In this document: positions 1 to 64,000 of the stretch, one piece after another | Layout: every line of letters starts with the position of its first letter | Numbering within the stretch: the stretch's first letter is position 1 | From: Psychrobacillus sp. INOP01 | GTDB lineage: Bacteria; Bacillota; Bacilli; Bacillales_A; Planococcaceae | NCBI RefSeq assembly: GCF_018140925.1 | Contig: NZ_CP073315.1 | Coordinates: 992,001-1,056,000 of the forward strand | Length of the DNA: 64,000 bases | Direction of reading: 5' to 3' | Notes under the pieces: generated by a model | What the model saw: only the letters and a program-made list of their open reading frames with translations | The model's database searches: none | Told to the model about the DNA's origin: nothing | Made by a program: the position numbers and the translations under genes

Positions 1-170
1 CATTTCCATAATTTTATATTCAAAAGTTTTCTCCGCTAGGGAGTATTACATATTTACGAACTTGGTTCAAAGACCTTCCGAAGTCTAGTATATAACACAT
101 GTTTGTAAAATAAAAAGAGTAGTATGGTTTATTTAAGTTCAACTTTTAAATTTGTTTTAGCTTAAGATTA

Positions 171-824
171 TTAAGATAACAATGAATATTGTTTCCCTAA
201 TAAATAATTTAATGCATACTTATTTCTGTGAAATGAATTATCGACTACCTCTAAATTATTGATAATAAATAATTTATTTAATATTTTAAACAAATCTAAT
301 GTTTGATTCATTCGATTTGCTTTATTTCTTTTAGTAATATCATTTACACCATTCACACATTCTTCAAAATTAGCAACTAAATGATTAGCTAGAATATTAC
401 CGCCATGAATATACGAACATGAAATTTTATACTCATTCATTATTTTACTGTACTCTGATTCATTTAAAACCAACCTATTTTGTTCTTTTAAATCTACAAA
501 GGATTGCGAAGTAATATGAGATATGTATTCATCTTTTTTTAAAATTAACCTAATGTAGTTCTCTATAATAGATCTTTCATTTAAATATAGATATCTAGTT
601 GATTCATTTATATCATTTAAAATAAAATTAAAGAAATCTGAAATTAAAACTTCTACAAAATAAGTTTGTGGATATGCGTTCAATATATGTTTAAAAAACA
701 ATGTTTGTTTAGCTATTACTCTATAATATTCAATTGTTTTTTTATCTAATTGTGAGAGTTGTTCAATATAAGTTATAAGATCATTTATTTCCTCTTTACA
801 AATTTTTAAGCCTACTTCATTCAT
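171..824 (-). CDS. Hypothetical protein, distal gene of ParA operon
   Basis: I do not recognise this 217-residue protein. It is rich in Ile, Leu, Asn and Lys, looks all-helical and has no signal peptide or membrane segment. A S-Y-I-H-G-G motif lies near residues 137-142; such an R/H-containing motif recalls HEPN-type helical domains, but that is only a resemblance. An ATG at 824 overlaps the upstream stop codon (ATGA), so translational coupling is likely; an in-frame ATG at 836 is an alternative. It is the last gene of a three-gene unit with parA and a 116-residue protein, inside the AT-rich ssrA-side island. Function unknown. Confidence 0.7.
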   Translation of the reverse strand: MNEVGLKICKEEINDLITYIEQLSQLDKKTIEYYRVIAKQTLFFKHILNAYPQTYFVEVLISDFFNFILNDINESTRYLYLNERSIIENYIRLILKKDEYISHITSQSFVDLKEQNRLVLNESEYSKIMNEYKISCSYIHGGNILANHLVANFEECVNGVNDITKRNKANRMNQTLDLFKILNKLFIINNLEVVDNSFHRNKYALNYLLGKQYSLLS

Positions 825-1171
825 ACTTTTATCCATCCATCAAAAGTATTACCGATCTTTGATTTCGAATTTTCTAGCCGTTTATCAATCTCTTTATCAA
901 TAAATTTATACAGGTTATTCTTATACTCCAAATAAACTTTATCTTCACAATCTTCAATTAACCTTATTGTTCTAGAAACTATCGTTGTTCTTGAAGCATA
1001 AACATACTCATTAAATTCCTTATTAAAAACTTCCATCAAGAAAGATTTAGTATCTATATTTTTATCAAACAACTCTGTTGATAAAATTATTTCACTTACA
1101 ATTCCTATCAACTTATATTTTGGGGGTTTTGAATTTTTCAATTCATTTCTATAAATTTTTAATTCATCCAT
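821..1171 (-). CDS. Hypothetical 116-residue protein, middle gene of ParA operon
   Basis: Small, charged, mostly helical protein without recognised domain. The start is supported by GGAGATGCAAA before the ATG. It begins 20 bases after the parA stop and overlaps the next gene by four bases. In plasmid partition operons the gene after parA usually encodes the centromere-binding partner (ParB, ParG or similar); position and size fit that role, but no HTH or ribbon-helix-helix motif is clear, so the partner role is inference only. A segment rich in Thr, Ser and Arg near residues 60-72 could contact DNA. Confidence 0.7.
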   Translation of the reverse strand: MDELKIYRNELKNSKPPKYKLIGIVSEIILSTELFDKNIDTKSFLMEVFNKEFNEYVYASRTTIVSRTIRLIEDCEDKVYLEYKNNLYKFIDKEIDKRLENSKSKIGNTFDGWIKV

Positions 1172-1191
1172 TTTGCATCTCCAATACCCAT

Positions 1192-2157
1192 TTAATTCAC
1201 TGCTTCCAATGTAAATGCAATTTTTTCTAACATTTCATGACTAATAGATTCAATATCCTCTAATGAAGATTTATATTTTGTAGGTAAGGTTCCACTATAA
1301 CCATACTGAATATGGTTAACTATATGACTAATTGAGTCAAAAATATCTATATCATTTACGGATTTCTTTGATTCAAAATCATTTTTTATTTTTAGTTGTT
1401 TTGTATTCATATTTTTATTTACCATTGTATAAACAATTCCCAGACATTTTAAATCTATTCCTTCCGAAGCTATTAAATTACCTACTGCTGTTTGTAAAGA
1501 ATCAATACCTATAATAGAGTATCGGTCAATTCTATTAGGAATTATGTAAAAGTCTGAGGCTAAAAGTGCACTATCAGTATAGATAGTTAATGTAGGTGGA
1601 CAATCAATTATTATATAATCATATTGTTTCCTTAATCTACTTTCTGAAATAAAATTTTTCAATCGCTTAACTAAGCTAAAATCACTATTTTTATTTGCTA
1701 AAACTAAATTTAAATCACCACACAATAAATCTAAACCATCTTTCAAGTTAATTATTAAGTCTTCTGCTTTTGGTAAGGAATATCTTTTAGACATATCTAA
1801 TTGAGGTTTGAATAATTGGAAAATAGTTTTATTCTTATTCAATACTTCTAAAGTATAAAAGTTATTACTTACTTCTTCGTCTTCATCTTCATCGTCTGCA
1901 TTTCCCAGAAAAACTTCTTCTAGTGTAGTCCTAAGATCTACTTTTTCATCGTCTATAATTGTATCATCAATAACACTTTTCTTTTTATATGCATCTATCA
2001 AAGAGTGTGTTGCATTAAATTGAGGATCAATATCAATAACTAGAACATTATAATCTTCTAACTTCGCTAGGTAATCTGCTATACCTATACTAAGTGTGGT
2101 TTTACCCACTCCACCTTTCATATTGATAAACGAAATAACAGTACCATTTTTCTCCAT
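1192..2157 (-). CDS. ParA-family partition ATPase
   Basis: ParA/MinD-type deviant Walker A ATPase of 321 residues. KGGVGKT lies at residues 14-20 with the signature lysine, the A' motif DIDPQ follows at 42-46, and a Walker B-like YIIIDCPP lies in the middle. Such proteins form dynamic ATP-dependent assemblies on DNA that segregate plasmids or chromosomes. Unusual is an insertion around residues 70-100 with a strongly acidic run (DDEDEDEE). The start follows AGGGGTG. It heads a three-gene operon and has an inverted repeat about 20 bases upstream. It marks the island as plasmid-derived or as a mobile element with an episomal phase. Confidence 0.9.
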   Translation of the reverse strand: MEKNGTVISFINMKGGVGKTTLSIGIADYLAKLEDYNVLVIDIDPQFNATHSLIDAYKKKSVIDDTIIDDEKVDLRTTLEEVFLGNADDEDEDEEVSNNFYTLEVLNKNKTIFQLFKPQLDMSKRYSLPKAEDLIINLKDGLDLLCGDLNLVLANKNSDFSLVKRLKNFISESRLRKQYDYIIIDCPPTLTIYTDSALLASDFYIIPNRIDRYSIIGIDSLQTAVGNLIASEGIDLKCLGIVYTMVNKNMNTKQLKIKNDFESKKSVNDIDIFDSISHIVNHIQYGYSGTLPTKYKSSLEDIESISHEMLEKIAFTLEAVN

Positions 2158-2176
2158 TAAGACACCCCTATAATAA

Positions 2177-2196
2177 AATTAGTAATTCAACTAATT
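2177..2196. repeat. Inverted repeat upstream of parA (possible operator or centromere)
   Basis: AATTAGT and its complement ACTAATT are separated by six bases and lie 20 bases upstream of the parA start. ParA operons are often autoregulated or carry their centromere here. Only one copy is seen, so a parS role is speculative. The rest of 2197-2511 is AT-rich with a run of ten A residues near 2226 and no convincing gene. Confidence 0.35.
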
Positions 2197-2511
2197 AAAA
2201 TATTACATACTTCTCTAAATTATGCAAAAAAAAAATTTATTCATAACTTAATAATATTGGAATCGATATAGAGTCAGTGTACTATTTAGTAGCCAATTGA
2301 TGTCAACACAATCTCCACACAATATTATTATAAAAGAATAAAAAATTTGATTTTTTACATAACTATTCGATGATAGTACTTGGTTTGTTAAAAATACTTG
2401 ATGGTACTGTAATAAAAGTAGAAATAAATCGCGAGGGGATTAAGTTATTTAGAATGTAGAGATGCTGCTTTGTGTAGATAAAGTTACGCTGACTCTTGTC
2501 TATACTTATCG

Positions 2512-2622
2512 CTATGAGATACAATAAAATCCGCCACGTTTGGTTGTGCATAAAAAGTTTTGAAACCATTGTGTAAATTGTGCAGTAGCCTGACCTACAC
2601 CATTAAGTACCCCGTCCTCCAT
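2512..2622 (-). CDS. Small ORF with strong RBS (36 residues), possibly truncated
   Basis: Starts with ATG at 2622 behind AAGGGGATGCT. It encodes a 36-residue peptide beginning MEDGVLNGVGQ, amphipathic in the middle, and stops at 2512. Another frame stays open beyond this stop to 2363, so it may be the start of a decayed or frameshifted gene. The start resembles N-termini of some conjugative-transfer membrane proteins, but it is too short to assign. It follows the 57-residue ORF on the same strand with a 23-base gap. Confidence 0.35.
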   Translation of the reverse strand: MEDGVLNGVGQATAQFTQWFQNFLCTTKRGGFYCIS

Positions 2623-2645
2623 AGCATCCCCTTGCTACGCTATTT

Positions 2646-2819
2646 TTATTTGCACAATTTTGCATAGTATTTATTGATTATCTTTTCTTGTTTTACTATC
2701 AAATCGTGCATCGCTATTGCTTTAATATCACCTTTAGATACTCCCTTACCTTCGATAATGGATTGATTTCTCATCGCTAATCTAATCATACTATCGATTA
2801 TATTATTATTATCCTTCAT
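2646..2819 (-). CDS. Small hypothetical protein (57 residues)
   Basis: An ATG at 2819 preceded by AAAGGAGAGTACATGA gives a 57-residue, highly charged, probably helical peptide beginning MKDNNNIIDS and ending in a Lys-rich tail. The strong ribosome site and codon use like the neighbouring island genes support it as real. Small basic helical proteins in plasmid and phage modules are often regulators or accessory replication factors, but no family is recognised. Confidence 0.55.
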   Translation of the reverse strand: MKDNNNIIDSMIRLAMRNQSIIEGKGVSKGDIKAIAMHDLIVKQEKIINKYYAKLCK

Positions 2820-2930
2820 TCATGTACTCTCCTTTCTCTATACTCCGCTACGCTGCGTATGTGGTCGTTTCACTCCCACTATTGATAGCTAATATAGTAT
2901 TTATTTCTAAACATGCACTCATCACATGGA

Positions 2931-2951
2931 GAGGGATAGTTTGTATCCCTC
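2931..2951. repeat. Short hairpin in the 2820-3050 gap
   Basis: GAGGGAT and ATCCCTC are separated by seven bases. There is no U-tract on either side, so it is not a standard terminator. It lies between the ATPase gene and the 57-residue ORF, in a 230-base stretch with no convincing gene on either strand. Confidence 0.4.
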
Positions 2952-3050
2952 GGAGTGTGTGTAGTGTATTTATTCTTTCTTTAAGGAAATGTTTTATAAA
3001 TCCTTATATATCAACGTTTGTAGTGTTATTTGCTAGTTTTATTATGCAAA

Positions 3051-4319
3051 TTAGACCTCATTATTTAAGTATTTTTCTAACAGTGTTCGCATTCGTTCTG
3101 ATGGAATATAAACATTGATTGGTTCATCGTTACGAATAGCACTACGGAATAGCCATTGTAGTAATTCTGATAAAGCAAACATATCTTCATCTACTTTAAT
3201 TTCATGCGAATGGAAGAAACGCTTAATCATAGGATTCATATAACGATTCGCTAAATAAATACAACTCGTAGCTAATGAGTATTCATTGGTCGCCCTTGCA
3301 TTTAACGGCACAAAAGATTTCTTTAATCCACTTGGTGTTAATGATTTCTGAAAATCTTTAAATGTAGTCCAGATAACCTTTTTAGTAGAACACTGCATTT
3401 TGTGACGATAAAAATTGTAGCTATTGTTCTTAATCATATTCTTATATTTGTCACTCTTTAAATTGACGGTTAAATAACTTTTGCTAAAAGCATTAAACTT
3501 CTCACCAATCTTGTTAATATCTCTGTTGTCACTAGGTGAAGAATAGTAAATGTTAATCAACGATTTAAAATGCTTTCTGTTTTCCCCCGTTCTACCCTTA
3601 TACTCATTCAAAGAGTAGCCACTACCTTCTAAATAGCCGACTGATTTATAATTAAATTTCATGTTGAATAAACGATAGTAATAACACTGAATTTGCCCTT
3701 CAAACATATACGTCAAAATATAAACTTCATTGAATACCTTAAATAGATCCGTTGGAAAAAGCCAATACATTTTGGCTTCATCAAATAAAACTAAATTCCC
3801 CGCATTTGCGATATTTCTAATGGATTGATAATTGCCACAGTCATAGTCCCTAGCATTCCATGTAACTTCTCCACGATTGCCAATACTTATAATAGGTATA
3901 CCTTCTTCATCAACAGAATTGTTAAGAATCCTTATATCATCGGGTGTCATACTAACTTCATCTATCACATCAATTACTTCATCAAGGATTAGAATATAAT
4001 TTTCTGCTTCTAAAAGTTGAATCAATTCTGCATCACTTCTTTTTAATAAAGCATGAGTAGATGCAATGTTCTCACCATTAGCAATAGCTTGTTTTAGCGA
4101 TTCAAGTTTACTTTTCTTACCTTTTTGTTCTGGCTGAATAAATTTCTTAGTAGTATTTTCAATTACTCTATCTATCTCTGTTAGATAGGGTGTAATAAAT
4201 ATAAATTTCATATAAGCTGGACTTTCATTTATATATTGAATAGCCCAACTTGTTTTGCCACTTCCCATAATTGAGTCTACTACTGTAATTGGATTTCTAT
4301 TTTGTACTAATGATTTCAT
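3051..4319 (-). CDS. DEAD/DEAH-type helicase-like ATPase of the island
   Basis: 422-residue P-loop protein. Walker A MGSGKTS lies at residues 18-24 and a DE-containing Walker B (LILDEV) near residue 113, followed by a long C-terminal part without recognised motifs. The layout matches superfamily 2 helicase-like proteins of phages, plasmids and integrative elements, which usually act in replication or its initiation. No separate Rep initiator is visible in the window part of the island. The start follows AAAGGAGAT. It is AT-rich and unlike the surrounding core genome. Its exact role, whether helicase, primase partner or origin binding, cannot be told. Confidence 0.65.
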   Translation of the reverse strand: MKSLVQNRNPITVVDSIMGSGKTSWAIQYINESPAYMKFIFITPYLTEIDRVIENTTKKFIQPEQKGKKSKLESLKQAIANGENIASTHALLKRSDAELIQLLEAENYILILDEVIDVIDEVSMTPDDIRILNNSVDEEGIPIISIGNRGEVTWNARDYDCGNYQSIRNIANAGNLVLFDEAKMYWLFPTDLFKVFNEVYILTYMFEGQIQCYYYRLFNMKFNYKSVGYLEGSGYSLNEYKGRTGENRKHFKSLINIYYSSPSDNRDINKIGEKFNAFSKSYLTVNLKSDKYKNMIKNNSYNFYRHKMQCSTKKVIWTTFKDFQKSLTPSGLKKSFVPLNARATNEYSLATSCIYLANRYMNPMIKRFFHSHEIKVDEDMFALSELLQWLFRSAIRNDEPINVYIPSERMRTLLEKYLNNEV

Positions 4320-4414
4320 AAAATATCTCCTTTAATTTTTTTATAAGGAATAACCCTTACTCTTAGGTACTTGCAATTTAACTTCAATTTAGGACGATCA
4401 CTATAAAAAACTTC

Positions 4415-4457
4415 AAATAAAAAGCACCTAATTGAGAATTACTCAATTAAATGCTTG
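4415..4457 (-). terminator. Rho-independent terminator after the integrase
   Basis: On the minus strand AGCA-tt-TAATTGAG and CTCAATTA-gg-TGCT form a stem followed by TTTTT. It ends the integrase transcript before the ATPase gene. Confidence 0.75.
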
Positions 4458-4485
4458 CGATTGTTTCTATATTAAGTACACAATA

Positions 4486-5460
4486 TTATAAAAAATCTCT
4501 TAAATTTGTTGCTACTTCTTCGACATCTAAATCTAAATACTGAGTTGTCACCGCTAAATCCGAATGCCCCAATGCTTTACTTATGAGTACAATACTCGCC
4601 CCTTTATCAAGTAAGTTCTTCGCAAATGCCCTTCTAATAGCATGTGCATTGATATTTTCTATACCTAATCGTTTCGAATATTTGTTCAGTTGCTTAGAAA
4701 TAGCACAGTTAGATGATTTACTTTTATTCATAGGTAAACCGTTCTGCGTAATAAATACATTTCGATTATCTGTTTCAAAGTGGTAGCGGATGCCCTCATT
4801 TAATTTTATTAGTATTTTTAACATAGCCGATAATTCTTCATCAATGGGTAACTTTAAAAACTTATGATTTTTTAATGTTGATCCGTCTAAATTTAAACAA
4901 AGATTCTCAAAGTCCACATGACGTTCTCTTAGTTCACCTAACGTACGAATCCGAATACCTGTCTTGTACATCAATTTAATTGCCGCTGCATCTCTAAATC
5001 CAATAAATGTACTTTGGTCAATCACTTTTAATAATCTATCTATATCTGATTCTTTAGCACCTTTCTTAACTTCCTTATCAATTTTGATATGAATGTTATT
5101 CCAAAACTTCTCTTTAATCCAACCGTTATTAAAGAACTTACTCAATACTGCCTTTGTGGACTTTAAACGGATTAACTTAGTACGTGACGATACTTCTAGA
5201 ACATCTAAATAATGATAAATTGATTCAACTGTTACATCCTCAACGTATTGTAAACTATTGATAGTTATGAATTGATTAAAGATGTATTCATAGCTTTCTA
5301 TCGTGCGTTGACGATTCCCCGCTATCCTCATCTGCTGAAATACTGTCTCAAGTGCAGCACGAATTGTTAAACTGTTGTTTATCACTTCATAATTCTTTGA
5401 TGGCAGTACAACTACGTCACCATTTACTGCAAATACTCCATGCTTTCTACTTCTAGACAT
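4486..5460 (-). CDS. Tyrosine recombinase (site-specific integrase)
   Basis: 324-residue phage-integrase-family recombinase. An N-terminal SAM-like DNA-binding domain (about 28-110) precedes the catalytic domain with Arg170 in KTGIR, His273-x-x-Arg276 in HAIRR, His299 in LGH and nucleophile Tyr308 in TQYL. It catalyses integration and excision of the island. It lies at the island end nearest ssrA, as expected for the cognate integrase of an ssrA-targeted element. ATG at 5460 is preferred over TTG at 5463 because GGGAGG sits eight bases upstream. That RBS lies inside the 3' arm of a terminator hairpin, so translation may be conditional. Confidence 0.93.
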   Translation of the reverse strand: MSRSRKHGVFAVNGDVVVLPSKNYEVINNSLTIRAALETVFQQMRIAGNRQRTIESYEYIFNQFITINSLQYVEDVTVESIYHYLDVLEVSSRTKLIRLKSTKAVLSKFFNNGWIKEKFWNNIHIKIDKEVKKGAKESDIDRLLKVIDQSTFIGFRDAAAIKLMYKTGIRIRTLGELRERHVDFENLCLNLDGSTLKNHKFLKLPIDEELSAMLKILIKLNEGIRYHFETDNRNVFITQNGLPMNKSKSSNCAISKQLNKYSKRLGIENINAHAIRRAFAKNLLDKGASIVLISKALGHSDLAVTTQYLDLDVEEVATNLRDFL

Positions 5461-5462
5461 CA

Positions 5463-5500
5463 AAAAAAACCTCCCAATTCATTGTTTGAATTAGAAGGTC
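5463..5500 (-). terminator. Terminator overlapping the integrase RBS
   Basis: On the minus strand a 12-13 bp stem (5' arm 5500-5488, seven-base loop, 3' arm 5480-5468, two G-U pairs) is followed by eight U residues directly before the integrase ATG. It ends the membrane-protein transcript. The 3' arm carries GGGAGG, the integrase ribosome site, so read-through RNA would sequester it. Confidence 0.8.
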
Positions 5501-5516
5501 TTAAACCAAATTGAAG

Positions 5517-5921
5517 TTAACTAGTTTCCTCTTTTCTAGCTGCTATAGTTAGTAATGTCAATCCTAGAGAATATAGAGTTAATATATTCTGTAATTTTAT
5601 AATTACTTCAAATGAAATATTTATCCATGCTATAAAAACAATCAAAATAGTAAGTGGAATTGATAATACCATTAAGGATTCTTTTAACGAGTATGTACAC
5701 CAATACATAGCTAAAAAGAAATTATTATTTAGGGATTCCCTATACTTCATATTATTTAAGATTGTAGATAAATAATCATTTAAAGCTAAGATAGTAACAA
5801 AAATGGCTATACCGACTAAAACTATTGAGGGTAAGGAAAAATCACCAAAAAAATAGAAAATTGAAAAGGTAAAAAAACCCAACCCGATGGAGACTATTAA
5901 CTTCTTTGAATCCTTAAACAT
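5517..5921 (-). CDS. Small membrane protein of the island
   Basis: 134-residue protein with about four hydrophobic segments (near 10-30, 33-50, 75-100 and 105-125 of the mature frame), Lys at the N-terminus and a charged C-terminal tail ending KEETS. No family recognised. The start at 5921 follows GGTGGAG; an in-frame upstream codon at 5936 lies too close to that site. It sits between the integrase and the ssrA 3' end, so it belongs to the island. Small membrane proteins here can be immunity, superinfection-exclusion or toxin-related, but nothing in the sequence decides. Confidence 0.65.
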   Translation of the reverse strand: MFKDSKKLIVSIGLGFFTFSIFYFFGDFSLPSIVLVGIAIFVTILALNDYLSTILNNMKYRESLNNNFFLAMYWCTYSLKESLMVLSIPLTILIVFIAWINISFEVIIKLQNILTLYSLGLTLLTIAARKEETS

Positions 5922-5950
5922 GAATCTCCACCCCATTTATTAACAGTAAC

Positions 5951-6058
5951 ACATAGTTAACTGTATACTAAATTTACAGGGATGAAAATAGGGATATTCA
6001 ACAAGAGTTCGACTCCCGTTCAATATCCCTAATCTGTAAAACCTTGATATGACTATGT
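5951..6058. repeat. Extended imperfect palindrome next to ssrA 3' end
   Basis: Nested inverted segments share one centre near 6010: ACATAGT/ACTATGT (5951/6052), TTTACAG/CTGTAAA (5973/6034), AGGGATATT/AATATCCCT (5990/6022), AAC/GTT and GAGT/ACTC around a TCG loop. It could fold as a cruciform or as a long RNA hairpin. It lies 18 bases beyond the ssrA 3' end, between the island and the integration target. No U-tract follows, so it is not a simple terminator. Confidence 0.7.
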
Positions 6059-6075
6059 TTATAGTCATTTAAATA

Positions 6076-6427
6076 TGGAGACGGCGGGATTTGAACCCGC
6101 GTCCAGAAACTCTAACACTTAAGCTTCTACGCGTGTATCTTACCTATTTAAAGTTTCGCGTAGCATTATGCCGATAAGCGGGCGTTGTGTACGCTAACTT
6201 GGAAATCTCTTGCAGACAGCTCAAGTGGCACTGCCTACCGTATCCCACTAAAGTTGAGCTTTACCTAGCCACATGGGCGATGGATAGATAAAGCAGATCC
6301 GAGCTTACGCTGCGAATGCTAAGTTGTTGTTTGTTTTGCCTGTTGTTATAAGTTCCGTTTTTACGGAGCCGAGCCTCCGACGCGCAACTCAAGCTCAGAC
6401 TATCCCTGTCGAATCCATAACGTCCCC
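6076..6427 (-). ncRNA. ssrA: Transfer-messenger RNA (tmRNA)
   Basis: 352-nt tmRNA. The 5' end GGGGACG pairs with CGTCTCC at the 3' end (one G-U) followed by discriminator A; CCA is not encoded. The T-arm GGGTTCAAATCCC and the conserved GATTCGACAGGGAT near the 5' end are present. The tag reading frame (6340-6305) encodes GKTNNNLAFAA then TAA, giving a 12-residue degradation tag with the charged Ala. That is shorter than the B. subtilis tag and closer to Listeria or Staphylococcus tags. tmRNA with SmpB rescues stalled ribosomes. Its 3' end abuts the island, so it is the likely attachment site. Confidence 0.97.
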
Positions 6428-6516
6428 GTTTATGGAATGTAAGCTTAGTTACATAGCTTACTATACATCAAAAATGGTCAAAATTCAAGTGAGACATTCT
6501 ACCAGCTATGGTAATG

Positions 6517-6984
6517 TTACTGGTTACGTTCTTTAAATGCTCTTTCGATATCACGCTTAGCCTCTTTTTTCTTCAAGACGTCACGTTTATCGTAATCTTT
6601 TTTCCCTTTACCTACACCGATCAATACTTTGGCATAGCCACTTTTCAAATACATTTTCAGCGGCACGATGGTATAACCATCTCTTTTTGTTTCACCAATT
6701 AAAGTGCTTATCTGTTTTTTGTGCAGCAATAGCTTTCTCGCTCGGAGCGGATCGTGGTTAAATCGATTTCCTTGCTCATATGGACTGATATGCATGTTGG
6801 AAATCCACGCTTCGTTATTACGAATACGTATGAAAGCATCCTTCAATTGCACTTTACCGTTACGAATAGATTTAATCTCTGTTCCTTGAAGAACTATCCC
6901 TGCTTCGATTGTTTCTTCAATGTAATAATCATGATTTGCTTTTTTGTTCTGTGCAAGTACCTTATCATCATGCTTTTTAGCCAT
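6517..6984 (-). CDS. smpB: SsrA-binding protein SmpB
   Basis: 155-residue SmpB with the typical MAKK start, [29 protein letters not shown] and a basic C-terminal tail ([20 protein letters not shown]) that enters the mRNA channel. It binds the tRNA-like domain of tmRNA and delivers it to stalled ribosomes. ATG at 6984 is chosen because GAGGGGTG lies six bases upstream; the codon at 6993 overlaps that site. It lies between rnr and ssrA, the standard Bacillales order. Confidence 0.97.
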
Positions 6985-7009
6985 TTCATTCACCCCTCAA
7001 AAACTGAGA

Positions 7010-7031
7010 AAGAGCGACAGTCATCGCTCTT
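7010..7031 (-). terminator. Hairpin between rnr and smpB
   Basis: AAGAGCGA and TCGCTCTT form an eight-base stem right after the rnr stop. The tail is TCTCAGTTTTT rather than a clean U-run, so it may be a weak terminator or an RNA-processing or stability element. Confidence 0.4.
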
Positions 7032-9344
7032 TTATTTTTTCTTTGGACGTTTACGACGTTGAGATTTTTTCGCAACGGACTCGTAAAATTTTTGTTTCTG
7101 CTTTGGTCCTTTTTTCGGGCCAGGCTGAGATTGTTCTCTTTTCCCAGTATTACCGCTGCCCTTTTTAGACGCATGTATAACTTTTGGTGTTTCTTTTCTA
7201 GTTCGTTGGAATGCTTTTTTCATGCCTACGATTTCAAAATCAATCGAAGCTTCTTCTGGTTTTACGGCAGATACTCGAACCGTAACCTCATCACCAATAC
7301 GGAATTGTTTACCAGCACGTTCTCCTATCATCATCATTTGACGATCGTCAAAACGATAATAATCATCGGTCATATTCGTGACATGTACTAGACCTTCAAT
7401 TGTATTCGGAAGCTCGATAAATAGACCAAAGTTAGTTACGGAACTAACAATACCTTCAAATTCCTCGCCGATTTTGTCAGCCATATACTGTGCTTTTTTG
7501 AGTGCATCTGTATCACGCTCTGCATCTACTGCGCGACGTTCACGTTTAGACGTATGCTCTGCAATATCGTCCATAATAGCTCCCCAATGATTAATGGTAG
7601 CCTGTGACACATCTTCATTTACCAAATACGTACGAATTAAACGATGAACGATTAAATCCGGATAACGACGAATTGGTGAAGTAAAGTGGGTATAAAATTC
7701 GGTTGATAAACCAAAATGTCCTAGACATTCGGAATAGTATTTAGCTTGCTGTAATGAGCGTAGAAGCATTGTAGAAATAACCGGTTCTTCTGGCATTCCT
7801 TCAATGTTTTCAATAATTTCCTGTAATGCTTTTGGATGAACTTCGTTTCCAGTACCTTTAACGACTATCCCAAAATTTGTTAAGAAATTAAAGAATCGTT
7901 CTAGCTTTTCAGGCTTAGGATCTTCATGGATACGGTAAATAAAAGGTACATCCATCCATTTAAAATGCTCGGCAACAGTTTCATTGGCTGCAAGCATGAA
8001 CTCTTCAATCAGACGCTCTGCAACTGTACGTTCTCTTGTTGCAATATCTGTTGGCCAACCATCTTCATCGACAATGATTTTCGCTTCTGGGAAATCGAAG
8101 TCAATGGCACCACGTCTTTCACGTTTCGTACGAAGAACTTCCGCAAGCTCTCCCATAAGTTCAAACATAGGAACTAAGTCTTTATAACGTTCTATTAATG
8201 CAGTATCTTTTTCTTCTAAAATTTTGTAAACATCTGAATACGTCATTCTTTCCGTAGTTCGAATAACACTTTGGAATATTTCATGAGAAGTAACCATTCC
8301 AGAACCGTCGATGACCATTTCGCAGGATAATGTTAAACGATCTACTTGAGGGTTTAACGAACAAATTCCGTTTGATAGACGATGAGGAATCATTGGTATG
8401 ACACGGTCTGCTAAATAAACGCTTGTTCCACGGTCATATGCTTCACGGTCTAATGGTGAACCTTCCGTTACATAATGACTTACGTCAGCGATGTGAACGC
8501 CAAGTTTATATGTACCATCAGAATTTTTTGTAACGGTTACGGCATCATCCAAGTCTTTAGCATCTGCTCCATCAATTGTAACGATTACTTCATTTCGAAG
8601 ATCTCGGCGATTATCCAAGTCCTTTTCATCAATTTGATCTGGAACAGCTTCTGCTTGGTTGATCACTTCTTCTGGGAAGTCGATAGTAATTCCATGCTTG
8701 TATATAATAGAAAGTATATCGACACCTGGATCATTTTTATGACCTAGGATTTGTGTTACCATCCCGGTAGCGGACTTTCTTTCATTTGGCCATTCTGTAA
8801 TTTCTACGACTACTTTATGACCCTCAATTGCGCCAAGTGTATCTCCTTTAGCGATAAATACATCCATAGGGACTTTTTTATCGTCCGGGATCACAAATCC
8901 AAATCCTTTATTGTCTTGGAATGTTCCGACAACCTGAGATATGCCGCGCTGAGTTATTTTGATAATAGAGCCTTCTCTTCGGTCACCAGATGAATCTTTG
9001 GAAACTCGTACAAGTACTTTGTCCCCGTTGACTGCTCCATTAACTTCAGTAGGTGGTATGAAAATATCATCCATTCCGCTCTCTTCAGGAGTAACGAAAC
9101 CGAATCCTTTAGCATGTCCAATGAATTTCCCTACTATAAGATTCATACGAGAAGGAATCCCATATCTATTCGATCTAGAGCGAACGACTAAACCGTGTTC
9201 CTCCATTTGGACCAGTGTTTTCACTAATTCTTTAAAATCATCCGCATCTACCAGATTAAAATGTTCTTCTAACTCTTTCGTTGTTAATGGTTTATAGTCT
9301 TCTGTGTTTAGTAATTCGAGTAATTGTTCTTTCATGTTTTCCAT
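7032..9344 (-). CDS. rnr: Ribonuclease R
   Basis: 770-residue 3'-5' exoribonuclease of the RNB family. Order: N-terminal winged helix (about 1-75), two cold-shock OB folds, RNB catalytic domain with the aspartate cluster in [14 protein letters not shown], an S1 domain (about 625-710) and a Lys/Arg-rich tail. It degrades structured RNA and in tmRNA quality control removes the faulty mRNA. GGAGGG lies seven bases before the ATG. Its neighbours smpB and ssrA belong to the same process. Confidence 0.97.
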
Positions 9345-9386
9345 CTAACATCCCTCCTTTTTCAGCGTGTGCACATTTGGTCTGTT

Positions 9387-10133
9387 TTACACATTCCAAT
9401 CGAGCGACTCTAAAAAGTTTAATATATCTTCGTGCAATTGTTCTTTTTCTGAGCCAAGTGTAATTACATGTCCTGAGTTCTCATACCAATTTAGGTTTTT
9501 CTCAAATGATTCTGCCTGCTCAAAAATGTAATTGGCAGAAGTAATATCGATTACCTTATCCTTTTTCCCCTGAGTTACTAGCAACGGAGCATATACATGA
9601 TCTACATGATCACGGACATTGTAAACAAATTCTCTTAGCTCAGCCAATGTCTCCATTGGTGTTTTTCGAATAGCCTCTACTTCTTCTTCTATTTGCTGCT
9701 CGGATTTTCCTTCATATTTCTTATATTCTTTTGCGTACTTTAATACACCTTCAAACATAATATCAGTCGTTTTCATCGTCATCGGGGAACACATAGTTAC
9801 AATGCCTTTTACAGGTACTGTATACCCTAACTTCAGTGAAAATACTCCTCCAAGTGATAACCCAGCTACAGCAATTTCCTCATAGCCCTCTGCTTTTAAA
9901 CGGTCATAACCACGCATGACATCCTTCCACCAGTCCTGTGGTCCTGTTTCTAGCAGTTCTTCCGGTGGAACTCCATGTCCTTTGTAATGTGGAGCTAATG
10001 ATGTGTATCCATTTTTTTCTAAAAAGCGTCCAAGCATACGCACATCTGAGGAATTTCCTGTAAAACCATGAAGTAGCAATACTGCACGTTTTCCAGCTTC
10101 AAAGAAAAATGGCTTAGGAGTTGAAATTCGCAT
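9387..10133 (-). CDS. est: Carboxylesterase, Est30 family
   Basis: 248-residue alpha/beta hydrolase. Nucleophile serine lies in GLSLGG (about residue 94), the acid in [10 protein letters not shown] and the histidine in NSGHVITLG; the oxyanion region is LLHGFTGN. The length matches Geobacillus Est30 (about 247). It hydrolyses short- to medium-chain esters; the natural substrate is unknown. The ATG at 10133 has GGAGG eight bases upstream; the ATG at 10148 overlaps that site. The position between secG and rnr equals B. subtilis yvaK. Confidence 0.93.
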
Positions 10134-10264
10134 ATGTAAAACCTCCATAAATATTAAGCTTTTGCATTATTCATCATACTAATTATTTCATTAATTAGTT
10201 TAATATGCCCGAATAATGCCTTATATTTCATATGTATAAACTATTTATAAAACTATTTTAGTTA

Positions 10265-10301
10265 AAAGAAAACGCCTAACCAATCAGAAGTCGGTCAGGC
10301 G
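10265..10301 (-). terminator. Terminator after secG
   Basis: CGCCT-a-ACC and GGT-c-AGGCG form the stem; on the minus strand TTTTCTTTT follows. It separates secG from est-rnr-smpB. Confidence 0.7.
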
Positions 10302-10382
10302 GTTCGCATCTGTTTTATATTCAAAAAGGCTTTGGTGTATAATACACTCGTCAGAAAAAATTATCCTATCAATAGATTAGGA

Positions 10383-10610
10383 TTAAAATTTAGTTACGGC
10401 AATAGTCAATATAAAAAATAGAACTGCAAGTACAATCGTTACTCTATGTAAGACTAGGTCCATACCTCGAGCTTTTTGTTTTCCAAAAAGTTGTTCAGCC
10501 CCACCAGAGATGGCTCCTGAGAGACCAGCACTTTTCCCTGATTGTAACAATACAACAACGATCAATGCGATCGCAACGATGACAAGTAATGTCATAAATA
10601 ATGCGTGCAT
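10383..10610 (-). CDS. secG: Protein translocase subunit SecG
   Basis: 75-residue protein with two hydrophobic segments (about 3-23 and 53-73) separated by a Gly/Ser-rich loop ([27 protein letters not shown]) typical of SecG. It associates with SecYE in the membrane and improves SecA-driven export. The RBS is AGGAGGTG. A promoter lies directly upstream and a terminator follows. Confidence 0.95.
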
Positions 10611-10649
10611 TTATTCCACCTCCTGATAAGAACGTTCACAACATAATTA

Positions 10650-10678
10650 ATTTTACCAAAAAACAGGAACATTGACAA
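10650..10678 (-). promoter_or_regulatory. Sigma-A promoter for secG
   Basis: Minus-strand TTGTCA (10678-10673), 17-base spacer, TAAAAT (10655-10650), about 40 bases before the secG start. Confidence 0.65.
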
Positions 10679-10739
10679 CCTATCGCCAAAATATTTAGTT
10701 AAAAAAATCTGACTCCTCTATGTTATACCTACAAGACTA

Positions 10740-10860
10740 TTTACTTGCTCCAGCATGGCCTTTACTTGCGTTCATGAAGAGTTTACTTGCCTTCATCTAT
10801 TAGTTACTTGCGCTCACTGATTGTTTACTTGCTCTCAAGTATACTTCACTTGCGAAACAG
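10740..10860. repeat. 21-bp phased array 1 (TTTACTTGC type, six units)
   Basis: TTTACTTGC or a one-base variant starts at 10740, 10761, 10782, 10803, 10824 and 10845, exactly 21 bases apart. The 12-base spacers differ but often carry TCA three bases after the core. The last unit is followed by GAAACAGGAGTTTTATCC, similar to flanks of other arrays. It lies in the 690-base gap between eno and secG. Confidence 0.9.
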
Positions 10861-10995
10861 GAGTTTTATCCATTAAATTTCAGTTCCTATGCGTACAACT
10901 AGTACAGGTGACAACAATGAGTAGAGGATAAAGCTATCCCCATCTAGATCAATCCATTCGTGTCTAGGCGATAAGCTTTGCTAAATCTTCTTGTT

Positions 10996-11217
10996 GGGTA
11001 CTACTCTCATATTTGATTGTAGTGAAAGGTGGCGACTCCGGCGGAGGCCAACAGGATGTTGGTCACGAAGGCGTTGCCACACGATGTGGCGCTCTTAGCC
11101 TGCGCTCCTTTGTAAAAAACTTTTGGGTTCTAGACTTTCACTCTTTTAAGATGATAGCTCATCGCTCACCCCACGGAAAGCGTCCACCTGTAACGAAAAT
11201 CAGCAGTATCATTTATT
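10996..11217. mobile_element. MITE-like GC-rich repeat, copy A (diverged)
   Basis: Shares TTTGATTGTAGTGAAAGGTG-GCGACTCC at the left and GGAAAGCGTCCACCTG with AAAATCAGCAGTAT at the right with copies at 25643, 42788 and 59014. The left end is GGTACTACT instead of GAATAATAC and the middle is longer and unrelated, so the copy is degenerate or carries an insertion. Similarity seems to extend left to GATAAGCTTTGCTAAATCTT near 10970. Confidence 0.65.
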
Positions 11218-11261
11218 AATGAGTTTATAGAACGGAAAACTTTATACTTTCCTTAGCAAGT

Positions 11262-11292
11262 AAAAAAGCAGCTAGCACCTTGCGCTAACTGC
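11262..11292 (-). terminator. Terminator after eno
   Basis: GCAG-t-TAGC and GCTA-g-CTGC on the minus strand are followed by TTTTTT. The T-run continues into one TTTACTTGC-type core, so a single unit of the 21-bp family abuts this terminator. Confidence 0.85.
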
Positions 11293-11301
11293 TTTGTTTC
11301 A

Positions 11302-14130
<2,829 letters not shown>

Positions 14131-14138
<8 letters not shown>

Positions 14139-14892
14139 TTGCACCAGCCTCCAATAGTTTCACAAAAGAATCTACTTGTAGGCTTGCTCCTCCTACTAGT
14201 GCACCATCAATATGCTCCTTAGAAAGAAGCTCTTCAATATTTTCAGGTTTCACACTACCGCCGTATTGGATACGAACTTGACTTGCTACCTCTTCTCCGA
14301 AGCCATCTAGGATAGTTTCACGGATTGCTTGGCATACGTCATTTGCATCGTCTGCAGTAGCAGTTTTCCCAGTTCCAATCGCCCAAATAGGCTCATACGC
14401 AATAATGGACTGGATTAGTTGGTCCTCTGTCAATCCTTCAATTGCAGCCATTACTTGGTTGGAAACAATAGATTCTGTTTCATTTTGCTCACGTTGCTCT
14501 AATGTTTCTCCTACACAAATGATTGGTGTTAGTTTATTTTCAAACGCAGATTTTACTTTTTTATTTACGGATTCATCTGTTTCGTTAAAATATTGACGGC
14601 GTTCTGAATGCCCAATTACAACATATTCTACTCCTAAGTCTTGAAGCTGTTGGCCGCTAACCTCACCAGTAAATGCTCCCTCTTTTTCCTCGTGCATTGT
14701 TTGTGCTCCGATAGAAATAAACGAACCCTTTGTCGCTTGAACAAGCTGATCTAAAAATAGCGCTGGAGCACAGATTACTGCATCGACTTTTGTGCTATCC
14801 ACTTGTAGTTCTTTTAACTGAAGTGCAAATTCCTTTGCCTCACCAAGTGTTTTATACATCTTCCAATTCCCTGCTATTACTGGTTTACGCAT
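14131..14892 (-). CDS. tpiA: Triosephosphate isomerase
   Basis: 253-residue TIM barrel. Seen: GNWKMYKT with the active-site Asn and Lys, catalytic His in VIGHSERR, catalytic Glu in [11 protein letters not shown] and the phosphate loop YGGSVKP. It interconverts dihydroxyacetone phosphate and glyceraldehyde 3-phosphate. It lies between pgk and gpmI in the order usual for Bacillales. Confidence 0.98.
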
Positions 14893-14907
14893 ATGACATC
14901 TCCTCCA

Positions 14908-16092
14908 TTACTTATCGTTTAAAGCAGAAACTCCTGGTAAATCCTTGCCTTCCATAAACTCTAAGGAAGCTCCTCCGCCAGTCGAAATATGATCCATCTT
15001 CTCGCCAACATTGAACTTTTCTACTGCCGCTGCAGAGTCGCCGCCTCCGATAATCGTATAACCAGCTGTTTCAGCCATTGCATTCGCTACAGCTTTTGTA
15101 CCTTCTGCAAATGCATCCATTTCGAATACTCCCATAGGTCCATTCCAAATAATTAGCTTACTATTTTTAATAACATTCGAGTATAGCTCTCTTGTTTTTG
15201 GACCAATATCTAATCCCATCCAATCAGAGGGAATTTGATCGATATCTACAACTTTTGTGTTAGCATCCTTCGAAAATTCATCTGCCACTACTACATCAAC
15301 TGGCAAATAGAAAGAAACACCTTTTTCTTTCGCTTTTTCGATGAAGCCTCTTGCAAGTTCCATTTTATCTTCTTCCAGTAGGGAAGTACCAATTTCATGG
15401 CCTTGTGCCTTCGTAAATGTATACGACAAGCCACCACCTATTAAAATGTTGTCTACCTTGTCCAATAAATGATCGATTACACCGATTTTATCTTTTACTT
15501 TTGCTCCACCGATAATGGCAGTAAATGGACGCTCAGGCTCCGCTAATGCTTTTCCTAATACATCTAACTCTTTTTGCATTAATAGCCCTGAAACGGCTGG
15601 AAGTAATTTTGCGATACCTTCTGTTGTCGCATGTGCACGATGCGCAGCACCAAATGCATCATTAACATAGACATCAGCAAGCTTTGCAAAGGACTTTGCT
15701 AGCTCCGCATCATTCTTTTCCTCACCTACATGGAACCGAACGTTTTCTAATAATACGATGTCTCCGTCTTTCATAGCTGAAACTGTATTCTCTACAGCCT
15801 CTCCGATAGATTCCTCTAATTTTTTTACCGGCTTATCCAAAAGTTTTGCTAAATGCTCTCCAACCTTAGTCAAACGTAAATCTTCCTTCACTTCACCTTT
15901 AGGTCGTCCCATATGGCTTGCTAGAATCACTTTCGCACCTTGTTCGATTAAATAATTGATCGTTGGTAGTGCAGCACGAATTCTTGTATCATCCGTGATT
16001 GCTCCATCCTCCATTGGCACGTTGAAGTCTACACGACAAAATACACGTTTTCCTTGTAAAGCTACATCGCTCATTGTTTGTTTTACCTTCAT
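14908..16092 (-). CDS. pgk: Phosphoglycerate kinase
   Basis: 394-residue two-domain kinase producing ATP from 1,3-bisphosphoglycerate. Seen: RVDFNVPM near residue 20, the N-domain HMGRPKG and [24 protein letters not shown], and the C-domain nucleotide loop [12 protein letters not shown] with [14 protein letters not shown]. Full length. A terminator between gap and pgk may reduce transcription from the cggR promoter. Confidence 0.98.
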
Positions 16093-16118
16093 GAGATAAG
16101 CCTCCTTTAAATTCTGTT

Positions 16119-16151
16119 AAAAAAAAGGAGCTAGGGGTAATCCCTGGCTCC
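16119..16151 (-). terminator. Terminator between gap and pgk
   Basis: GGAGCCAGGG and CCTAGCTCC form the stem (one G-U pair) with eight U residues following on the minus strand. It probably lets gap be expressed above the downstream glycolytic genes. Confidence 0.85.
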
Positions 16152-16243
16152 TTTACCCTTTTTCATTATAGAGGTAATTGTATCGATTCGCCACGAAAAG
16201 TCACATTCATGTTATGTGTTTTTTCTAGTCAAATACGAAAAAA

Positions 16244-17251
16244 TTATAGTCCTTTTTTAGCCATAAGTAGTGCTAGGTCGATACAGCGTGCTGAATATCC
16301 TGATTCATTGTCATACCAAGATAATACTTTCACCATATTGTCTCCAAGTACCATTGTTGAAAGTCCATCAATTGTAGAAGATGCAGTATTTCCATTATAG
16401 TCAATGGATACTAATGGAAGTTCATTGAAAGCAAGAATTCCTTTTAATTCATTCTCAGAAGCTTGTTTTAGCGCTTTGTTTATTTCTTCTGCTGTTACTT
16501 CTTTATCAAGCTCTGCTACAAAGTCTACTAAAGAGACATTCGGTGTTGGTACGCGGATTGCCATTCCATCCAACTTCCCTTTTAGTTCAGGAAGTACTTT
16601 TGCAACAGCTGATGCTGCACCTGTTGTTGTTGGAATCATAGATTCTCCTGCTGCACGAGCACGACGGTAATCGCTATGCGGTAAGTCTAAAATACGTTGG
16701 TCGTTTGTGTATGAGTGGATAGTTGTCATCATTCCACGTTTAATACCAAATTGATCTTGCAACACTTTTGCAAGTGGTGATAAACAGTTTGTTGTACAAG
16801 ATGCATTTGATATAACATGATCTGTTTCTGGATTGTATTGATCAGCATTTACACCCATAACAAACGTAGGCATATCGTCTTTAGCAGGCTGAGATAAAAT
16901 TACTTTTTTAGCTCCAGCTTCAATATGCTTGCTAGCTTTTTCAGTTGTGCTGAAAATTCCAGTACACTCAATTACGATATCAATTTCTTGCTCTTTCCAT
17001 GGAAGTGCAGAAGGGTCTTTTTCAGCGAACACGCGAATGTTTTTGCCGTTTACTACAAGGTAATCTCCTTCAGAAGTAACGTCTGCATCTAAAATTCCAT
17101 GTACAGAATCATATTTCAACAGATGTGCAAGCATTGCAGCATCCGTTAAATCATTGATCGCTACTACTTCTAGCTCTGTTTGTTCTAAAGCTTCTCTGAA
17201 TACTTTACGTCCAATACGTCCAAAACCATTAATCGCTAATTTTACTGTCAT
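16244..17251 (-). CDS. gap: Glyceraldehyde-3-phosphate dehydrogenase, glycolytic type
   Basis: 335-residue NAD-dependent dehydrogenase. Seen: INGFGRIGRKVFRE Rossmann start, the ND at residues 33-34 that favours NAD over NADP, catalytic Cys in SNASCTTNCL, and the tail WYDNESGYSARC. The RBS is AGGAGG. It follows cggR by 12 bases, as for the glycolytic gapA rather than the gluconeogenic gapB. Confidence 0.98.
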   Translation of the reverse strand: MTVKLAINGFGRIGRKVFREALEQTELEVVAINDLTDAAMLAHLLKYDSVHGILDADVTSEGDYLVVNGKNIRVFAEKDPSALPWKEQEIDIVIECTGIFSTTEKASKHIEAGAKKVILSQPAKDDMPTFVMGVNADQYNPETDHVISNASCTTNCLSPLAKVLQDQFGIKRGMMTTIHSYTNDQRILDLPHSDYRRARAAGESMIPTTTGAASAVAKVLPELKGKLDGMAIRVPTPNVSLVDFVAELDKEVTAEEINKALKQASENELKGILAFNELPLVSIDYNGNTASSTIDGLSTMVLGDNMVKVLSWYDNESGYSARCIDLALLMAKKGL

Positions 17252-17263
17252 TTTAAATTCCTC

Positions 17264-18301
17264 CTAGTTGTTATGTTCAATTATTTTCAGCATTTCTTGT
17301 GCTGCACCTTCATCGGTAACTAACACCGTTTGAGCTGGTGCTTGTTTAAAATATGATAATAGAGCATTTGCTTTTTTAGTGCCTCCAGCTACTGCTAGAA
17401 GATGCCCCATATTTCCCAATTGTTTTAGTTGAACTCCAATCGTGCGAATTCTGTGGACTGCTTCCCCTTGGTTATTAAAGTAATACCCAAAGGCTTCACT
17501 AACTGCACCGATTTCTTTCAAGCGTTGAATTTCTTCCAAACTAGAATTTCTTCGGCGAGCCATCTCAAGTGCGTCCCCAATACCATGAATGATGATATTA
17601 GTTCGTTCGTATAAATCCATCATTTCTTTTATAAATGGTTCATTTTTCATCGTAGAGTAAGCTTCCTCACTCAGGCTATCCGGCATGTATAACGTTCGAT
17701 AAGAACCATTCATTTTATTTGCAAATAGAGAGGCTATTGTATTGGCTTGAAGCCGAACATCCTTACCAACTCCGCCTCTTGCAGCTATAAATAATAGTCG
17801 TTTCCACTTGTCGGTTTGATGAACATGATTCGAAATGGAAGCAATCGTTGTTCCGCCAGTAACAGCAATAATGGACTCATCTGATAAAATACTTTCCAAA
17901 TATTTTGCTGCTTCTTGTGACTGAAGCAATGCAGTATTCGTATTAGTATCTACATTTCCCGGAACAATTATCACTTCTTTTATATTTAAATAACTTGCAA
18001 GTGATTGTTCGAGTTGCAATCTACCAGACCATTCTCGTACAACTTCTTTTAGCTCTATCAATAAATCATTTCCACTAGAAGTTATACTTGCTCCATCTCT
18101 CGATATTTCGATAAATCCTTGATTGCGTAAAAAGTCTAATTCTTTTCTAGTTTCTCTTTCTGACAGTCTTAGAAGATCACCGATCACTCTTCGACCGTAC
18201 CCTGGAGACAATTGAATTGTTTGAAGTATTCTATATCTTTTTTGTAACAAGATGCTCATCTCAGGCATTAGCTTTAACTGAGCCTGTAGTAACGAATCCA
18301 T
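17264..18301 (-). CDS. cggR: Central glycolytic genes repressor CggR
   Basis: 345-residue SorC/DeoR-family repressor. An N-terminal winged HTH (about 30-75, GYGRRVIGDLLRLSERETRKELDFL region) precedes a sugar-phosphate binding domain with TGGTTIASIS and GDALEMARRR. In B. subtilis CggR binds its operator and is released by fructose-1,6-bisphosphate. The gene heads the cggR-gap-pgk-tpiA-gpmI-eno operon, and a repeated GGGACAAAA motif lies just upstream. Confidence 0.95.
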   Translation of the reverse strand: MDSLLQAQLKLMPEMSILLQKRYRILQTIQLSPGYGRRVIGDLLRLSERETRKELDFLRNQGFIEISRDGASITSSGNDLLIELKEVVREWSGRLQLEQSLASYLNIKEVIIVPGNVDTNTNTALLQSQEAAKYLESILSDESIIAVTGGTTIASISNHVHQTDKWKRLLFIAARGGVGKDVRLQANTIASLFANKMNGSYRTLYMPDSLSEEAYSTMKNEPFIKEMMDLYERTNIIIHGIGDALEMARRRNSSLEEIQRLKEIGAVSEAFGYYFNNQGEAVHRIRTIGVQLKQLGNMGHLLAVAGGTKKANALLSYFKQAPAQTVLVTDEGAAQEMLKIIEHNN

Positions 18302-18329
18302 TTTTCACATCCCAACTGACCATGACGCT

Positions 18330-18359
18330 TTTGTCCCACCATCACTTTTTTTGTCCCAT
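18330..18359 (-). promoter_or_regulatory. Putative CggR operator
   Basis: Two direct TGGGACAAA copies on the minus strand lie 20 bases apart, 30-58 bases before the cggR start. The GGGAC core matches the known half-site of the B. subtilis CggR operator, which also consists of direct repeats. Confidence 0.65.
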
Positions 18360-18477
18360 GTATTTAAAAAAATTTAATTTCTAAATTAAGGATACAATAG
18401 TATATTCCCAATAGCAAGAATTTGAAACACGAATATGAACAAATTTAATCCTGAAATGCTCCCCATAAATGTTTATG

Positions 18478-18572
18478 TTGCGATTATGCCTTTCTATATA
18501 GCGATTTGCGGCTTTGATATTGCGGTTTAGGAAGTGGATGTTGCGACTGAGCCTCATTAACTTGCGATTACG
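18478..18572. repeat. 21-bp phased array 2 (TTGCGATT type, five units)
   Basis: TTGCGATT or close variants start at 18478, 18499, 18520, 18541 and 18562, exactly 21 bases apart. The last unit reads AACTTGCGATT, joining this type to the ACTTGC type. It is followed by ACGTAAAAACC. It lies between the cggR start and the glutaredoxin-like gene. Confidence 0.85.
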
Positions 18573-18581
18573 TAAAAACCA

Positions 18582-18812
18582 TCAAAGTAATGCTTCTAAA
18601 ATAGTTGCGTAATCTACTTGCCCATATTGAATAATTTTATCTTCCAATACGATGACAGGAATCATCAGCATATATTTTTCATGTAGTGCATCATCTTCTT
18701 CAATATTCACTTCTTTGATATCAAATTCAACATCTTCTCTTACAAGCTTCAACATAAGCCTCGCATCATCACATAAATGACAGCCTGGTCTTGTATAAAA
18801 ATGGACAATCAT
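18582..18812 (-). CDS. Glutaredoxin-like thiol protein
   Basis: 76-residue single-domain thioredoxin-fold protein. The redox motif CHLC lies at residues 11-14 in YTRPGCHLCDDA, a cis-Pro region MIPVIVLE lies at about 49-56, and it ends with a C-terminal helix. It belongs to the small YruB/DUF836-like glutaredoxins of Bacillales. The partner is unknown. The RBS is GGGAGG. It appears monocistronic. Confidence 0.85.
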   Translation of the reverse strand: MIVHFYTRPGCHLCDDARLMLKLVREDVEFDIKEVNIEEDDALHEKYMLMIPVIVLEDKIIQYGQVDYATILEALL

Positions 18813-19022
18813 TTTAAACCATCCCTCCCAAAAATCATTTAATTTTATTATAATCTTTTTGAAAAATAAAAGCGTGTTATTGTGGACTTGGTCATTAACT
18901 TTTTAAAAGTAACTTTTAAATACTAATCAATCGTTTAAAGTAGTCAATTTCATAATAAAAGTAAAATAAAAGCGATACCTTTTAATTATCCATTCGTCTA
19001 TAGCAATAAGGGAGGTCAGAAG

Positions 19023-19547
19023 ATGGAAATGGAACAGCTATACAAAGAACATAGCGATAGAGTTTATAGCTATATATACTTTCTTGTCCGACAAAAAGAA
19101 TGTACCGAGGATCTTACACAAGAAACATTTTATAAAGCATATAAGGGGCTAGACACCTTTAACAAGCAAGCTTCAACTGCCACTTGGCTATTAAAAATAG
19201 CACGTAATTTGACCTATGACTATTTTCGAAGGAAAAGGGTAATACAATTTTTCACCTTTGATAAAGAACATGATTTAGAAACAAACGCACTATCACCAGA
19301 GAGTCGATATGAACAAAAGGAACAGCTTGCTAGAATGTACGACTCCCTAAGTAAACTAAAAAAAGATTATCAAGAAGTACTGCTCCTACGCAAGATACAA
19401 GAATGTTCGATTCAAGAAACATCCTATATATTGGGCTGGACAGAAGCAAAAGTAAAGATGAAAATGACGCGAGCGCTAGAGGCACTTAAAAAGGAATTTC
19501 ATCAGGAAGGAGGTCATACAGATGGAGCCATCAAACGAATTCGATAA
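19023..19547 (+). CDS. ECF-type RNA polymerase sigma factor
   Basis: 174-residue sigma-70 family ECF factor. Region 2 (about 5-75) carries EDLTQETFYKAYKGL and ATWLLKIARNLTYDYFRRK; region 4 (about 110-165) contains the HTH QECSIQETSYILGWTEAKVKM. ECF factors respond to envelope or oxidative stress and usually transcribe their own operon. The RBS GGGAGG lies eight bases before ATG. The 3' end overlaps the next gene by 26 bases, as usual for a sigma/anti-sigma pair. Confidence 0.93.
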   Translation: MEMEQLYKEHSDRVYSYIYFLVRQKECTEDLTQETFYKAYKGLDTFNKQASTATWLLKIARNLTYDYFRRKRVIQFFTFDKEHDLETNALSPESRYEQKEQLARMYDSLSKLKKDYQEVLLLRKIQECSIQETSYILGWTEAKVKMKMTRALEALKKEFHQEGGHTDGAIKRIR

Positions 19548-20268
19548 GTTTTTTGAGGAAATGAAAAACGTGGAGCGCTCGGAGGAAGCGAAGCGTAATA
19601 CGTGGTTAGCCTTAAAGGGGAGAATAGAAACAAAGAGTAGACGCAATATACTTCCCGCTTTTATTTCATTAGCAATAGTAGCCATTGCCTCCATTCTTAT
19701 CATTACATTTATTAATCCCTCGGAGATTGAACAATCAGCTCAGCATCTTTCTAATGAAGAGGTTATAAAAGCAGTATTAGAGAAAGAATATAATGGACCA
19801 GATATGGAGATTTCCCGCTTATTGAACGATTGGTGGAACCTCCAAAGTACAACGGAAACGAAGACCCAAGAAGAGTACGATCAACTTCTAGAATCAAAGG
19901 AATACAAAGATTTAATGAATTATTATCAAACCACTTTTGGTGAATACTTCACTGAGAACATGCTGACAAATGCGATTAGTTCGAATTTGATTTTCAAATA
20001 TAATCATTATCTAATAGATAACGACATAGAAATGCATCTAGAAGACGTCAAAATTATACAGGAAAAAGATCATCCCAATATCTATCGCCCCATCATAGAG
20101 GTATCCTTAACAAATAGTCAGGGACAGAAAATTTCTCATACATTAAGAGAAGAATTTATCTTTTCTAAATCAGAACCCGGAAAAATAGGGAGCTATAATG
20201 GAGTTAAAGATGGTGGGGGCTTAGAACTTCGAGAGAAAATAGAGAATCTTGAATTCGCTGAAAATTGA
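19522..20268 (+). CDS. Putative membrane-anchored anti-sigma factor
   Basis: 248-residue protein. The short cytoplasmic N-terminus (about 1-52) is rich in Glu, Lys and Arg; one membrane segment lies at about 55-74 (ISLAIVAIASILIITFI); an extracytoplasmic C-terminal domain of about 170 residues lacks a known motif. Topology and overlap with the ECF gene indicate an anti-sigma factor that releases the sigma on an envelope signal. No zinc-finger HxxxCxxC is visible, so it is not the common ZAS type. Function inferred from context. Confidence 0.75.
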   Translation: MEPSNEFDKFFEEMKNVERSEEAKRNTWLALKGRIETKSRRNILPAFISLAIVAIASILIITFINPSEIEQSAQHLSNEEVIKAVLEKEYNGPDMEISRLLNDWWNLQSTTETKTQEEYDQLLESKEYKDLMNYYQTTFGEYFTENMLTNAISSNLIFKYNHYLIDNDIEMHLEDVKIIQEKDHPNIYRPIIEVSLTNSQGQKISHTLREEFIFSKSEPGKIGSYNGVKDGGGLELREKIENLEFAEN

Positions 20269-20272
20269 TAAA

Positions 20273-20302
20273 CAAAAAAACCAACTGATTGTTGGTTTTT
20301 TG
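20273..20302. terminator. Terminator between convergent genes
   Basis: AAACCAAC and GTTGGTTT form an eight-base stem with A-runs before and T-runs after, so it can serve the sigma operon (+) and the TPM gene (-). Confidence 0.8.
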
Positions 20303-20337
20303 TTTAGATCTTATCCAAGAAAAGCTTGCTATATAAT

Positions 20338-21150
20338 TTACCACTTACGACCTGCTCCGCCACCGCCGGAGCTACCGCCGCCAAAACCTCCAAAACCACC
20401 ACCCGAACTTCTACCGCCTCCGCCGAAACCTCCACCGAAGCCTCCTGGACCGAACATTCTAGTGCTATTACGTCTTCTACCTGAACCGGTACCACCACCG
20501 CCTCCAGACATCATCTGCATAATTAAATAAATAACAACTATGCCGACAATAATCATTGGAAGAGAGAATCCACCACCTGTAGATCCTGCAAGGGGAGAAG
20601 GCTCCTGTGGAGTTGCCAACTCACCGTCCCACCCATACTCTGTAGCAACCTGGTTATATAAAAGCTGATAAGTAGAAAGTATAGCACCCGGCGCATCACC
20701 TTGCTCTAAAAAAGGGTATGTATACTCATCTAATATTCTCCCAACTTTTCCATCCGGTAAAGCACCCTCTAAACCGTAGCCCACACCAATATAAACGTCG
20801 CGGTTACCGACTTTATTAGGATCCATTTCCAGTATAAATAGTACTCCATTATCTTTCTCTTCATCACCAATACCATATCCACGCATTACGTCTACCGCAT
20901 ATGTCGCAACATCCTGTCCTTCTAAAGACTCGACTGTCATTACAACAATTTGGGAACCAGTAGCCTTCTCTAAATTTTGTCCAAGTACTTCAATTTCCTG
21001 CTCCTGTTCTTCTGATAAAACATCATAGAAATCCTGAACATATAGTTCTCCTGGTATTGCAGCTGGGTAATCAGATTCAGCAAGCGTTATCAATGGGAAT
21101 AATAGAGTAAGTAGAAGCGCAAGTGAAATGGCACGTGCACTTTTCTTCAT
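20338..21150 (-). CDS. TPM-domain membrane protein (YgcG family)
   Basis: 270-residue protein with a signal peptide (about 5-24, LLLTLLFPLITLA), a TPM phosphatase-like domain (about 35-165, with VVMTVESLEGQDV and GVLFILEMDP), one membrane helix near 198-213 (MIIVGIVVIYLIMQMM) and a low-complexity Gly/Phe/Ser tail ending GGGGAGRKW. Such proteins are nearly always next to lemA, as here: its start overlaps the lemA stop. The family has been linked to envelope stress and photosystem repair in plants; the bacterial role is unclear. Confidence 0.88.
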   Translation of the reverse strand: MKKSARAISLALLLTLLFPLITLAESDYPAAIPGELYVQDFYDVLSEEQEQEIEVLGQNLEKATGSQIVVMTVESLEGQDVATYAVDVMRGYGIGDEEKDNGVLFILEMDPNKVGNRDVYIGVGYGLEGALPDGKVGRILDEYTYPFLEQGDAPGAILSTYQLLYNQVATEYGWDGELATPQEPSPLAGSTGGGFSLPMIIVGIVVIYLIMQMMSGGGGGTGSGRRRNSTRMFGPGGFGGGFGGGGRSSGGGFGGFGGGSSGGGGAGRKW

Positions 21151-21728
21151 CACTCTCCATCTCCTTCAAAATCGACTACTGGTGCTTCTTCTGCTCCCTC
21201 GGCTGATTGGAAATATTCCTTCTCATCAAAGCCAAACATAGAAGCTACTATACTCCCTGGCATACGTTTAACTTTTTTATTGTAATCCGAAACAACTGTA
21301 TTATAATCTTGTCTTGCTACAGAAAGTCTATTTTCTGTCCCAGCAAGCTCATCCATTAATTGTCTAAAGTTTGCATCTGCCTTAAGATCTGGATAATTCT
21401 CCACAACTACTAATAGTCGACTCAAAGCTCCTGATAATTCATCATTCGCCGCAGATTGTTCTTCGGGTGTCCCAGCTCCCGCCAATTTACTTCTGGCATC
21501 TGCGATATTCCCAAGCACCTCTTCTTCATGTGCCGCAAAACCTTTAACTGTATTAACTAAGTTCGGTATTAAATCCATTCTTCGTTGCAGCTGGTTCTCT
21601 ACTTGTGCATACGCATTATTCACGTTTTCTTCTTTGTCTACAAATCCGTTATAACTTGCCATAAATATCCCAGCAATAACTGCAATAATTACAATGACAA
21701 TAATAATTGGCACTAGTAATTTTCTCAA
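21150..21728 (-). CDS. lemA: LemA family protein
   Basis: About 192 residues. An N-terminal membrane anchor (about 4-28, LLVPIIIVIVIIAVIAGIF) precedes a helical-bundle LemA domain with YAQVENQLQRRMDLIPNLV and FNKK-like YNKKVKRMPGS near the end. It probably works with the TPM protein encoded next. Start choice: TTG at 21728 lies eight bases after GAGGTGA; GTG at 21737 is inside that ribosome site and less likely. Confidence 0.93.
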   Translation of the reverse strand: MRKLLVPIIIVIVIIAVIAGIFMASYNGFVDKEENVNNAYAQVENQLQRRMDLIPNLVNTVKGFAAHEEEVLGNIADARSKLAGAGTPEEQSAANDELSGALSRLLVVVENYPDLKADANFRQLMDELAGTENRLSVARQDYNTVVSDYNKKVKRMPGSIVASMFGFDEKEYFQSAEGAEEAPVVDFEGDGE

Positions 21729-21868
21729 TGTGTTCACCTCTTCAGTATTTATAGTATTATTGTACCTTTAAATCGATAATACAAAACCTATTATTATTTA
21801 CGGAATAAGGTGATTTTAGTTTCATATTCCTTAAAGATGAAAATCCATTGTAAGAATTTTCCGTTTAG

Positions 21869-21961
21869 CAAGTAAACAACAATAGAAAGCAAGTATCCGG
21901 TAAAAGAGTGCAAGTAAATCTCTCTTTATAGCAAGTAAAGCATCATGTACCGCAAGTAAAT
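21869..21961. repeat. 21-bp phased array 3 (GCAAGTAAA orientation, five units)
   Basis: GCAAGTAAA (reverse of TTTACTTGC) or a one-base variant starts at 21869, 21890, 21911, 21932 and 21953, exactly 21 bases apart. Read on the minus strand the final unit is followed by CGGAAAATTCTTACAATGGA, nearly the same flank as array 4. It lies in the 395-base gap between divergent lemA and the catalase-like gene. Confidence 0.9.
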
Positions 21962-22123
21962 GCAATATAGAACTAAAAAAATGGATTGGATTTTCCCCTG
22001 TTGAACACTTTATTGGCTACCCACGCTTAATTATTATGTATTTCATTGTTTAGTTAAAGTATTCAGTGGTAATGATTAATAGATGAAATCTATCGTTACA
22101 ATCTAAAAACCGAGGTGATTTTG

Positions 22124-23062
22124 ATGAGTAATTCACTGCCACAAGATGCGGTTCATACATTAGAACAAATTCAAGGGAAATTTCCTGGCTATCGTCGCGC
22201 ACATGCAAAAGGAGAATTTTATGAAGCCATTTTTACTCCAAACGGGAATGCGATTCCTTATACGACAGCAGGACATCTGCAGCAAGCACCGGTACCCGCT
22301 ACAGTCCGTTTTTCTAATAGTCCACCAGATCCTACTGCAGCAGACTTCCTATCTCCGGCAAAAGGAATGTCTATCCATTTTCTGCAACCAGATGGTTTTA
22401 CTAGTCACCAAGTATGTACCACCATCCCTATGTTCATAACAAGTGATCCAAAAACCTTTATCGAAATGTTAAAAATTTTAGGCTCACATAAAACTGGCAT
22501 ACATTCGATTGATTTAGGTTTAGGAATTGTACAACTTCTTACTACCTTCCCAGAACATAAAAACACGTTACTCGCACTCAAGGAACAGCTAAAGCAACCA
22601 CCAATTAGTTACGCAGCTCTACATTACTACCCTATACATGCCTTCTATTTAGTTAATGCTGTAGGTAAGCGGCAAGCCATAAAATACGAGTGGCATCCAT
22701 TGAAGGAGGAAAAATCACCTTCCATCCTTGATAGCATTAATTTGTCCACCAATTATTTGAGCGAGGATTTGGAGAAACGACTCGAAAAGGGAACTGTATC
22801 GTTCGAGCTATATATTCGATTAGCAGAGGACACAGACCCTACAGATGATCCTACCGTCATTTGGCCAACTGACAGACAAAAAATTTTAGTAGGTCTATTA
22901 ACAATAAATAAAAAAATATTTCCAACAGAAAGCATATTGTTCGACCCTACCATCGTTGGCAAAGGCATCGAATTACCAAATGATCCAATTCTCCATTTTA
23001 GGCATGAGGCGTATGCAGTATCGTACGATAGAAGAAATAAAGAAAACAAAAAAACACCCTAA
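22124..23062 (+). CDS. Catalase-family haem protein (SrpA-like)
   Basis: 312-residue small catalase-fold protein. The distal-His motif is RRAHAKGEF, followed by the barrel segment VRFSNSPP and AKGMSIHFL. A C-terminal YAVSYDRRNKE may hold the proximal Tyr. The length matches the compact catalase-related peroxidase (SrpA-type) group rather than full catalases of about 480 residues. A role in peroxide removal is inferred. ATG at 22124 follows GAGGTGA. Confidence 0.85.
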   Translation: MSNSLPQDAVHTLEQIQGKFPGYRRAHAKGEFYEAIFTPNGNAIPYTTAGHLQQAPVPATVRFSNSPPDPTAADFLSPAKGMSIHFLQPDGFTSHQVCTTIPMFITSDPKTFIEMLKILGSHKTGIHSIDLGLGIVQLLTTFPEHKNTLLALKEQLKQPPISYAALHYYPIHAFYLVNAVGKRQAIKYEWHPLKEEKSPSILDSINLSTNYLSEDLEKRLEKGTVSFELYIRLAEDTDPTDDPTVIWPTDRQKILVGLLTINKKIFPTESILFDPTIVGKGIELPNDPILHFRHEAYAVSYDRRNKENKKTP

Positions 23063-23105
23063 ACATTTAACGTACAATGTAAAGAGTGTATTACTTAACT
23101 TTTAT

Positions 23106-23140
23106 GACTCGGCGAGGATTTAAGAACTCACATTCCAAGC
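23106..23140. repeat. Partial tRNA-Arg copy (possible old attachment site)
   Basis: CTCGGCGAGGAT, four extra bases, then GAACTCACATTCCAAGCT reproduces the T-arm/variable part of the tRNA-Arg(CCG) at 23666-23737 in the same orientation. It lacks the rest of the tRNA and is 530 bases downstream of the tRNA 3' end. The Tyr/Pro-repeat gene lies between the two copies. Confidence 0.75.
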
Positions 23141-23159
23141 TAATGAACTAATTATATAC

Positions 23160-23450
23160 TTAATATTGTGAATAACCGTAACCAGGACTACCATAATTCC
23201 CTTGAGACCATGGATAGCCATATCTCGGAATCCTAGGATAAAATGGGTATCTTCGGTAAGGTGGATAATATGGGTATCTTTGGTATGGTGGGTAATATGG
23301 ATAATACGGGTAATATGGATAATACGGGTAATATGGATACTGGGGATATCGAGGATACTGTGGGTATCTTTGGTAGCGTGGATACCTAGGATAGCCTTGT
23401 CGATAATCCGGACTTTCCTCTCTCCATTCATTTCCATATGGTAATACCAT
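23160..23450 (-). CDS. Tyr/Pro-rich repeat protein, possible spore-coat protein
   Basis: 96-residue low-complexity protein. After a charged start (MVLPYGNEWREESPDYRQGY) residues 19-80 are tandem Y-P-x triplets (YPRYPRY, then YPYYPYYPYY). The end is Gly/Tyr/Ser rich. No signal peptide or membrane segment. Bacillus coat and crust proteins often have such Tyr-rich compositions suited to cross-linking; that role is inference. GAGGAG lies nine bases before the ATG. The DNA is a tandem repeat, so length probably varies between strains. Confidence 0.75.
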   Translation of the reverse strand: MVLPYGNEWREESPDYRQGYPRYPRYQRYPQYPRYPQYPYYPYYPYYPYYPYYPPYQRYPYYPPYRRYPFYPRIPRYGYPWSQGNYGSPGYGYSQY

Positions 23451-23549
23451 TCAACTTCACTCCTCATTCTAAAATAAATTCTCTTTAAAGTATGCATCTT
23501 TGTGAGGAGCGTTTAGGTTAAAATTGGGTCCAGTATTTTTTTTACTCAT

Positions 23550-23589
23550 AAAAAAACCTCCGTTTGCTTTATCGCAAAATAAACGGAGG
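23550..23589 (-). terminator. Terminator after tRNA-Arg
   Basis: CCTCCGTTT and AAACGGAGG form a nine-base stem followed by seven U residues on the minus strand. Confidence 0.85.
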
Positions 23590-23665
23590 GTTACTTGTTA
23601 TTATTACGTGCTATTTTCATCATAATAATAACACGCAAGTTCTTAGTGAAAACGTTGAAACGGTA

Positions 23666-23737
23666 TGCCCTCGGCGAGGATCGAACTCACATTCCAAGCT
23701 TCGGAGGCTTGTGTGTTATCCATTACACTACAAGGGC
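23666..23737 (-). tRNA. tRNA-Arg (anticodon CCG)
   Basis: 72-nt cloverleaf. Acceptor GCCCTTG pairs with CGAGGGC (one G-U), the anticodon loop is CTCCGAA with CCG, and the T-loop is in GAGTTCGATCCTC. Discriminator A; CCA not encoded. It reads CGG codons. B. subtilis also has a single tRNA-Arg next to clpP. Confidence 0.95.
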
Positions 23738-23801
23738 AAGCGACTTATCTATTATACAAATAGAAAGAAAAGAATTCAAGCAAACATTTTGAAGCTTAAT
23801 A

Positions 23802-23832
23802 TTTGACCTTCCTTGACCATAATGTGTATGAT
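23802..23832 (+). promoter_or_regulatory. clpP promoter with CtsR operator
   Basis: On the minus strand GGTCAAG-GAA-GGTCAAA (23818-23802) matches the CtsR heptad direct repeat (RGTCAAA NAN RGTCAAA). It overlaps the -35 TTGACC (23803-23808); -10 TATGAT (23827-23832) follows after 18 bases. Heat-inducible, CtsR-repressed expression is expected. Confidence 0.88.
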
Positions 23833-23899
23833 AAAGTTACAACTGAGGAAGACTTTCTCAGTAACCTATACTAAACCACCTTTGAAGGAGGCAATCAGG

Positions 23900-24496
23900 A
23901 TGAATTTAATTCCTACTGTTATTGAACAAACTAATCGTGGAGAACGTGCATATGACATCTATTCTCGATTATTAAAAGACCGTATTATTATGCTTGGAAG
24001 TGGTATTGACGACAACGTTTCAAACTCCATAGTTGCCCAATTATTATTCCTAGAAGCAGAAGATCCAGAAAAAGACATCTCTATTTACATTAATAGCCCA
24101 GGCGGAAGTATCACTGCTGGTATGGCAATTTATGATACAATGCAGTTCATCAAACCAGATGTACAAACAATTTGTATCGGTATGGCTGCTTCTATGGGTG
24201 CATTCCTACTTACAGCAGGTACAAAAGGTAAACGCTATGCGCTTCCGAATGCTGAAGTAATGATTCATCAACCACTTGGTGGAGCACAAGGGCAAGCAAC
24301 GGAAATCGAAATTGCTGCAAAACGCATTTTACATTTACGTGATAAATTAAACCACATTATTTCTGAACGCACTGGTCAACCTATCGAAGTAATTGCAAGA
24401 GACACAGATCGTGATAACTTCATGACTGCTGAACGTGCAAAAGAATACGGTCTAATCGATCATATTATCGACCGTAGTGAAATGAAGAAATCATAA
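23900..24496 (+). CDS. clpP: ATP-dependent Clp protease proteolytic subunit
   Basis: 198-residue serine protease. Catalytic Ser lies in [11 protein letters not shown], His in [12 protein letters not shown], and Asp in the DRDNFM region. It forms a tetradecamer that pairs with ClpX, ClpC or ClpE and degrades tmRNA-tagged and regulatory proteins. The ATG at 23900 follows GAAGGAGG and gives the standard length; in-frame upstream codons from 23813 lie in the 5' UTR. Controlled by CtsR. Confidence 0.98.
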
Positions 24497-24515
24497 TTCA
24501 TAATTAATCGATGAA

Positions 24516-24547
24516 AATCCCAAAGGAATTAGTCCTTTGGGATTTTT
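24516..24547 (+). terminator. Terminator after clpP
   Basis: AATCCCAAAGGA and TCCTTTGGGATT form the stem followed by TTTTTTG-like T-run. Confidence 0.9.
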
Positions 24548-24609
24548 TGTTTTCATTATATTTTACTAATTTCCATATATGTAATCGCTATAAAGCATCG
24601 AATCCCAAA

Positions 24610-24897
24610 TCAATAACGTGTATAGGGCCAATTATAATATATTGTATCTTTAAAATTTATTGGTTCTGGATGGTAAATATATTGTTCATCAGAAAATAGT
24701 ATTTCCGGAAAATCGCATAACACTTCTGTCGCCGCTATACTTAGCATTTCTTTTTCTTCTTCTGTAGGAATTTCATCAAAGTATACTTTCCAAATAAGAT
24801 TATTACTTTCGATTTTTGCGTAAATAGCTTTCGTATTTTTAGGTATAGAGCGAAAAAGAGCTCTTTGCACACTTAGAATAAGTTGCATATTTGACAT
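24610..24897 (-). CDS. Hypothetical protein (95 residues)
   Basis: Cytoplasmic, acidic alpha/beta-looking protein with WKVYFDEIPTEEEKEML and CDFPEILFSDEQ. Small proteins of this composition occur as immunity proteins in contact-inhibition or polymorphic-toxin loci and as orphans; no toxin gene lies beside it. The ribosome site is weak (GTGGGG), and the ATG at 24897 is chosen over GTG at 24912. Its 3' end lies about 60 bases from the clpP terminator, converging with clpP. Confidence 0.6.
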   Translation of the reverse strand: MSNMQLILSVQRALFRSIPKNTKAIYAKIESNNLIWKVYFDEIPTEEEKEMLSIAATEVLCDFPEILFSDEQYIYHPEPINFKDTIYYNWPYTRY

Positions 24898-24959
24898 GTA
24901 GTATGACCCCACTTCATATCTGATTTAGATGTACCTTGTTGTTAATACGAACCTATTTT

Positions 24960-25385
24960 TTATTTCAATAACTTTTCTATTTCCTTTATAAACTCATCAT
25001 TATTTTTTATGCTATACCCTGTACTACTTTTATGTGGAAATACAATTACATTTTCATCAACAAATATATACATTTGGTCATTTGGGTTCGATGTTGATAC
25101 TATCGTGTATCTCGCATCAAGTGGAGAATAAGAATCATCAGTTCTTTTTAGCTTCAATTCTTTAAATAGTTCCTTAATTTCAGTTTGTCTTTTTTCAGAT
25201 ATATGAATTTCTGTAAAAGTTATATTATTTATTTCCTCTATACTTAAATTAGTATCACTCCTGAAAAACTCATCAGTTAATGCATCTTCTATTTTTAGAT
25301 TTTTTGATAATTGATTACCTACTAAAACGATTGAGATTAAAAGTGTTATTACCCCTAAAACGAAAAATTTTTTAGAACTTTTCAT
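24960..25385 (-). CDS. Hypothetical secreted or membrane-anchored protein
   Basis: 141-residue protein. The N-terminus has Lys residues followed by a hydrophobic stretch (about 7-25, FVLGVITLLISIVLVG) with no lipobox Cys, so it is an anchor or uncleaved signal. The rest is a hydrophilic extracellular domain with a possible beta-rich part (YTIVSTSNPNDQMYIFVDENVIVF). No family recognised. It may be co-transcribed with the downstream 95-residue gene. Confidence 0.65.
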   Translation of the reverse strand: MKSSKKFFVLGVITLLISIVLVGNQLSKNLKIEDALTDEFFRSDTNLSIEEINNITFTEIHISEKRQTEIKELFKELKLKRTDDSYSPLDARYTIVSTSNPNDQMYIFVDENVIVFPHKSSTGYSIKNNDEFIKEIEKLLK

Positions 25386-25642
25386 ACAGCCACCACCTCA
25401 ATTTGCTCTTCTCTCGAATCAAAAGATATAGATAGTTATTCTGCAACTACTTCTAAATTCCTTTATATTAAGTAATAAAAACAATTTTCGAATTCGTAGT
25501 CTTCAGAATTAGACAATAGTTCATGAAATGTACAAGCCCGTTTAAGAGAAACAACCTATCTTTACTGTTCTAGAGTGTTTCGGACTCATTTTGCTATATC
25601 ATTCCCGTGAAATAACGATAGGCTGTGCTAAATCTTATTCTT

Positions 25643-25803
25643 GAATAATACTCACTTAATTGATTGTAGTGAAAGGGTGGCAACTCCAGCGGGATAAGCG
25701 AGAAAGTTGAGACCCGGCAGGTAAGATGCATAGCGCCGACCGAGGAGGCTCGACCTCGTCCTCGAAAGCGTCCACCTGAAAGAAAAATCAGCAATATTAT
25801 TAT
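25643..25803. mobile_element. MITE-like GC-rich repeat, copy B
   Basis: Left end GAATAATAC, then ATTGATTGTAGTGAAAGGGTGG; middle with CTCCAGCGGGATAAGCGAG and CCGACCGAGGAGG; right end CGAAAGCGTCCACCTGAAAG, AAATCAG and AATATTATT. Same outline as copies at 10996, 42788 and 59014. No convincing protein is encoded. The remainder of the 25386-25887 gap shows nothing else except the crh terminator region. Confidence 0.75.
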
Positions 25804-25839
25804 ATAGATTTTATTCTTCAAGACACACTTTTTTTCTCA

Positions 25840-25887
25840 AAAAAAAACCGCCCTTTCGTCTAAAGTGACTAGTGAGGCCGTTCATTT
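25840..25887 (-). terminator. Probable terminator after crh
   Basis: An imperfect GC-rich stem (AACGGCC with GGGCGGTT) is followed by nine U residues on the minus strand, directly after the crh stop. Confidence 0.5.
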
Positions 25888-26145
25888 TTATGATTCGCTT
25901 GAGATGAAATTTCCTAAAGCTTCTACTGCTTCCTCCGCATCAGAACCATCGGCACTTAAGCTTACAGTTGTTCCTTTGCCAATTGCCAAACTCATAATTC
26001 CCATAATGCTCTTTGCATTTACTTTTTTAGTATCTTTTTCTAGATAGACGTCTGCAATATAACGATTTGCTTCTTGTACAAAAAGTGCAGCCTGTCTTGC
26101 TTGAAGTCCTGAAGATAATTTTACTTCCACCTGCTGTTCTGCCAT
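25888..26145 (-). CDS. crh: HPr-like catabolite co-repressor Crh
   Basis: 85-residue HPr-fold protein. Residue 15 is Gln (SSGLQARQA) instead of the PTS phospho-His of HPr, and Ser46 is kept in VNAKSIMG. So it cannot take part in PTS transfer but can be phosphorylated by HPr kinase (hprK at 40641) and assist CcpA. It is the last gene of the nudix-rapZ-yvcK-whiA-crh unit, the same order as in B. subtilis. Confidence 0.96.
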   Translation of the reverse strand: MAEQQVEVKLSSGLQARQAALFVQEANRYIADVYLEKDTKKVNAKSIMGIMSLAIGKGTTVSLSADGSDAEEAVEALGNFISSES

Positions 26146-26163
26146 AGTCTACTCCCCATTTCT

Positions 26164-27105
26164 CTAAATTGTCTCTCCATTGCGAAGCGCATCTGCTATT
26201 TCATCTATTTTTCGCAATCGGTGATTAACTCCTGATTTACTCACATTTCCAGTAGAAACCATTTCACCTAGTTCTTTAAGTGTAACATCTTGATACTCTA
26301 CACGTAACCTAGCTATTTCACGAAGTTTTTCTGGTAACTGGTCTAAACCGATAGAATTCTCGATAAACCGAATATTGTCCACTTGGCGAATGGCTGCACT
26401 GATTGTTTTATTCAGGTTGGCCGTTTCGCAATTGACAAGACGGTTTACGCTATTTCGCATATCTCGTATGATCCGAACATCTTCAAATTTCAGTAAAGCT
26501 CTATGCGCTCCCGCAATACTTAAAAAGTCGGAAATCTTTTCTGCTTCCTTTAAATATGCCACAAATCCTTTTTTTCGTTCAATGGTTTTCGCATTCAGTT
26601 CATATTCATTCATCAAATCTACCAGTGCATCACTATGTGTTTTATAGGAAGAATAAATTTCTAAGTGATATGACGAGGTTTCCGGATTGTTAACCGAACC
26701 TCCAGCTAAAAAGGCTCCTCTTAGATAAGCTCGTTTACAGCAACTTTTTTGAACAAGTTCTTTGGAAATGGAATATTCAAATTGAAAGCCATCCTTTAAA
26801 ATTTGAAGATCCTCTAACAGGTTTTTTGCCCCTTCTCGAATACGACAAATATAAATATTATTCTTTTTCAATCTCATTTTCTTTCGAACAAGTAATTCAA
26901 CTTGATATGGATATAACGATTTTATGAGTGTATATAGCCTTCTAGCAATAGCCGCATTCTCTGTTTGAACGTCTAGGCTTAACATTTTGTTGCTAAATGA
27001 AAGTGATCCATTCATGCGTATAAGTGCAGAAAGCTCTGCACGTGCACAACAAGGTTCAGACTCTTCTTGAGTCATCTCTTTTTTAGTTTCAGAAGCAAAC
27101 GACAT
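26164..27105 (-). CDS. whiA: WhiA family DNA-binding protein
   Basis: 313-residue protein with N-terminal homing-endonuclease-like (LAGLIDADG-derived) lobes including [23 protein letters not shown] (the Gly-rich part) and a C-terminal HTH with [23 protein letters not shown]. In Streptomyces WhiA controls sporulation; in B. subtilis (YvcL) it affects cell division and chromosome segregation. The RBS is AAGGGGG. Confidence 0.96.
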
Positions 27106-27133
27106 ATTCCGTTTCCCCCTTTCTCCTCGACGG

Positions 27134-28105
27134 TTAAACTTTTAACCCGTCTGCGTATTCTACAAGCCATTTCGCTACTTCCGTTGCATCATGACGAACT
27201 GCACCGTCATGAACGACTGAAATGTCTTTTTTTACTATATCAATATTCAACTTTTCTAATTGGTCAATATCTATTTTAACAGGAGATGCTTGCTCTTGTT
27301 TATATAAATATCTCACATTTTCAGGAATTTCTTCCTTACTTATTAACACAGCATCCAAGAAGTTCTCTCCCACATGATCGATCAATGCATTTACATGATC
27401 AAATGCAGAATAATTACCCGTCTCACCGGCCTGTGTCATTAAATTACATATATATACTTTCTTCGCTTTGGATTGTCTAATCGCTTTTTGTATATCTTGC
27501 ACTAATAGATTTGGCAAAATACTCGTATATAAACTTCCTGGACCAATAACTATAACATCAGCCTGTCGAATGACATTAATAGTTTCCGGCAACGGTTTTA
27601 CGTCTGGAGGAGTAATAAACACTTTTTCGATTTTTTTGCCATAGCATGGGATTTTAGATTCTCCCTTAATGGTTTTTTGATCTTCAAATATTGCGTGTAA
27701 TGTTACTAGTTGATTGGCCGCAGGCAGCACTTTCCCACGAATATTTAGTACTCGACTCATTTCAGTTATGGCATGAGCAAAATCACCTGTTATTGATGTT
27801 AATGCAGCTAACATCAAATTACCTAATGAATGCCCTTCCAATTCTTCTGATTGAGAAAATCTATACTGAAACATTTCTTCAACTAAGGGCTCTACTTCTG
27901 AAAGAGCCGCTAGTACATTCCGTACATCTCCTGGAGGTGGTATGTCATATTCGTCACGTAGTCTCCCCGAGCTTCCTCCGTCATCTGCGACCGTTACGAT
28001 TGCCGTAATATCCAGTGGAAATCTTTTTAAGCCACGAAGTAACGTAGACAGACCCGTACCTCCACCGAGTATAACTAGTTTTTTACGGTGTTCTCTAGGT
28101 TCCAT
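27134..28105 (-). CDS. yvcK: Gluconeogenesis factor YvcK
   Basis: 323-residue CofD-like protein with the nucleotide-sugar loop [28 protein letters not shown] and [14 protein letters not shown]. In B. subtilis YvcK is needed for normal shape and growth on gluconeogenic substrates and binds UDP-sugars; it is phosphorylated by PrkC. The ATG at 28105 has AAAGGA eight bases upstream; the codon at 28135 lies inside rapZ and is rejected. Confidence 0.95.
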
Positions 28106-28109
28106 TCCT

Positions 28110-28994
28110 TCATTCCTTTCTAATGACAACATCACGATGCGTAATAATGGTTTTGTCGTCTTCTTTCAATAACTTTCCAAAGTATTCTGCTAACGTAACA
28201 GAGCGATGCTGCCCTCCTGTACATCCAAATGCAATTACAAGCTGGGTTTTGCCTTCTCTTTTGTATTGAGGAATCATGAAATGGAACAAATCCGTTAGCT
28301 TCTCGATTAATGTTTTAGTGTCTACCCATTTTAGAACGTAGCTGGATACCTCTTCGTTAAGTCCTGATTTCAAACGTAGCTCTTCAATATAATAGGGATT
28401 AGGAAGAAAGCGCACATCAAATACTAAATCAGCATCTATCGGGATACCATGTTTAAATCCAAAGGACATGACGTTTACAGTGAATACTTGGCTGCCTTTA
28501 GAGGAAAACTCTTCTTGTATTTTCTCTCTTAGTTCTCGAGGCTTCATCTTAGAAGTATTGTAAATGTATTGTGCTCTGCCCTTTAAATCAGAAAGCATTT
28601 GCCTTTCTTTTTTAATACCTTCTAGAGGTAACCCAGAGTTAGCGAGCGGATGAGAACGGCGTGTTTCCTTGTACCGTCTTACTAATACCTCGTCCCCAGC
28701 ATCCAAAAATAATAACTTAGGCGTCACAGTTGTTGCCTCTTCTAATTCATTAACAGATTCTGCTAAGGAGTTGAACATTTCCCCTCCGCGTAAATCCATC
28801 ACAACCGCAATATTTCGAGGTTGTTTATTCGAATCTATCATTAGTTTGATGAATGTACTCAATAACTCTGGCGGTAAATTATCAATGCAGTAATAGCCAA
28901 GGTCTTCAAAACTTTGGATAGCTACAGTCTTTCCAGCACCTGACATTCCTGTAATAATTACAACTTCCGTTTCGTGCTTTTGAAGACTATCCAT
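28110..28994 (-). CDS. rapZ: RNase adapter / nucleotide-binding protein RapZ (YvcJ)
   Basis: 294-residue P-loop protein. Walker [11 protein letters not shown] lies near residues 15-24, DLRGGEMF in the middle and [11 protein letters not shown] in the C-terminal domain. In E. coli RapZ controls GlmZ small-RNA processing and glucosamine-6-phosphate supply; B. subtilis YvcJ hydrolyses GTP/ATP and affects competence. Four bases separate its stop from yvcK. Confidence 0.95.
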
Positions 28995-28997
28995 TAC

Positions 28998-29468
28998 TCA
29001 TTCTCCCTCCGTTGATTGCTGAATCGTTTCCTTTATAAGAGAAAAATCAGGTGTATATACAAATGTTCCATATTGCATCCCTTTGGCTTGAGCTGCAAAT
29101 AATAGATTTGTCCGATCTCCTTCAGCCATAGGAAGATGGTGTAAATCTTCGACTGAATGCCATTCTAATATACCTTCTGTTGTTACCTCGTAAGGTATTC
29201 CTTCTATGTCTTTAGCAACGAAGGTAAATAACATCCATTCATCTATACGCTTTCCATCTTCTTCAATGACCATTGTATAAATTCCTTTTAAATGCGGTTG
29301 TATAGGAACGGTATTTGTTTCTTCTGTAAATTCTCTTACTGCAGAAACTAAAATAGATTCTCCCATCTCCATTTTGCCGCCTGGTGCCACATACCAATCT
29401 CTTCTTGGTTTTTTTAATAGTAGTACTTTTCCGTCTTTACATACGAGTAGGTTTGCTATTCTTTGCAC
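28998..29468 (-). CDS. Nudix hydrolase (YvcI-like)
   Basis: 156-residue Nudix protein. The Nudix box GKMEMGESILVSAVREFTEE lies at about residues 31-50 with REFTEE catalytic Glu residues; the usual final Gly is Asn. The substrate is unknown, a nucleoside diphosphate derivative by family. Start is GTG at 29468 with GGAGTGA upstream. First gene of the unit with rapZ, yvcK, whiA and crh; a TATAAT at about 29506-29511 (minus) could be its -10. Confidence 0.9.
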   Translation of the reverse strand: MQRIANLLVCKDGKVLLLKKPRRDWYVAPGGKMEMGESILVSAVREFTEETNTVPIQPHLKGIYTMVIEEDGKRIDEWMLFTFVAKDIEGIPYEVTTEGILEWHSVEDLHHLPMAEGDRTNLLFAAQAKGMQYGTFVYTPDFSLIKETIQQSTEGE

Positions 29469-29526
29469 AAATCATCACTCCACATCTATCATGTGTTAAT
29501 AAACTATATTATACATTAATTTTCAT

Positions 29527-29567
29527 AAAAAGAGGCTGCTCCACGATTAAAATCGCGAAACAGCCTG
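29527..29567 (-). terminator. Terminator after trxB
   Basis: AGGCTG and CAGCCT close a longer imperfect stem (CGATT/AATCG inside) followed by CTTTTT on the minus strand. Confidence 0.8.
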
Positions 29568-29665
29568 TCCAAATGTTTCTATATAAAAAGGGGGTCAATT
29601 TATATTCTTTACTATACACTTTATTTATTTCAAGACTATTACAATCCGATTAAGATAAAATTAAA

Positions 29666-30628
<963 letters not shown>

Positions 30629-30685
30629 CTACATTGCTACTATCCTCAATCTATAGGATTTTTTAATACGCTTCAACTATTTTGC

Positions 30686-32215
30686 CTAGGCATCAAAAAG
30701 AGGTAAAAATTGCATAAGTTCGTTAATATACTTAGTCAATGTGTTGGTTGTAATACCATATTGCTCTGCATAATGTTTTTTCGTTACATTTTTAGAACGG
30801 GACGATTCATACATATACTCTGTTGCTGCTGCTAATGCACGTGGATTTTTGAAACCATATGCTTTCTCTAATGCACGTTCCACTAATACAAACCACATTT
30901 GAAATAGAAACGTATCTTCATGCTCTAAAGGCTTATATTTATCGTACAATAGGTCTGTTGCGGCAATTGCACGTAAAAAGGCTTTCTCTGCAGGAGACTT
31001 ATCATCAAAATCATGCCCTAAAGAATTAGCAAGGAATAGTTTTTCCATAGTTGTTAAATCATCTACAACAATCCATTTAGGATGTGAAATAATTTCCTGT
31101 CGATGCTTTGATTTTCCTAACAAATAAAACCCATAAATACGTTCACTCACATGCTTATGCTCTATCTTTTCTAAAATATATTCCTTTTGGATTTTAGAAG
31201 CATCATCATCAGATTCACTTTTAGTTGGTAGCCATGGTTCAAATCCAGCTTTTTCCGGATCCAGCTTCAATAATGCCTTCCAAGCATTTTTAGCTACTTC
31301 TTCATGACCAGAAAAATAAGCCGAATGAGACAGCCAAAAATAAAAACCTGGATCCCCTTCGAAACCTTTTCGCTGTAAACTTCTTAGCCACTTAAATGCT
31401 TGTTCATATTTGCCTATTAACGCAAAAGTCGCGCCTAGCTTATAGCGATGTTCAACAAAATAAGGGTTTATCTTGACTAGTAATTCTACGATTTCTTCCA
31501 ATTCATCTTCATTTTTTTCATAATAATGAATTACAGCTAAATTACATAGTGCGTGGATATTACCTCTATTTTCATTGAGTACATCATGTAGTAACGCCTT
31601 TGCTTGTTCCTCTTCGCCAATATAAAAATAAGCAAGCGCCAAATTATTAAATGCTGCCCAAAAATCTGGATGATCTACCACGATGGATTCTAATAACTCT
31701 ACTGCCTCAGCAAACTTACCTTGCTCCATTAAACGTCTAGATTTTTCTTGTAAAAATAGTGCTTCACCAGAAGGCGTATCTACCTGAAGTGACACTACAT
31801 CCTCTTGCTCCGTGAAGTCGACAATCTCCATGGCCTCTTCCGTATATTCACCTTGAATATCAATTTCCAAATACATCTGAGCAAATTTATTGGCCTCTAC
31901 AAAGTTACCGAGATGGGCATTTACTTCTGCCAAAAAGAAAATAATCTCTGATTCGTTTTGGTCAATTGCATGGGCACTTCTCAAAAGCTCATGAGCTAGT
32001 TCAAAATTATCTATCTCCATTTGTAATATCGCATATTGTAGTAATATCATGGGATCATTGGGACTTAGTTCTGCTGCTCGTTTTAAGTATTTATGTGCTT
32101 TTTCATATTGTTCTTTTTGTAGTTCATCTAATGCTTTTTTATAGTAGTATTCACCCGTAGGTAAAAACGAAATGATATTTTCTCTAAGAACTTTTTTACT
32201 TTTTTTATTCAACAT
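30686..32215 (-). CDS. TPR-repeat protein (YvcD-like)
   Basis: 509-residue cytoplasmic protein of tetratricopeptide repeats: clear units at about 23-56 (YYKKALDELQKEQYEKAHKY), 57-90, 160-195 and 200-230 (AFNNLALAYFYIGEEEQAKA). The C-terminal part has a different helical domain ending in GITTNTLTKYINELMQFLPLF, which resembles a small HTH. Interaction partner unknown. Corresponds by position to B. subtilis yvcD. Confidence 0.88.
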   Translation of the reverse strand: MLNKKSKKVLRENIISFLPTGEYYYKKALDELQKEQYEKAHKYLKRAAELSPNDPMILLQYAILQMEIDNFELAHELLRSAHAIDQNESEIIFFLAEVNAHLGNFVEANKFAQMYLEIDIQGEYTEEAMEIVDFTEQEDVVSLQVDTPSGEALFLQEKSRRLMEQGKFAEAVELLESIVVDHPDFWAAFNNLALAYFYIGEEEQAKALLHDVLNENRGNIHALCNLAVIHYYEKNEDELEEIVELLVKINPYFVEHRYKLGATFALIGKYEQAFKWLRSLQRKGFEGDPGFYFWLSHSAYFSGHEEVAKNAWKALLKLDPEKAGFEPWLPTKSESDDDASKIQKEYILEKIEHKHVSERIYGFYLLGKSKHRQEIISHPKWIVVDDLTTMEKLFLANSLGHDFDDKSPAEKAFLRAIAATDLLYDKYKPLEHEDTFLFQMWFVLVERALEKAYGFKNPRALAAATEYMYESSRSKNVTKKHYAEQYGITTNTLTKYINELMQFLPLFDA

Positions 32216-32223
32216 AATCCTCC

Positions 32224-32262
32224 GAAAAATAATAAGGAACGTTTTAAAAAACGCCCCTTATT
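32224..32262 (-). terminator. Terminator of the his operon
   Basis: ATAAGG-gg-CGTTTT and AAAACG-tt-CCTTAT form the stem, followed by an AT-rich ATTTTT tail on the minus strand. Confidence 0.75.
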
Positions 32263-32290
32263 AGTATATTCTTCAGTATATCACATATAT

Positions 32291-32917
32291 TTATTTTTTA
32301 TCTGCTTTGACTTCATGTCTTTTCTGTAATACTTGTAGTAAGTCATAGAAACTAACTTGTTGGTTTTGTAGAAGAACTAACAAATGATATAGAAGATCTG
32401 CTGCTTCCCATTTCAACTCTTCACCATCATTATTTTTGGAAGCGATAATAACTTCGGATGCTTCCTCTCCCACTTTTTTACAAATTTTATCTACACCTTT
32501 TTCAAATAAGTACGTCGTATAAGCACCTTCTGGCATAGATTGCTGTCTTTCTTTGATAACATTGATTAGAGAGGTAATCGTATTGTAGCCTACCGTATTA
32601 TCCATTTTTTCTAATGTATTATGAAAGCATGTCTCTTCTCCTGTATGGCATGCAGGTCCAGTTGGTAATACTTCTACAACTAATGCATCCGAATCGCAGT
32701 CTGTCTTAATAGAAACTACTTTTTGTGTATTCCCTGAAGTTTCTCCTTTATGCCAAAGTTCCTGTCTGCTTCGACTAAAAAACCAGGTTTCCTGTGTTTC
32801 TACTGTTTTTGCGTAGGCTTCTTCGTTCATATAAGCAAGTGTTAACACTTCTCTTGTAATTGCATGTTGCACGATTACAGGTATTAATCCTTTTTCATCA
32901 TATGTTAAATTAGTCAT
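32291..32917 (-). CDS. hisI: Bifunctional phosphoribosyl-AMP cyclohydrolase / phosphoribosyl-ATP pyrophosphatase
   Basis: 208-residue HisIE fusion. The N-terminal cyclohydrolase (about 1-105) carries the zinc and substrate motifs [26 protein letters not shown] and [12 protein letters not shown]; the C-terminal pyrophosphatase (about 110-208) has [13 protein letters not shown] and [13 protein letters not shown]. It performs steps 2 and 3 of histidine synthesis. It directly follows hisA here, where hisF would usually lie. Confidence 0.97.
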
Positions 32918-32964
32918 GATAGTTCTACTCCTCTTTCATTCGATATATACGAATGTTTGTTTAC

Positions 32965-33705
32965 TTATTTGGCCGATTCTTGTAGAGCTTCAGTTAGAGT
33001 AAACCGTTCATTGTACAATGCTTTACCCGTAATAACACCAGCAACTGTCGTCATTTGTGCTAATTTTGCAACTGCTGCAATATCTTCTAAGGAACTGATC
33101 CCACCTGATACAATAATAGATAATCCAGTTTCTTCTGCCAGCTCTTTATTTGCCAATAAGTTTGGGCCTTGAAGCGTTCCATCTGTTGCAATATCTGTAA
33201 AGATAACGTGCTTTGCTCCTTTAGAAGCAAAATATCGTCCTACTTCAACGGCAGATTGAGTGGAAGTTTCTAGCCAACCATGTGTTGCCACCATTCCATC
33301 CTTTGCATCTAGTCCGATGACAATTCTTTCTCCACCGAATTCTTCTATTAACCCCACCACTAAATCCGGTTGTGAAATAGCGAGACTTCCTATAATTACA
33401 CGATTCACACCGTTGTTCAAATAAAATTGAACGTCATCCTTCGTCCGAATTCCCCCACCAATTTGCACACTAACCGGAAGCTCCTTTGCAATACGAATAA
33501 CTTCGTCCGCATGGATTTTCTTGCCGTCCTTTGCTCCATCTAAATCTACTAGATGAATCCAAGTTGCCCCTTCATCTGCAAATTTTTTAGCCATATCGAA
33601 TGGAGAATCTCCATAAACGGTTTCCTGATCATAATCCCCTTGATACAGGCGTACACATTTTCCACCTTTCATATCAATCGCAGGGTAAACTTGAATCGAC
33701 GTCAT
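32965..33705 (-). CDS. hisA: ProFAR isomerase HisA
   Basis: 246-residue TIM barrel with N-terminal YPAIDMKGGKCVRLYQGD, phosphate loops IGGGIRTKDDV and VSGGISSLEDI and catalytic Asp residues in the N-half (PAIDMK) and the middle (FTDIATDG). The start PAIDMKGGKCVRL separates it from HisF, which starts with a DVxxGRVVKG-type motif. It makes PRFAR, the substrate of the missing IGP synthase. Confidence 0.97.
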   Translation of the reverse strand: MTSIQVYPAIDMKGGKCVRLYQGDYDQETVYGDSPFDMAKKFADEGATWIHLVDLDGAKDGKKIHADEVIRIAKELPVSVQIGGGIRTKDDVQFYLNNGVNRVIIGSLAISQPDLVVGLIEEFGGERIVIGLDAKDGMVATHGWLETSTQSAVEVGRYFASKGAKHVIFTDIATDGTLQGPNLLANKELAEETGLSIIVSGGISSLEDIAAVAKLAQMTTVAGVITGKALYNERFTLTEALQESAK

Positions 33706-33720
33706 CTTATTCTCTCCTTA

Positions 33721-34317
33721 TTATGTAAGTAGTCCTTTTGTAGAAGGAACACCCTTCACTCGATCGTCTTTTGTAATAGCATCATCAATTGCTCGAGCCA
33801 ATGCTTTGAAAATCGCTTCAATCATATGATGTGAATTTGCACCATAATGAACAATTACGTGGACATTCATACGTGCCTCCAAAGCAAATTTCCATAGGAA
33901 CTCATGAACTAGCTCTGTATCAAAATTCCCTACTTTTTGAGTTGGAAACTGTGCACGGAATTCTAAATGCGGACGATTTGAAATATCAATTACTACTTGA
34001 GCTAAGGCATCATCCATTGGTACAAAGGCATTTCCATAACGTTTAATACCTTTTTTATCTCCTAATGCTTCTTTTACTGCTTGTCCTAGAACAATACCGA
34101 TATCCTCTGTTGTATGATGATCATCGATATATGTATCTCCTTTAGCTTTAATAGAAGCATTAAATAAACCATGCTTTGTAAATAGATCTAGCATATGATC
34201 CATAAAAGGGACACCTGTATCAATTTCCGCTTTACCTTCACCATCTAAGTCTATTTCAACCCATACTTTTGTTTCGTTCGTCATTCTTTCGATTTTCGCC
34301 GCTCTTTTATCCATCAT
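33721..34317 (-). CDS. hisB: Imidazoleglycerol-phosphate dehydratase
   Basis: 198-residue monofunctional HisB. Metal-binding histidine motifs are FMDHMLDLFTKHG and DDHHTTEDIG in the first half and HVIVHYGANSHHMIEA in the second. It converts IGP to imidazole-acetol phosphate. The ATG overlaps the hisD stop; GGGGGA lies six bases upstream. In the usual Bacillus order hisH would follow, but hisA starts 15 bases further on. Confidence 0.97.
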   Translation of the reverse strand: MMDKRAAKIERMTNETKVWVEIDLDGEGKAEIDTGVPFMDHMLDLFTKHGLFNASIKAKGDTYIDDHHTTEDIGIVLGQAVKEALGDKKGIKRYGNAFVPMDDALAQVVIDISNRPHLEFRAQFPTQKVGNFDTELVHEFLWKFALEARMNVHVIVHYGANSHHMIEAIFKALARAIDDAITKDDRVKGVPSTKGLLT

Positions 34318-35597
34318 TGTGAATCCCCCTTATTCCAGCTTCTTGACTCTACAGATCTGGCATGTCCTTCTAATTGCTCTAGTCTAGCTAAGCGAGCAAT
34401 TTTAGGATATTGCTCCTCCCACATTTCTTTTGAATAGTATACGACGCTTGTTTTCTTAACGAAATCGTCAACACATAATCCACTTGAAAATCTCGCTGTG
34501 CTATTTGTCGGCAGTACGTGATTCGTACCCGCAAAATAATCGCCTACTGGCTCACTACTGAATCTCCCGATGAAAATAGCTCCTGCATGCTTAATCTTTT
34601 TACTTAGTTCTTCGGGTTGCTCCGTAATAATTTCCAAATGTTCTGGTGCTAGCTCATTCACTGCTGCTACAGCTTGCTTCATTGAGTCTGCGATATAGAT
34701 ACATCCGAAGTTTTCGATCGAACTGCGAGCAATTTCTTCTCTAGGAAGGAGCTTTAATTGTTTTTCTACTTCTATTGACACTTGTTCGGCAAGGGATGGG
34801 CTTGTTGTGATTAAAACAGAACTTGCAAATCGGTCATGCTCTGCTTGAGCAAGTAGATCTGCTGCTACTTCATCAGCATAGGCAGTTTCATCTGCAATAA
34901 TTGCTATTTCACTAGGTCCCGCTATCATATCGATCGCAACCTTACCAAACACCTCTCTTTTAGCAAGTGCTACAAAACTATTACCCGGACCTGTAATTTT
35001 ATCTACCGCTTTGATCGTTTCAGTTCCGTACGCAAGAGCCGCTATTGCTTGGGCTCCACCAACTTTATATATCTCTGTAATACCAGCAATACGTGCTGCT
35101 ACTAATACTGAGTCAGGTAGATTCCCTTCCATAGATGGAGGTGATACGATGACAACTCTTTCTACCCCAGCTACTATTGCAGGTATTGCATTCATTAATA
35201 CTGAAGAAGGATAAGCTGCTGTCCCACCGGGAACGTATAAGCCTACTGCATCTAGGGGTGAAATTTTATATTGAATATAAGAGTTTTTAGCTAATGGGAA
35301 GTCGATTTGCCTGCGAACCTGCTCCGTATGAAACGCTCGAATATTAGCAGCAGCCTCTTCCAAGTCATCTACCAATTGTCTATCAAAATTAGCGTATGCC
35401 TCATCCATTTCTTCTTTGGATACTTTGAGTGATGTAAGTTTTGCACCATCCCATTTCTCTGTATAACGAAGAAGGGCTTGATCGCCGTTCTGCCGTACAT
35501 CTACGATTACCTCACGTACAGTCGTTAAATAATCTGCATTTGTTTGTTCAACCGAACGTAGTAATGAAATTGTATCTGTAAGCTTTTCTATTTTCAT
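34314..35597 (-). CDS. hisD: Histidinol dehydrogenase
   Basis: 427-residue zinc enzyme with GLYVPGGTAAYPSSVLM, KITGPGNSFVALAKREV and AGPSEIAIIAD, the zinc/base residues in AEHD and the C-terminal GTNHVLPT and GHARSVESR. It catalyses the last two oxidations to histidine. Overlaps hisB by four bases. Confidence 0.97.
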   Translation of the reverse strand: MKIEKLTDTISLLRSVEQTNADYLTTVREVIVDVRQNGDQALLRYTEKWDGAKLTSLKVSKEEMDEAYANFDRQLVDDLEEAAANIRAFHTEQVRRQIDFPLAKNSYIQYKISPLDAVGLYVPGGTAAYPSSVLMNAIPAIVAGVERVVIVSPPSMEGNLPDSVLVAARIAGITEIYKVGGAQAIAALAYGTETIKAVDKITGPGNSFVALAKREVFGKVAIDMIAGPSEIAIIADETAYADEVAADLLAQAEHDRFASSVLITTSPSLAEQVSIEVEKQLKLLPREEIARSSIENFGCIYIADSMKQAVAAVNELAPEHLEIITEQPEELSKKIKHAGAIFIGRFSSEPVGDYFAGTNHVLPTNSTARFSSGLCVDDFVKKTSVVYYSKEMWEEQYPKIARLARLEQLEGHARSVESRSWNKGDSQ

Positions 35598-35605
35598 AGG
35601 ATTCC

Positions 35606-36235
35606 CTACCTTTTATTCAATTCATTTTTTAGTTGTGCAACAAAAGCATTGATTCGTTCACTTTTCACTCGATAGCTTACAGGATTGACGATCAATCGAG
35701 AGGAGATAGAAACGATTTTTTCAAATTCAACTAAGCCATTTTCCTTAAGCGTCTGTCCAGTGGAAACAATATCGACAATGCGATCTGCAAGACCGATCAT
35801 TGGTGCTAGCTCAATCGAACCATTCAACTCAATAATTTCTACTTGCTCTCCTTTTTCCTTGTAGAAGTTTGTTGCAATTCTCGGATACTTTGTTGCGACA
35901 CGTGGAGCAATCTCATTCATCGTCGTGTTCGGAAGACCGGCAGTTGCTATATAACAATTACTAATATGTAAATCCAATAGCTCATGGACATCACGGTGCT
36001 GCTCCAATAAAACATCCTTCCCCGCTATACCGATATCTGCTACACCATGTTCAACGTATACAGGTACATCCATCGGTTTTGCCAATATGAATTGAATTCG
36101 TTCATCCGGAGCCTCAACGATTAACTTTCTGGAATCACTAATCTCTTTAGGCAAATCAAACCCTGCTTCCACAAATAGTTTATATGCTTCTTCAAAAATA
36201 CGCCCCTTTGGCATTGCAATAGTTAACTCATTCAC
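35606..36235 (-). CDS. hisG: ATP phosphoribosyltransferase catalytic subunit, short form
   Basis: 209-residue HisG of the short class without the C-terminal regulatory domain; it needs HisZ for activity. Seen: [17 protein letters not shown], the PRPP-binding loop [18 protein letters not shown] and GIAGKDVL. Start is GTG at 36235, with GAGGGTGG eight bases upstream inside the hisZ end; GTG at 36247 overlaps that site. Overlaps hisZ by eight bases. Confidence 0.96.
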
Positions 36236-37406
36236 GGAAAAAACCACCCTCAGACACGATAATCACTTCATCGAAAATTTGTTTAAACGCTTCAATATCA
36301 TTAACACTCTCCGCATATTGCAGCGTCACATATTCGGATGCATTTCTTCTAGCTTCCGCTAATACATTTGCTTTAGAAAAAGACCCTTTATCAAATAAAA
36401 GAAGCGTATGCTTCTCATCAACGACAACCTTCGGTAATACTTCTAATAATCGGTCAACACGAATCCCAAATCCTGTAGCTCCTACTTTTTCGTCGAACTG
36501 TTTAAATAACTCATCATATCGTCCACCATTCCCAATGGAGAAACCACTTCCCGCAGCGTGAATTTCAAACAGCATACCAGTGTAATAGCTCATATGACTC
36601 GCTAAAGAAAAATCAAACGATACAATTGAAAAGTCATTCAATTGGAATTCTAGTAATTCTTGAAGTTCCTCAACCTGATCGATCAAATATTGCTGATCGT
36701 CATTAAGAAACTGGCGGAAATCCGTAAATACATTAGAGTCTATTGTATAATCTATTATTTTTATAAGATTTTCTTTTTGTACTTTCAGTAAGTCCATGCT
36801 TTCTAACTTTTGTGAGAAACCTACTAAATTTTTCTCTACTAATAGTTGTCTTAGCATTTCAACTTGCTCTGTGCTATTTGTGTAGTTTGTTAAGAAAGCA
36901 GTTAAAATTTCGGCATGTCCAATAGTAATTCGGAAGCTTTCTACACCTAAAGCCTTCAGTAGTTCTATCGCAGTATAGATTATTTCACTGTCTGCGTATG
37001 GACTAAAATCCCCAACAAGTTCCAGTCCTAGCTGCTCAAACTCTGCAGGTCTTCCGCCTTCTCGTTGTTGAGCACGAAATACATCCGCATAGTACGCTAA
37101 GCGTAATGGATTTTTTTCCTTTAATAACTTGGAAGCTGCTATTCTAGCAATCGGTGTCGTCATATCAGGACGTAAAACAAGCATTTCACCTTGATTGTCT
37201 ACTAGTTTAAACAAGGACGACTCATCAATAGCGGAAGCTTTACCGATTGTTTCAAAATACTCCACGGAAGGTGTTTTTATAAAGTCGTACCCTTTTTTTC
37301 GTATAAAATCTCTTGCTGTCGATCGTATATATTCTTTTTGTTCGTTTACTTCTGGAAAAGAATCTCTCATTCCAAGAGGCTTTTCGAACATTTGAATTTT
37401 GCTCAT
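36228..37406 (-). CDS. hisZ: ATP phosphoribosyltransferase regulatory subunit
   Basis: 392-residue histidyl-tRNA-synthetase-like paralogue without an anticodon domain. Motif 2-like [17 protein letters not shown] and [19 protein letters not shown] and a motif 3-like [13 protein letters not shown] are visible. It forms an octamer with short HisG and provides histidine feedback. First gene of the operon; RBS AGGAGTGG. Confidence 0.95.
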
Positions 37407-37467
37407 TTTACCACTCCTAAAAATTTCACTTTAACACACTAGAGAACTAATAAGATGAATTAATAGA

Positions 37468-37496
37468 ATTTTATACTATTTTACCCTTTTCGTCAA
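37468..37496 (-). promoter_or_regulatory. his operon promoter
   Basis: Minus-strand TTGACG (37496-37491), 17-base spacer, TAAAAT (37473-37468), about 60 bases before hisZ. No T-box leader is visible between it and the start codon. Confidence 0.7.
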
Positions 37497-37527
37497 CTTG
37501 TCTTTCAGTTCCATTAAGATTTTTCCG

Positions 37528-37612
37528 AATCGCAAGTTAGGTGCTCCAAATCGCAAGTTTAACTTCACTAATCGCAATATGAATCGTGTAAATCGCAAGT
37601 TCAACAATTGAT
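37528..37612. repeat. 21-bp phased array 4 (AATCGCAAGTT orientation, four units)
   Basis: AATCGCAA starts at 37528, 37549, 37570 and 37591, exactly 21 bases apart; three of four units extend to AATCGCAAGTT. On the minus strand the last unit is followed by CGGAAAAATCTTAATGGA, nearly the same flank as array 3. It lies between the his promoter and the yvoF terminator. Confidence 0.88.
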
Positions 37613-37651
37613 ACAGTTCAGGTGGACGATTCCTATAATCATTATCCCATC

Positions 37652-37697
37652 AAAAAAAAGCTATCCCCCTTAGTTCAACACAAAGTAGAATAGCTTT
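37652..37697 (-). terminator. Terminator after yvoF
   Basis: AAAAGCTAT and ATAGCTTTT close an imperfect stem followed by TTTT on the minus strand; end of the hprK-lgt-yvoD-ppaX-yvoF unit. Confidence 0.75.
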
Positions 37698-37700
37698 TCA

Positions 37701-38210
37701 TTATTTTTTATTTCGTTCTAGCATTTGTTCCTTCGTATAAATAATACGCATTGGATTTCCTCCAACAAAGCATCCTTCTGGAACATCTGCATTGACGAGT
37801 GTTGCTGCAGAAACAATGGCATCATTCCCAATCGTAATACCTGGCAAAATTGTGGTATTTGCCCCGATCAATACTCGATTACCAATAATGACATCTCCAA
37901 TACGATATTCGTCGATCAAATATTCATGCGCAAGAATCGTCGTGTTATAGCCAATAATGGAATTATCGCCGACTTTAATACGCTCTGGGAACATGACATC
38001 AACCATTACCATTAAAGCAAAAGACGTTTCTTTTCCAACTTCCATTTTCAGAAAAACACGATAGAAAAAATTTTTCCAACTTAAAAAAGGGGAATATCTA
38101 GCGGCTTGAATAAAGATAAAGTTCTTCATAACTTTCCAAAATGGAACGGTATCATACACATGCCAAAGCGAGTTTGCCCCTTTTACAGGATATCGTTCTG
38201 TTCTCCTCAT
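37701..38210 (-). CDS. yvoF: Hexapeptide-repeat acyltransferase (YvoF-like)
   Basis: 169-residue left-handed beta-helix acyltransferase. Hexapeptide turns are visible at about 80-150: IKVGDNSIIGYNTTIL, IGDVIIGNRVLIGANTTILPG and IGNDAIVSAATLVNADVPEG. The acceptor is unknown, probably a sugar or maltose/galactoside-type substrate by family. It overlaps ppaX by four bases (ATGA). Confidence 0.88.
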   Translation of the reverse strand: MRRTERYPVKGANSLWHVYDTVPFWKVMKNFIFIQAARYSPFLSWKNFFYRVFLKMEVGKETSFALMVMVDVMFPERIKVGDNSIIGYNTTILAHEYLIDEYRIGDVIIGNRVLIGANTTILPGITIGNDAIVSAATLVNADVPEGCFVGGNPMRIIYTKEQMLERNKK

Positions 38211-38857
38211 ACACGCTGCCCTTTTGCTATATCAAGTAAGTCACTCATTTGATGTAGCATATAAGTAGGATTATAAGTAGACAAGAATGCTTCTCCTTTG
38301 ATGGACCAAGCTACAGCAGCTGTATCAACTCCAGCTCTTTGCCCACCTACGATATCATGAAAATTGTCGCCAATCATAAGCGCCTCTTCCTTATTAGCCC
38401 CAATTCTTTGTAATGCTATTTGAATAGGCTCAGGATTTGGCTTTGTATATGTAACATCGTCAAAGCCAACAATTGTATCAAATAACGTTTCACATTCCAT
38501 TATTTTTAGACCTCTATCGATCATTTCCCGTCTTTTAGTAGAAACAATCGCCAGTTTATAGCCATCTTTTTTTAGTTGTCGTAATGTTTCTACGACTCCA
38601 TCAAATGGAGCTACCATTTGGTCATGTCGTTCCAGATTCCATTTACGATAGGAAGCAGTTAAAGTCTCCGTTAAAGTTGGATCTATCGCATCAAATGTTT
38701 CAAATAATGGTGGTCCTAAAAACGGTAGGACAGTCTCCCGACTATATTTCCCCGGAAATGTTTCGCCTAACACATGTAAAAAAGATTCAATAATTAGTTC
38801 GTTCGTATCTAATAATGTTCCATCTAAATCAAAAAGTAGTGCTTTATAGTTTTTCAC
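38207..38857 (-). CDS. ppaX: Pyrophosphatase PpaX
   Basis: 216-residue HAD hydrolase. Motif I FDLDGTLLDT with nucleophile Asp9, motif II VSTKRR, motif III Lys in TKPNPEP, motif IV MIGDNFHD. In B. subtilis PpaX hydrolyses the pyrophosphate produced by HPr kinase/phosphorylase when it dephosphorylates Ser-HPr; linkage with hprK supports this. Start is GTG at 38857, overlapping the yvoD stop. Confidence 0.94.
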   Translation of the reverse strand: MKNYKALLFDLDGTLLDTNELIIESFLHVLGETFPGKYSRETVLPFLGPPLFETFDAIDPTLTETLTASYRKWNLERHDQMVAPFDGVVETLRQLKKDGYKLAIVSTKRREMIDRGLKIMECETLFDTIVGFDDVTYTKPNPEPIQIALQRIGANKEEALMIGDNFHDIVGGQRAGVDTAAVAWSIKGEAFLSTYNPTYMLHQMSDLLDIAKGQRV

Positions 38858-39792
38858 GGGATTACCACTTCCTTATGTCTACTTTGCTCCGCTTTCCTCC
38901 AAACATAAGCCACTACTATGGTTAGTAAGAAAGCAGTTATTAATCGTATTAATAATAATGGCCAGATTGGAATTCCTAATGGTATAAAGATTAACGTATC
39001 CTCTACCACTGCATGACATGCCACTAAGAAAATAAAGGCCAATGTCGCATCCTTTTTACTTACCCCATCCTCTTTCACTGCTTGAATCATTACACCTGCT
39101 CCATATGCAAGCCCAATCACAAGCCCAGCCACAAGCGTTAGGGAAGCATTTGGTTGTACACCAATAACTTTCGTAAAAGGAGCTAGCTTTTCTGAAAACT
39201 TTTGCAAATAATTCCGATCCTTTAAAAACTGGATAATCACCATTAACGGTATGACGATTAGCGCTAATTGTATAACGCCGAACGTCGCCTTTTGTAAGCC
39301 AAACAAAATAATTTCTCCCCATCCATCAGGAACTTGCTGACTTACTTGTAGCGCACCATATTTTGCTACTTCTCCGCCACCTTGCCACACTAGGTTAATA
39401 ATGACTGCAGACAGAATTGCCAAACCAAATCGAACAACCAGTACAACCCATAATTTCACTCCAACTCGAAGGGCAACTCCAGTTTCAATGAAAATATTAT
39501 GGGAAAAGGATAACATCGTCGCTAGTATGAAAACTTCCTTCACAGTCAATTCCAAAGATAGTATCCCTGCTATCCCCGCATATAAGTTTAATGCATTTCC
39601 CAGAACTAAAGGAATTGCTGCCTCTCCACGAAGACCTAATAGCCCCATAAACGGTGATATGATGTCAATAATCCAAGGCAGAACAGGCGTATACTGCAAA
39701 ATTACTACGATTAATGTAATTGGGAAAATTACTTTACTTAATGTCCATGTTGTTTTAAGACCAGCAAACAGCCCATTCTTCAACGTCCCCAT
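38854..39792 (-). CDS. yvoD: Nucleoside-recognition-domain membrane protein (YvoD-like)
   Basis: 312-residue integral membrane protein with about eight helices and two Gate/nucleoside-recognition repeats (about 15-150 and 165-300). Motifs include GLRGEAAIPLVLGNALNLYAG and GLAYGAGVMIQAV. Related to the spore maturation SpmA/SpmB group. Substrate not known. Position between lgt and ppaX equals B. subtilis yvoD. Confidence 0.88.
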   Translation of the reverse strand: MGTLKNGLFAGLKTTWTLSKVIFPITLIVVILQYTPVLPWIIDIISPFMGLLGLRGEAAIPLVLGNALNLYAGIAGILSLELTVKEVFILATMLSFSHNIFIETGVALRVGVKLWVVLVVRFGLAILSAVIINLVWQGGGEVAKYGALQVSQQVPDGWGEIILFGLQKATFGVIQLALIVIPLMVIIQFLKDRNYLQKFSEKLAPFTKVIGVQPNASLTLVAGLVIGLAYGAGVMIQAVKEDGVSKKDATLAFIFLVACHAVVEDTLIFIPLGIPIWPLLLIRLITAFLLTIVVAYVWRKAEQSRHKEVVIP

Positions 39793-39807
39793 CTTATCCC
39801 AGCTTTC

Positions 39808-40617
39808 TTACTTATCTTGATAATGAACAACAGGTTTTATCGTCATTCTTCTATATACAAATAAAATAATTGCAACTATAACTGTCACAATCGATACGAC
39901 TTGCGCAGTTCTCAATTCACCTATTAAATAGAGACTGTCAGTACGCATTCCTTCGATGAAAAATCGTCCAATAGAATACCACGCCGCGTAAAATAGCACC
40001 ATTTCCCCTCGACGTAAATTCACTTTGCGAAGCAGTATTAATATTATAACTCCGATAAAGTTCCAAACAGATTCATATAAAAATGTTGGGTGATAATACT
40101 TTCCATCTATATACATTTGTTCGATGATCCAATTTGGAAGCATCAAATTTTCTAAGAAAGATCTCGCTACTTCTCCACCATGCGCTTCTTGGTTGATGAA
40201 ATTTCCCCAACGACCAATAGTCTGACCTATTAAAATACTCGGTGCTACTATATCAGCAACCTTCCAGAAAGAAGAGCCACGTTTTTTCGTGAAAATATAA
40301 GCCGTTATAAACGACCCTATCAATGCCCCGTGTATCGCAATTCCGCCATTCCATATTTCAATAATTTTACCTGGATTTTCACTATAAAAATCCCATTTAA
40401 AAATAACATAGTAAATACGAGCACTAATAATGGCGATTGGAACTGCCCAAATAAGCAAATCCGTTAAATAATCTGGATGAAATCCTCGCTTCACCATTTC
40501 TTTTTGCGCAACGAAAAATGCTAATACTATCCCGAGGGCAATTATTACTCCATACCAACGTACCTCTAACGGTCCTAGAGAAAATGCTACCGGATCAATA
40601 ATCTGTAATAAACTCAT
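39808..40617 (-). CDS. lgt: Prolipoprotein diacylglyceryl transferase
   Basis: 269-residue membrane enzyme with seven helices and the Lgt signature [14 protein letters not shown] (about 135-148), catalytic region HGALIGSF near residue 95 and FLYESVWNF. It transfers diacylglycerol to the lipobox Cys of lipoproteins. RBS GGGAG before ATG. Confidence 0.97.
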
Positions 40618-40640
40618 ATGTAACTCCCTTCAAGCATCTA

Positions 40641-41576
40641 TTAATAATCCACTTCTGAATTTTGTTCTATAACATCATTTAAACGCTTGGCGAAATCTTC
40701 CGCAGCATTTACACCCATTTTTTTTAATCGGTGATTCATTGCAGCCACTTCAATAATTACTGCTATATTTCGACCTGGTCGAACTGGAACAGTTAGCTTC
40801 GTAATAGCTGTATTAATAATTTCCATCTTCTCTTCTTCGAGACCTAGTCGGTCATATGTCTTTTTCTCATCCCAAATCTCTAATTCGATTACAAGCGTTA
40901 TACGTTTATAGCTTCGAATGGCACTTGCCCCAAATAGTGTCATTATATCGATAATACCTAATCCGCGAATTTCTAAGAGATGCTCGATCAGCTGTGGCGC
41001 ACTACCGACCAACGTATCCTCGCCCTCTTGCCTAATTTCTACACAATCATCCGCTACTAAACGATGACCCCTTTTCACTAGCTCTAATGCCGTCTCGCTT
41101 TTCCCGACTCCGCTTTTCCCAGTGATTAGCACACCAACCCCATAAATATCTACGAGTACGCCATGCACAGCAGTAGAAGGTGCTAACCTACTTTCTAAAA
41201 AGTTCGTTAGCATACTAGAAAATCTTGTAGTAGGCAAGCTAGTCGTTAATACAGGAACTGAATTTTCATTGGAGGCTGTGATTAATTCTTTCGGCACTTC
41301 CATTCCGTGTGAAACTATGATGACCGGTGTATCTTGTGCACAAAGCTTTCTCATACGTTCACTTTTTTCTTTAGGTTGTAACAAATCAAAAAAAGAAATC
41401 TCCGTCTTACCTAAAAGCTGTATCCGATTGGAAGGATAATGTGTAAAATATCCTGCGATTTCAATTCCTGGTCTAGAAATATCACTCACCGAAATATGAC
41501 GCCCAATGCCTTCTTCCCCACTTACTAATGTGAGATTCAAATGTTCTTTAATGTCCTTCGTCGTCACATGTGACAT
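40641..41576 (-). CDS. hprK: HPr kinase/phosphorylase
   Basis: 311-residue bifunctional enzyme. N-terminal MurF-like domain (about 1-130), then P-loop [13 protein letters not shown] at about 154, catalytic His/Asp region GHRLVADD and signature [16 protein letters not shown]. It phosphorylates Ser46 of HPr and Crh with ATP or PPi and removes it by phosphorolysis. First gene of its unit. Confidence 0.98.
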
Positions 41577-41699
41577 ACCCCTAAACTCCCTTCGTCCTAC
41601 ATTTGTAAACCTAGTACTTATTTTATCATGATTGTCTACTTAAATTGTATCCATTTATCTTTTCTTCATCTATTTAAAAGATGAAAGGAGGTTTTTTCT

Positions 41700-42251
41700 A
41701 TGAAAATTATGCTTGATGCAGGCCATGGACCTAACACTATCGGCAAAAGGACACCAGATGGAAAAATGAAAGAGTTTGAATTTAATGAAGCGGTTGCTCA
41801 ACTTGTAAAAAATGAACTAACTGGTTTTGATCTAATTGTTATGAATTGTCATGACAGGGAGAGAGATGTTCCTCTTAAGGAAAGAACAACATTAGCTAAC
41901 AAAATGAGAGTTGACGCATTTATCTCTCTCCATGCCAATGCGTATGGTACAACGTGGAATAATACTAGTGGAATCGAAACCTTTACTTATACAAAACCTT
42001 CCGAGCAATCTGTTATTCTCGCAACGCTTATCCAAAACTCTCTATGCTCTATTACGGGAAGATGGAATCGAGGAGTGAAGAAGGCTGATTTTTCAGTTGT
42101 TCGAGACACAAGGATGCCAGCTGTGCTAGTAGAATGTGGATTTATGACGAACAAACACGAAGCAATTTTATTGCAATCAACAGAGTACAGAATGCGCTGC
42201 GCGAAAGCCATCTCTTTTGCAATTCTATGTTGGATCCAGCAAAAGCGGTGA
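41700..42251 (+). CDS. N-acetylmuramoyl-L-alanine amidase (Amidase_3)
   Basis: 183-residue zinc amidase consisting of the catalytic domain only. Zn ligands: His8 in LDAGHG, a Glu in the MKEFEFNEAV helix and His in ISLHANA; the catalytic Glu lies in VLVECGF. It cleaves the amide between muramic acid and the stem peptide. No signal peptide or cell-wall binding domain is seen, so it may act after lysis, in the mother cell or as a phage-type remnant. RBS AAAGGAGG. Divergent from hprK. Confidence 0.88.
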   Translation: MKIMLDAGHGPNTIGKRTPDGKMKEFEFNEAVAQLVKNELTGFDLIVMNCHDRERDVPLKERTTLANKMRVDAFISLHANAYGTTWNNTSGIETFTYTKPSEQSVILATLIQNSLCSITGRWNRGVKKADFSVVRDTRMPAVLVECGFMTNKHEAILLQSTEYRMRCAKAISFAILCWIQQKR

Positions 42252-42321
42252 TCCAGAAAAACTTTAAAATAGCATATTATAACAAAAACCAAGCAAAAAA
42301 AGGCTCGGTCCTTTAGGCTTA

Positions 42322-42370
42322 ACACCTGTTTCTACCGTTTTTAATAAGCTTTGAACAGACTTCTTACAGA
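42322..42370 (+). repeat. Half copy of the AACCTGTTTC element
   Basis: ACACCTGTTTCTACCG, AAGCTTTGAACAGACTTCTTA parallels the left arm of the element at 58470-58640 (CTGTTTC, AAGCT, ACAGACTT). No right arm is seen. It follows the amidase gene. The rest of 42371-42508 holds nothing recognisable. Confidence 0.5.
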
Positions 42371-42508
42371 TAACAAATCCATAGCCTCTACTTTTCATGC
42401 AATCCATTGGATTCCATATCATTCAAAGAGCCAGGAAGAACAATGATTATGTAAACTCAAGAAGGATATACATCCTTATCTTTTATGAATAAGTGAATCT
42501 TATTTATC

Positions 42509-42632
42509 TTTACTTGCTCTCATCTATTGTTTACTTGCCTCCACTTGTTACTTACTTGCAGTCGTGAATGATTTACTTGCTCTTAGTCTACATTTACTTG
42601 CGGTTTTTTACCTTTTACTTGCGGAACGGAAA
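42509..42632. repeat. 21-bp phased array 5 (TTTACTTGC type, six units)
   Basis: TTTACTTGC (once CTTACTTGC) starts at 42509, 42530, 42551, 42572, 42593 and 42614, exactly 21 bases apart. Spacers differ. The last unit is followed by GGAACGGAAAATTTCGCC, similar to flanks of arrays 1, 3 and 4. It lies between convergent amidase and yvlB genes. Confidence 0.92.
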
Positions 42633-42787
42633 ATTTCGCCAAAGTTCTTTATTGATTCACAGCCCAAATGTGTAGAATCGAATTACTATTAGTTCTTTTC
42701 TACTCAATAGGTCAACTATTATAGATTGAGTCTGTAGATGATTCTGCATATTCATCGTGTTTATCATAAAAGCTTATTTTACTTTAT

Positions 42788-42951
42788 GAATAATAACTAC
42801 TTACTTAATTGATTGATTGATTGTAGCGGAAGGCGGCGACTCCTGCGAGATTAGCTTGAGCTGAAGACCCCGCAGGAGCTAGCGACGAGGAGGCTGAAGC
42901 CAAGCCAGCGGAAAGCGTCCGCCTGAAGCGGAAATCAAAGCGGTATTATTC
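42788..42951. mobile_element. MITE-like GC-rich repeat, copy C
   Basis: Ends GAATAATAACT (42788) and GTATTATTC (42943-42951) are near-perfect inverted repeats. Inside, GGAAGGCGGCGACTCCTGCG pairs partly with CCGCAGGAG and with GGAAAGCGTCCGCCTGAAG. GAAATCAA precedes the right end. It is the clearest of the four copies; no gene lies within. GATTGATTGATTG near 42811 is a small tandem expansion. Confidence 0.8.
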
Positions 42952-43017
42952 ATTTGTTTAATTATCAGGAACTAGTTGTTCATGGTACATTCTTATATAC
43001 TTTTTATTCTTCAAAAT

Positions 43018-43054
43018 AAAAAAGTGGAGGGGATAATATCCCGCTCCACTTTTT
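43018..43054 (-). terminator. Terminator after yvlB
   Basis: AAAAGTGGAG and CTCCACTTTT close the stem, with six U residues after it on the minus strand. Confidence 0.85.
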
Positions 43055-44156
43055 ATTCTCCTTCTACTGTATAACGGACAACAACTGATCCTGTTTTTGC
43101 ATCACCGTGTACTCGTAGAGGTGCAGCTTCTGAATCCACTATTTTCGTGAACCCTACTTTTTTGTTTAACAGCTGCTCAGATTGGTTTAGGTGGGTAACA
43201 TCAGCCAATTGAACATCTATTTTACCAATTTGGGAAGTAGCCTCCCCTTTTATCGATACATCCTTTGGAATATACAGTTCAACTGTTCCAGCCACCGCTG
43301 TGCCTTCTATTTTACGAGCGTCTTTATCTTTAGTTGTTAAAATAACATGTCCGCTCACCGATGAACCTTCTATTTCTTTGAGCTTACCATCTACATAAAT
43401 ACGACCATTCATCGTCTCTACTTCAATCGTTTCTCCTTCAACACGTTGAACCTGAACCGATCCATTAACCGTTTCTATATCAGCTCTTTCAAACTTCAAT
43501 TCATCTAATTCTACTTTTCCATTAGTTGTTTTAATTCTAAATGAGTTTGCCTCTAAATTTTTAGCTGAGAACTCACCATTGAACAAACGGACAGAAATAT
43601 TATTATATTCTTTGTTTGGAACATATAACGTTACTTGTACCGAAGTAGTTTTCATATCGCTATACACACGTAATTTGTTTCCTTCTGTTGTGAAAATAAA
43701 CTCTTCACGGAAACGTTTCTTCGCTTCCTCTTCAGTTGAATTTTTAAAGGATTTCACTTTAACAGTAGCACGTGCATGCTGTTCTTCCGTGGGTTGAATT
43801 TCAACTTTACCATTCGCAATATTAATAGAAATATCCGTCAAATCTACATCCTCTTTAACGAATTGTTCTTCAAAAACAACTGGTTCTCCAAATGGCATAT
43901 CAAAATCCTTCATTTTGTCCACAGTTCCTTGCATAAACTGCATAAATCGTTCACCCATTACCGTGAAATCGCGCTTCAAATCTTCCACAAAATCGGTATT
44001 TTTGTTTTGTGACTTTGTATATTCTTTCTCCTCAGGTATAAACTGTGTGGCAGGTGTTGTTTGTTTTCCAAGCTCTTCAAGTAATGCCAATGCTTCTTGC
44101 GCAGTAATCGTGCCATTTTCAACCATATCTAAAATACGTTTTCGTTCTTCTTGCAT
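43053..44156 (-). CDS. yvlB: DUF4097 adhesin-like protein (YvlB-like)
   Basis: 367-residue protein. A short N-terminal SHOCT-like helix pair (MQEERKRILDMVENGTITAQEALALLEEL) is followed by a beta-solenoid DUF4097 region (about 120-355) of repeats such as IRLFNGEFSAKNLEANSFRI and VETMNGRIYVDG. No signal peptide. B. subtilis yvlB belongs to the LiaR- and sigma-W-linked yvlABCD locus; here it stands without yvlA, C or D. ATG at 44156 has GAGGAGG upstream. Confidence 0.88.
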   Translation of the reverse strand: MQEERKRILDMVENGTITAQEALALLEELGKQTTPATQFIPEEKEYTKSQNKNTDFVEDLKRDFTVMGERFMQFMQGTVDKMKDFDMPFGEPVVFEEQFVKEDVDLTDISINIANGKVEIQPTEEQHARATVKVKSFKNSTEEEAKKRFREEFIFTTEGNKLRVYSDMKTTSVQVTLYVPNKEYNNISVRLFNGEFSAKNLEANSFRIKTTNGKVELDELKFERADIETVNGSVQVQRVEGETIEVETMNGRIYVDGKLKEIEGSSVSGHVILTTKDKDARKIEGTAVAGTVELYIPKDVSIKGEATSQIGKIDVQLADVTHLNQSEQLLNKKVGFTKIVDSEAAPLRVHGDAKTGSVVVRYTVEGE

Positions 44157-44238
44157 AGTGAAAGGCCTCCTCATGAATTTAGACTATAAATCATTTTACT
44201 AACACTACTTTATACGATTGAAAAATCAAAAAGTTTCA

Positions 44239-47133
44239 TCACGAAGTCGATACAGGACTTTTTTTCTTTTTAGACGCTTTCGTTACAACTTCATCCATCC
44301 GTTGTCGATCTCTTTCTAAAATAGTTTTCAAGTACTTCCCTGTATACGAGTCTTTCGATGCAGCAATTTTCTCAGGTGTACCTACCGCAATAATTGTTCC
44401 ACCTTTGTCTCCACCTTCTGGCCCTAGATCAATCATGTAATCCGCTGTTTTAATGACATCTAAATTATGCTCAATTACTAATACACTATCTCCGTTATCT
44501 ACTAAACGTTGAAGTACTACTAGCAATCTTGCGATATCGTCTACATGTAGACCTGTAGTCGGTTCATCCAAGATATAAAATGACTTCCCATTAGAACGCT
44601 TGTGTAATTCAGAAGCTAGCTTTACACGCTGCGCTTCCCCACCAGAGAGGGTAGTTGCTGGTTGTCCTAATTCCATATATCCAAGCCCTACATCTACAAT
44701 TGTTTGTAGTTTACGGCTGATTTTCGGATGATTTTCGAAAAAGGCCAGCCCATCCTCTGCAGTCATTTTAAGTATATCAGCAATATTTTTACCTTTGTAT
44801 TGTACTTCTAATGTTTCACGGTTGTATCGTTTGCCATGACAGATTTCACATGGGACATATACATCTGGAAGGAAATGCATTTCAATTTTTATAATGCCAT
44901 CCCCACGACATGCCTCACAACGCCCGCCTTTAACATTAAAGCTAAATCTTCCTTTTTTATATCCTCTTACTTTTGCTTCATTCGTTGATGCAAAAAGATC
45001 ACGCATATCATCAAAAACTCCTGTATAAGTAGCTGGGTTGGACCGTGGAGTACGGCCAATCGGAGACTGGTCTATATCAATTACCTTTTCCAACATGTCG
45101 ATACCTTCCATGCTTTTATGTGCTCCGGGCTTCACTTTGGAACGATTTAGTTTTTGTGCTAGTGATTTATATAATATTTCATTTACTAATGTACTTTTAC
45201 CAGACCCTGAAACTCCTGTAACAGCTGTAAATACTCCTAACGGAACATCTACATTTACATTTTTCAAGTTGTTTTCTGAAGCACCCTTTATTTTGATAAA
45301 GCGACCATCTGGCTTTCTTCTTTCTACTGGAAGAGGAATAAACTTTTGCCCACTTAAATATTGACCGGTTAAAGACTTTTTGTTTTTCATCACTTGCTCT
45401 GGAGTTCCTGCAGCGATTATCTCTCCGCCATGCACTCCTGCACCAGGGCCCACGTCTATTAAGTAGTCCGCTGCCATCATTGTGTCCTCATCATGCTCTA
45501 CAACTATTAAGGTGTTCCCAATATCTCGCATGTTTTTTAATGTTTCGATTAGTCGATCATTATCTCGCTGATGTAACCCGATAGACGGTTCATCCAAAAT
45601 GTATAACACACCTGTCAATCTCGATCCAATTTGGGTTGCCAAGCGAATACGTTGCGCTTCCCCACCTGACAAAGTTCCCGAAGCACGGTTTAATGTTAAA
45701 TAATCTAGTCCAACATTCTCTAGAAACCCTAGACGTTCATTAATTTCTCTCAGCACAAGGCGAGCAATTTGCATATCTTTTTCGGATAAACTTAACTCAT
45801 TGAAAAACTTATTTGCTTCTTCAATGGAATATTTCGTAATTTCCCCAATATGAAGAGAATTTATCTTCACTGCAAGTGTTTCTTCTTTTAGACGATAGCC
45901 ATTACATGTAGGACAATTATGTTGCTCCATATATTTTTCCATTTGCTCACGAATATAATCGGAGGACGTATCCTTATATCTACGCTCAATATTAGCAAGA
46001 ACACCTTCAAATGTAATCAAGTTATCTCGAACTTGTCCAAATTCATTTTCATAGCGGAAACGAATATTATCATTCCCTGAACCATACATAATTTTGTTCC
46101 ATTGATCGATCGGTAATTTTTCAACCGGAACATTCATTTTTATTTTGTAATGCTTACATACTGCCTCTAAGAGCTTTGGATAATACTGGGAGCTTGTTGG
46201 CTGCCATGCGACAATAGCTCCGTCTGCGAGTGTGACACTTTTGTCGGGAACAACTAAATCGGGATCCACCTCTAACTTCGTACCAAGTCCATCACAATCT
46301 GTACACGCACCAAATGGACTATTAAAAGAAAACATTCGTGGCTCTAATTCCCCGATAGAAAATCCACATATTGGACAGGCATGATGCTCACTAAATAGAA
46401 CTTCTTCATGCTCCATAACATCTATTAAAACTCTACCATCTGCAAGTCTTAGTGCTGACTCTATGGAATCACTAAGTCTTGCAGCAACTCCTTCTTTCAT
46501 TATAATTCGGTCGATTACAACCTCAATATTATGTTTTTTATTTTTATCTAGATTGATATCATCATCTAAATCAATTAACTCTCCATCGATGCGTACACGA
46601 ACGAAGCCCTCTTTTTTCATCTCTTCCAAGAGCTTTACATGCGTTCCTTTACGTCCTGAAACAATAGGCGCTAGTACTTGCATCTTTGTTTTTTCTGGAT
46701 ATTCACTTAAGCGATCTACCATTTGTTCAATCGTTTGAGATGAAATTTCAATACCATGATTGGGACATATTGGTTTTCCAACTCGTGCATACAATAGTCG
46801 CATATAGTCATAAATTTCGGTCACGGTTGCAACTGTAGATCGTGGGTTTTTACTCGTCGTTTTTTGATCGATGGAAATAGCTGGTGATAGTCCCTCAATG
46901 ACATCTACATCTGGCTTATCCATTTGCCCTAAAAATTGTCGTGCATAGGCAGATAATGACTCTACATAGCGTCTTTGTCCTTCAGCGTAGATTGTATCAA
47001 AAGCTAAAGAAGACTTGCCTGAGCCTGAAAGACCAGTCATGACCACGAGCTTATCTCTTGGTATCTTCAAACTTACATTTTTTAAATTATGTGCACGTGC
47101 ACCTTGAATCACGATTTCTTGATTTTTCAACAC
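44239..47133 (-). CDS. uvrA: Excinuclease ABC subunit A
   Basis: 964-residue DNA-damage recognition ATPase. Walker A motifs [14 protein letters not shown] (about 31) and [13 protein letters not shown] (about 645), ABC signatures LSGGEAQR twice, and zinc-binding CxxC pairs ([18 protein letters not shown] with CEICHG). It loads UvrB at damage. Start is GTG at 47133 (TTG next codon also possible), two bases after uvrB; co-transcribed and under LexA. Confidence 0.98.
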
Positions 47134-47136
47134 CTA

Positions 47137-49119
47137 TCACCCTTCCAGCTTCAGTTCCAAAATTGTGTCACGTAGTTCTGCAGCCCGTTCAAAGTTAAGA
47201 GCTTTGGCTGCATCTTTCATTTCTTTTTCTAAATTTTCTAGAAGTGTTGCTTTTTCCTGTTTCGTTAATGGTTTTCCACTTATTAAGCGCTGTGCATACG
47301 TTTCTTCCTCTTCAGCAACCTGTGAAGCACGTATCACTTCTCTTATTTTCTTTTGAATCGTTTTTGGTGTTATTCCGTGTTTCTCGTTGTATTCCATTTG
47401 AATTGTCCGGCGACGTTTCGTTTCATCTATAGCTTTTCGCATGGAGTCCGTCATTTTATCCGCATACATAACTACTTCCCCATTGGAATTTCGCGCAGCA
47501 CGGCCAATAGTCTGAATCAATGAACGCTCGGAACGTAAAAACCCTTCTTTATCTGCATCTAATATGGCCACTAATGACACTTCAGGTATATCTATACCTT
47601 CTCGTAACAAGTTAATTCCTATTAATACATCGTAGGTACCTAAACGGAGCTCACGAATAATTTCAGTACGTTCCAAGGTTTTTACTTCTGAATGTAAATA
47701 CTGTACCTTTATACCGATTTCTTTTAAGTAGTCCGTTAAATCCTCCGACATTTTTTTCGTTAGCGTCGTGATTAAAACACGTTCATTTTTGGCAGCTCTT
47801 TCATGTATTTCATTGATCAAATCATCTATTTGCCCTTCAATAGGCTTCACTGTAATGACGGGATCCAATAGACCAGTTGGACGAATAATTTGCTCCACCA
47901 TTTCCGGTGTATGCTCCAGCTCATAAGGACCAGGTGTTGCTGAAACAAATATAGCTTGGTTTATATGTTTTTCATACTCATTGAATGTTAGAGGACGATT
48001 ATCTAGTGCAGATGGCAATCGGAAACCATAATTTACGAGCACTGATTTTCTAGCTTGGTCACCATTATACATTCCTCTCACTTGAGGTAATGAAACGTGG
48101 CTTTCATCCACTACGAGTAAAAAATCCTCTGGAAAATAATCAAGTAATGTATAAGGAACTGCTCCAGCCTCTCTTAAGGTTAAATGACGAGAGTAGTTTT
48201 CAATCCCTGAGCAAAAGCCCATCTCTTCCATCATTTCTAAATCATATCTCGTACGTTGCTCCAATCGTTGAGCTTCTAATAACTTATCCTCGCTTCTTAA
48301 ATACGCAAGCTGCTCTTCTAATTCTTTTTCAATATTTGCTAAGGCTAGCTTCAACTTTTCTTCACGAGTAACGAAGTGGGAAGCTGGAAATATTGCGACA
48401 TGATCACGTTCACCTAAAATTTCTCCAGTAAGTGCATTAACCTCACGAATACGATCAATTTCATCCCCGAAGAATTCTACTCGCAGACATTTTTCATCGC
48501 GTGAAGCAGGAAAAATTTCTACTACATCACCACGAACACGGAACTTTCCACGCACGAAGTTCAAATCGTTTCGTTCATACTGAATGTCGACGAGTTTTCG
48601 TAATAACTGATTGCGTTCAATTTCCATTCCCGTTCTTAGTGATACGACCATCTCTTTGTATTCTTCTGGATTTCCTAACCCATAGATACAAGATACTGAA
48701 GCGATAATAATGACATCTTTTCTTTCGAATAAAGAGGACGTAGCAGAATGTCGTAACTTGTCTATTTCCTCGTTGATACTTGAATCCTTTTCTATAAATG
48801 TATCGGTTTGTGGAACGTATGCTTCCGGTTGAAAATAATCATAATAACTAACGAAATACTCCACAGCATTATTTGGGAAGAATTCTTTAAACTCGCTATA
48901 TAATTGTCCAGCAAGTGTTTTGTTATGCGCCATTACTAGCGTCGGTTTGTTTGTTTGCTGAATCACGTTTGAAATCGTATATGTTTTACCTGTACCTGTT
49001 GCACCAAGTAAGGTCTGATATCTTTTTCCCGCATTAACGCCTTCCACTAGTTCTTTTATTGCTTCTACTTGATCTCCCGCTGGCTCATACGGAGCTTGTA
49101 AATCAAAAATTTGTTCCAT
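47137..49119 (-). CDS. uvrB: Excinuclease ABC subunit B
   Basis: 660-residue helicase-like repair protein. Walker [13 protein letters not shown], beta-hairpin [17 protein letters not shown]-type DESH, motif [11 protein letters not shown] and the C-terminal UVR motif ([12 protein letters not shown]). ATG at 49119 is preceded by GGGAGG; ATG at 49134 overlaps that site. A LexA box lies about 65 bases upstream. Confidence 0.98.
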
Positions 49120-49184
49120 ACAAAAGCCTCCCATTTTCTGAATAATTTCAGTTTAACACACTCTTTTTTTGATTCCTACTAAAA

Positions 49185-49198
49185 CGAACATACGTTTT
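49185..49198 (-). promoter_or_regulatory. LexA (DinR) operator of uvrBA
   Basis: CGAAC-ATAC-GTTTT matches the Bacillus LexA consensus CGAACRNRYGTTYC at 13 of 14 positions. uvrBA is a known SOS operon in B. subtilis. Confidence 0.85.
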
Positions 49199-49208
49199 TT
49201 ATATATAA

Positions 49209-49236
49209 CAAAAAGCCACTGATACCAGTGGCTTTG
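49209..49236 (-). terminator. Terminator in the uvrB-IDEAL gap
   Basis: AAGCCACTG and CAGTGGCTT form the stem with TTTTTG following on the minus strand; a weaker T-run exists on the other side. It lies upstream of the uvrB operator and insulates uvrBA from upstream reading. Confidence 0.75.
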
Positions 49237-49376
49237 GATTTTTCTATTGTTTGTCTCCGTTAAAATAAATACACTAAATACTAACTAGTTATAAAAAGGT
49301 TTAATCAATTTCTTCTCATTAACTTGTTGCTACAGATTTAGTCATTATAACTTAGCACATTTATTGTGTTTAATAT

Positions 49377-49406
49377 AAAAAAACCACTCCAATGGAAGTG
49401 GTTTCT
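49377..49406 (-). terminator. Terminator after the IDEAL gene
   Basis: AAACCACT and AGTGGTTT form the stem with seven U residues on the minus strand, 15 bases after the stop. Confidence 0.85.
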
Positions 49407-49420
49407 TTATCATTGTTCGA

Positions 49421-49657
49421 TTATTTTGGACTGTTTAGCTGATGAAGTGCAGTTGAATACTCCATAAATGCAGCCCTATCTTTCTGATCTAGTGCCTCGT
49501 CTATCAATGATAAGAGACGCTTACTACTTTGTTCCCGGTGGATAATGTTCAAAAACATATCAAGATATATTTCGTTTAACAAATTTTCGGCAGAGCTTTC
49601 TTTCCCCGTTTGACCCATTGCTTTCAAGAAATCTGCATATGAATATTGTTTGTCCAT
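49421..49657 (-). CDS. IDEAL-domain protein
   Basis: 78-residue protein. The C-terminal half holds the IDEAL motif (SLIDEALDQKDRAAFMEYS), a short helical domain typical of Firmicutes, also found in the N-terminus of ComK-linked or adaptor-like proteins. Family function unclear. ATG at 49657 is taken; ATG at 49663 and GTG at 49666 are possible. It is divergent from comK. Confidence 0.82.
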   Translation of the reverse strand: MDKQYSYADFLKAMGQTGKESSAENLLNEIYLDMFLNIIHREQSSKRLLSLIDEALDQKDRAAFMEYSTALHQLNSPK

Positions 49658-49835
49658 CTCCATCACCCCGATGTCTTTTTTCTATTATATAAAAGCAACG
49701 AGATACTTGCAATCATTTTGAGAAAATTACAACTATACAGTAAAAAGGGAATATTTTAAAAATCCGTTATATATGCTTGATTTATTTCCAAAATTAACTA
49801 TAATTGAGGTACATAATACAAAGGAGTGGATTTTT

Positions 49836-50375
49836 ATGTCGAATAAAGTAGAAGAACAATCTTTTTTCATTTCATTTGAAACCGCTGTACTTCAACCTAT
49901 TGTAGTGAATAATACAATATTTACGAAAGTGACTAACTTTTCAGGTGAGTCAAATATAATAGGTAAAAAGCCTTTTGATATTGTTCGTCACTCTTGTTCT
50001 TTCTATGGCTCTTCTTTCCAGCATACAGTTCGATTATCAAGGGATGCAATTGGAAATTATTTAAAGCTACCGATTCTTATAGCTCATGACTTCGGAAATC
50101 CGTGTATATTGATACCAATACTCTCTCCTAAATCGGATTTGAATGTTTGGTTCTCTTTTAGAGCAATAGAATCATTTTATCCTTCCGAAGATGGTTGTGT
50201 GGTCGTTTTAACAAATGGTCAAAAAATAACTGTTCCTTCCTCTCCACAAACAATAAGTAGGCAGGTTGGATTTGCTAATATACTAAATATGCATTTACTA
50301 AAACGGATGAGTTATCTGATAAATACTGGTTACATCACTAGAACTCCACAATTTCAAAAAGACTCACAGTACTAA
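49836..50375 (+). CDS. comK: Competence transcription factor ComK
   Basis: 179-residue ComK-family activator (B. subtilis ComK has 192 residues). Family features: VKxH-like IVRHSCSFYGSSFQHTVRLS region, HDFGNPCILIPILSPK, the DNA-binding middle SFRAIESFYPSEDGCVVVLTNGQ and a C-terminal tail with fewer residues than B. subtilis. It binds AT-boxes upstream of late competence genes. AAGGAGTGG precedes ATG at 49836. It overlaps the convergent yhjD-like gene by four bases. Confidence 0.9.
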   Translation: MSNKVEEQSFFISFETAVLQPIVVNNTIFTKVTNFSGESNIIGKKPFDIVRHSCSFYGSSFQHTVRLSRDAIGNYLKLPILIAHDFGNPCILIPILSPKSDLNVWFSFRAIESFYPSEDGCVVVLTNGQKITVPSSPQTISRQVGFANILNMHLLKRMSYLINTGYITRTPQFQKDSQY

Positions 50376-50737
50376 CGAAGTTTTTCTACTACTGCCAAAT
50401 ATATAGAGAGTAGTTCTTCGACTCTGTTGCGGAGACGAACGTTTAGGTAACGACGATGTTCTTCATAACCTCCATGAAAAAATACATACTCTGTGAACAT
50501 ATCATCGCCTTCTCCCCGAAGAACTTTCATACTGTGACGCTTCATATACATATGCGTCTGTTTTAATTCTTTCTGAACTTGCTTTCCTGCTTCTTCCACT
50601 AAAACGATATACGGGCGCTTTAATTTAAATGGAGCCTTTTCAAAAATAGTTCGATCTTTTTCTAAAATAGTCAAGACCATTGGAAGATAGATCATGTTTT
50701 CAAAATATGGGATTGCCTCTTCCGGTATTAATGGCAT
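50372..50737 (-). CDS. YhjD-like protein of unknown function
   Basis: 121-residue, basic, helical protein starting MPLIPEEAIPYFENMIYLP, with a Lys/Arg/His-rich middle (MYMKRHSMKVL). It resembles B. subtilis YhjD in length and character. A LexA-like operator overlaps its promoter, pointing to an SOS role. RBS GAGGAGGAG. No catalytic motif is visible. Confidence 0.75.
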   Translation of the reverse strand: MPLIPEEAIPYFENMIYLPMVLTILEKDRTIFEKAPFKLKRPYIVLVEEAGKQVQKELKQTHMYMKRHSMKVLRGEGDDMFTEYVFFHGGYEEHRRYLNVRLRNRVEELLSIYLAVVEKLR

Positions 50738-50756
50738 AACTACTCCTCCTCTTTAA

Positions 50757-50792
50757 AGAACATATGTTCCTTTTATTGTACTACTTTTATCG
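50757..50792 (-). promoter_or_regulatory. Promoter with LexA-like box for the yhjD-like gene
   Basis: Minus-strand TTGCAT, 16 bases, TACAAT, then AGAAC-ATAT-GTTCC (50757-50770), palindromic and 13 of 14 to the Bacillus LexA consensus (in one orientation GGAAC-ATAT-GTTCT). The box lies immediately downstream of the -10. Confidence 0.75.
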
Positions 50793-50903
50793 GAAAATGC
50801 AATAATCGGCCCGTGGAAAATAGAGGAATTTATTTAGGCTTACAAAAGTAAGCTTTGTTGAAGTATGAGTACCAGCTTCTACTCTTACGATTTCTAATTC
50901 TTA

Positions 50904-50952
50904 GAAAAAAAAAGAACAACCACCATTCTTTAAAAAATGGCAGTTGTTCTTA
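50904..50952 (-). terminator. Terminator after the EAL-HDOD gene
   Basis: AAGAACAAC and GTTGTTCTT close a stem with CCATT/AATGG inside, followed by nine U residues on the minus strand. Confidence 0.88.
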
Positions 50953-52179
50953 ACTTATTATATCCATAGCCCAACTACGGGCTTCTAAATAATATTTGTT
51001 TAACGTAGCGTGATCGACACCGATAGCCTCTGCACCCGCTATTATGTCATCCCATCTCACTTCATCACAAGCTACGGAAAGCTCTAAATAAGGAGTCATA
51101 TCAGTACGTTTCCCGGAAAGCGTTTCTACTACCTCATCCGTAAGTGGAAGTTCTTGAAGTAAATGATTCATCTCCTGATGCAGTAATGTATCGATTAAGG
51201 AAAACATTCCTACTAAAAGATATTCAGAGGAGTTTTGCAAAAATTGCTTTTTAGCCAATAGCTCACAAAGCTTTGCCCGGAATAAGGATGCTTCAATAAG
51301 AGCCATTCCATCTCCATTAGAATTTACTTTCGACTCTCTTAACATTAATACATATAACCAATGATTCAATTCTTCTAGCCCCAACATCACTACCGCTTGT
51401 TTAATGGAACGAATTTTAGATTTTTTTCTAGCGGCTGGTGAGTTAATAATTTTCAAAACTTTGAAGGAGAGTGACACATCACGCTCGATTTCCTCAGCTA
51501 TTTGTTCAATAGAAGAAGAATGGTTGCTAAGCAAGCTAATAATTCGAAAATATTGCGCCATATTAACAGGGATGTCAGTCCCTTTAATAATCTCTGGTTT
51601 GGCAAAAAAGTAACCTTGAAATAATCCGTATCCAGCCTCTTTTGCATCATAAAATTCCTCGCGTGTCTCAACTTTTTCAGCTAAAAGTACAATATGAGGA
51701 TAATTTTTCTTCACAATTTTTTCAATAACTTGCCTCTCAGAAGGTTTGCTCAAAATAAAATCAACTTTGATAAAATTAACTAAACTAAATAACTCATCAT
51801 ATAAATTTATATTTTTATGTAAAATAAAATCATCTAAAGCAAGTAAAAAACCTAACTTTTTAATGTATTTAAGCTTCTGGATTAAAGATGGTGTGATTGG
51901 AATATCTTCTAATACTTCCACAACTATGCGTTTAGGCGGAATTTTATTAAATACTGTATTGTCTAATAAATTTTCCGTAAAATTAATAAAACACAATTTT
52001 TCTCCCACAAGGTTATTTATGCCTATCGTCAAAAATGAATGAGTTAATACCTCTAAAGTTGCCAAATCCCCATCTATATCAGGAAAAGAATTAATACCAC
52101 TATCACGATACAATAATTCGAAGGCAAAAATATGCTCATTTTTTGTAAAGATAGGCTGTCTCGCCACAAAAATATCCAT
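50950..52179 (-). CDS. EAL and HDOD domain signalling protein (YuxH-like)
   Basis: 409-residue cytoplasmic protein. An N-terminal EAL-like domain (about 1-200) keeps ELLYR, VEVLED, LDDF, KVDF, AEKVET and QGYFFAKP, but the catalytic loop after DDF lacks the usual GTG/GAG, so cyclic-di-GMP hydrolysis is doubtful and binding or an adaptor role more likely. A C-terminal HDOD domain (about 205-390) with SFKVLKIINSPAARKKSKIRSI follows. Same architecture as B. subtilis YuxH, whose gene is ComA-linked. Confidence 0.88.
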   Translation of the reverse strand: MDIFVARQPIFTKNEHIFAFELLYRDSGINSFPDIDGDLATLEVLTHSFLTIGINNLVGEKLCFINFTENLLDNTVFNKIPPKRIVVEVLEDIPITPSLIQKLKYIKKLGFLLALDDFILHKNINLYDELFSLVNFIKVDFILSKPSERQVIEKIVKKNYPHIVLLAEKVETREEFYDAKEAGYGLFQGYFFAKPEIIKGTDIPVNMAQYFRIISLLSNHSSSIEQIAEEIERDVSLSFKVLKIINSPAARKKSKIRSIKQAVVMLGLEELNHWLYVLMLRESKVNSNGDGMALIEASLFRAKLCELLAKKQFLQNSSEYLLVGMFSLIDTLLHQEMNHLLQELPLTDEVVETLSGKRTDMTPYLELSVACDEVRWDDIIAGAEAIGVDHATLNKYYLEARSWAMDIIS

Positions 52180-52336
52180 ACAAACTCCTCAAATCCATAA
52201 ATATTCAATATGTCTATTGTAGCAAATCTTTCCAATAAAATCGATTTATTTTCTACTTATTTCCTGTGGATGACAGAAAACTTAGAACATGATATGTTTG
52301 ATAATGGGGAAGAAAGTCGAAAGGGGAGAAATATTA

Positions 52337-53113
52337 ATGGAATCCATCCGTTATACACAACAGGGGAATTTAGCATATGTCACTTTAAACAGACCTGACG
52401 CATTAAATGCATTTAACTATGAGATGCTACGTAAACTTGGAGATATTACAGAGTCTATTCGCATTAATCCGGATATTCGTGTTGTTATTTTCACAGGTGC
52501 AGGAGAAAAGTCGTTTAGTGTTGGTGCAGACTTAAAGGAACGAAGAACATTAACTGATCAACAAGTTAAACGTAATATATACAAAATTGGAGAATTATTT
52601 ACTGCAATTGAAAACCTTCCACAGCCAACAATAGCTATGCTAAATGGCTATGCTTTTGGGGGCGGAACAGAATTAGCACTTGCCTGTGATTTTAGAATTG
52701 CCTCAAATGATATTCAACTTGGTTTAACTGAGACAAGTTTGGCCATAATCCCAGGAGCCGGTGGAACACAACGTCTCCCAAGACTTATCGGAGAATCGAA
52801 AGCATTAGAACTAATTTTAACTGCTAAAAGACTAAATGCAGAAGAAGCACTGTCGTATGGGTTAGTAACCAAGGTAACAACGAGAGAAGCACTGGAGGAA
52901 GAAACAGTAACTTTTGCAACACTGATGCTTGCAAATGGACCGATTGCATTACAACAAGCTAAGTTTGCGGTAAAACACGGGATGAATGTAGATCTACAAA
53001 CTGGTCTAAGTATTGAAAGAAAAGCATATGAAGTCACTATACCTACAGAGGATCGATTAGAAGCACTGCAAGCCTTTGTAGAAAAAAGAAAGCCTGTTTT
53101 TAAAGGAAATTAA
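52337..53113 (+). CDS. Enoyl-CoA hydratase/isomerase
   Basis: 258-residue crotonase. Oxyanion residues in SVGADLKE and GYAFGGGTELALACDFRIA, catalytic Glu residues in GGGTELAL and ETSLAIIPGAGGTQRLPR. It resembles B. subtilis YngF-type hydratases of branched-chain or fatty acid breakdown; the exact acyl-CoA is unknown. ATG at 52337 lies after AAGGGGAG; in-frame upstream codons to 52289 lack a site. Confidence 0.9.
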   Translation: MESIRYTQQGNLAYVTLNRPDALNAFNYEMLRKLGDITESIRINPDIRVVIFTGAGEKSFSVGADLKERRTLTDQQVKRNIYKIGELFTAIENLPQPTIAMLNGYAFGGGTELALACDFRIASNDIQLGLTETSLAIIPGAGGTQRLPRLIGESKALELILTAKRLNAEEALSYGLVTKVTTREALEEETVTFATLMLANGPIALQQAKFAVKHGMNVDLQTGLSIERKAYEVTIPTEDRLEALQAFVEKRKPVFKGN

Positions 53114-53159
53114 TTTATCCATAGTTTACAAAGGCAGGTTAAGAATTTTTTTGATTTCT

Positions 53160-53188
53160 TTGATACTCGGACTAAAACTTGGTATACT
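53160..53188 (+). promoter_or_regulatory. Promoter of the antitoxin RNA
   Basis: TTGATA, 17-base spacer, TATACT on the plus strand; no open reading frame follows, but a structured RNA and terminator do. Confidence 0.75.
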
Positions 53189-53194
53189 GAAGGC

Positions 53195-53332
53195 ATAAAA
53201 TAGATACAATATAAAAACCGCTTAGATGTGCAACCATCTAAGCGGCAAAATAGAATGATTCCCTGCAAGGGGAATGGCACGACAGACAAAAGTAATCCAA
53301 CCGAGCGCTAACTCATAGGTGGATTACTTTTT
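53195..53332 (+). ncRNA. Type I antitoxin RNA (RatA/SR4-like)
   Basis: About 138-nt predicted RNA from the promoter at 53160. It holds a strong hairpin (CCGCTTAGATG with CATCTAAGCGG), a small stem (TTCCC/GGGAA) and ends in AGTAATCC/GGATTACT followed by TTTTT. Its 3' end runs antisense to the last codons and 3' UTR of the holin-like toxin gene, the arrangement of txpA/ratA and bsrG/SR4 in B. subtilis. Confidence 0.75.
53287..53332. terminator. Shared terminator of toxin and antitoxin RNAs
   Basis: AGTAATCC (53291-53298) and GGATTACT (53321-53328) with TTTTT on the plus strand and TTTTG on the minus strand; it can end both transcripts and forms their overlap. Confidence 0.8.
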
Positions 53333-53419
53333 CCGTGTCATTGAAAAGCTAAGCGTAATAAGAGCTACAAGTAGCGAAGAAAAACTAATCATTATTACAA
53401 GCGATTCGAAAACAGTCAA
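53324..53419 (-). CDS. Putative holin-like type I toxin (31 residues)
   Basis: Peptide beginning MTVFESLVIMISFSSLL, with a single membrane helix (about 6-26) and a basic end MTRKK. This matches the putative holin-like toxin family (BsrE/BsrH/BsrG group), including the MTVFE start. Start is TTG at 53419 behind AAAGGGGGTG. The 5' UTR has a hairpin (CTTTCTGTC/GACAGAAAG) touching the ribosome site. A -10 TATAAT lies at 53514-53509 on the minus strand. Expression would depolarise or disturb the membrane; the antisense RNA should block it. Confidence 0.82.
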   Translation of the reverse strand: MTVFESLVIMISFSSLLVALITLSFSMTRKK

Positions 53420-53608
53420 AAGCAACACCCCCTTTCTGTCTATAATTTAGTGACAGAAAGAATAAAAAAAGTGCCAACCACCCATGAGTTTATCAATCTA
53501 TTTCCTCTATTATACCACACACACGTTCTATAACGTCAGAATTAACAGACATATTAGTAATTAAAATTCCCCATTATCAGCAAGCATATCCTTTAAGTAC
53601 ATTCTTAT

Positions 53609-53660
53609 CAAAAAAGGATAGATAATCTGCTTGAAAGCGCAGTTATCTATCCTTTTTTAA
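53609..53660. terminator. Bidirectional terminator after the DUF378 gene
   Basis: AAAAAAGGATAGATAA and TTATCTATCCTTTTTT form a long stem with A- and T-runs on both sides. Confidence 0.88.
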
Positions 53661-53981
53661 TTATTTTTTCAGCTCATTCTCTTTCGAAGCGACTTCGTTT
53701 ATATCTTTGAATTCAGGTTCTTCACCGAATTCAGTTCCATATTGAAGGTTGCGAGAACTTTGTCTACTTGTTTCAACTACTTCTTCATCATCCGTTCGAA
53801 ATAAAAGTGGAATGCAGATTAAGCCACTTATGCCAACCAATGCATAGATCACTTTAGAAAATAGTGCAGTCTGCCCTCCGAAAATAGAAGCGACTAAATC
53901 GAATTCGAAAAAGCCGATCAATCCCCAGTTAATTGCACCAATTATAACGAGGGCTAAAGCAAGCCGATGTATGAATCCCAT
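53661..53981 (-). CDS. DUF378 membrane protein (YuzA-like)
   Basis: 106-residue protein. Two membrane helices (about 5-25 and 40-60) contain the DUF378 pattern ALVIIGAINWGLIGFFEFDLVA, followed by a hydrophilic acidic tail with EFGEEPEFKDINE. DUF378 proteins are usually about 70 residues, so the tail of about 40 residues is an extension. Function unknown. RBS GGAGG. Confidence 0.88.
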   Translation of the reverse strand: MGFIHRLALALVIIGAINWGLIGFFEFDLVASIFGGQTALFSKVIYALVGISGLICIPLLFRTDDEEVVETSRQSSRNLQYGTEFGEEPEFKDINEVASKENELKK

Positions 53982-54145
53982 TGATTAACTCCTCCTTCAT
54001 TAGTTGTATGAATGATAGCGACGATATGGGATAACATATCGTAAACAACTAAGATTCGCTCTTATCTTTTACCATAAGTAACGAATCATACATGAAGAGA
54101 AATTCCATTAAAATTTTGTTCTAATACATAATAAGAGCTGCAAAA

Positions 54146-55027
54146 TTAGGCGACTGTTTTTATTTTATCCTTTTTCATAAATTCCATTTTTGTTTCTGAA
54201 ATAAGAATAGCTAATAGTATAAGCAATGCGCCGATAATCATTCTGCTCGTCATAATCTCACTCAGGATGATAACGGAAAAGACCATGCCCCAAAAAGATT
54301 CAGTAGCTAAAATAATTGCAGCCTTTGTTTCTGTTATGTATTTTTGAGCCACTGTTTGCATTAAAAAAGCAATGGTTGTGGAGAAGATTCCTAAGTACAA
54401 CAAATTAATCATACCCTCTGTTTCCATAGAAAAGCTTGTCTCTCCTCTAAATAACACGACAATACAACCAATTACTGCCGCAGTAACCATTTGAACAATA
54501 GTTAGCACAACAGGATCTTCCGTCTTAACAAACTTAGCAGTGTAAAAAATATGAAAAGCAAATCCTACCGCACACCCTAAAGTCAATATATCCCCTACAT
54601 TCACGTCAGAAGATAATTTTAAAGATAATACAGCAATACCAACAATAGCGAGAACTGCACCTGTTAGTTCGTACATATCTATTTTTCTTTTATATAGAAG
54701 AAATCCTATAAAAGGTACGATAACCACATTCACAGCCGTTAAAAAAGCATTTTTTGATGGTGTTGTGAATTGCAAACCAACTGTTTGAAGAGCAAAAGCT
54801 ATGTATAAAAATATCCCTAATAATGATCCTTTAATCAGCGTACTTTTCTTCAGTTTATTTAGCTTCTTAAAAAATATAAGACTTAATATAACAGCTCCGA
54901 TTAAAAACCTACCAGCTAAAATCTGATAAGGCGTATAATGTTCCAACGCCACTGCACTTGCCACAAACCCACTACCCCAAATAATCGCAGTAAAAACTAA
55001 CAATATTTCTCCAATATATTTAAACAT
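54146..55027 (-). CDS. EamA-family transporter (10 TM)
   Basis: 293-residue membrane protein with ten hydrophobic segments and two EamA repeats (about 1-135 and 145-285). Marker motifs: FTAIIWGSGFVASAVAL, PSKNAFLTAVNVVIVPF and the second-repeat ATESFWGMVFSVIILSE. The family exports amino acids and metabolites; the substrate is unknown. ATG at 55027 is preferred; codons back to 55069 would add a charged tail with no ribosome site. Confidence 0.88.
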   Translation of the reverse strand: MFKYIGEILLVFTAIIWGSGFVASAVALEHYTPYQILAGRFLIGAVILSLIFFKKLNKLKKSTLIKGSLLGIFLYIAFALQTVGLQFTTPSKNAFLTAVNVVIVPFIGFLLYKRKIDMYELTGAVLAIVGIAVLSLKLSSDVNVGDILTLGCAVGFAFHIFYTAKFVKTEDPVVLTIVQMVTAAVIGCIVVLFRGETSFSMETEGMINLLYLGIFSTTIAFLMQTVAQKYITETKAAIILATESFWGMVFSVIILSEIMTSRMIIGALLILLAILISETKMEFMKKDKIKTVA

Positions 55028-55075
55028 TTTTTCCACCAACCTTTTTTCACTAGAACTAGTATATCGCAAAAATTC

Positions 55076-55126
55076 AAAAAAAAGCGCCTTCTTCTACAAA
55101 ATTTCTATTGTAGTAGAAGTCGCTTT
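55076..55126 (-). terminator. Terminator between the two EamA genes
   Basis: AAGCG-CTTCTAC and GTAGAAG-CGCTT form the stem with eight U residues on the minus strand. Confidence 0.85.
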
Positions 55127-55131
55127 AATAA

Positions 55132-56100
55132 TTAGGAAATACTTTCTTGTAGACTTTGTTTTACTCGTTGTCTTATCTCTTTCTTTTGAAGTAAGCGTAC
55201 AAAAATATTATTAGCAAGAAGGGACAGTATGATAAAGCCTACTCCTATAATTTCAAAGGAAGTTATATGATTTCCTTGAGCACTCGAAATAACAAGCGTC
55301 GTCACAGGAACAAAATTAATGAACAACAAACCATTTAAAGGTGATAGAATACTCACTCCAACATTCCATCCAACTAAAGCAATAACTCCTGGAAAGATAA
55401 TCATGAATAATAGATGTGGACTAACTGTTTGAATCGTATCTATTGTCGGTACGGAGACGTAACCTACCATTGTTGCTACCCCTACAATGACTGCTGCAGA
55501 AATCGTTCCTAGCAAACAGCTTAATGTCGAGTATCGAAGGACAGACCACCCTCTAAATTTGTCTCCACCCATCGTATACACAACCCAACCAACTACAGCG
55601 ATTAATATTAATAACGATGGAATTATATTATTTGTTGCAGAAAGAAAAGCTCCTATATTCCCTTTAGTAATAACAAGTATTGCTCCAACGAAAGAAACAA
55701 CAACACATAATAATGTAAAAGAATAAGGGCGGCGTCTATAAAATAACCAAACGATAATAATAGAAATCATCGGCATCAATGATTCCATAATAGACGCAAC
55801 CATAACACCTGGCTCTCCTAGTAAATCCTCACCCCAGAAAATAAGTAAATTATAAATGGTAAATGCCATTGTGCCGAAAAACCATAAAAGCGTTCCTTTC
55901 CCCTCCATACGAAACGCCTTTGGTCCTTCCTTCCATAATAAAAGAACGACTAAAATAATGGAAACTGCTCCATAACGAAAAATAGTAAAATAAAATGGAT
56001 CGATATAAGTAAAAGCATGATGTGCTACCGGAAACATCGCTCCCCATGACACACTTGCGATAAAACATAAAAAAGCACCTAAAAAAATATTGTTTTTCAT
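55132..56100 (-). CDS. EamA-family transporter controlled by divergent LysR gene
   Basis: 322-residue, ten-helix EamA protein: CFIASVSWGAMFPVAHHAF at the first helix and GVSILSPLNGLLFINFVPV in the second repeat. Likely drug/metabolite exporter; substrate unknown. ATG at 56100 follows AAGGAG by about ten bases; codons up to 56136 are less likely. Divergent from a LysR gene with a 133-base gap, the usual arrangement of a regulator and its target. Confidence 0.88.
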   Translation of the reverse strand: MKNNIFLGAFLCFIASVSWGAMFPVAHHAFTYIDPFYFTIFRYGAVSIILVVLLLWKEGPKAFRMEGKGTLLWFFGTMAFTIYNLLIFWGEDLLGEPGVMVASIMESLMPMISIIIVWLFYRRRPYSFTLLCVVVSFVGAILVITKGNIGAFLSATNNIIPSLLILIAVVGWVVYTMGGDKFRGWSVLRYSTLSCLLGTISAAVIVGVATMVGYVSVPTIDTIQTVSPHLLFMIIFPGVIALVGWNVGVSILSPLNGLLFINFVPVTTLVISSAQGNHITSFEIIGVGFIILSLLANNIFVRLLQKKEIRQRVKQSLQESIS

Positions 56101-56185
56101 AAATAAGTAATCTCCTTCTTTTATTCCCTTATTCATTAAACGTCAAGTAGACCCATCATGTAAAATGAATATTTTTGATGCTAGA

Positions 56186-56202
56186 TATCATTTTTAGTGA
56201 TA
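56186..56202. promoter_or_regulatory. Possible LysR-type operator
   Basis: TATCA and TGATA separated by seven bases give a palindrome with the T-N11-A spacing of LysR sites, 32 bases before the regulator gene. Confidence 0.45.
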
Positions 56203-56233
56203 CCATAAAAATAGATAAGGGAGAGATTGCAAG

Positions 56234-57112
56234 ATGGAGTTAAAAGATTTAGAAATATTTCAACACGTTGCTCAAAAAGGAACCATCACAGAGGTTGCGA
56301 AAGAACTAAACTATGTTCAGTCAAATATTACTGCACGTATAAAAAAGCTTGAAACAGAGCTAAACACACCATTATTTAATCGACATAATAGAGGAATGAG
56401 CTTAACTCCTGAAGGAAAGAAGCTATTAGTATATTGCGAGCAAATTCTATCGCTAACCAATGAAATGAAAAAAGTAGTTCAAAATAAAGACCAACCATCT
56501 GGAAAATTAGAAATTGGAACAGTCGAAACTGTTATAAAACTACCAACCATTTTATCTACCTTTACTAAAAAGTATAAGGAAGTAGACCTTTCTCTTTTCT
56601 CGGGTGTCACAGAAAAGCTACAGGAGGACGTATTAAATCATCGATTGGACGGAGCTTTTGTCACAGAAACCACTCCCCACCCAGAACTTGTCTCCCATGA
56701 TGTTTTTCAAGAGGAACTTGTTCTCATATCCAATAAAGATACAACATCCTTGGAGCAACTAAAAAATGAACCCTTTCTATGTTTTAGCAAAGGATGTGGA
56801 TATAGAGCAAGATTAGAAGCTTGGTATAAAGATGAAAATATAGTTCCTAAAAAAGTAATGGAGTTCGGAACGTTAGAAACAATATTAAGTAGTGTCGTCG
56901 CAGGTTTAGGCATCACCTTTATCCCCAAATCAGCAGTTTCACATTTAGAAGCACGTGGACTTATCCAATGTCATTTATTACCTACCAAATATAGTGAAAT
57001 TAAAACCGTATTTATAAGACGTTCAAATACGTATTTAACAACTACAGTCGAAAGATTTATCGAAACTATTGATTTGAGTAATGGAGAATCCTCTGAGCTA
57101 TTACAGTTTTAG
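56234..57112 (+). CDS. LysR-family transcriptional regulator
   Basis: 292-residue regulator. Winged HTH at about 5-62 (ITEVAKELNYVQSNITARIKKLE), then a substrate-binding domain (about 88-285) with VVAGLGITFIPKSAV. It probably controls the divergent EamA transporter gene. The effector is unknown. RBS GGGAGAG. Confidence 0.93.
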   Translation: MELKDLEIFQHVAQKGTITEVAKELNYVQSNITARIKKLETELNTPLFNRHNRGMSLTPEGKKLLVYCEQILSLTNEMKKVVQNKDQPSGKLEIGTVETVIKLPTILSTFTKKYKEVDLSLFSGVTEKLQEDVLNHRLDGAFVTETTPHPELVSHDVFQEELVLISNKDTTSLEQLKNEPFLCFSKGCGYRARLEAWYKDENIVPKKVMEFGTLETILSSVVAGLGITFIPKSAVSHLEARGLIQCHLLPTKYSEIKTVFIRRSNTYLTTTVERFIETIDLSNGESSELLQF

Positions 57113-57154
57113 ATAACGGTAGAATTTCTTAAGATAAGTTCAAACTAAAAAACG

Positions 57155-57183
57155 AAGCGTCATCTCTAGAGATGACGCTTTTT
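57155..57183. terminator. Terminator between LysR and protease genes
   Basis: A perfect 26-base palindrome AAGCGTCATCTCT/AGAGATGACGCTT with T-run on the plus side and A-run on the other; serves both convergent genes. Confidence 0.88.
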
Positions 57184-57199
57184 ATATAGAGAATATAGC

Positions 57200-58039
57200 T
57201 TATAATGCAAAATCAGAGCCTGCTATTATTTCATCGGATGACTTAAGGAGCAAATCTTTCATAACAAAAGGACCACATTTTTTATTGTACGTATACACAA
57301 TTTGATACCCAATATGATATCCGATCCACTTCGGAAACGGTGTGTTAGTTTGACCAAATAAGTATAGCTGATGATTTCTAACTCCCTTTATCTGCAAGCC
57401 AGGAGTAAAATGCCTTTTCCATATTTCTCTTGCTTCCTCCAAACTATACATATTTGTCCAAGGTGCTGTCCATTTTTTACCATAGAGTTGTTTTACCGCA
57501 AACTCACCCAGCCCTTCAATAATAATCGAATCATCTAAGGTGATGGCCGCTGGAGGAGAATCTACAAATTGTAATCTACATACATGATTGTACTCATGCG
57601 CTACTAATGCTTTCACCTCTTCTCTTGTAAGATCGGGGGATACGAAAAGAAAAAGCACCTTTTTATAAGCGATGCCGTTTTTACGGGGAAAATCCTTTGT
57701 ACGCCGTGTGCTTGCTTTTTTAATCGGGAAAATATAAATCGAAACCTTCGGGCCATTCCATAATTCACGCAAGTATTTATATTCTTGCTTCACGATATCC
57801 CAAACATTTTTGTCTTCTAATTCTCGCACGATTTTCTTTACAGACTTCCATTCAGTCGGTTCAAATAAACCACTTTTTAAAAGTTCATATTGTATGACCT
57901 CAGAATTTATATCCGGGAAAAACTTCATAACTGAATCGCATATAATCTCTCGCTGTAAAGTCTCCACCCCTCGCCCATCTTGTTCTTCACTTCTTTCTGC
58001 GAACGTAAAGAGCATATTTCTCGTTTCTTTGACCGACAT
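57200..58039 (-). CDS. DUF2268 putative zinc protease (YjaZ-like)
   Basis: 279-residue protein. The DUF2268 domain (about 85-275) includes the zinc motif HEYNH in VAHEYNHVCRLQ and the downstream IIEGLGEFAVKQLYG with the third ligand Glu. Related to B. subtilis YjaZ. No signal peptide, so a cytoplasmic protease of unknown substrate. RBS AAGGAGAGG. Confidence 0.88.
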   Translation of the reverse strand: MSVKETRNMLFTFAERSEEQDGRGVETLQREIICDSVMKFFPDINSEVIQYELLKSGLFEPTEWKSVKKIVRELEDKNVWDIVKQEYKYLRELWNGPKVSIYIFPIKKASTRRTKDFPRKNGIAYKKVLFLFVSPDLTREEVKALVAHEYNHVCRLQFVDSPPAAITLDDSIIIEGLGEFAVKQLYGKKWTAPWTNMYSLEEAREIWKRHFTPGLQIKGVRNHQLYLFGQTNTPFPKWIGYHIGYQIVYTYNKKCGPFVMKDLLLKSSDEIIAGSDFAL

Positions 58040-58185
58040 GAATCCTCTCCTTTTTTGTCTTATAGCATATGTTTTTAATTCTTTTTAGCTACAGGGTATA
58101 GACAAGTGTCTCTAGCAAGTCCTCATTGCCAACATAGACTAATAGAACATACTTGTATGTAGTCTTGTAGAGAGGAGGTCTATAG

Positions 58186-58437
58186 ATGAATCAAAATGAA
58201 TTATATAATCTCTGTTGTAGATATCATGGAAAAAGGGTAAGAATCACAGATAGAGAAGGTCGCGTACATGTTGGAGAAGTTACAAGAGTTAATAGAAATA
58301 TGGTCTGGATTCGACCTGATGAGGATCTTGGTGGTTATGGTCTAGGATTTTTCGGCTTTGGAGGATTTGGCTTTGGCTTCGGTATTGCTCTAGGTGCAAT
58401 TACCGGTATCGCACTAGCTTCCGCATTTTTCTGGTAA
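58186..58437 (+). CDS. Small protein with Sm/KOW-like head and Gly/Phe-rich tail
   Basis: 83-residue protein. Residues 1-45 (HGKRVRITDREGRVHVGEV, RNMVWIRPDED) look like a small SH3/Sm-type barrel; residues 46-70 are a Gly/Phe repeat (GFFGFGGFGFGFG) and 68-83 a hydrophobic helix ending SAFFW. Comparable Bacillales proteins exist as uncharacterised coat or membrane proteins. Strong RBS AGAGGAGG. Confidence 0.8.
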   Translation: MNQNELYNLCCRYHGKRVRITDREGRVHVGEVTRVNRNMVWIRPDEDLGGYGLGFFGFGGFGFGFGIALGAITGIALASAFFW

Positions 58438-58469
58438 TAAGAAAATCGCAAACGCCCTTTAAGATCTAC

Positions 58470-58640
58470 AACCTGTTTCTATTGTTTTCGGAAAGCTCCG
58501 GACAGACTTATTACTATATTATCACCGACTAATTTTTGGAGATGCTGGTCATGACTAACGTCACGACTAGCATCTCTCTTCTCGGTAATCTTATGGCCTT
58601 TGTCTGTCCGTCGCCCTCCTACAACTTTTCGAAACAGGTT
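58470..58640. mobile_element. 171-bp inverted-repeat element (AACCTGTTTC ends)
   Basis: AACCTGTTTC at 58470 and GAAACAGGTT at 58631-58640 are exact inverted ends. Inner pairs: CGGACAGAC/GTCTGTCCG and a central hairpin (58539-58576) of 17 positions with one mismatch and one G-U around TAAC. A protein-less foldback element or a structured RNA. The left arm has a relative at 42322. Between 58641 and 59013 nothing else is recognised. Confidence 0.75.
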
Positions 58641-59013
58641 CCAAACATTTTTGGGAAGAAGGGAAGAAACTATTTCCTACACATAGTTGAAGCGCCCGAA
58701 GATAATTTCGGTCTCACCTCTCCTTCTTTATTGAGTATACACTTACTATTTCTTTGTATGTCTACTACAATAAAAATAATTCTACTCCCTTAATCGCTCA
58801 TTAACTGATAGATAAATGACATTAAAATCATATGAATGCTAGATGAAGGGCTACATTTATATACTTATATCCTGTAAAAATGCGCAAAAGTCGACCAGAG
58901 TTTAGAAAAATAATCGATTCTATCTCAACGGCGATAACAAGATGGGATGTTCACCTACATTAACCAAAACTAATTCTGTCTTCTTAGCGATAGGATGTGC
59001 ACCATCTTCTTGT

Positions 59014-59166
59014 GGAGTACTACTCATTTAGTTGATTGAAGTGTAATGTGGCGACTCCAGCGGGAACAGCACGAGCTGAAAGCCCCGCAGGAACGAGAGT
59101 GACGAGGAGATTGAAACCGCGCCCGCGGAAAGCGTCTGCATGGAACGGAAATCAGTGGTATTATTC
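59014..59166. mobile_element. MITE-like GC-rich repeat, copy D
   Basis: GGAGTACTACT left end, GTTGATTGAAGTG, GGCGACTCCAGCGGGAACAG, AGCTGAAAGCCCCGCAGG, CGGAAAGCGTCTGCATGG and right end GTATTATTC (59158-59166). Shares a further 25 bases to the left (GATAGGATGTGC, ATCTTCTTG) with copies A and B. Confidence 0.75.
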
Positions 59167-59225
59167 ATTCTTTAAAGTCCCGTGAATTCAGTGTTTACGG
59201 GACATTTTTATATACTTATTCTTTT

Positions 59226-59260
59226 AAAAAAGCACACCACTCATGTCAAAGTGGTGTGCT
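59226..59260 (-). terminator. Terminator after mccB
   Basis: GCACACCACT and AGTGGTGTGC form a ten-base stem with six U residues on the minus strand. A second hairpin GTCCCGT/ACGGGAC with ATTTTTA lies at 59178-59208 on the plus strand. Confidence 0.9.
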
Positions 59261-59270
59261 CCATTTAAAA

Positions 59271-61335
<2,065 letters not shown>

Positions 61336-61336
<1 letters not shown>

Positions 61337-61806
61337 CATGCTTCCTCGATATATATTTGACGCCATTCATCTTTTTTAGCTAGCATTTCAGAAGCGATTT
61401 CTTTTGCACCTTCTAAGCTGTGGCTTGCAGCCCAACCACATTGAACTTCATTGCAAGCTGGAACCTCAGTTGCATTTAGAACATCCTGTAATGTTTTTTC
61501 AAGAATTTCAAGAATTTCATCAAAGTTATCATGATTGATGACAGATAAATAAAACCCAGTTTGGCAACCCATTGGACTAATATCCACTACCTGATCTGTA
61601 TGATTACGAATATTTTCTGCCATTAGATGCTCTAAAGAGTGTAGGCCGGGCATTTCCATATGTTCTTTATTCGGTTGTTTAAAACGGATATCGTATTTTA
61701 ATATTTCATCGCCATTGTTTCCTACTTTCGTTCCTGCAAGGCGTACAAATGGTGCCGCTACTTTTGTGTGATCTAAGTTAAAGCTTTCTACATTCATTTT
61801 TTTCAT
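61336..61806 (-). CDS. luxS: S-ribosylhomocysteine lyase
   Basis: 156-residue LuxS. Metal ligands in [14 protein letters not shown] and Cys in [24 protein letters not shown] at the start. It splits S-ribosylhomocysteine to homocysteine and the AI-2 precursor. It sits where mtnN lies in the B. subtilis yrrT operon. RBS AAGGAG. Confidence 0.97.
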
Positions 61807-61818
61807 GAGTATCGCTCC

Positions 61819-62457
61819 TTATTTTTTCGTTGCTTCTATTAACCAAACATAGTCATTCATTTTCACGAAGCTTACTTGAAACCCTGCTTCAGTGAATAAT
61901 TCTTCTAATATAGGGATAGTCGTATAGTATTCTCTTTCTAGGTCTTCTACTACATTAAAAAAGCCACGGTTTCTTTCCTTAGAAATCTGTGCTTGTTTTG
62001 CTTCTTCTGTAAGAAAAACAGTATCTGCAAAAACGACCTTTCCATTTTTCGAAAGTAGAGTCGCATATTTTTTTAATGCTAAACCTTTTTCTTTATCTGT
62101 TAAATGATGAAATACATAAGTGCTTACAATTGCATCTATATGTTCATTTTCTTCATTAAATTCAAGTAAATCCCCATCAATTACTTGAATAGCGGGGAAA
62201 CGTTCTGCTGTTACTTCACGCATCTTAGTATTAGGTTCTATACCGATAACCGGATTACCTGCTTCTAATAGCTTTGCAGTTAGATTTCCAGTGCCTGTTC
62301 CAAATTCAATAATAGTACCAGAAACACGTTTAGCTACCTCATTTAATATAGTTTCATAACCTTCAAATACATCTCTATACTCTGGATCTTTTCCAGAAAC
62401 GGAGGCATCGTAAGAGTCTGCCCAACCATCAAAAATATTGACAAATTCTCTACCCAT
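61819..62457 (-). CDS. yrrT: SAM-dependent methyltransferase YrrT
   Basis: 212-residue class I methyltransferase: motif I EFGTGTGNLTAKLLEAG, acidic motif GIEPNTKMREV, motif DAIVSTYVFHHL. First gene of the sulfur salvage operon, as in B. subtilis where CymR controls it. Methyl acceptor unknown. RBS AAAGGGG. Confidence 0.92.
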   Translation of the reverse strand: MGREFVNIFDGWADSYDASVSGKDPEYRDVFEGYETILNEVAKRVSGTIIEFGTGTGNLTAKLLEAGNPVIGIEPNTKMREVTAERFPAIQVIDGDLLEFNEENEHIDAIVSTYVFHHLTDKEKGLALKKYATLLSKNGKVVFADTVFLTEEAKQAQISKERNRGFFNVVEDLEREYYTTIPILEELFTEAGFQVSFVKMNDYVWLIEATKK

Positions 62458-62523
62458 TTTAAAACCCCTTTTTGAATCATATTATTCCTACCTGCATACT
62501 TTGTTTTAGGCTTAATATTAATA

Positions 62524-62551
62524 GTTATATCATATTCCAACAAAATGTCAA
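62524..62551 (-). promoter_or_regulatory. yrrT operon promoter
   Basis: Minus-strand TTGACA, 16-base spacer, TATAAC; a TTGGAAT half motif in the spacer is compatible with a CymR site, which in B. subtilis covers this region. Confidence 0.65.
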
Positions 62552-62553
62552 TT

Positions 62554-62589
62554 AAAAAAGAGCCTCTCTTATAAAGAGAAGCTCTTTTT
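62554..62589 (-). terminator. Terminator after the deaminase-like gene
   Basis: AAGAGC-CTCTT and AAGAG-GCTCTT form the stem followed by TTTTTT on the minus strand. Confidence 0.85.
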
Positions 62590-62649
62590 GCATTACAATG
62601 GGAAAAAGATAGGAATTGCAATTAATACACTCTAACAAATTCGAAGCTT

Positions 62650-63867
62650 TTAAAATGACCCTGAAACAATATTCCCATTGAAAAGCACAACTCGTTTTTT
62701 CGACCTTCTTGCGACAGCTTCTGCTGAACAGCTGGCATCAACAAATACGACGCTTGCCTTATCGCCGACTTGTGGCCAAACTTGATTTCCTTCCTTGTCT
62801 AAAGGAGTTATACCTCCCGTGATATAGCCTAACGATTGAGATAGAGATAATTCGTCCAAATGGTGGTAAAGTTCGGCCAACCGTCCAGCCTTCTCTAAAT
62901 TGTCACCATTACCAAATGGCGACCAGTGATCTGTAAGGCTATCAGTTCCTAGTTCAACTTTCACACATTTTTCTCGAAGCATTGGAATTGGCATAATAAG
63001 ATTACCTATAGGTACTGTTGAGGTAATTGATATACCTAGCTTAGCAAAGCGTTCAGCAAGTTCGGAGGAATCAACACTCGATTCTCCAGCAAATCCAAAG
63101 GCATGACTTACTGTTACTTTCCCATGCCATTTCGCCTCTTCTGTGAGATCTGCAAGTCGGTTCATTGCTAACATTCCTAACGTGTCCTTGTCATGGATGT
63201 GGATATCTATACCTGCATTTGCTTCTACTGCAATATCCATAATTGTTTGTAATGATTTTTCGATATTATCATCAACACTCCCTGGATCAACACCACCAAC
63301 TACTGTCGCTCCTTGCTTTAAGGCTTGTCTAACTAGTGCAACAGAATTTGACCGTAGAAGTCCATGTTGGGGAAAAGCAACAATTTCATGGGAGAGCTTT
63401 CCTGAAAAATTCTCTAGTGCTTGCATTGTTGCTTCTAGATTTGATAAACCAATAACCGGGTCTATGTTACAGTGAGTACGTACATGTGTCGAACCGAAAC
63501 TAAGTAAAGTCTCCAATATTTTTTCTGCTCTGTACCGGGCAGTTGGTAAAAGTTTTGGAAGGAGTTCTTTTTCTTCATCGAATTTATCAAAAATACTTGT
63601 TGCTGGTTGTATTGCCTTCCATGGACCACCGTAATAAGTTTTATCAATATGTATGTGCATTTCCTTAAAAGTTGGTAACATTAGCATTTGGTTCGAATCA
63701 TATTTTATTAGATCGTCATTTATATCCGTATCGAAAGGAACAATATTCGTAATTTTACCATCTTCAATTCGAATATGACAGATCTCCGTTAAAGTACTTG
63801 AAATTACACCATTTTCATATTTATATCCTTTTTCTAGTAAAACGTTTTTTATCCAATAGTTTTCCAT
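62650..63867 (-). CDS. Cytosine-deaminase-like amidohydrolase
   Basis: 405-residue metal-dependent hydrolase. Metal ligands in MHIHIDK, DIHIHDKD and VSHAFGF and the Asp in LGTDSLTDHWSPFG follow the cytosine deaminase/CodA subgroup. The substrate may be cytosine, isoxanthopterin or another heterocycle; not decidable. RBS AGGAG. A broken paralogue precedes it. Confidence 0.85.
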   Translation of the reverse strand: MENYWIKNVLLEKGYKYENGVISSTLTEICHIRIEDGKITNIVPFDTDINDDLIKYDSNQMLMLPTFKEMHIHIDKTYYGGPWKAIQPATSIFDKFDEEKELLPKLLPTARYRAEKILETLLSFGSTHVRTHCNIDPVIGLSNLEATMQALENFSGKLSHEIVAFPQHGLLRSNSVALVRQALKQGATVVGGVDPGSVDDNIEKSLQTIMDIAVEANAGIDIHIHDKDTLGMLAMNRLADLTEEAKWHGKVTVSHAFGFAGESSVDSSELAERFAKLGISITSTVPIGNLIMPIPMLREKCVKVELGTDSLTDHWSPFGNGDNLEKAGRLAELYHHLDELSLSQSLGYITGGITPLDKEGNQVWPQVGDKASVVFVDASCSAEAVARRSKKRVVLFNGNIVSGSF

Positions 63868-63883
63868 ATTCTTCTCCTATCTA

Positions 63884-64000
63884 TTAAGCATTAATAGTCA
63901 AGGAACCTGAAACAAGCATTCCATTAAAGAAAACTGCTTTTTGTTTCGCTCTTCTTGCAACACAGCAGAACAGCTTGCTTCTAAAAATACCATGTTTGCA
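63884..64000 (-). pseudogene. Frameshifted C-terminus of a paralogous amidohydrolase
   Basis: The end of a second amidohydrolase gene, cut by the window edge. The reading frame NMVFLEASCSA matches the neighbour's VVFVDASCSA, but a four-base loss (AAGC of the matching DNA) shifts the frame; the continuation VARRAKQKAVFFNG and VSGS is found in the next frame, ending at 63884. In the shifted frame it stops at 63898. Confidence 0.8.

Follow-up and report, generated by a model that had tools for sequence, protein, structure and literature searches.

Phased 21-bp arrays of short cores at gene ends in Psychrobacillus: candidate binding sites for a cooperative protein

Background

Here we report that the chromosomes of Psychrobacillus, a genus of soil bacteria, carry dispersed arrays in which a short core recurs at a step of 21 bp. 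The cores are far better conserved than the spacers that separate them and change more slowly at orthologous loci than a neutral simulation predicts, several core sequences are found at the same step, and the arrays lie mostly at the ends of genes. The reading that we tentatively favour is that these arrays are phased sites kept by the host for a cooperatively binding protein, perhaps marking the ends of transcription units. Its parts differ in standing: judged from the sequence, the arrays are probably phased protein-binding arrays, selection on the host to keep them is somewhat on the likely side, and a boundary function is possible, if doubtful. The starting point was a window of 64,000 nucleotides, the whole stretch of DNA analysed, taken from a chromosome of 4.30 Mb (genome G000), for which an original prediction had described three such arrays.

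Results

Arrays in the window

The arrays of the window and the elements directly attached to them are as follows:

42509-42622, plus strand: class A array, six units of TTTACTTGC plus a 12-bp spacer, all steps 21
42623-42650, plus strand: tail of the 42509 array (GGAACGGAAAATTTC...), following the last core, a partly conserved class A feature
42380-42760, plus strand: longer dispersed sequence around the 42509 array, with paralogues in G000, G004 and G008 (P. psychrodurans)
10740-10853, plus strand: class A array, six units, all steps 21
10854-10880, plus strand: tail of the 10740 array (GAAACAGGAGTTTTATCCATT)
21868-21960, minus strand: class A array, five units, all steps 21, between divergent genes
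21850-21867, minus strand: tail of the 21868 array (TAAACGGAAAATTCTTAC on the minus strand)
37528-37599, minus strand: class C array with core CTTGCGATT, four units (one imperfect), step 21
18477-18569, plus strand: weak candidate for a class C array in decay, with five units in phase, of which four are imperfect

As originally described, three arrays repeat ACTTGC at exactly 21 bp, every within-array step being 21, and some details of that description needed amending. The arrays at 42509 and 10740 do have six cores each, but TTTACTTGC, said to recur six times in both, has five exact copies in the former (the remaining core is CTTACTTGC) and four in the latter (the others are GTTACTTGC and TTCACTTGC). 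The reverse array has the five cores claimed for it, four of them exact and the fifth GATACTTGC, and lies one base away from the position first given, 21869-21961. ACTTGC is intact in all 17 class A units of the window, with a variable leading TTT. The spacers, which had been called largely unrelated, vary inside every array, yet with some constraint: in G000 and P. psychrodurans position 10 of the unit holds 0.6-0.7 bits and position 12 holds 0.9-1.1, against at most 0.2 in the last seven positions. A further core that had been singled out for scanning, AACTTGCGATT, proved to be that of class C, to which the fourth array of the window, at 37528-37599, belongs.

The 42509 array, which ends in TTTACTTGC-GGAACGGAAAATTT, has a CwlD-like amidase gene on one side and a LiaX/LiaG-like gene behind uvrA on the other; the names of these two genes rest on matches below the curated cut-off. 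The 10740 array lies 449 bp past the stop codon of eno and antisense to it, the 21868 array has an orthologue in P. psychrodurans with six units as against five in the window, and the 37528 array is flanked by hisZ (36228-37406, minus strand) and an acetyltransferase gene (37701-38210, minus strand). Over 35 class A arrays of G000, the genome of the window, the tail has the partially conserved consensus GaAAcGGaA.ATTTttccA. A scan of 42200-43060 for promoters and terminators found nothing above shuffles.

The window has four Rfam matches, none of them on any array. A Bacillaceae-1 RNA (RF01690, 75.7 bits), member of a family of structured Bacillaceae sRNAs without a 21-bp array, lies at 11048-11114 on the minus strand, between eno and the 10740 array. 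At 53220-53502 (minus strand) there is a match to BsrG (RF01412, 66.9 bits, gathering score 55), which we take to be a type I toxin-antitoxin RNA. The tmRNA is found at 6073-6427 and a tRNA gene at 23666-23737, both on the minus strand. A separate dispersed sequence occupies about 42810-43050 and has a relative at 59032-59230.

The step and the contrast between core and spacer

When the gap between two copies of TTACTTGC was left free from 2 to 32, 112 of the 121 steps tallied by hand from the complete match listing of G000 and its sister species G004 were exactly 21 (38/42 and 74/79, respectively, some loci being shared by the two species). The nine remaining steps were 20 (five cases), 22, 16, 38 and 40, and the backward controls for this search gave no match. 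Variable spacing in other copies, which had been named beforehand as the result that would speak against a kept phase, is thus not what these two genomes contain. With the gap fixed, TTACTTGC-N13-TTACTTGC occurs 38 times in the 4.30 Mb of G000 and the backward pattern is absent; elsewhere the backward control matched once in G043 and, at one mismatch, once in G004. A de novo scan that makes no use of the core was applied to 764 kb, made up of the window, with its known arrays, and 35 stretches selected irrespective of arrays. Under a three-unit rule it returned nine places with period 21 (three in the window, and one a simple 7-bp repeat), two places for the other periods between 14 and 41 combined, and five with period 42. 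Another such scan, five stretches of which had been placed close to known arrays, does not enter this count.

In the logo of 97 units from G000 the letters of TTTACTTGC carry 0.6, 1.2, 2.0, 1.6, 1.8, 1.8, 1.8, 1.3 and 1.9 bits, and the last seven spacer positions at most 0.2. Similar contrasts were obtained for P. psychrodurans (116 units), Fictibacillus (120) and classes B (123), C (88) and D (39), with mostly 1.2-2 bits in the core centre and 0-0.4 bits in the far spacer; in class B and in Fictibacillus the conserved part extends several bases past the nine-letter core. Because units were recognised by their core, the core bits are partly built in, and within-genome logos alone prove little.

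Coding repeats, for which 21 bp would correspond to seven codons, were considered and rejected, as no core-anchored frame is open throughout. In none of the array sets is an array-wide reading frame open in every array: the best frame is open in 8/17 arrays of G000, 10/23 of P. psychrodurans, 27/36 of class B and 7/16 of class C, and Fictibacillus, with 18/19, comes nearest to a coding exception. Folding of five array sequences as RNA gave structures no better than those of shuffles (z from -0.48 to 1.78).

Change at orthologous loci

From partly hand-picked sets 38 pairs of orthologous arrays were aligned, of which the filter kept 33 and dropped five. Over these pairs, which share loci and species and are therefore not independent, 108 of 1278 core positions had changed (8.5%; 61 of 852 within ACTTGC) against 376 of 1425 spacer positions (26.4%), so that the unit is not equally conserved throughout as an ordinary tandem repeat would be. 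A neutral simulation with the same inclusion rule, in which ascertainment is corrected only roughly and ancestral cores are taken as perfect, leads one to expect about 0.22 for cores as compared with the 0.085 observed, a change about 2.6 times less than predicted. Simple tandem duplication does not suffice, as had been argued from the window, since core and phase are kept while the spacers drift; equal conservation of core and spacer, the other outcome named in advance as contrary, was not found.

Individual loci illustrate both the constraint and its limits. All six ACTTGC of the array behind eno are common to G000 and G004, with spacers differing at 12/60 positions, and the 21868 locus has no difference among 24 core letters between G000 and P. 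psychrodurans. Some orthologous cores are also altered, for instance in P. antarcticus. In G005, a genome lacking exact class A pairs, the 21868 locus holds a worn array with 8/36 core letters off consensus, a by-eye count at a single locus. Loss of an exact unit of 21 bp also occurs.

Core classes and unit numbers

The 21-bp step is common to no fewer than seven core classes in Psychrobacillus, and four of these are dispersed. Among 19 species, pairs of class A cores (TTTACTTGC) were found in five (one with just two pairs), of class B (TTTAGTTG) in 11, of class C (CTTGCGATT) in 13 and of class D (TTTATGGGC) in five, and the backward controls for all four were zero throughout. The three other classes were encountered in the genome stretches examined: class E (AATCGATCRATC) as one array in G005, class F (AAGTGTTGCG and AACCTTGCGGA) behind eno of G001, G012 and G018, and class G (TATTCGACCGAT) as two arrays of G010 (L374, 15280 and 15688). 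Arrays of G005 with cores TTTATGGGCTAT and AATCGATCRATC, step 21 and seemingly unrelated spacers are located at 15863 and 14740 of L383 and at 10999 of L381. To judge from their letters, classes A, B and C look related by a common TTG, class F perhaps belongs with them, and D, E and G do not look related. Class D and E arrays combine near-identical cores with spacers that look unrelated.

Six units (114 bp) make up the commonest span in each class A set examined: 39/77 arrays in P. psychrodurans (14 more span 113 bp), 11/36 in G000, 10/21 in G004, 8/28 in P. antarcticus (G007) and 13/19 in Fictibacillus, where the six-unit arrays have quite different spacers and another tail. Five units are present in 22/37 class B arrays, and class C (27 arrays) and class D (11) have three to six. 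Several contigs of G009 contain TTTAGTTGCTCTCATGCTGAT-TTTAGTTG pairs with similar spacers, unlike the class B arrays of the same genome; these are perhaps a separate dispersed repeat.

Position relative to genes, terminators and oriC

The genomic context was tabulated for 132 clusters from four Psychrobacillus sets and one Fictibacillus set, with genes defined by longest-ORF calls. The intergenic bias and the position at gene ends, both of which had been put forward for checking, are evident: only four clusters were scored inside ORFs, and the other 128 lie between convergent genes (49), antisense (47), sense (23) or between divergent genes (9), with the tail side towards a gene 3' end in 96. 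The corresponding p-values (0.006 for antisense versus sense, 9e-8 for convergent versus divergent) are both too small, because orthologous loci in several species were counted repeatedly. P. antarcticus is without the antisense excess (eight sense, five antisense), and the 21868 array, situated between divergent genes, is an exception to the gene-end rule. Intrinsic terminators were sought at the 150 gene ends that have an array ahead of them at no more than 500 bp: in 83 cases one lies after the stop codon and before the array, in 11 the array comes first and the terminator only after it, and in 56 none was found, these counts covering array-bearing gene ends alone.

The locus of eno allowed the same place to be followed through the genus, three of the 19 species being left out for want of a usable locus. 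An array lies within 1.5 kb behind eno in nine of the 16 others and belongs to one of three classes: A in two species (antisense), B in four (sense, one of them about 1 kb away) and F in three (sense). In the remaining seven species none of the cores tried was found within 1.5 kb.

With regard to replication, a hand count of clusters gave 24 pointing towards oriC and 11 away in G000, and 22 towards and 10 away in G004, where oriC was placed by collinearity; convergent sites alone, in two species with common loci, gave 16 towards and 6 away. Replication polarity was rejected as the main orientation rule, because the lean is mostly explained by gene direction, and the nucleoid or segregation role that had been suggested is not established. 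In G000 a Bac_DnaA match (2.5e-81) at 2144012 was taken as dnaA/oriC; a weaker second match is at 635333.

Dispersal and turnover

Using the 381 bp of 42380-42760 as a query, we found paralogues in G000, in G004 and at many places in P. psychrodurans, generally with some 70-80% identity, along either parts or the greater portion of the query. By eye, the order of the spacers is the same in paralogous arrays and this, together with the shared flanks, indicates that whole arrays are copied. Whole arrays also occur in tandem (L045, L127 and L236). At 11114-13072 of L045 (about 2.9336-2.9356 Mb of G000), two tandem class A array pairs flank a gene for 341 amino acids that reads like a NERD-like gene; it is not the partner of the arrays, because P. 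psychrodurans has arrays at that place (L076) without the gene. Within some arrays, such as those of G015 and G012, the spacers are related to each other.

Turnover between sister species is fast. In the stretches compared, an orthologous region of G004 was found for 23 of the 36 arrays of G000 (four of the 23 being one region), and nine of these regions gave a pair judged alignable; the other 13 arrays have no orthologue in the G004 stretches compared, which is not to be read as absence. Because turnover is this fast, no single array looks essential. None of the compared loci offered a clean empty site, and leader and tail are loosely inverted in some copies, as seen by eye. The dispersal with flanks and spacer order, the partly conserved tail and the several core classes are all features beyond those originally described.

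Occurrence outside the genus

In the species collection the exact three-core class A pattern was present in 112 stretches, mostly from Psychrobacillus, Fictibacillus and Ureibacillus, and otherwise from single or few genomes of Planococcus, Kurthia, Neobacillus, Metabacillus, Bacillus, Aquibacillus and Peribacillus, besides scattered unrelated records. We inspected 30 of these loci, 21 from Bacillales and nine from others. Arrays of at least three units were seen in 20 of the 21 Bacillales loci, the exception being Aquibacillus, and in two of the nine others, namely Francisella (with identical spacers) and a Chitinophagaceae MAG. The arrays of Kurthia and Neobacillus niacini are plain tandem repeats, since their spacers are near-identical. 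No period-21 array was found in 365 kb from 20 stretches, drawn from 18 further genera of the family and from two genomes belonging to the class, two of these stretches being as short as 1.2 and 4 kb. Occurrence over the genera of Bacillales is patchy. Other cores at step 21 were observed in Fictibacillus terranigra (GTGAGTAA) and in Ureibacillus acetophenoni (TGGCGAATA and CGCAAATA), the loci of these other-core arrays being L102 312, L139 1080, L070 204 and L177 4645. In G032, from another genus, 80 pair matches were set aside because they look, from their letters, like coding repeats.

A blastn search with one class A array found no match in 72,556 plasmid records and none in phages. Viral contigs yielded 18 exact three-core matches (nine of class A, nine of class B, none of class C), which by eye are mostly ordinary repeats with conserved spacers, many of them in open frames. 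A viral or plasmid origin was rejected on the blastn results for this one class A array and on the ordinary look of most of the viral matches.

Discussion

Cooperative phased binding, as first proposed, remains the simplest explanation of the arrays, although we infer it from their layout. Each unit would be one site, of 9-12 bp or slightly more, for a sequence-specific DNA-binding protein acting cooperatively. A step of 21 bp is two helical turns and would line all the sites up along the same side of the DNA, where bound molecules could contact each other and build a directional patch; the remaining spacer letters would serve only as a ruler. Among the roles suggested at the outset, insulation best fits the position data. 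Because the arrays lie mostly behind gene 3' ends and, at those ends with an identified terminator, mostly past it, such a patch would most likely act at the boundary between transcription units, as a roadblock to read-through or as a barrier to the spread of supercoils. That arrays sit at gene ends, and that different cores are used repeatedly at one place, suggests that a patch is useful there. The different core classes would then be sites of different, or diverged, proteins with the same job.

Several observations sit less easily with phased binding. Inheritance, not selection, may account for the step, and 20-base steps and the absence of units are tolerated. A single conserved function is hard to square with seven core classes in one genus, and an antisense rule is contradicted behind eno by classes B and F, which run sense there in contrast to the antisense class A. 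The preference for 3' ends could be mere tolerance of insertions, which leads to a reading of the arrays as selfish dispersed repeats, namely transposase or recombinase sites of MITE- or REP-like non-autonomous elements that copy into gene ends. We consider both this origin and the targeting of gene ends as places where insertions do least harm unlikely, even though the paralogues share flanks and, by eye, spacer order, whole arrays are tandemly repeated, gain and loss between sister species are quick, presence across Bacillales genera is scattered and the tail is partly conserved within a class. Such a repeat does explain spread, patchiness and turnover better than binding sites do, but not the slower change of orthologous cores, since a rate some 2.6 times below neutral is not expected of dead element copies. 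Nor was a target-site duplication or a clean inverted end established, three core classes stand behind the single gene eno, and none of the 10 named genes of the window is a transposase. Both readings may be true, if a mobile repeat had its sites put to use by the host.

Passive minisatellites, in which an ancient 21-bp duplication would persist and the core would seem conserved because only good-core arrays are recognised, would account for the related spacers of some arrays (G015 and G012), for the near-identical ones in Kurthia and Neobacillus niacini and for exact loss of 21-bp units. We disfavour them as improbable, given the simulated 0.22 against the observed 0.085 for cores under the same rule, a core-free scan that finds period 21 almost alone, and class D and E arrays whose spacers look unrelated between near-identical cores. 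A more specific possibility starts from plasmid-origin iterons and centromeres such as parC, which consist of a few cooperatively bound direct repeats at about two-turn spacing and have a rep or par gene and a DnaA box as neighbours. Our arrays are likewise phased direct repeats within 17-22 bp, with 112 of 121 steps at 21; cooperative binding, known there, is supposed here. As chromosomal Rep or partition sites of plasmids, for example incompatibility decoys, they would have classes that mirror plasmid families, and the 21-bp step, the direct repeats and the number of about six units resemble iteron origins by eye; some tails also contain a DnaA-box-like word, TTTTCCACA or TTATCCAt, noticed by eye and without a statistic. 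We nevertheless rate this reading as very improbable: the arrays are chromosomal and number dozens in each genome, where they chiefly occupy gene ends, none of the 10 named genes of the window is a rep or par gene, and the one class A array searched had no blastn match among the plasmid records. At the level of RNA, transcribed arrays might serve as a sponge or as a 3' region to which proteins bind, and a gene 3' end is indeed faced by the tail side in 96/128 clusters. This seems to us scarcely credible, as the terminator, where found, mostly precedes the array (83 versus 11, with none found at 56/150), the five sequences folded have no stable structure, the window arrays have no Rfam match, and a fixed two-turn step is without evident use in RNA. 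Indeed, the RNA and coding readings are both unsupported, since neither needs such a step and neither finds support in the data.

Returning to phased protein-binding sites, we compared the arrays with the known repeat systems nearest to them. The REP/BIME elements of enteric bacteria are dispersed intergenic palindromes that turn over quickly, lie mostly at the 3' ends of genes and where two genes converge, and are associated with a RAYT transposase or with binding of gyrase or IHF. The arrays resemble them in being multi-copy, intergenic, placed at gene 3' ends and quickly turned over; however, REPs are palindromes without a helical step, whereas the arrays are made of direct cores at 21 bp, several of them unrelated, and none of the five array sequences folded has the stem-loop of a REP. 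MITEs are short dispersed intergenic sequences with terminal inverted repeats and target-site duplications, and the arrays too are short, dispersed, intergenic and copied with their flanks, as in the paralogues of 42380-42760 in G000, G004 and G008, but their cores appear constrained at orthologous loci. With CRISPR, which has repeats of 21-40 bp, spacers of similar length and cas genes, the arrays have in common a constant word and differing spacers; the whole array unit is 21 bp, too little of it (about 9-12 bp) is constant, and by eye the spacers keep their order between paralogous loci. That no named repeat class has these features, as originally remarked, agrees with a survey of the literature at the level of abstracts, in which no named class describing such arrays appeared among the papers listed.

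Conclusion

No named class tested or known to us fits both the geometry and the interchangeable cores, and we therefore call these arrays a new class. The claim of novelty would weaken if a protein of the Rep, partition or REP type were found to be the one that binds them. It is conceivable, though on the sequence evidence we would not expect it, that they represent a genome-wide boundary system in Bacillales, in which different, quickly diverging proteins would form one-faced filaments on phased arrays, the core being swapped between species while the geometry of 21 bp and some five to six sites stays constant, as does the place behind genes and terminators. A repeat class defined by geometry and not by sequence would be unusual in bacteria. 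If bound as proposed, the arrays would be a Gram-positive counterpart of the REP/BIME boundaries of enteric bacteria, and the switches of core among close species would provide a natural series of co-change between a protein and its site.
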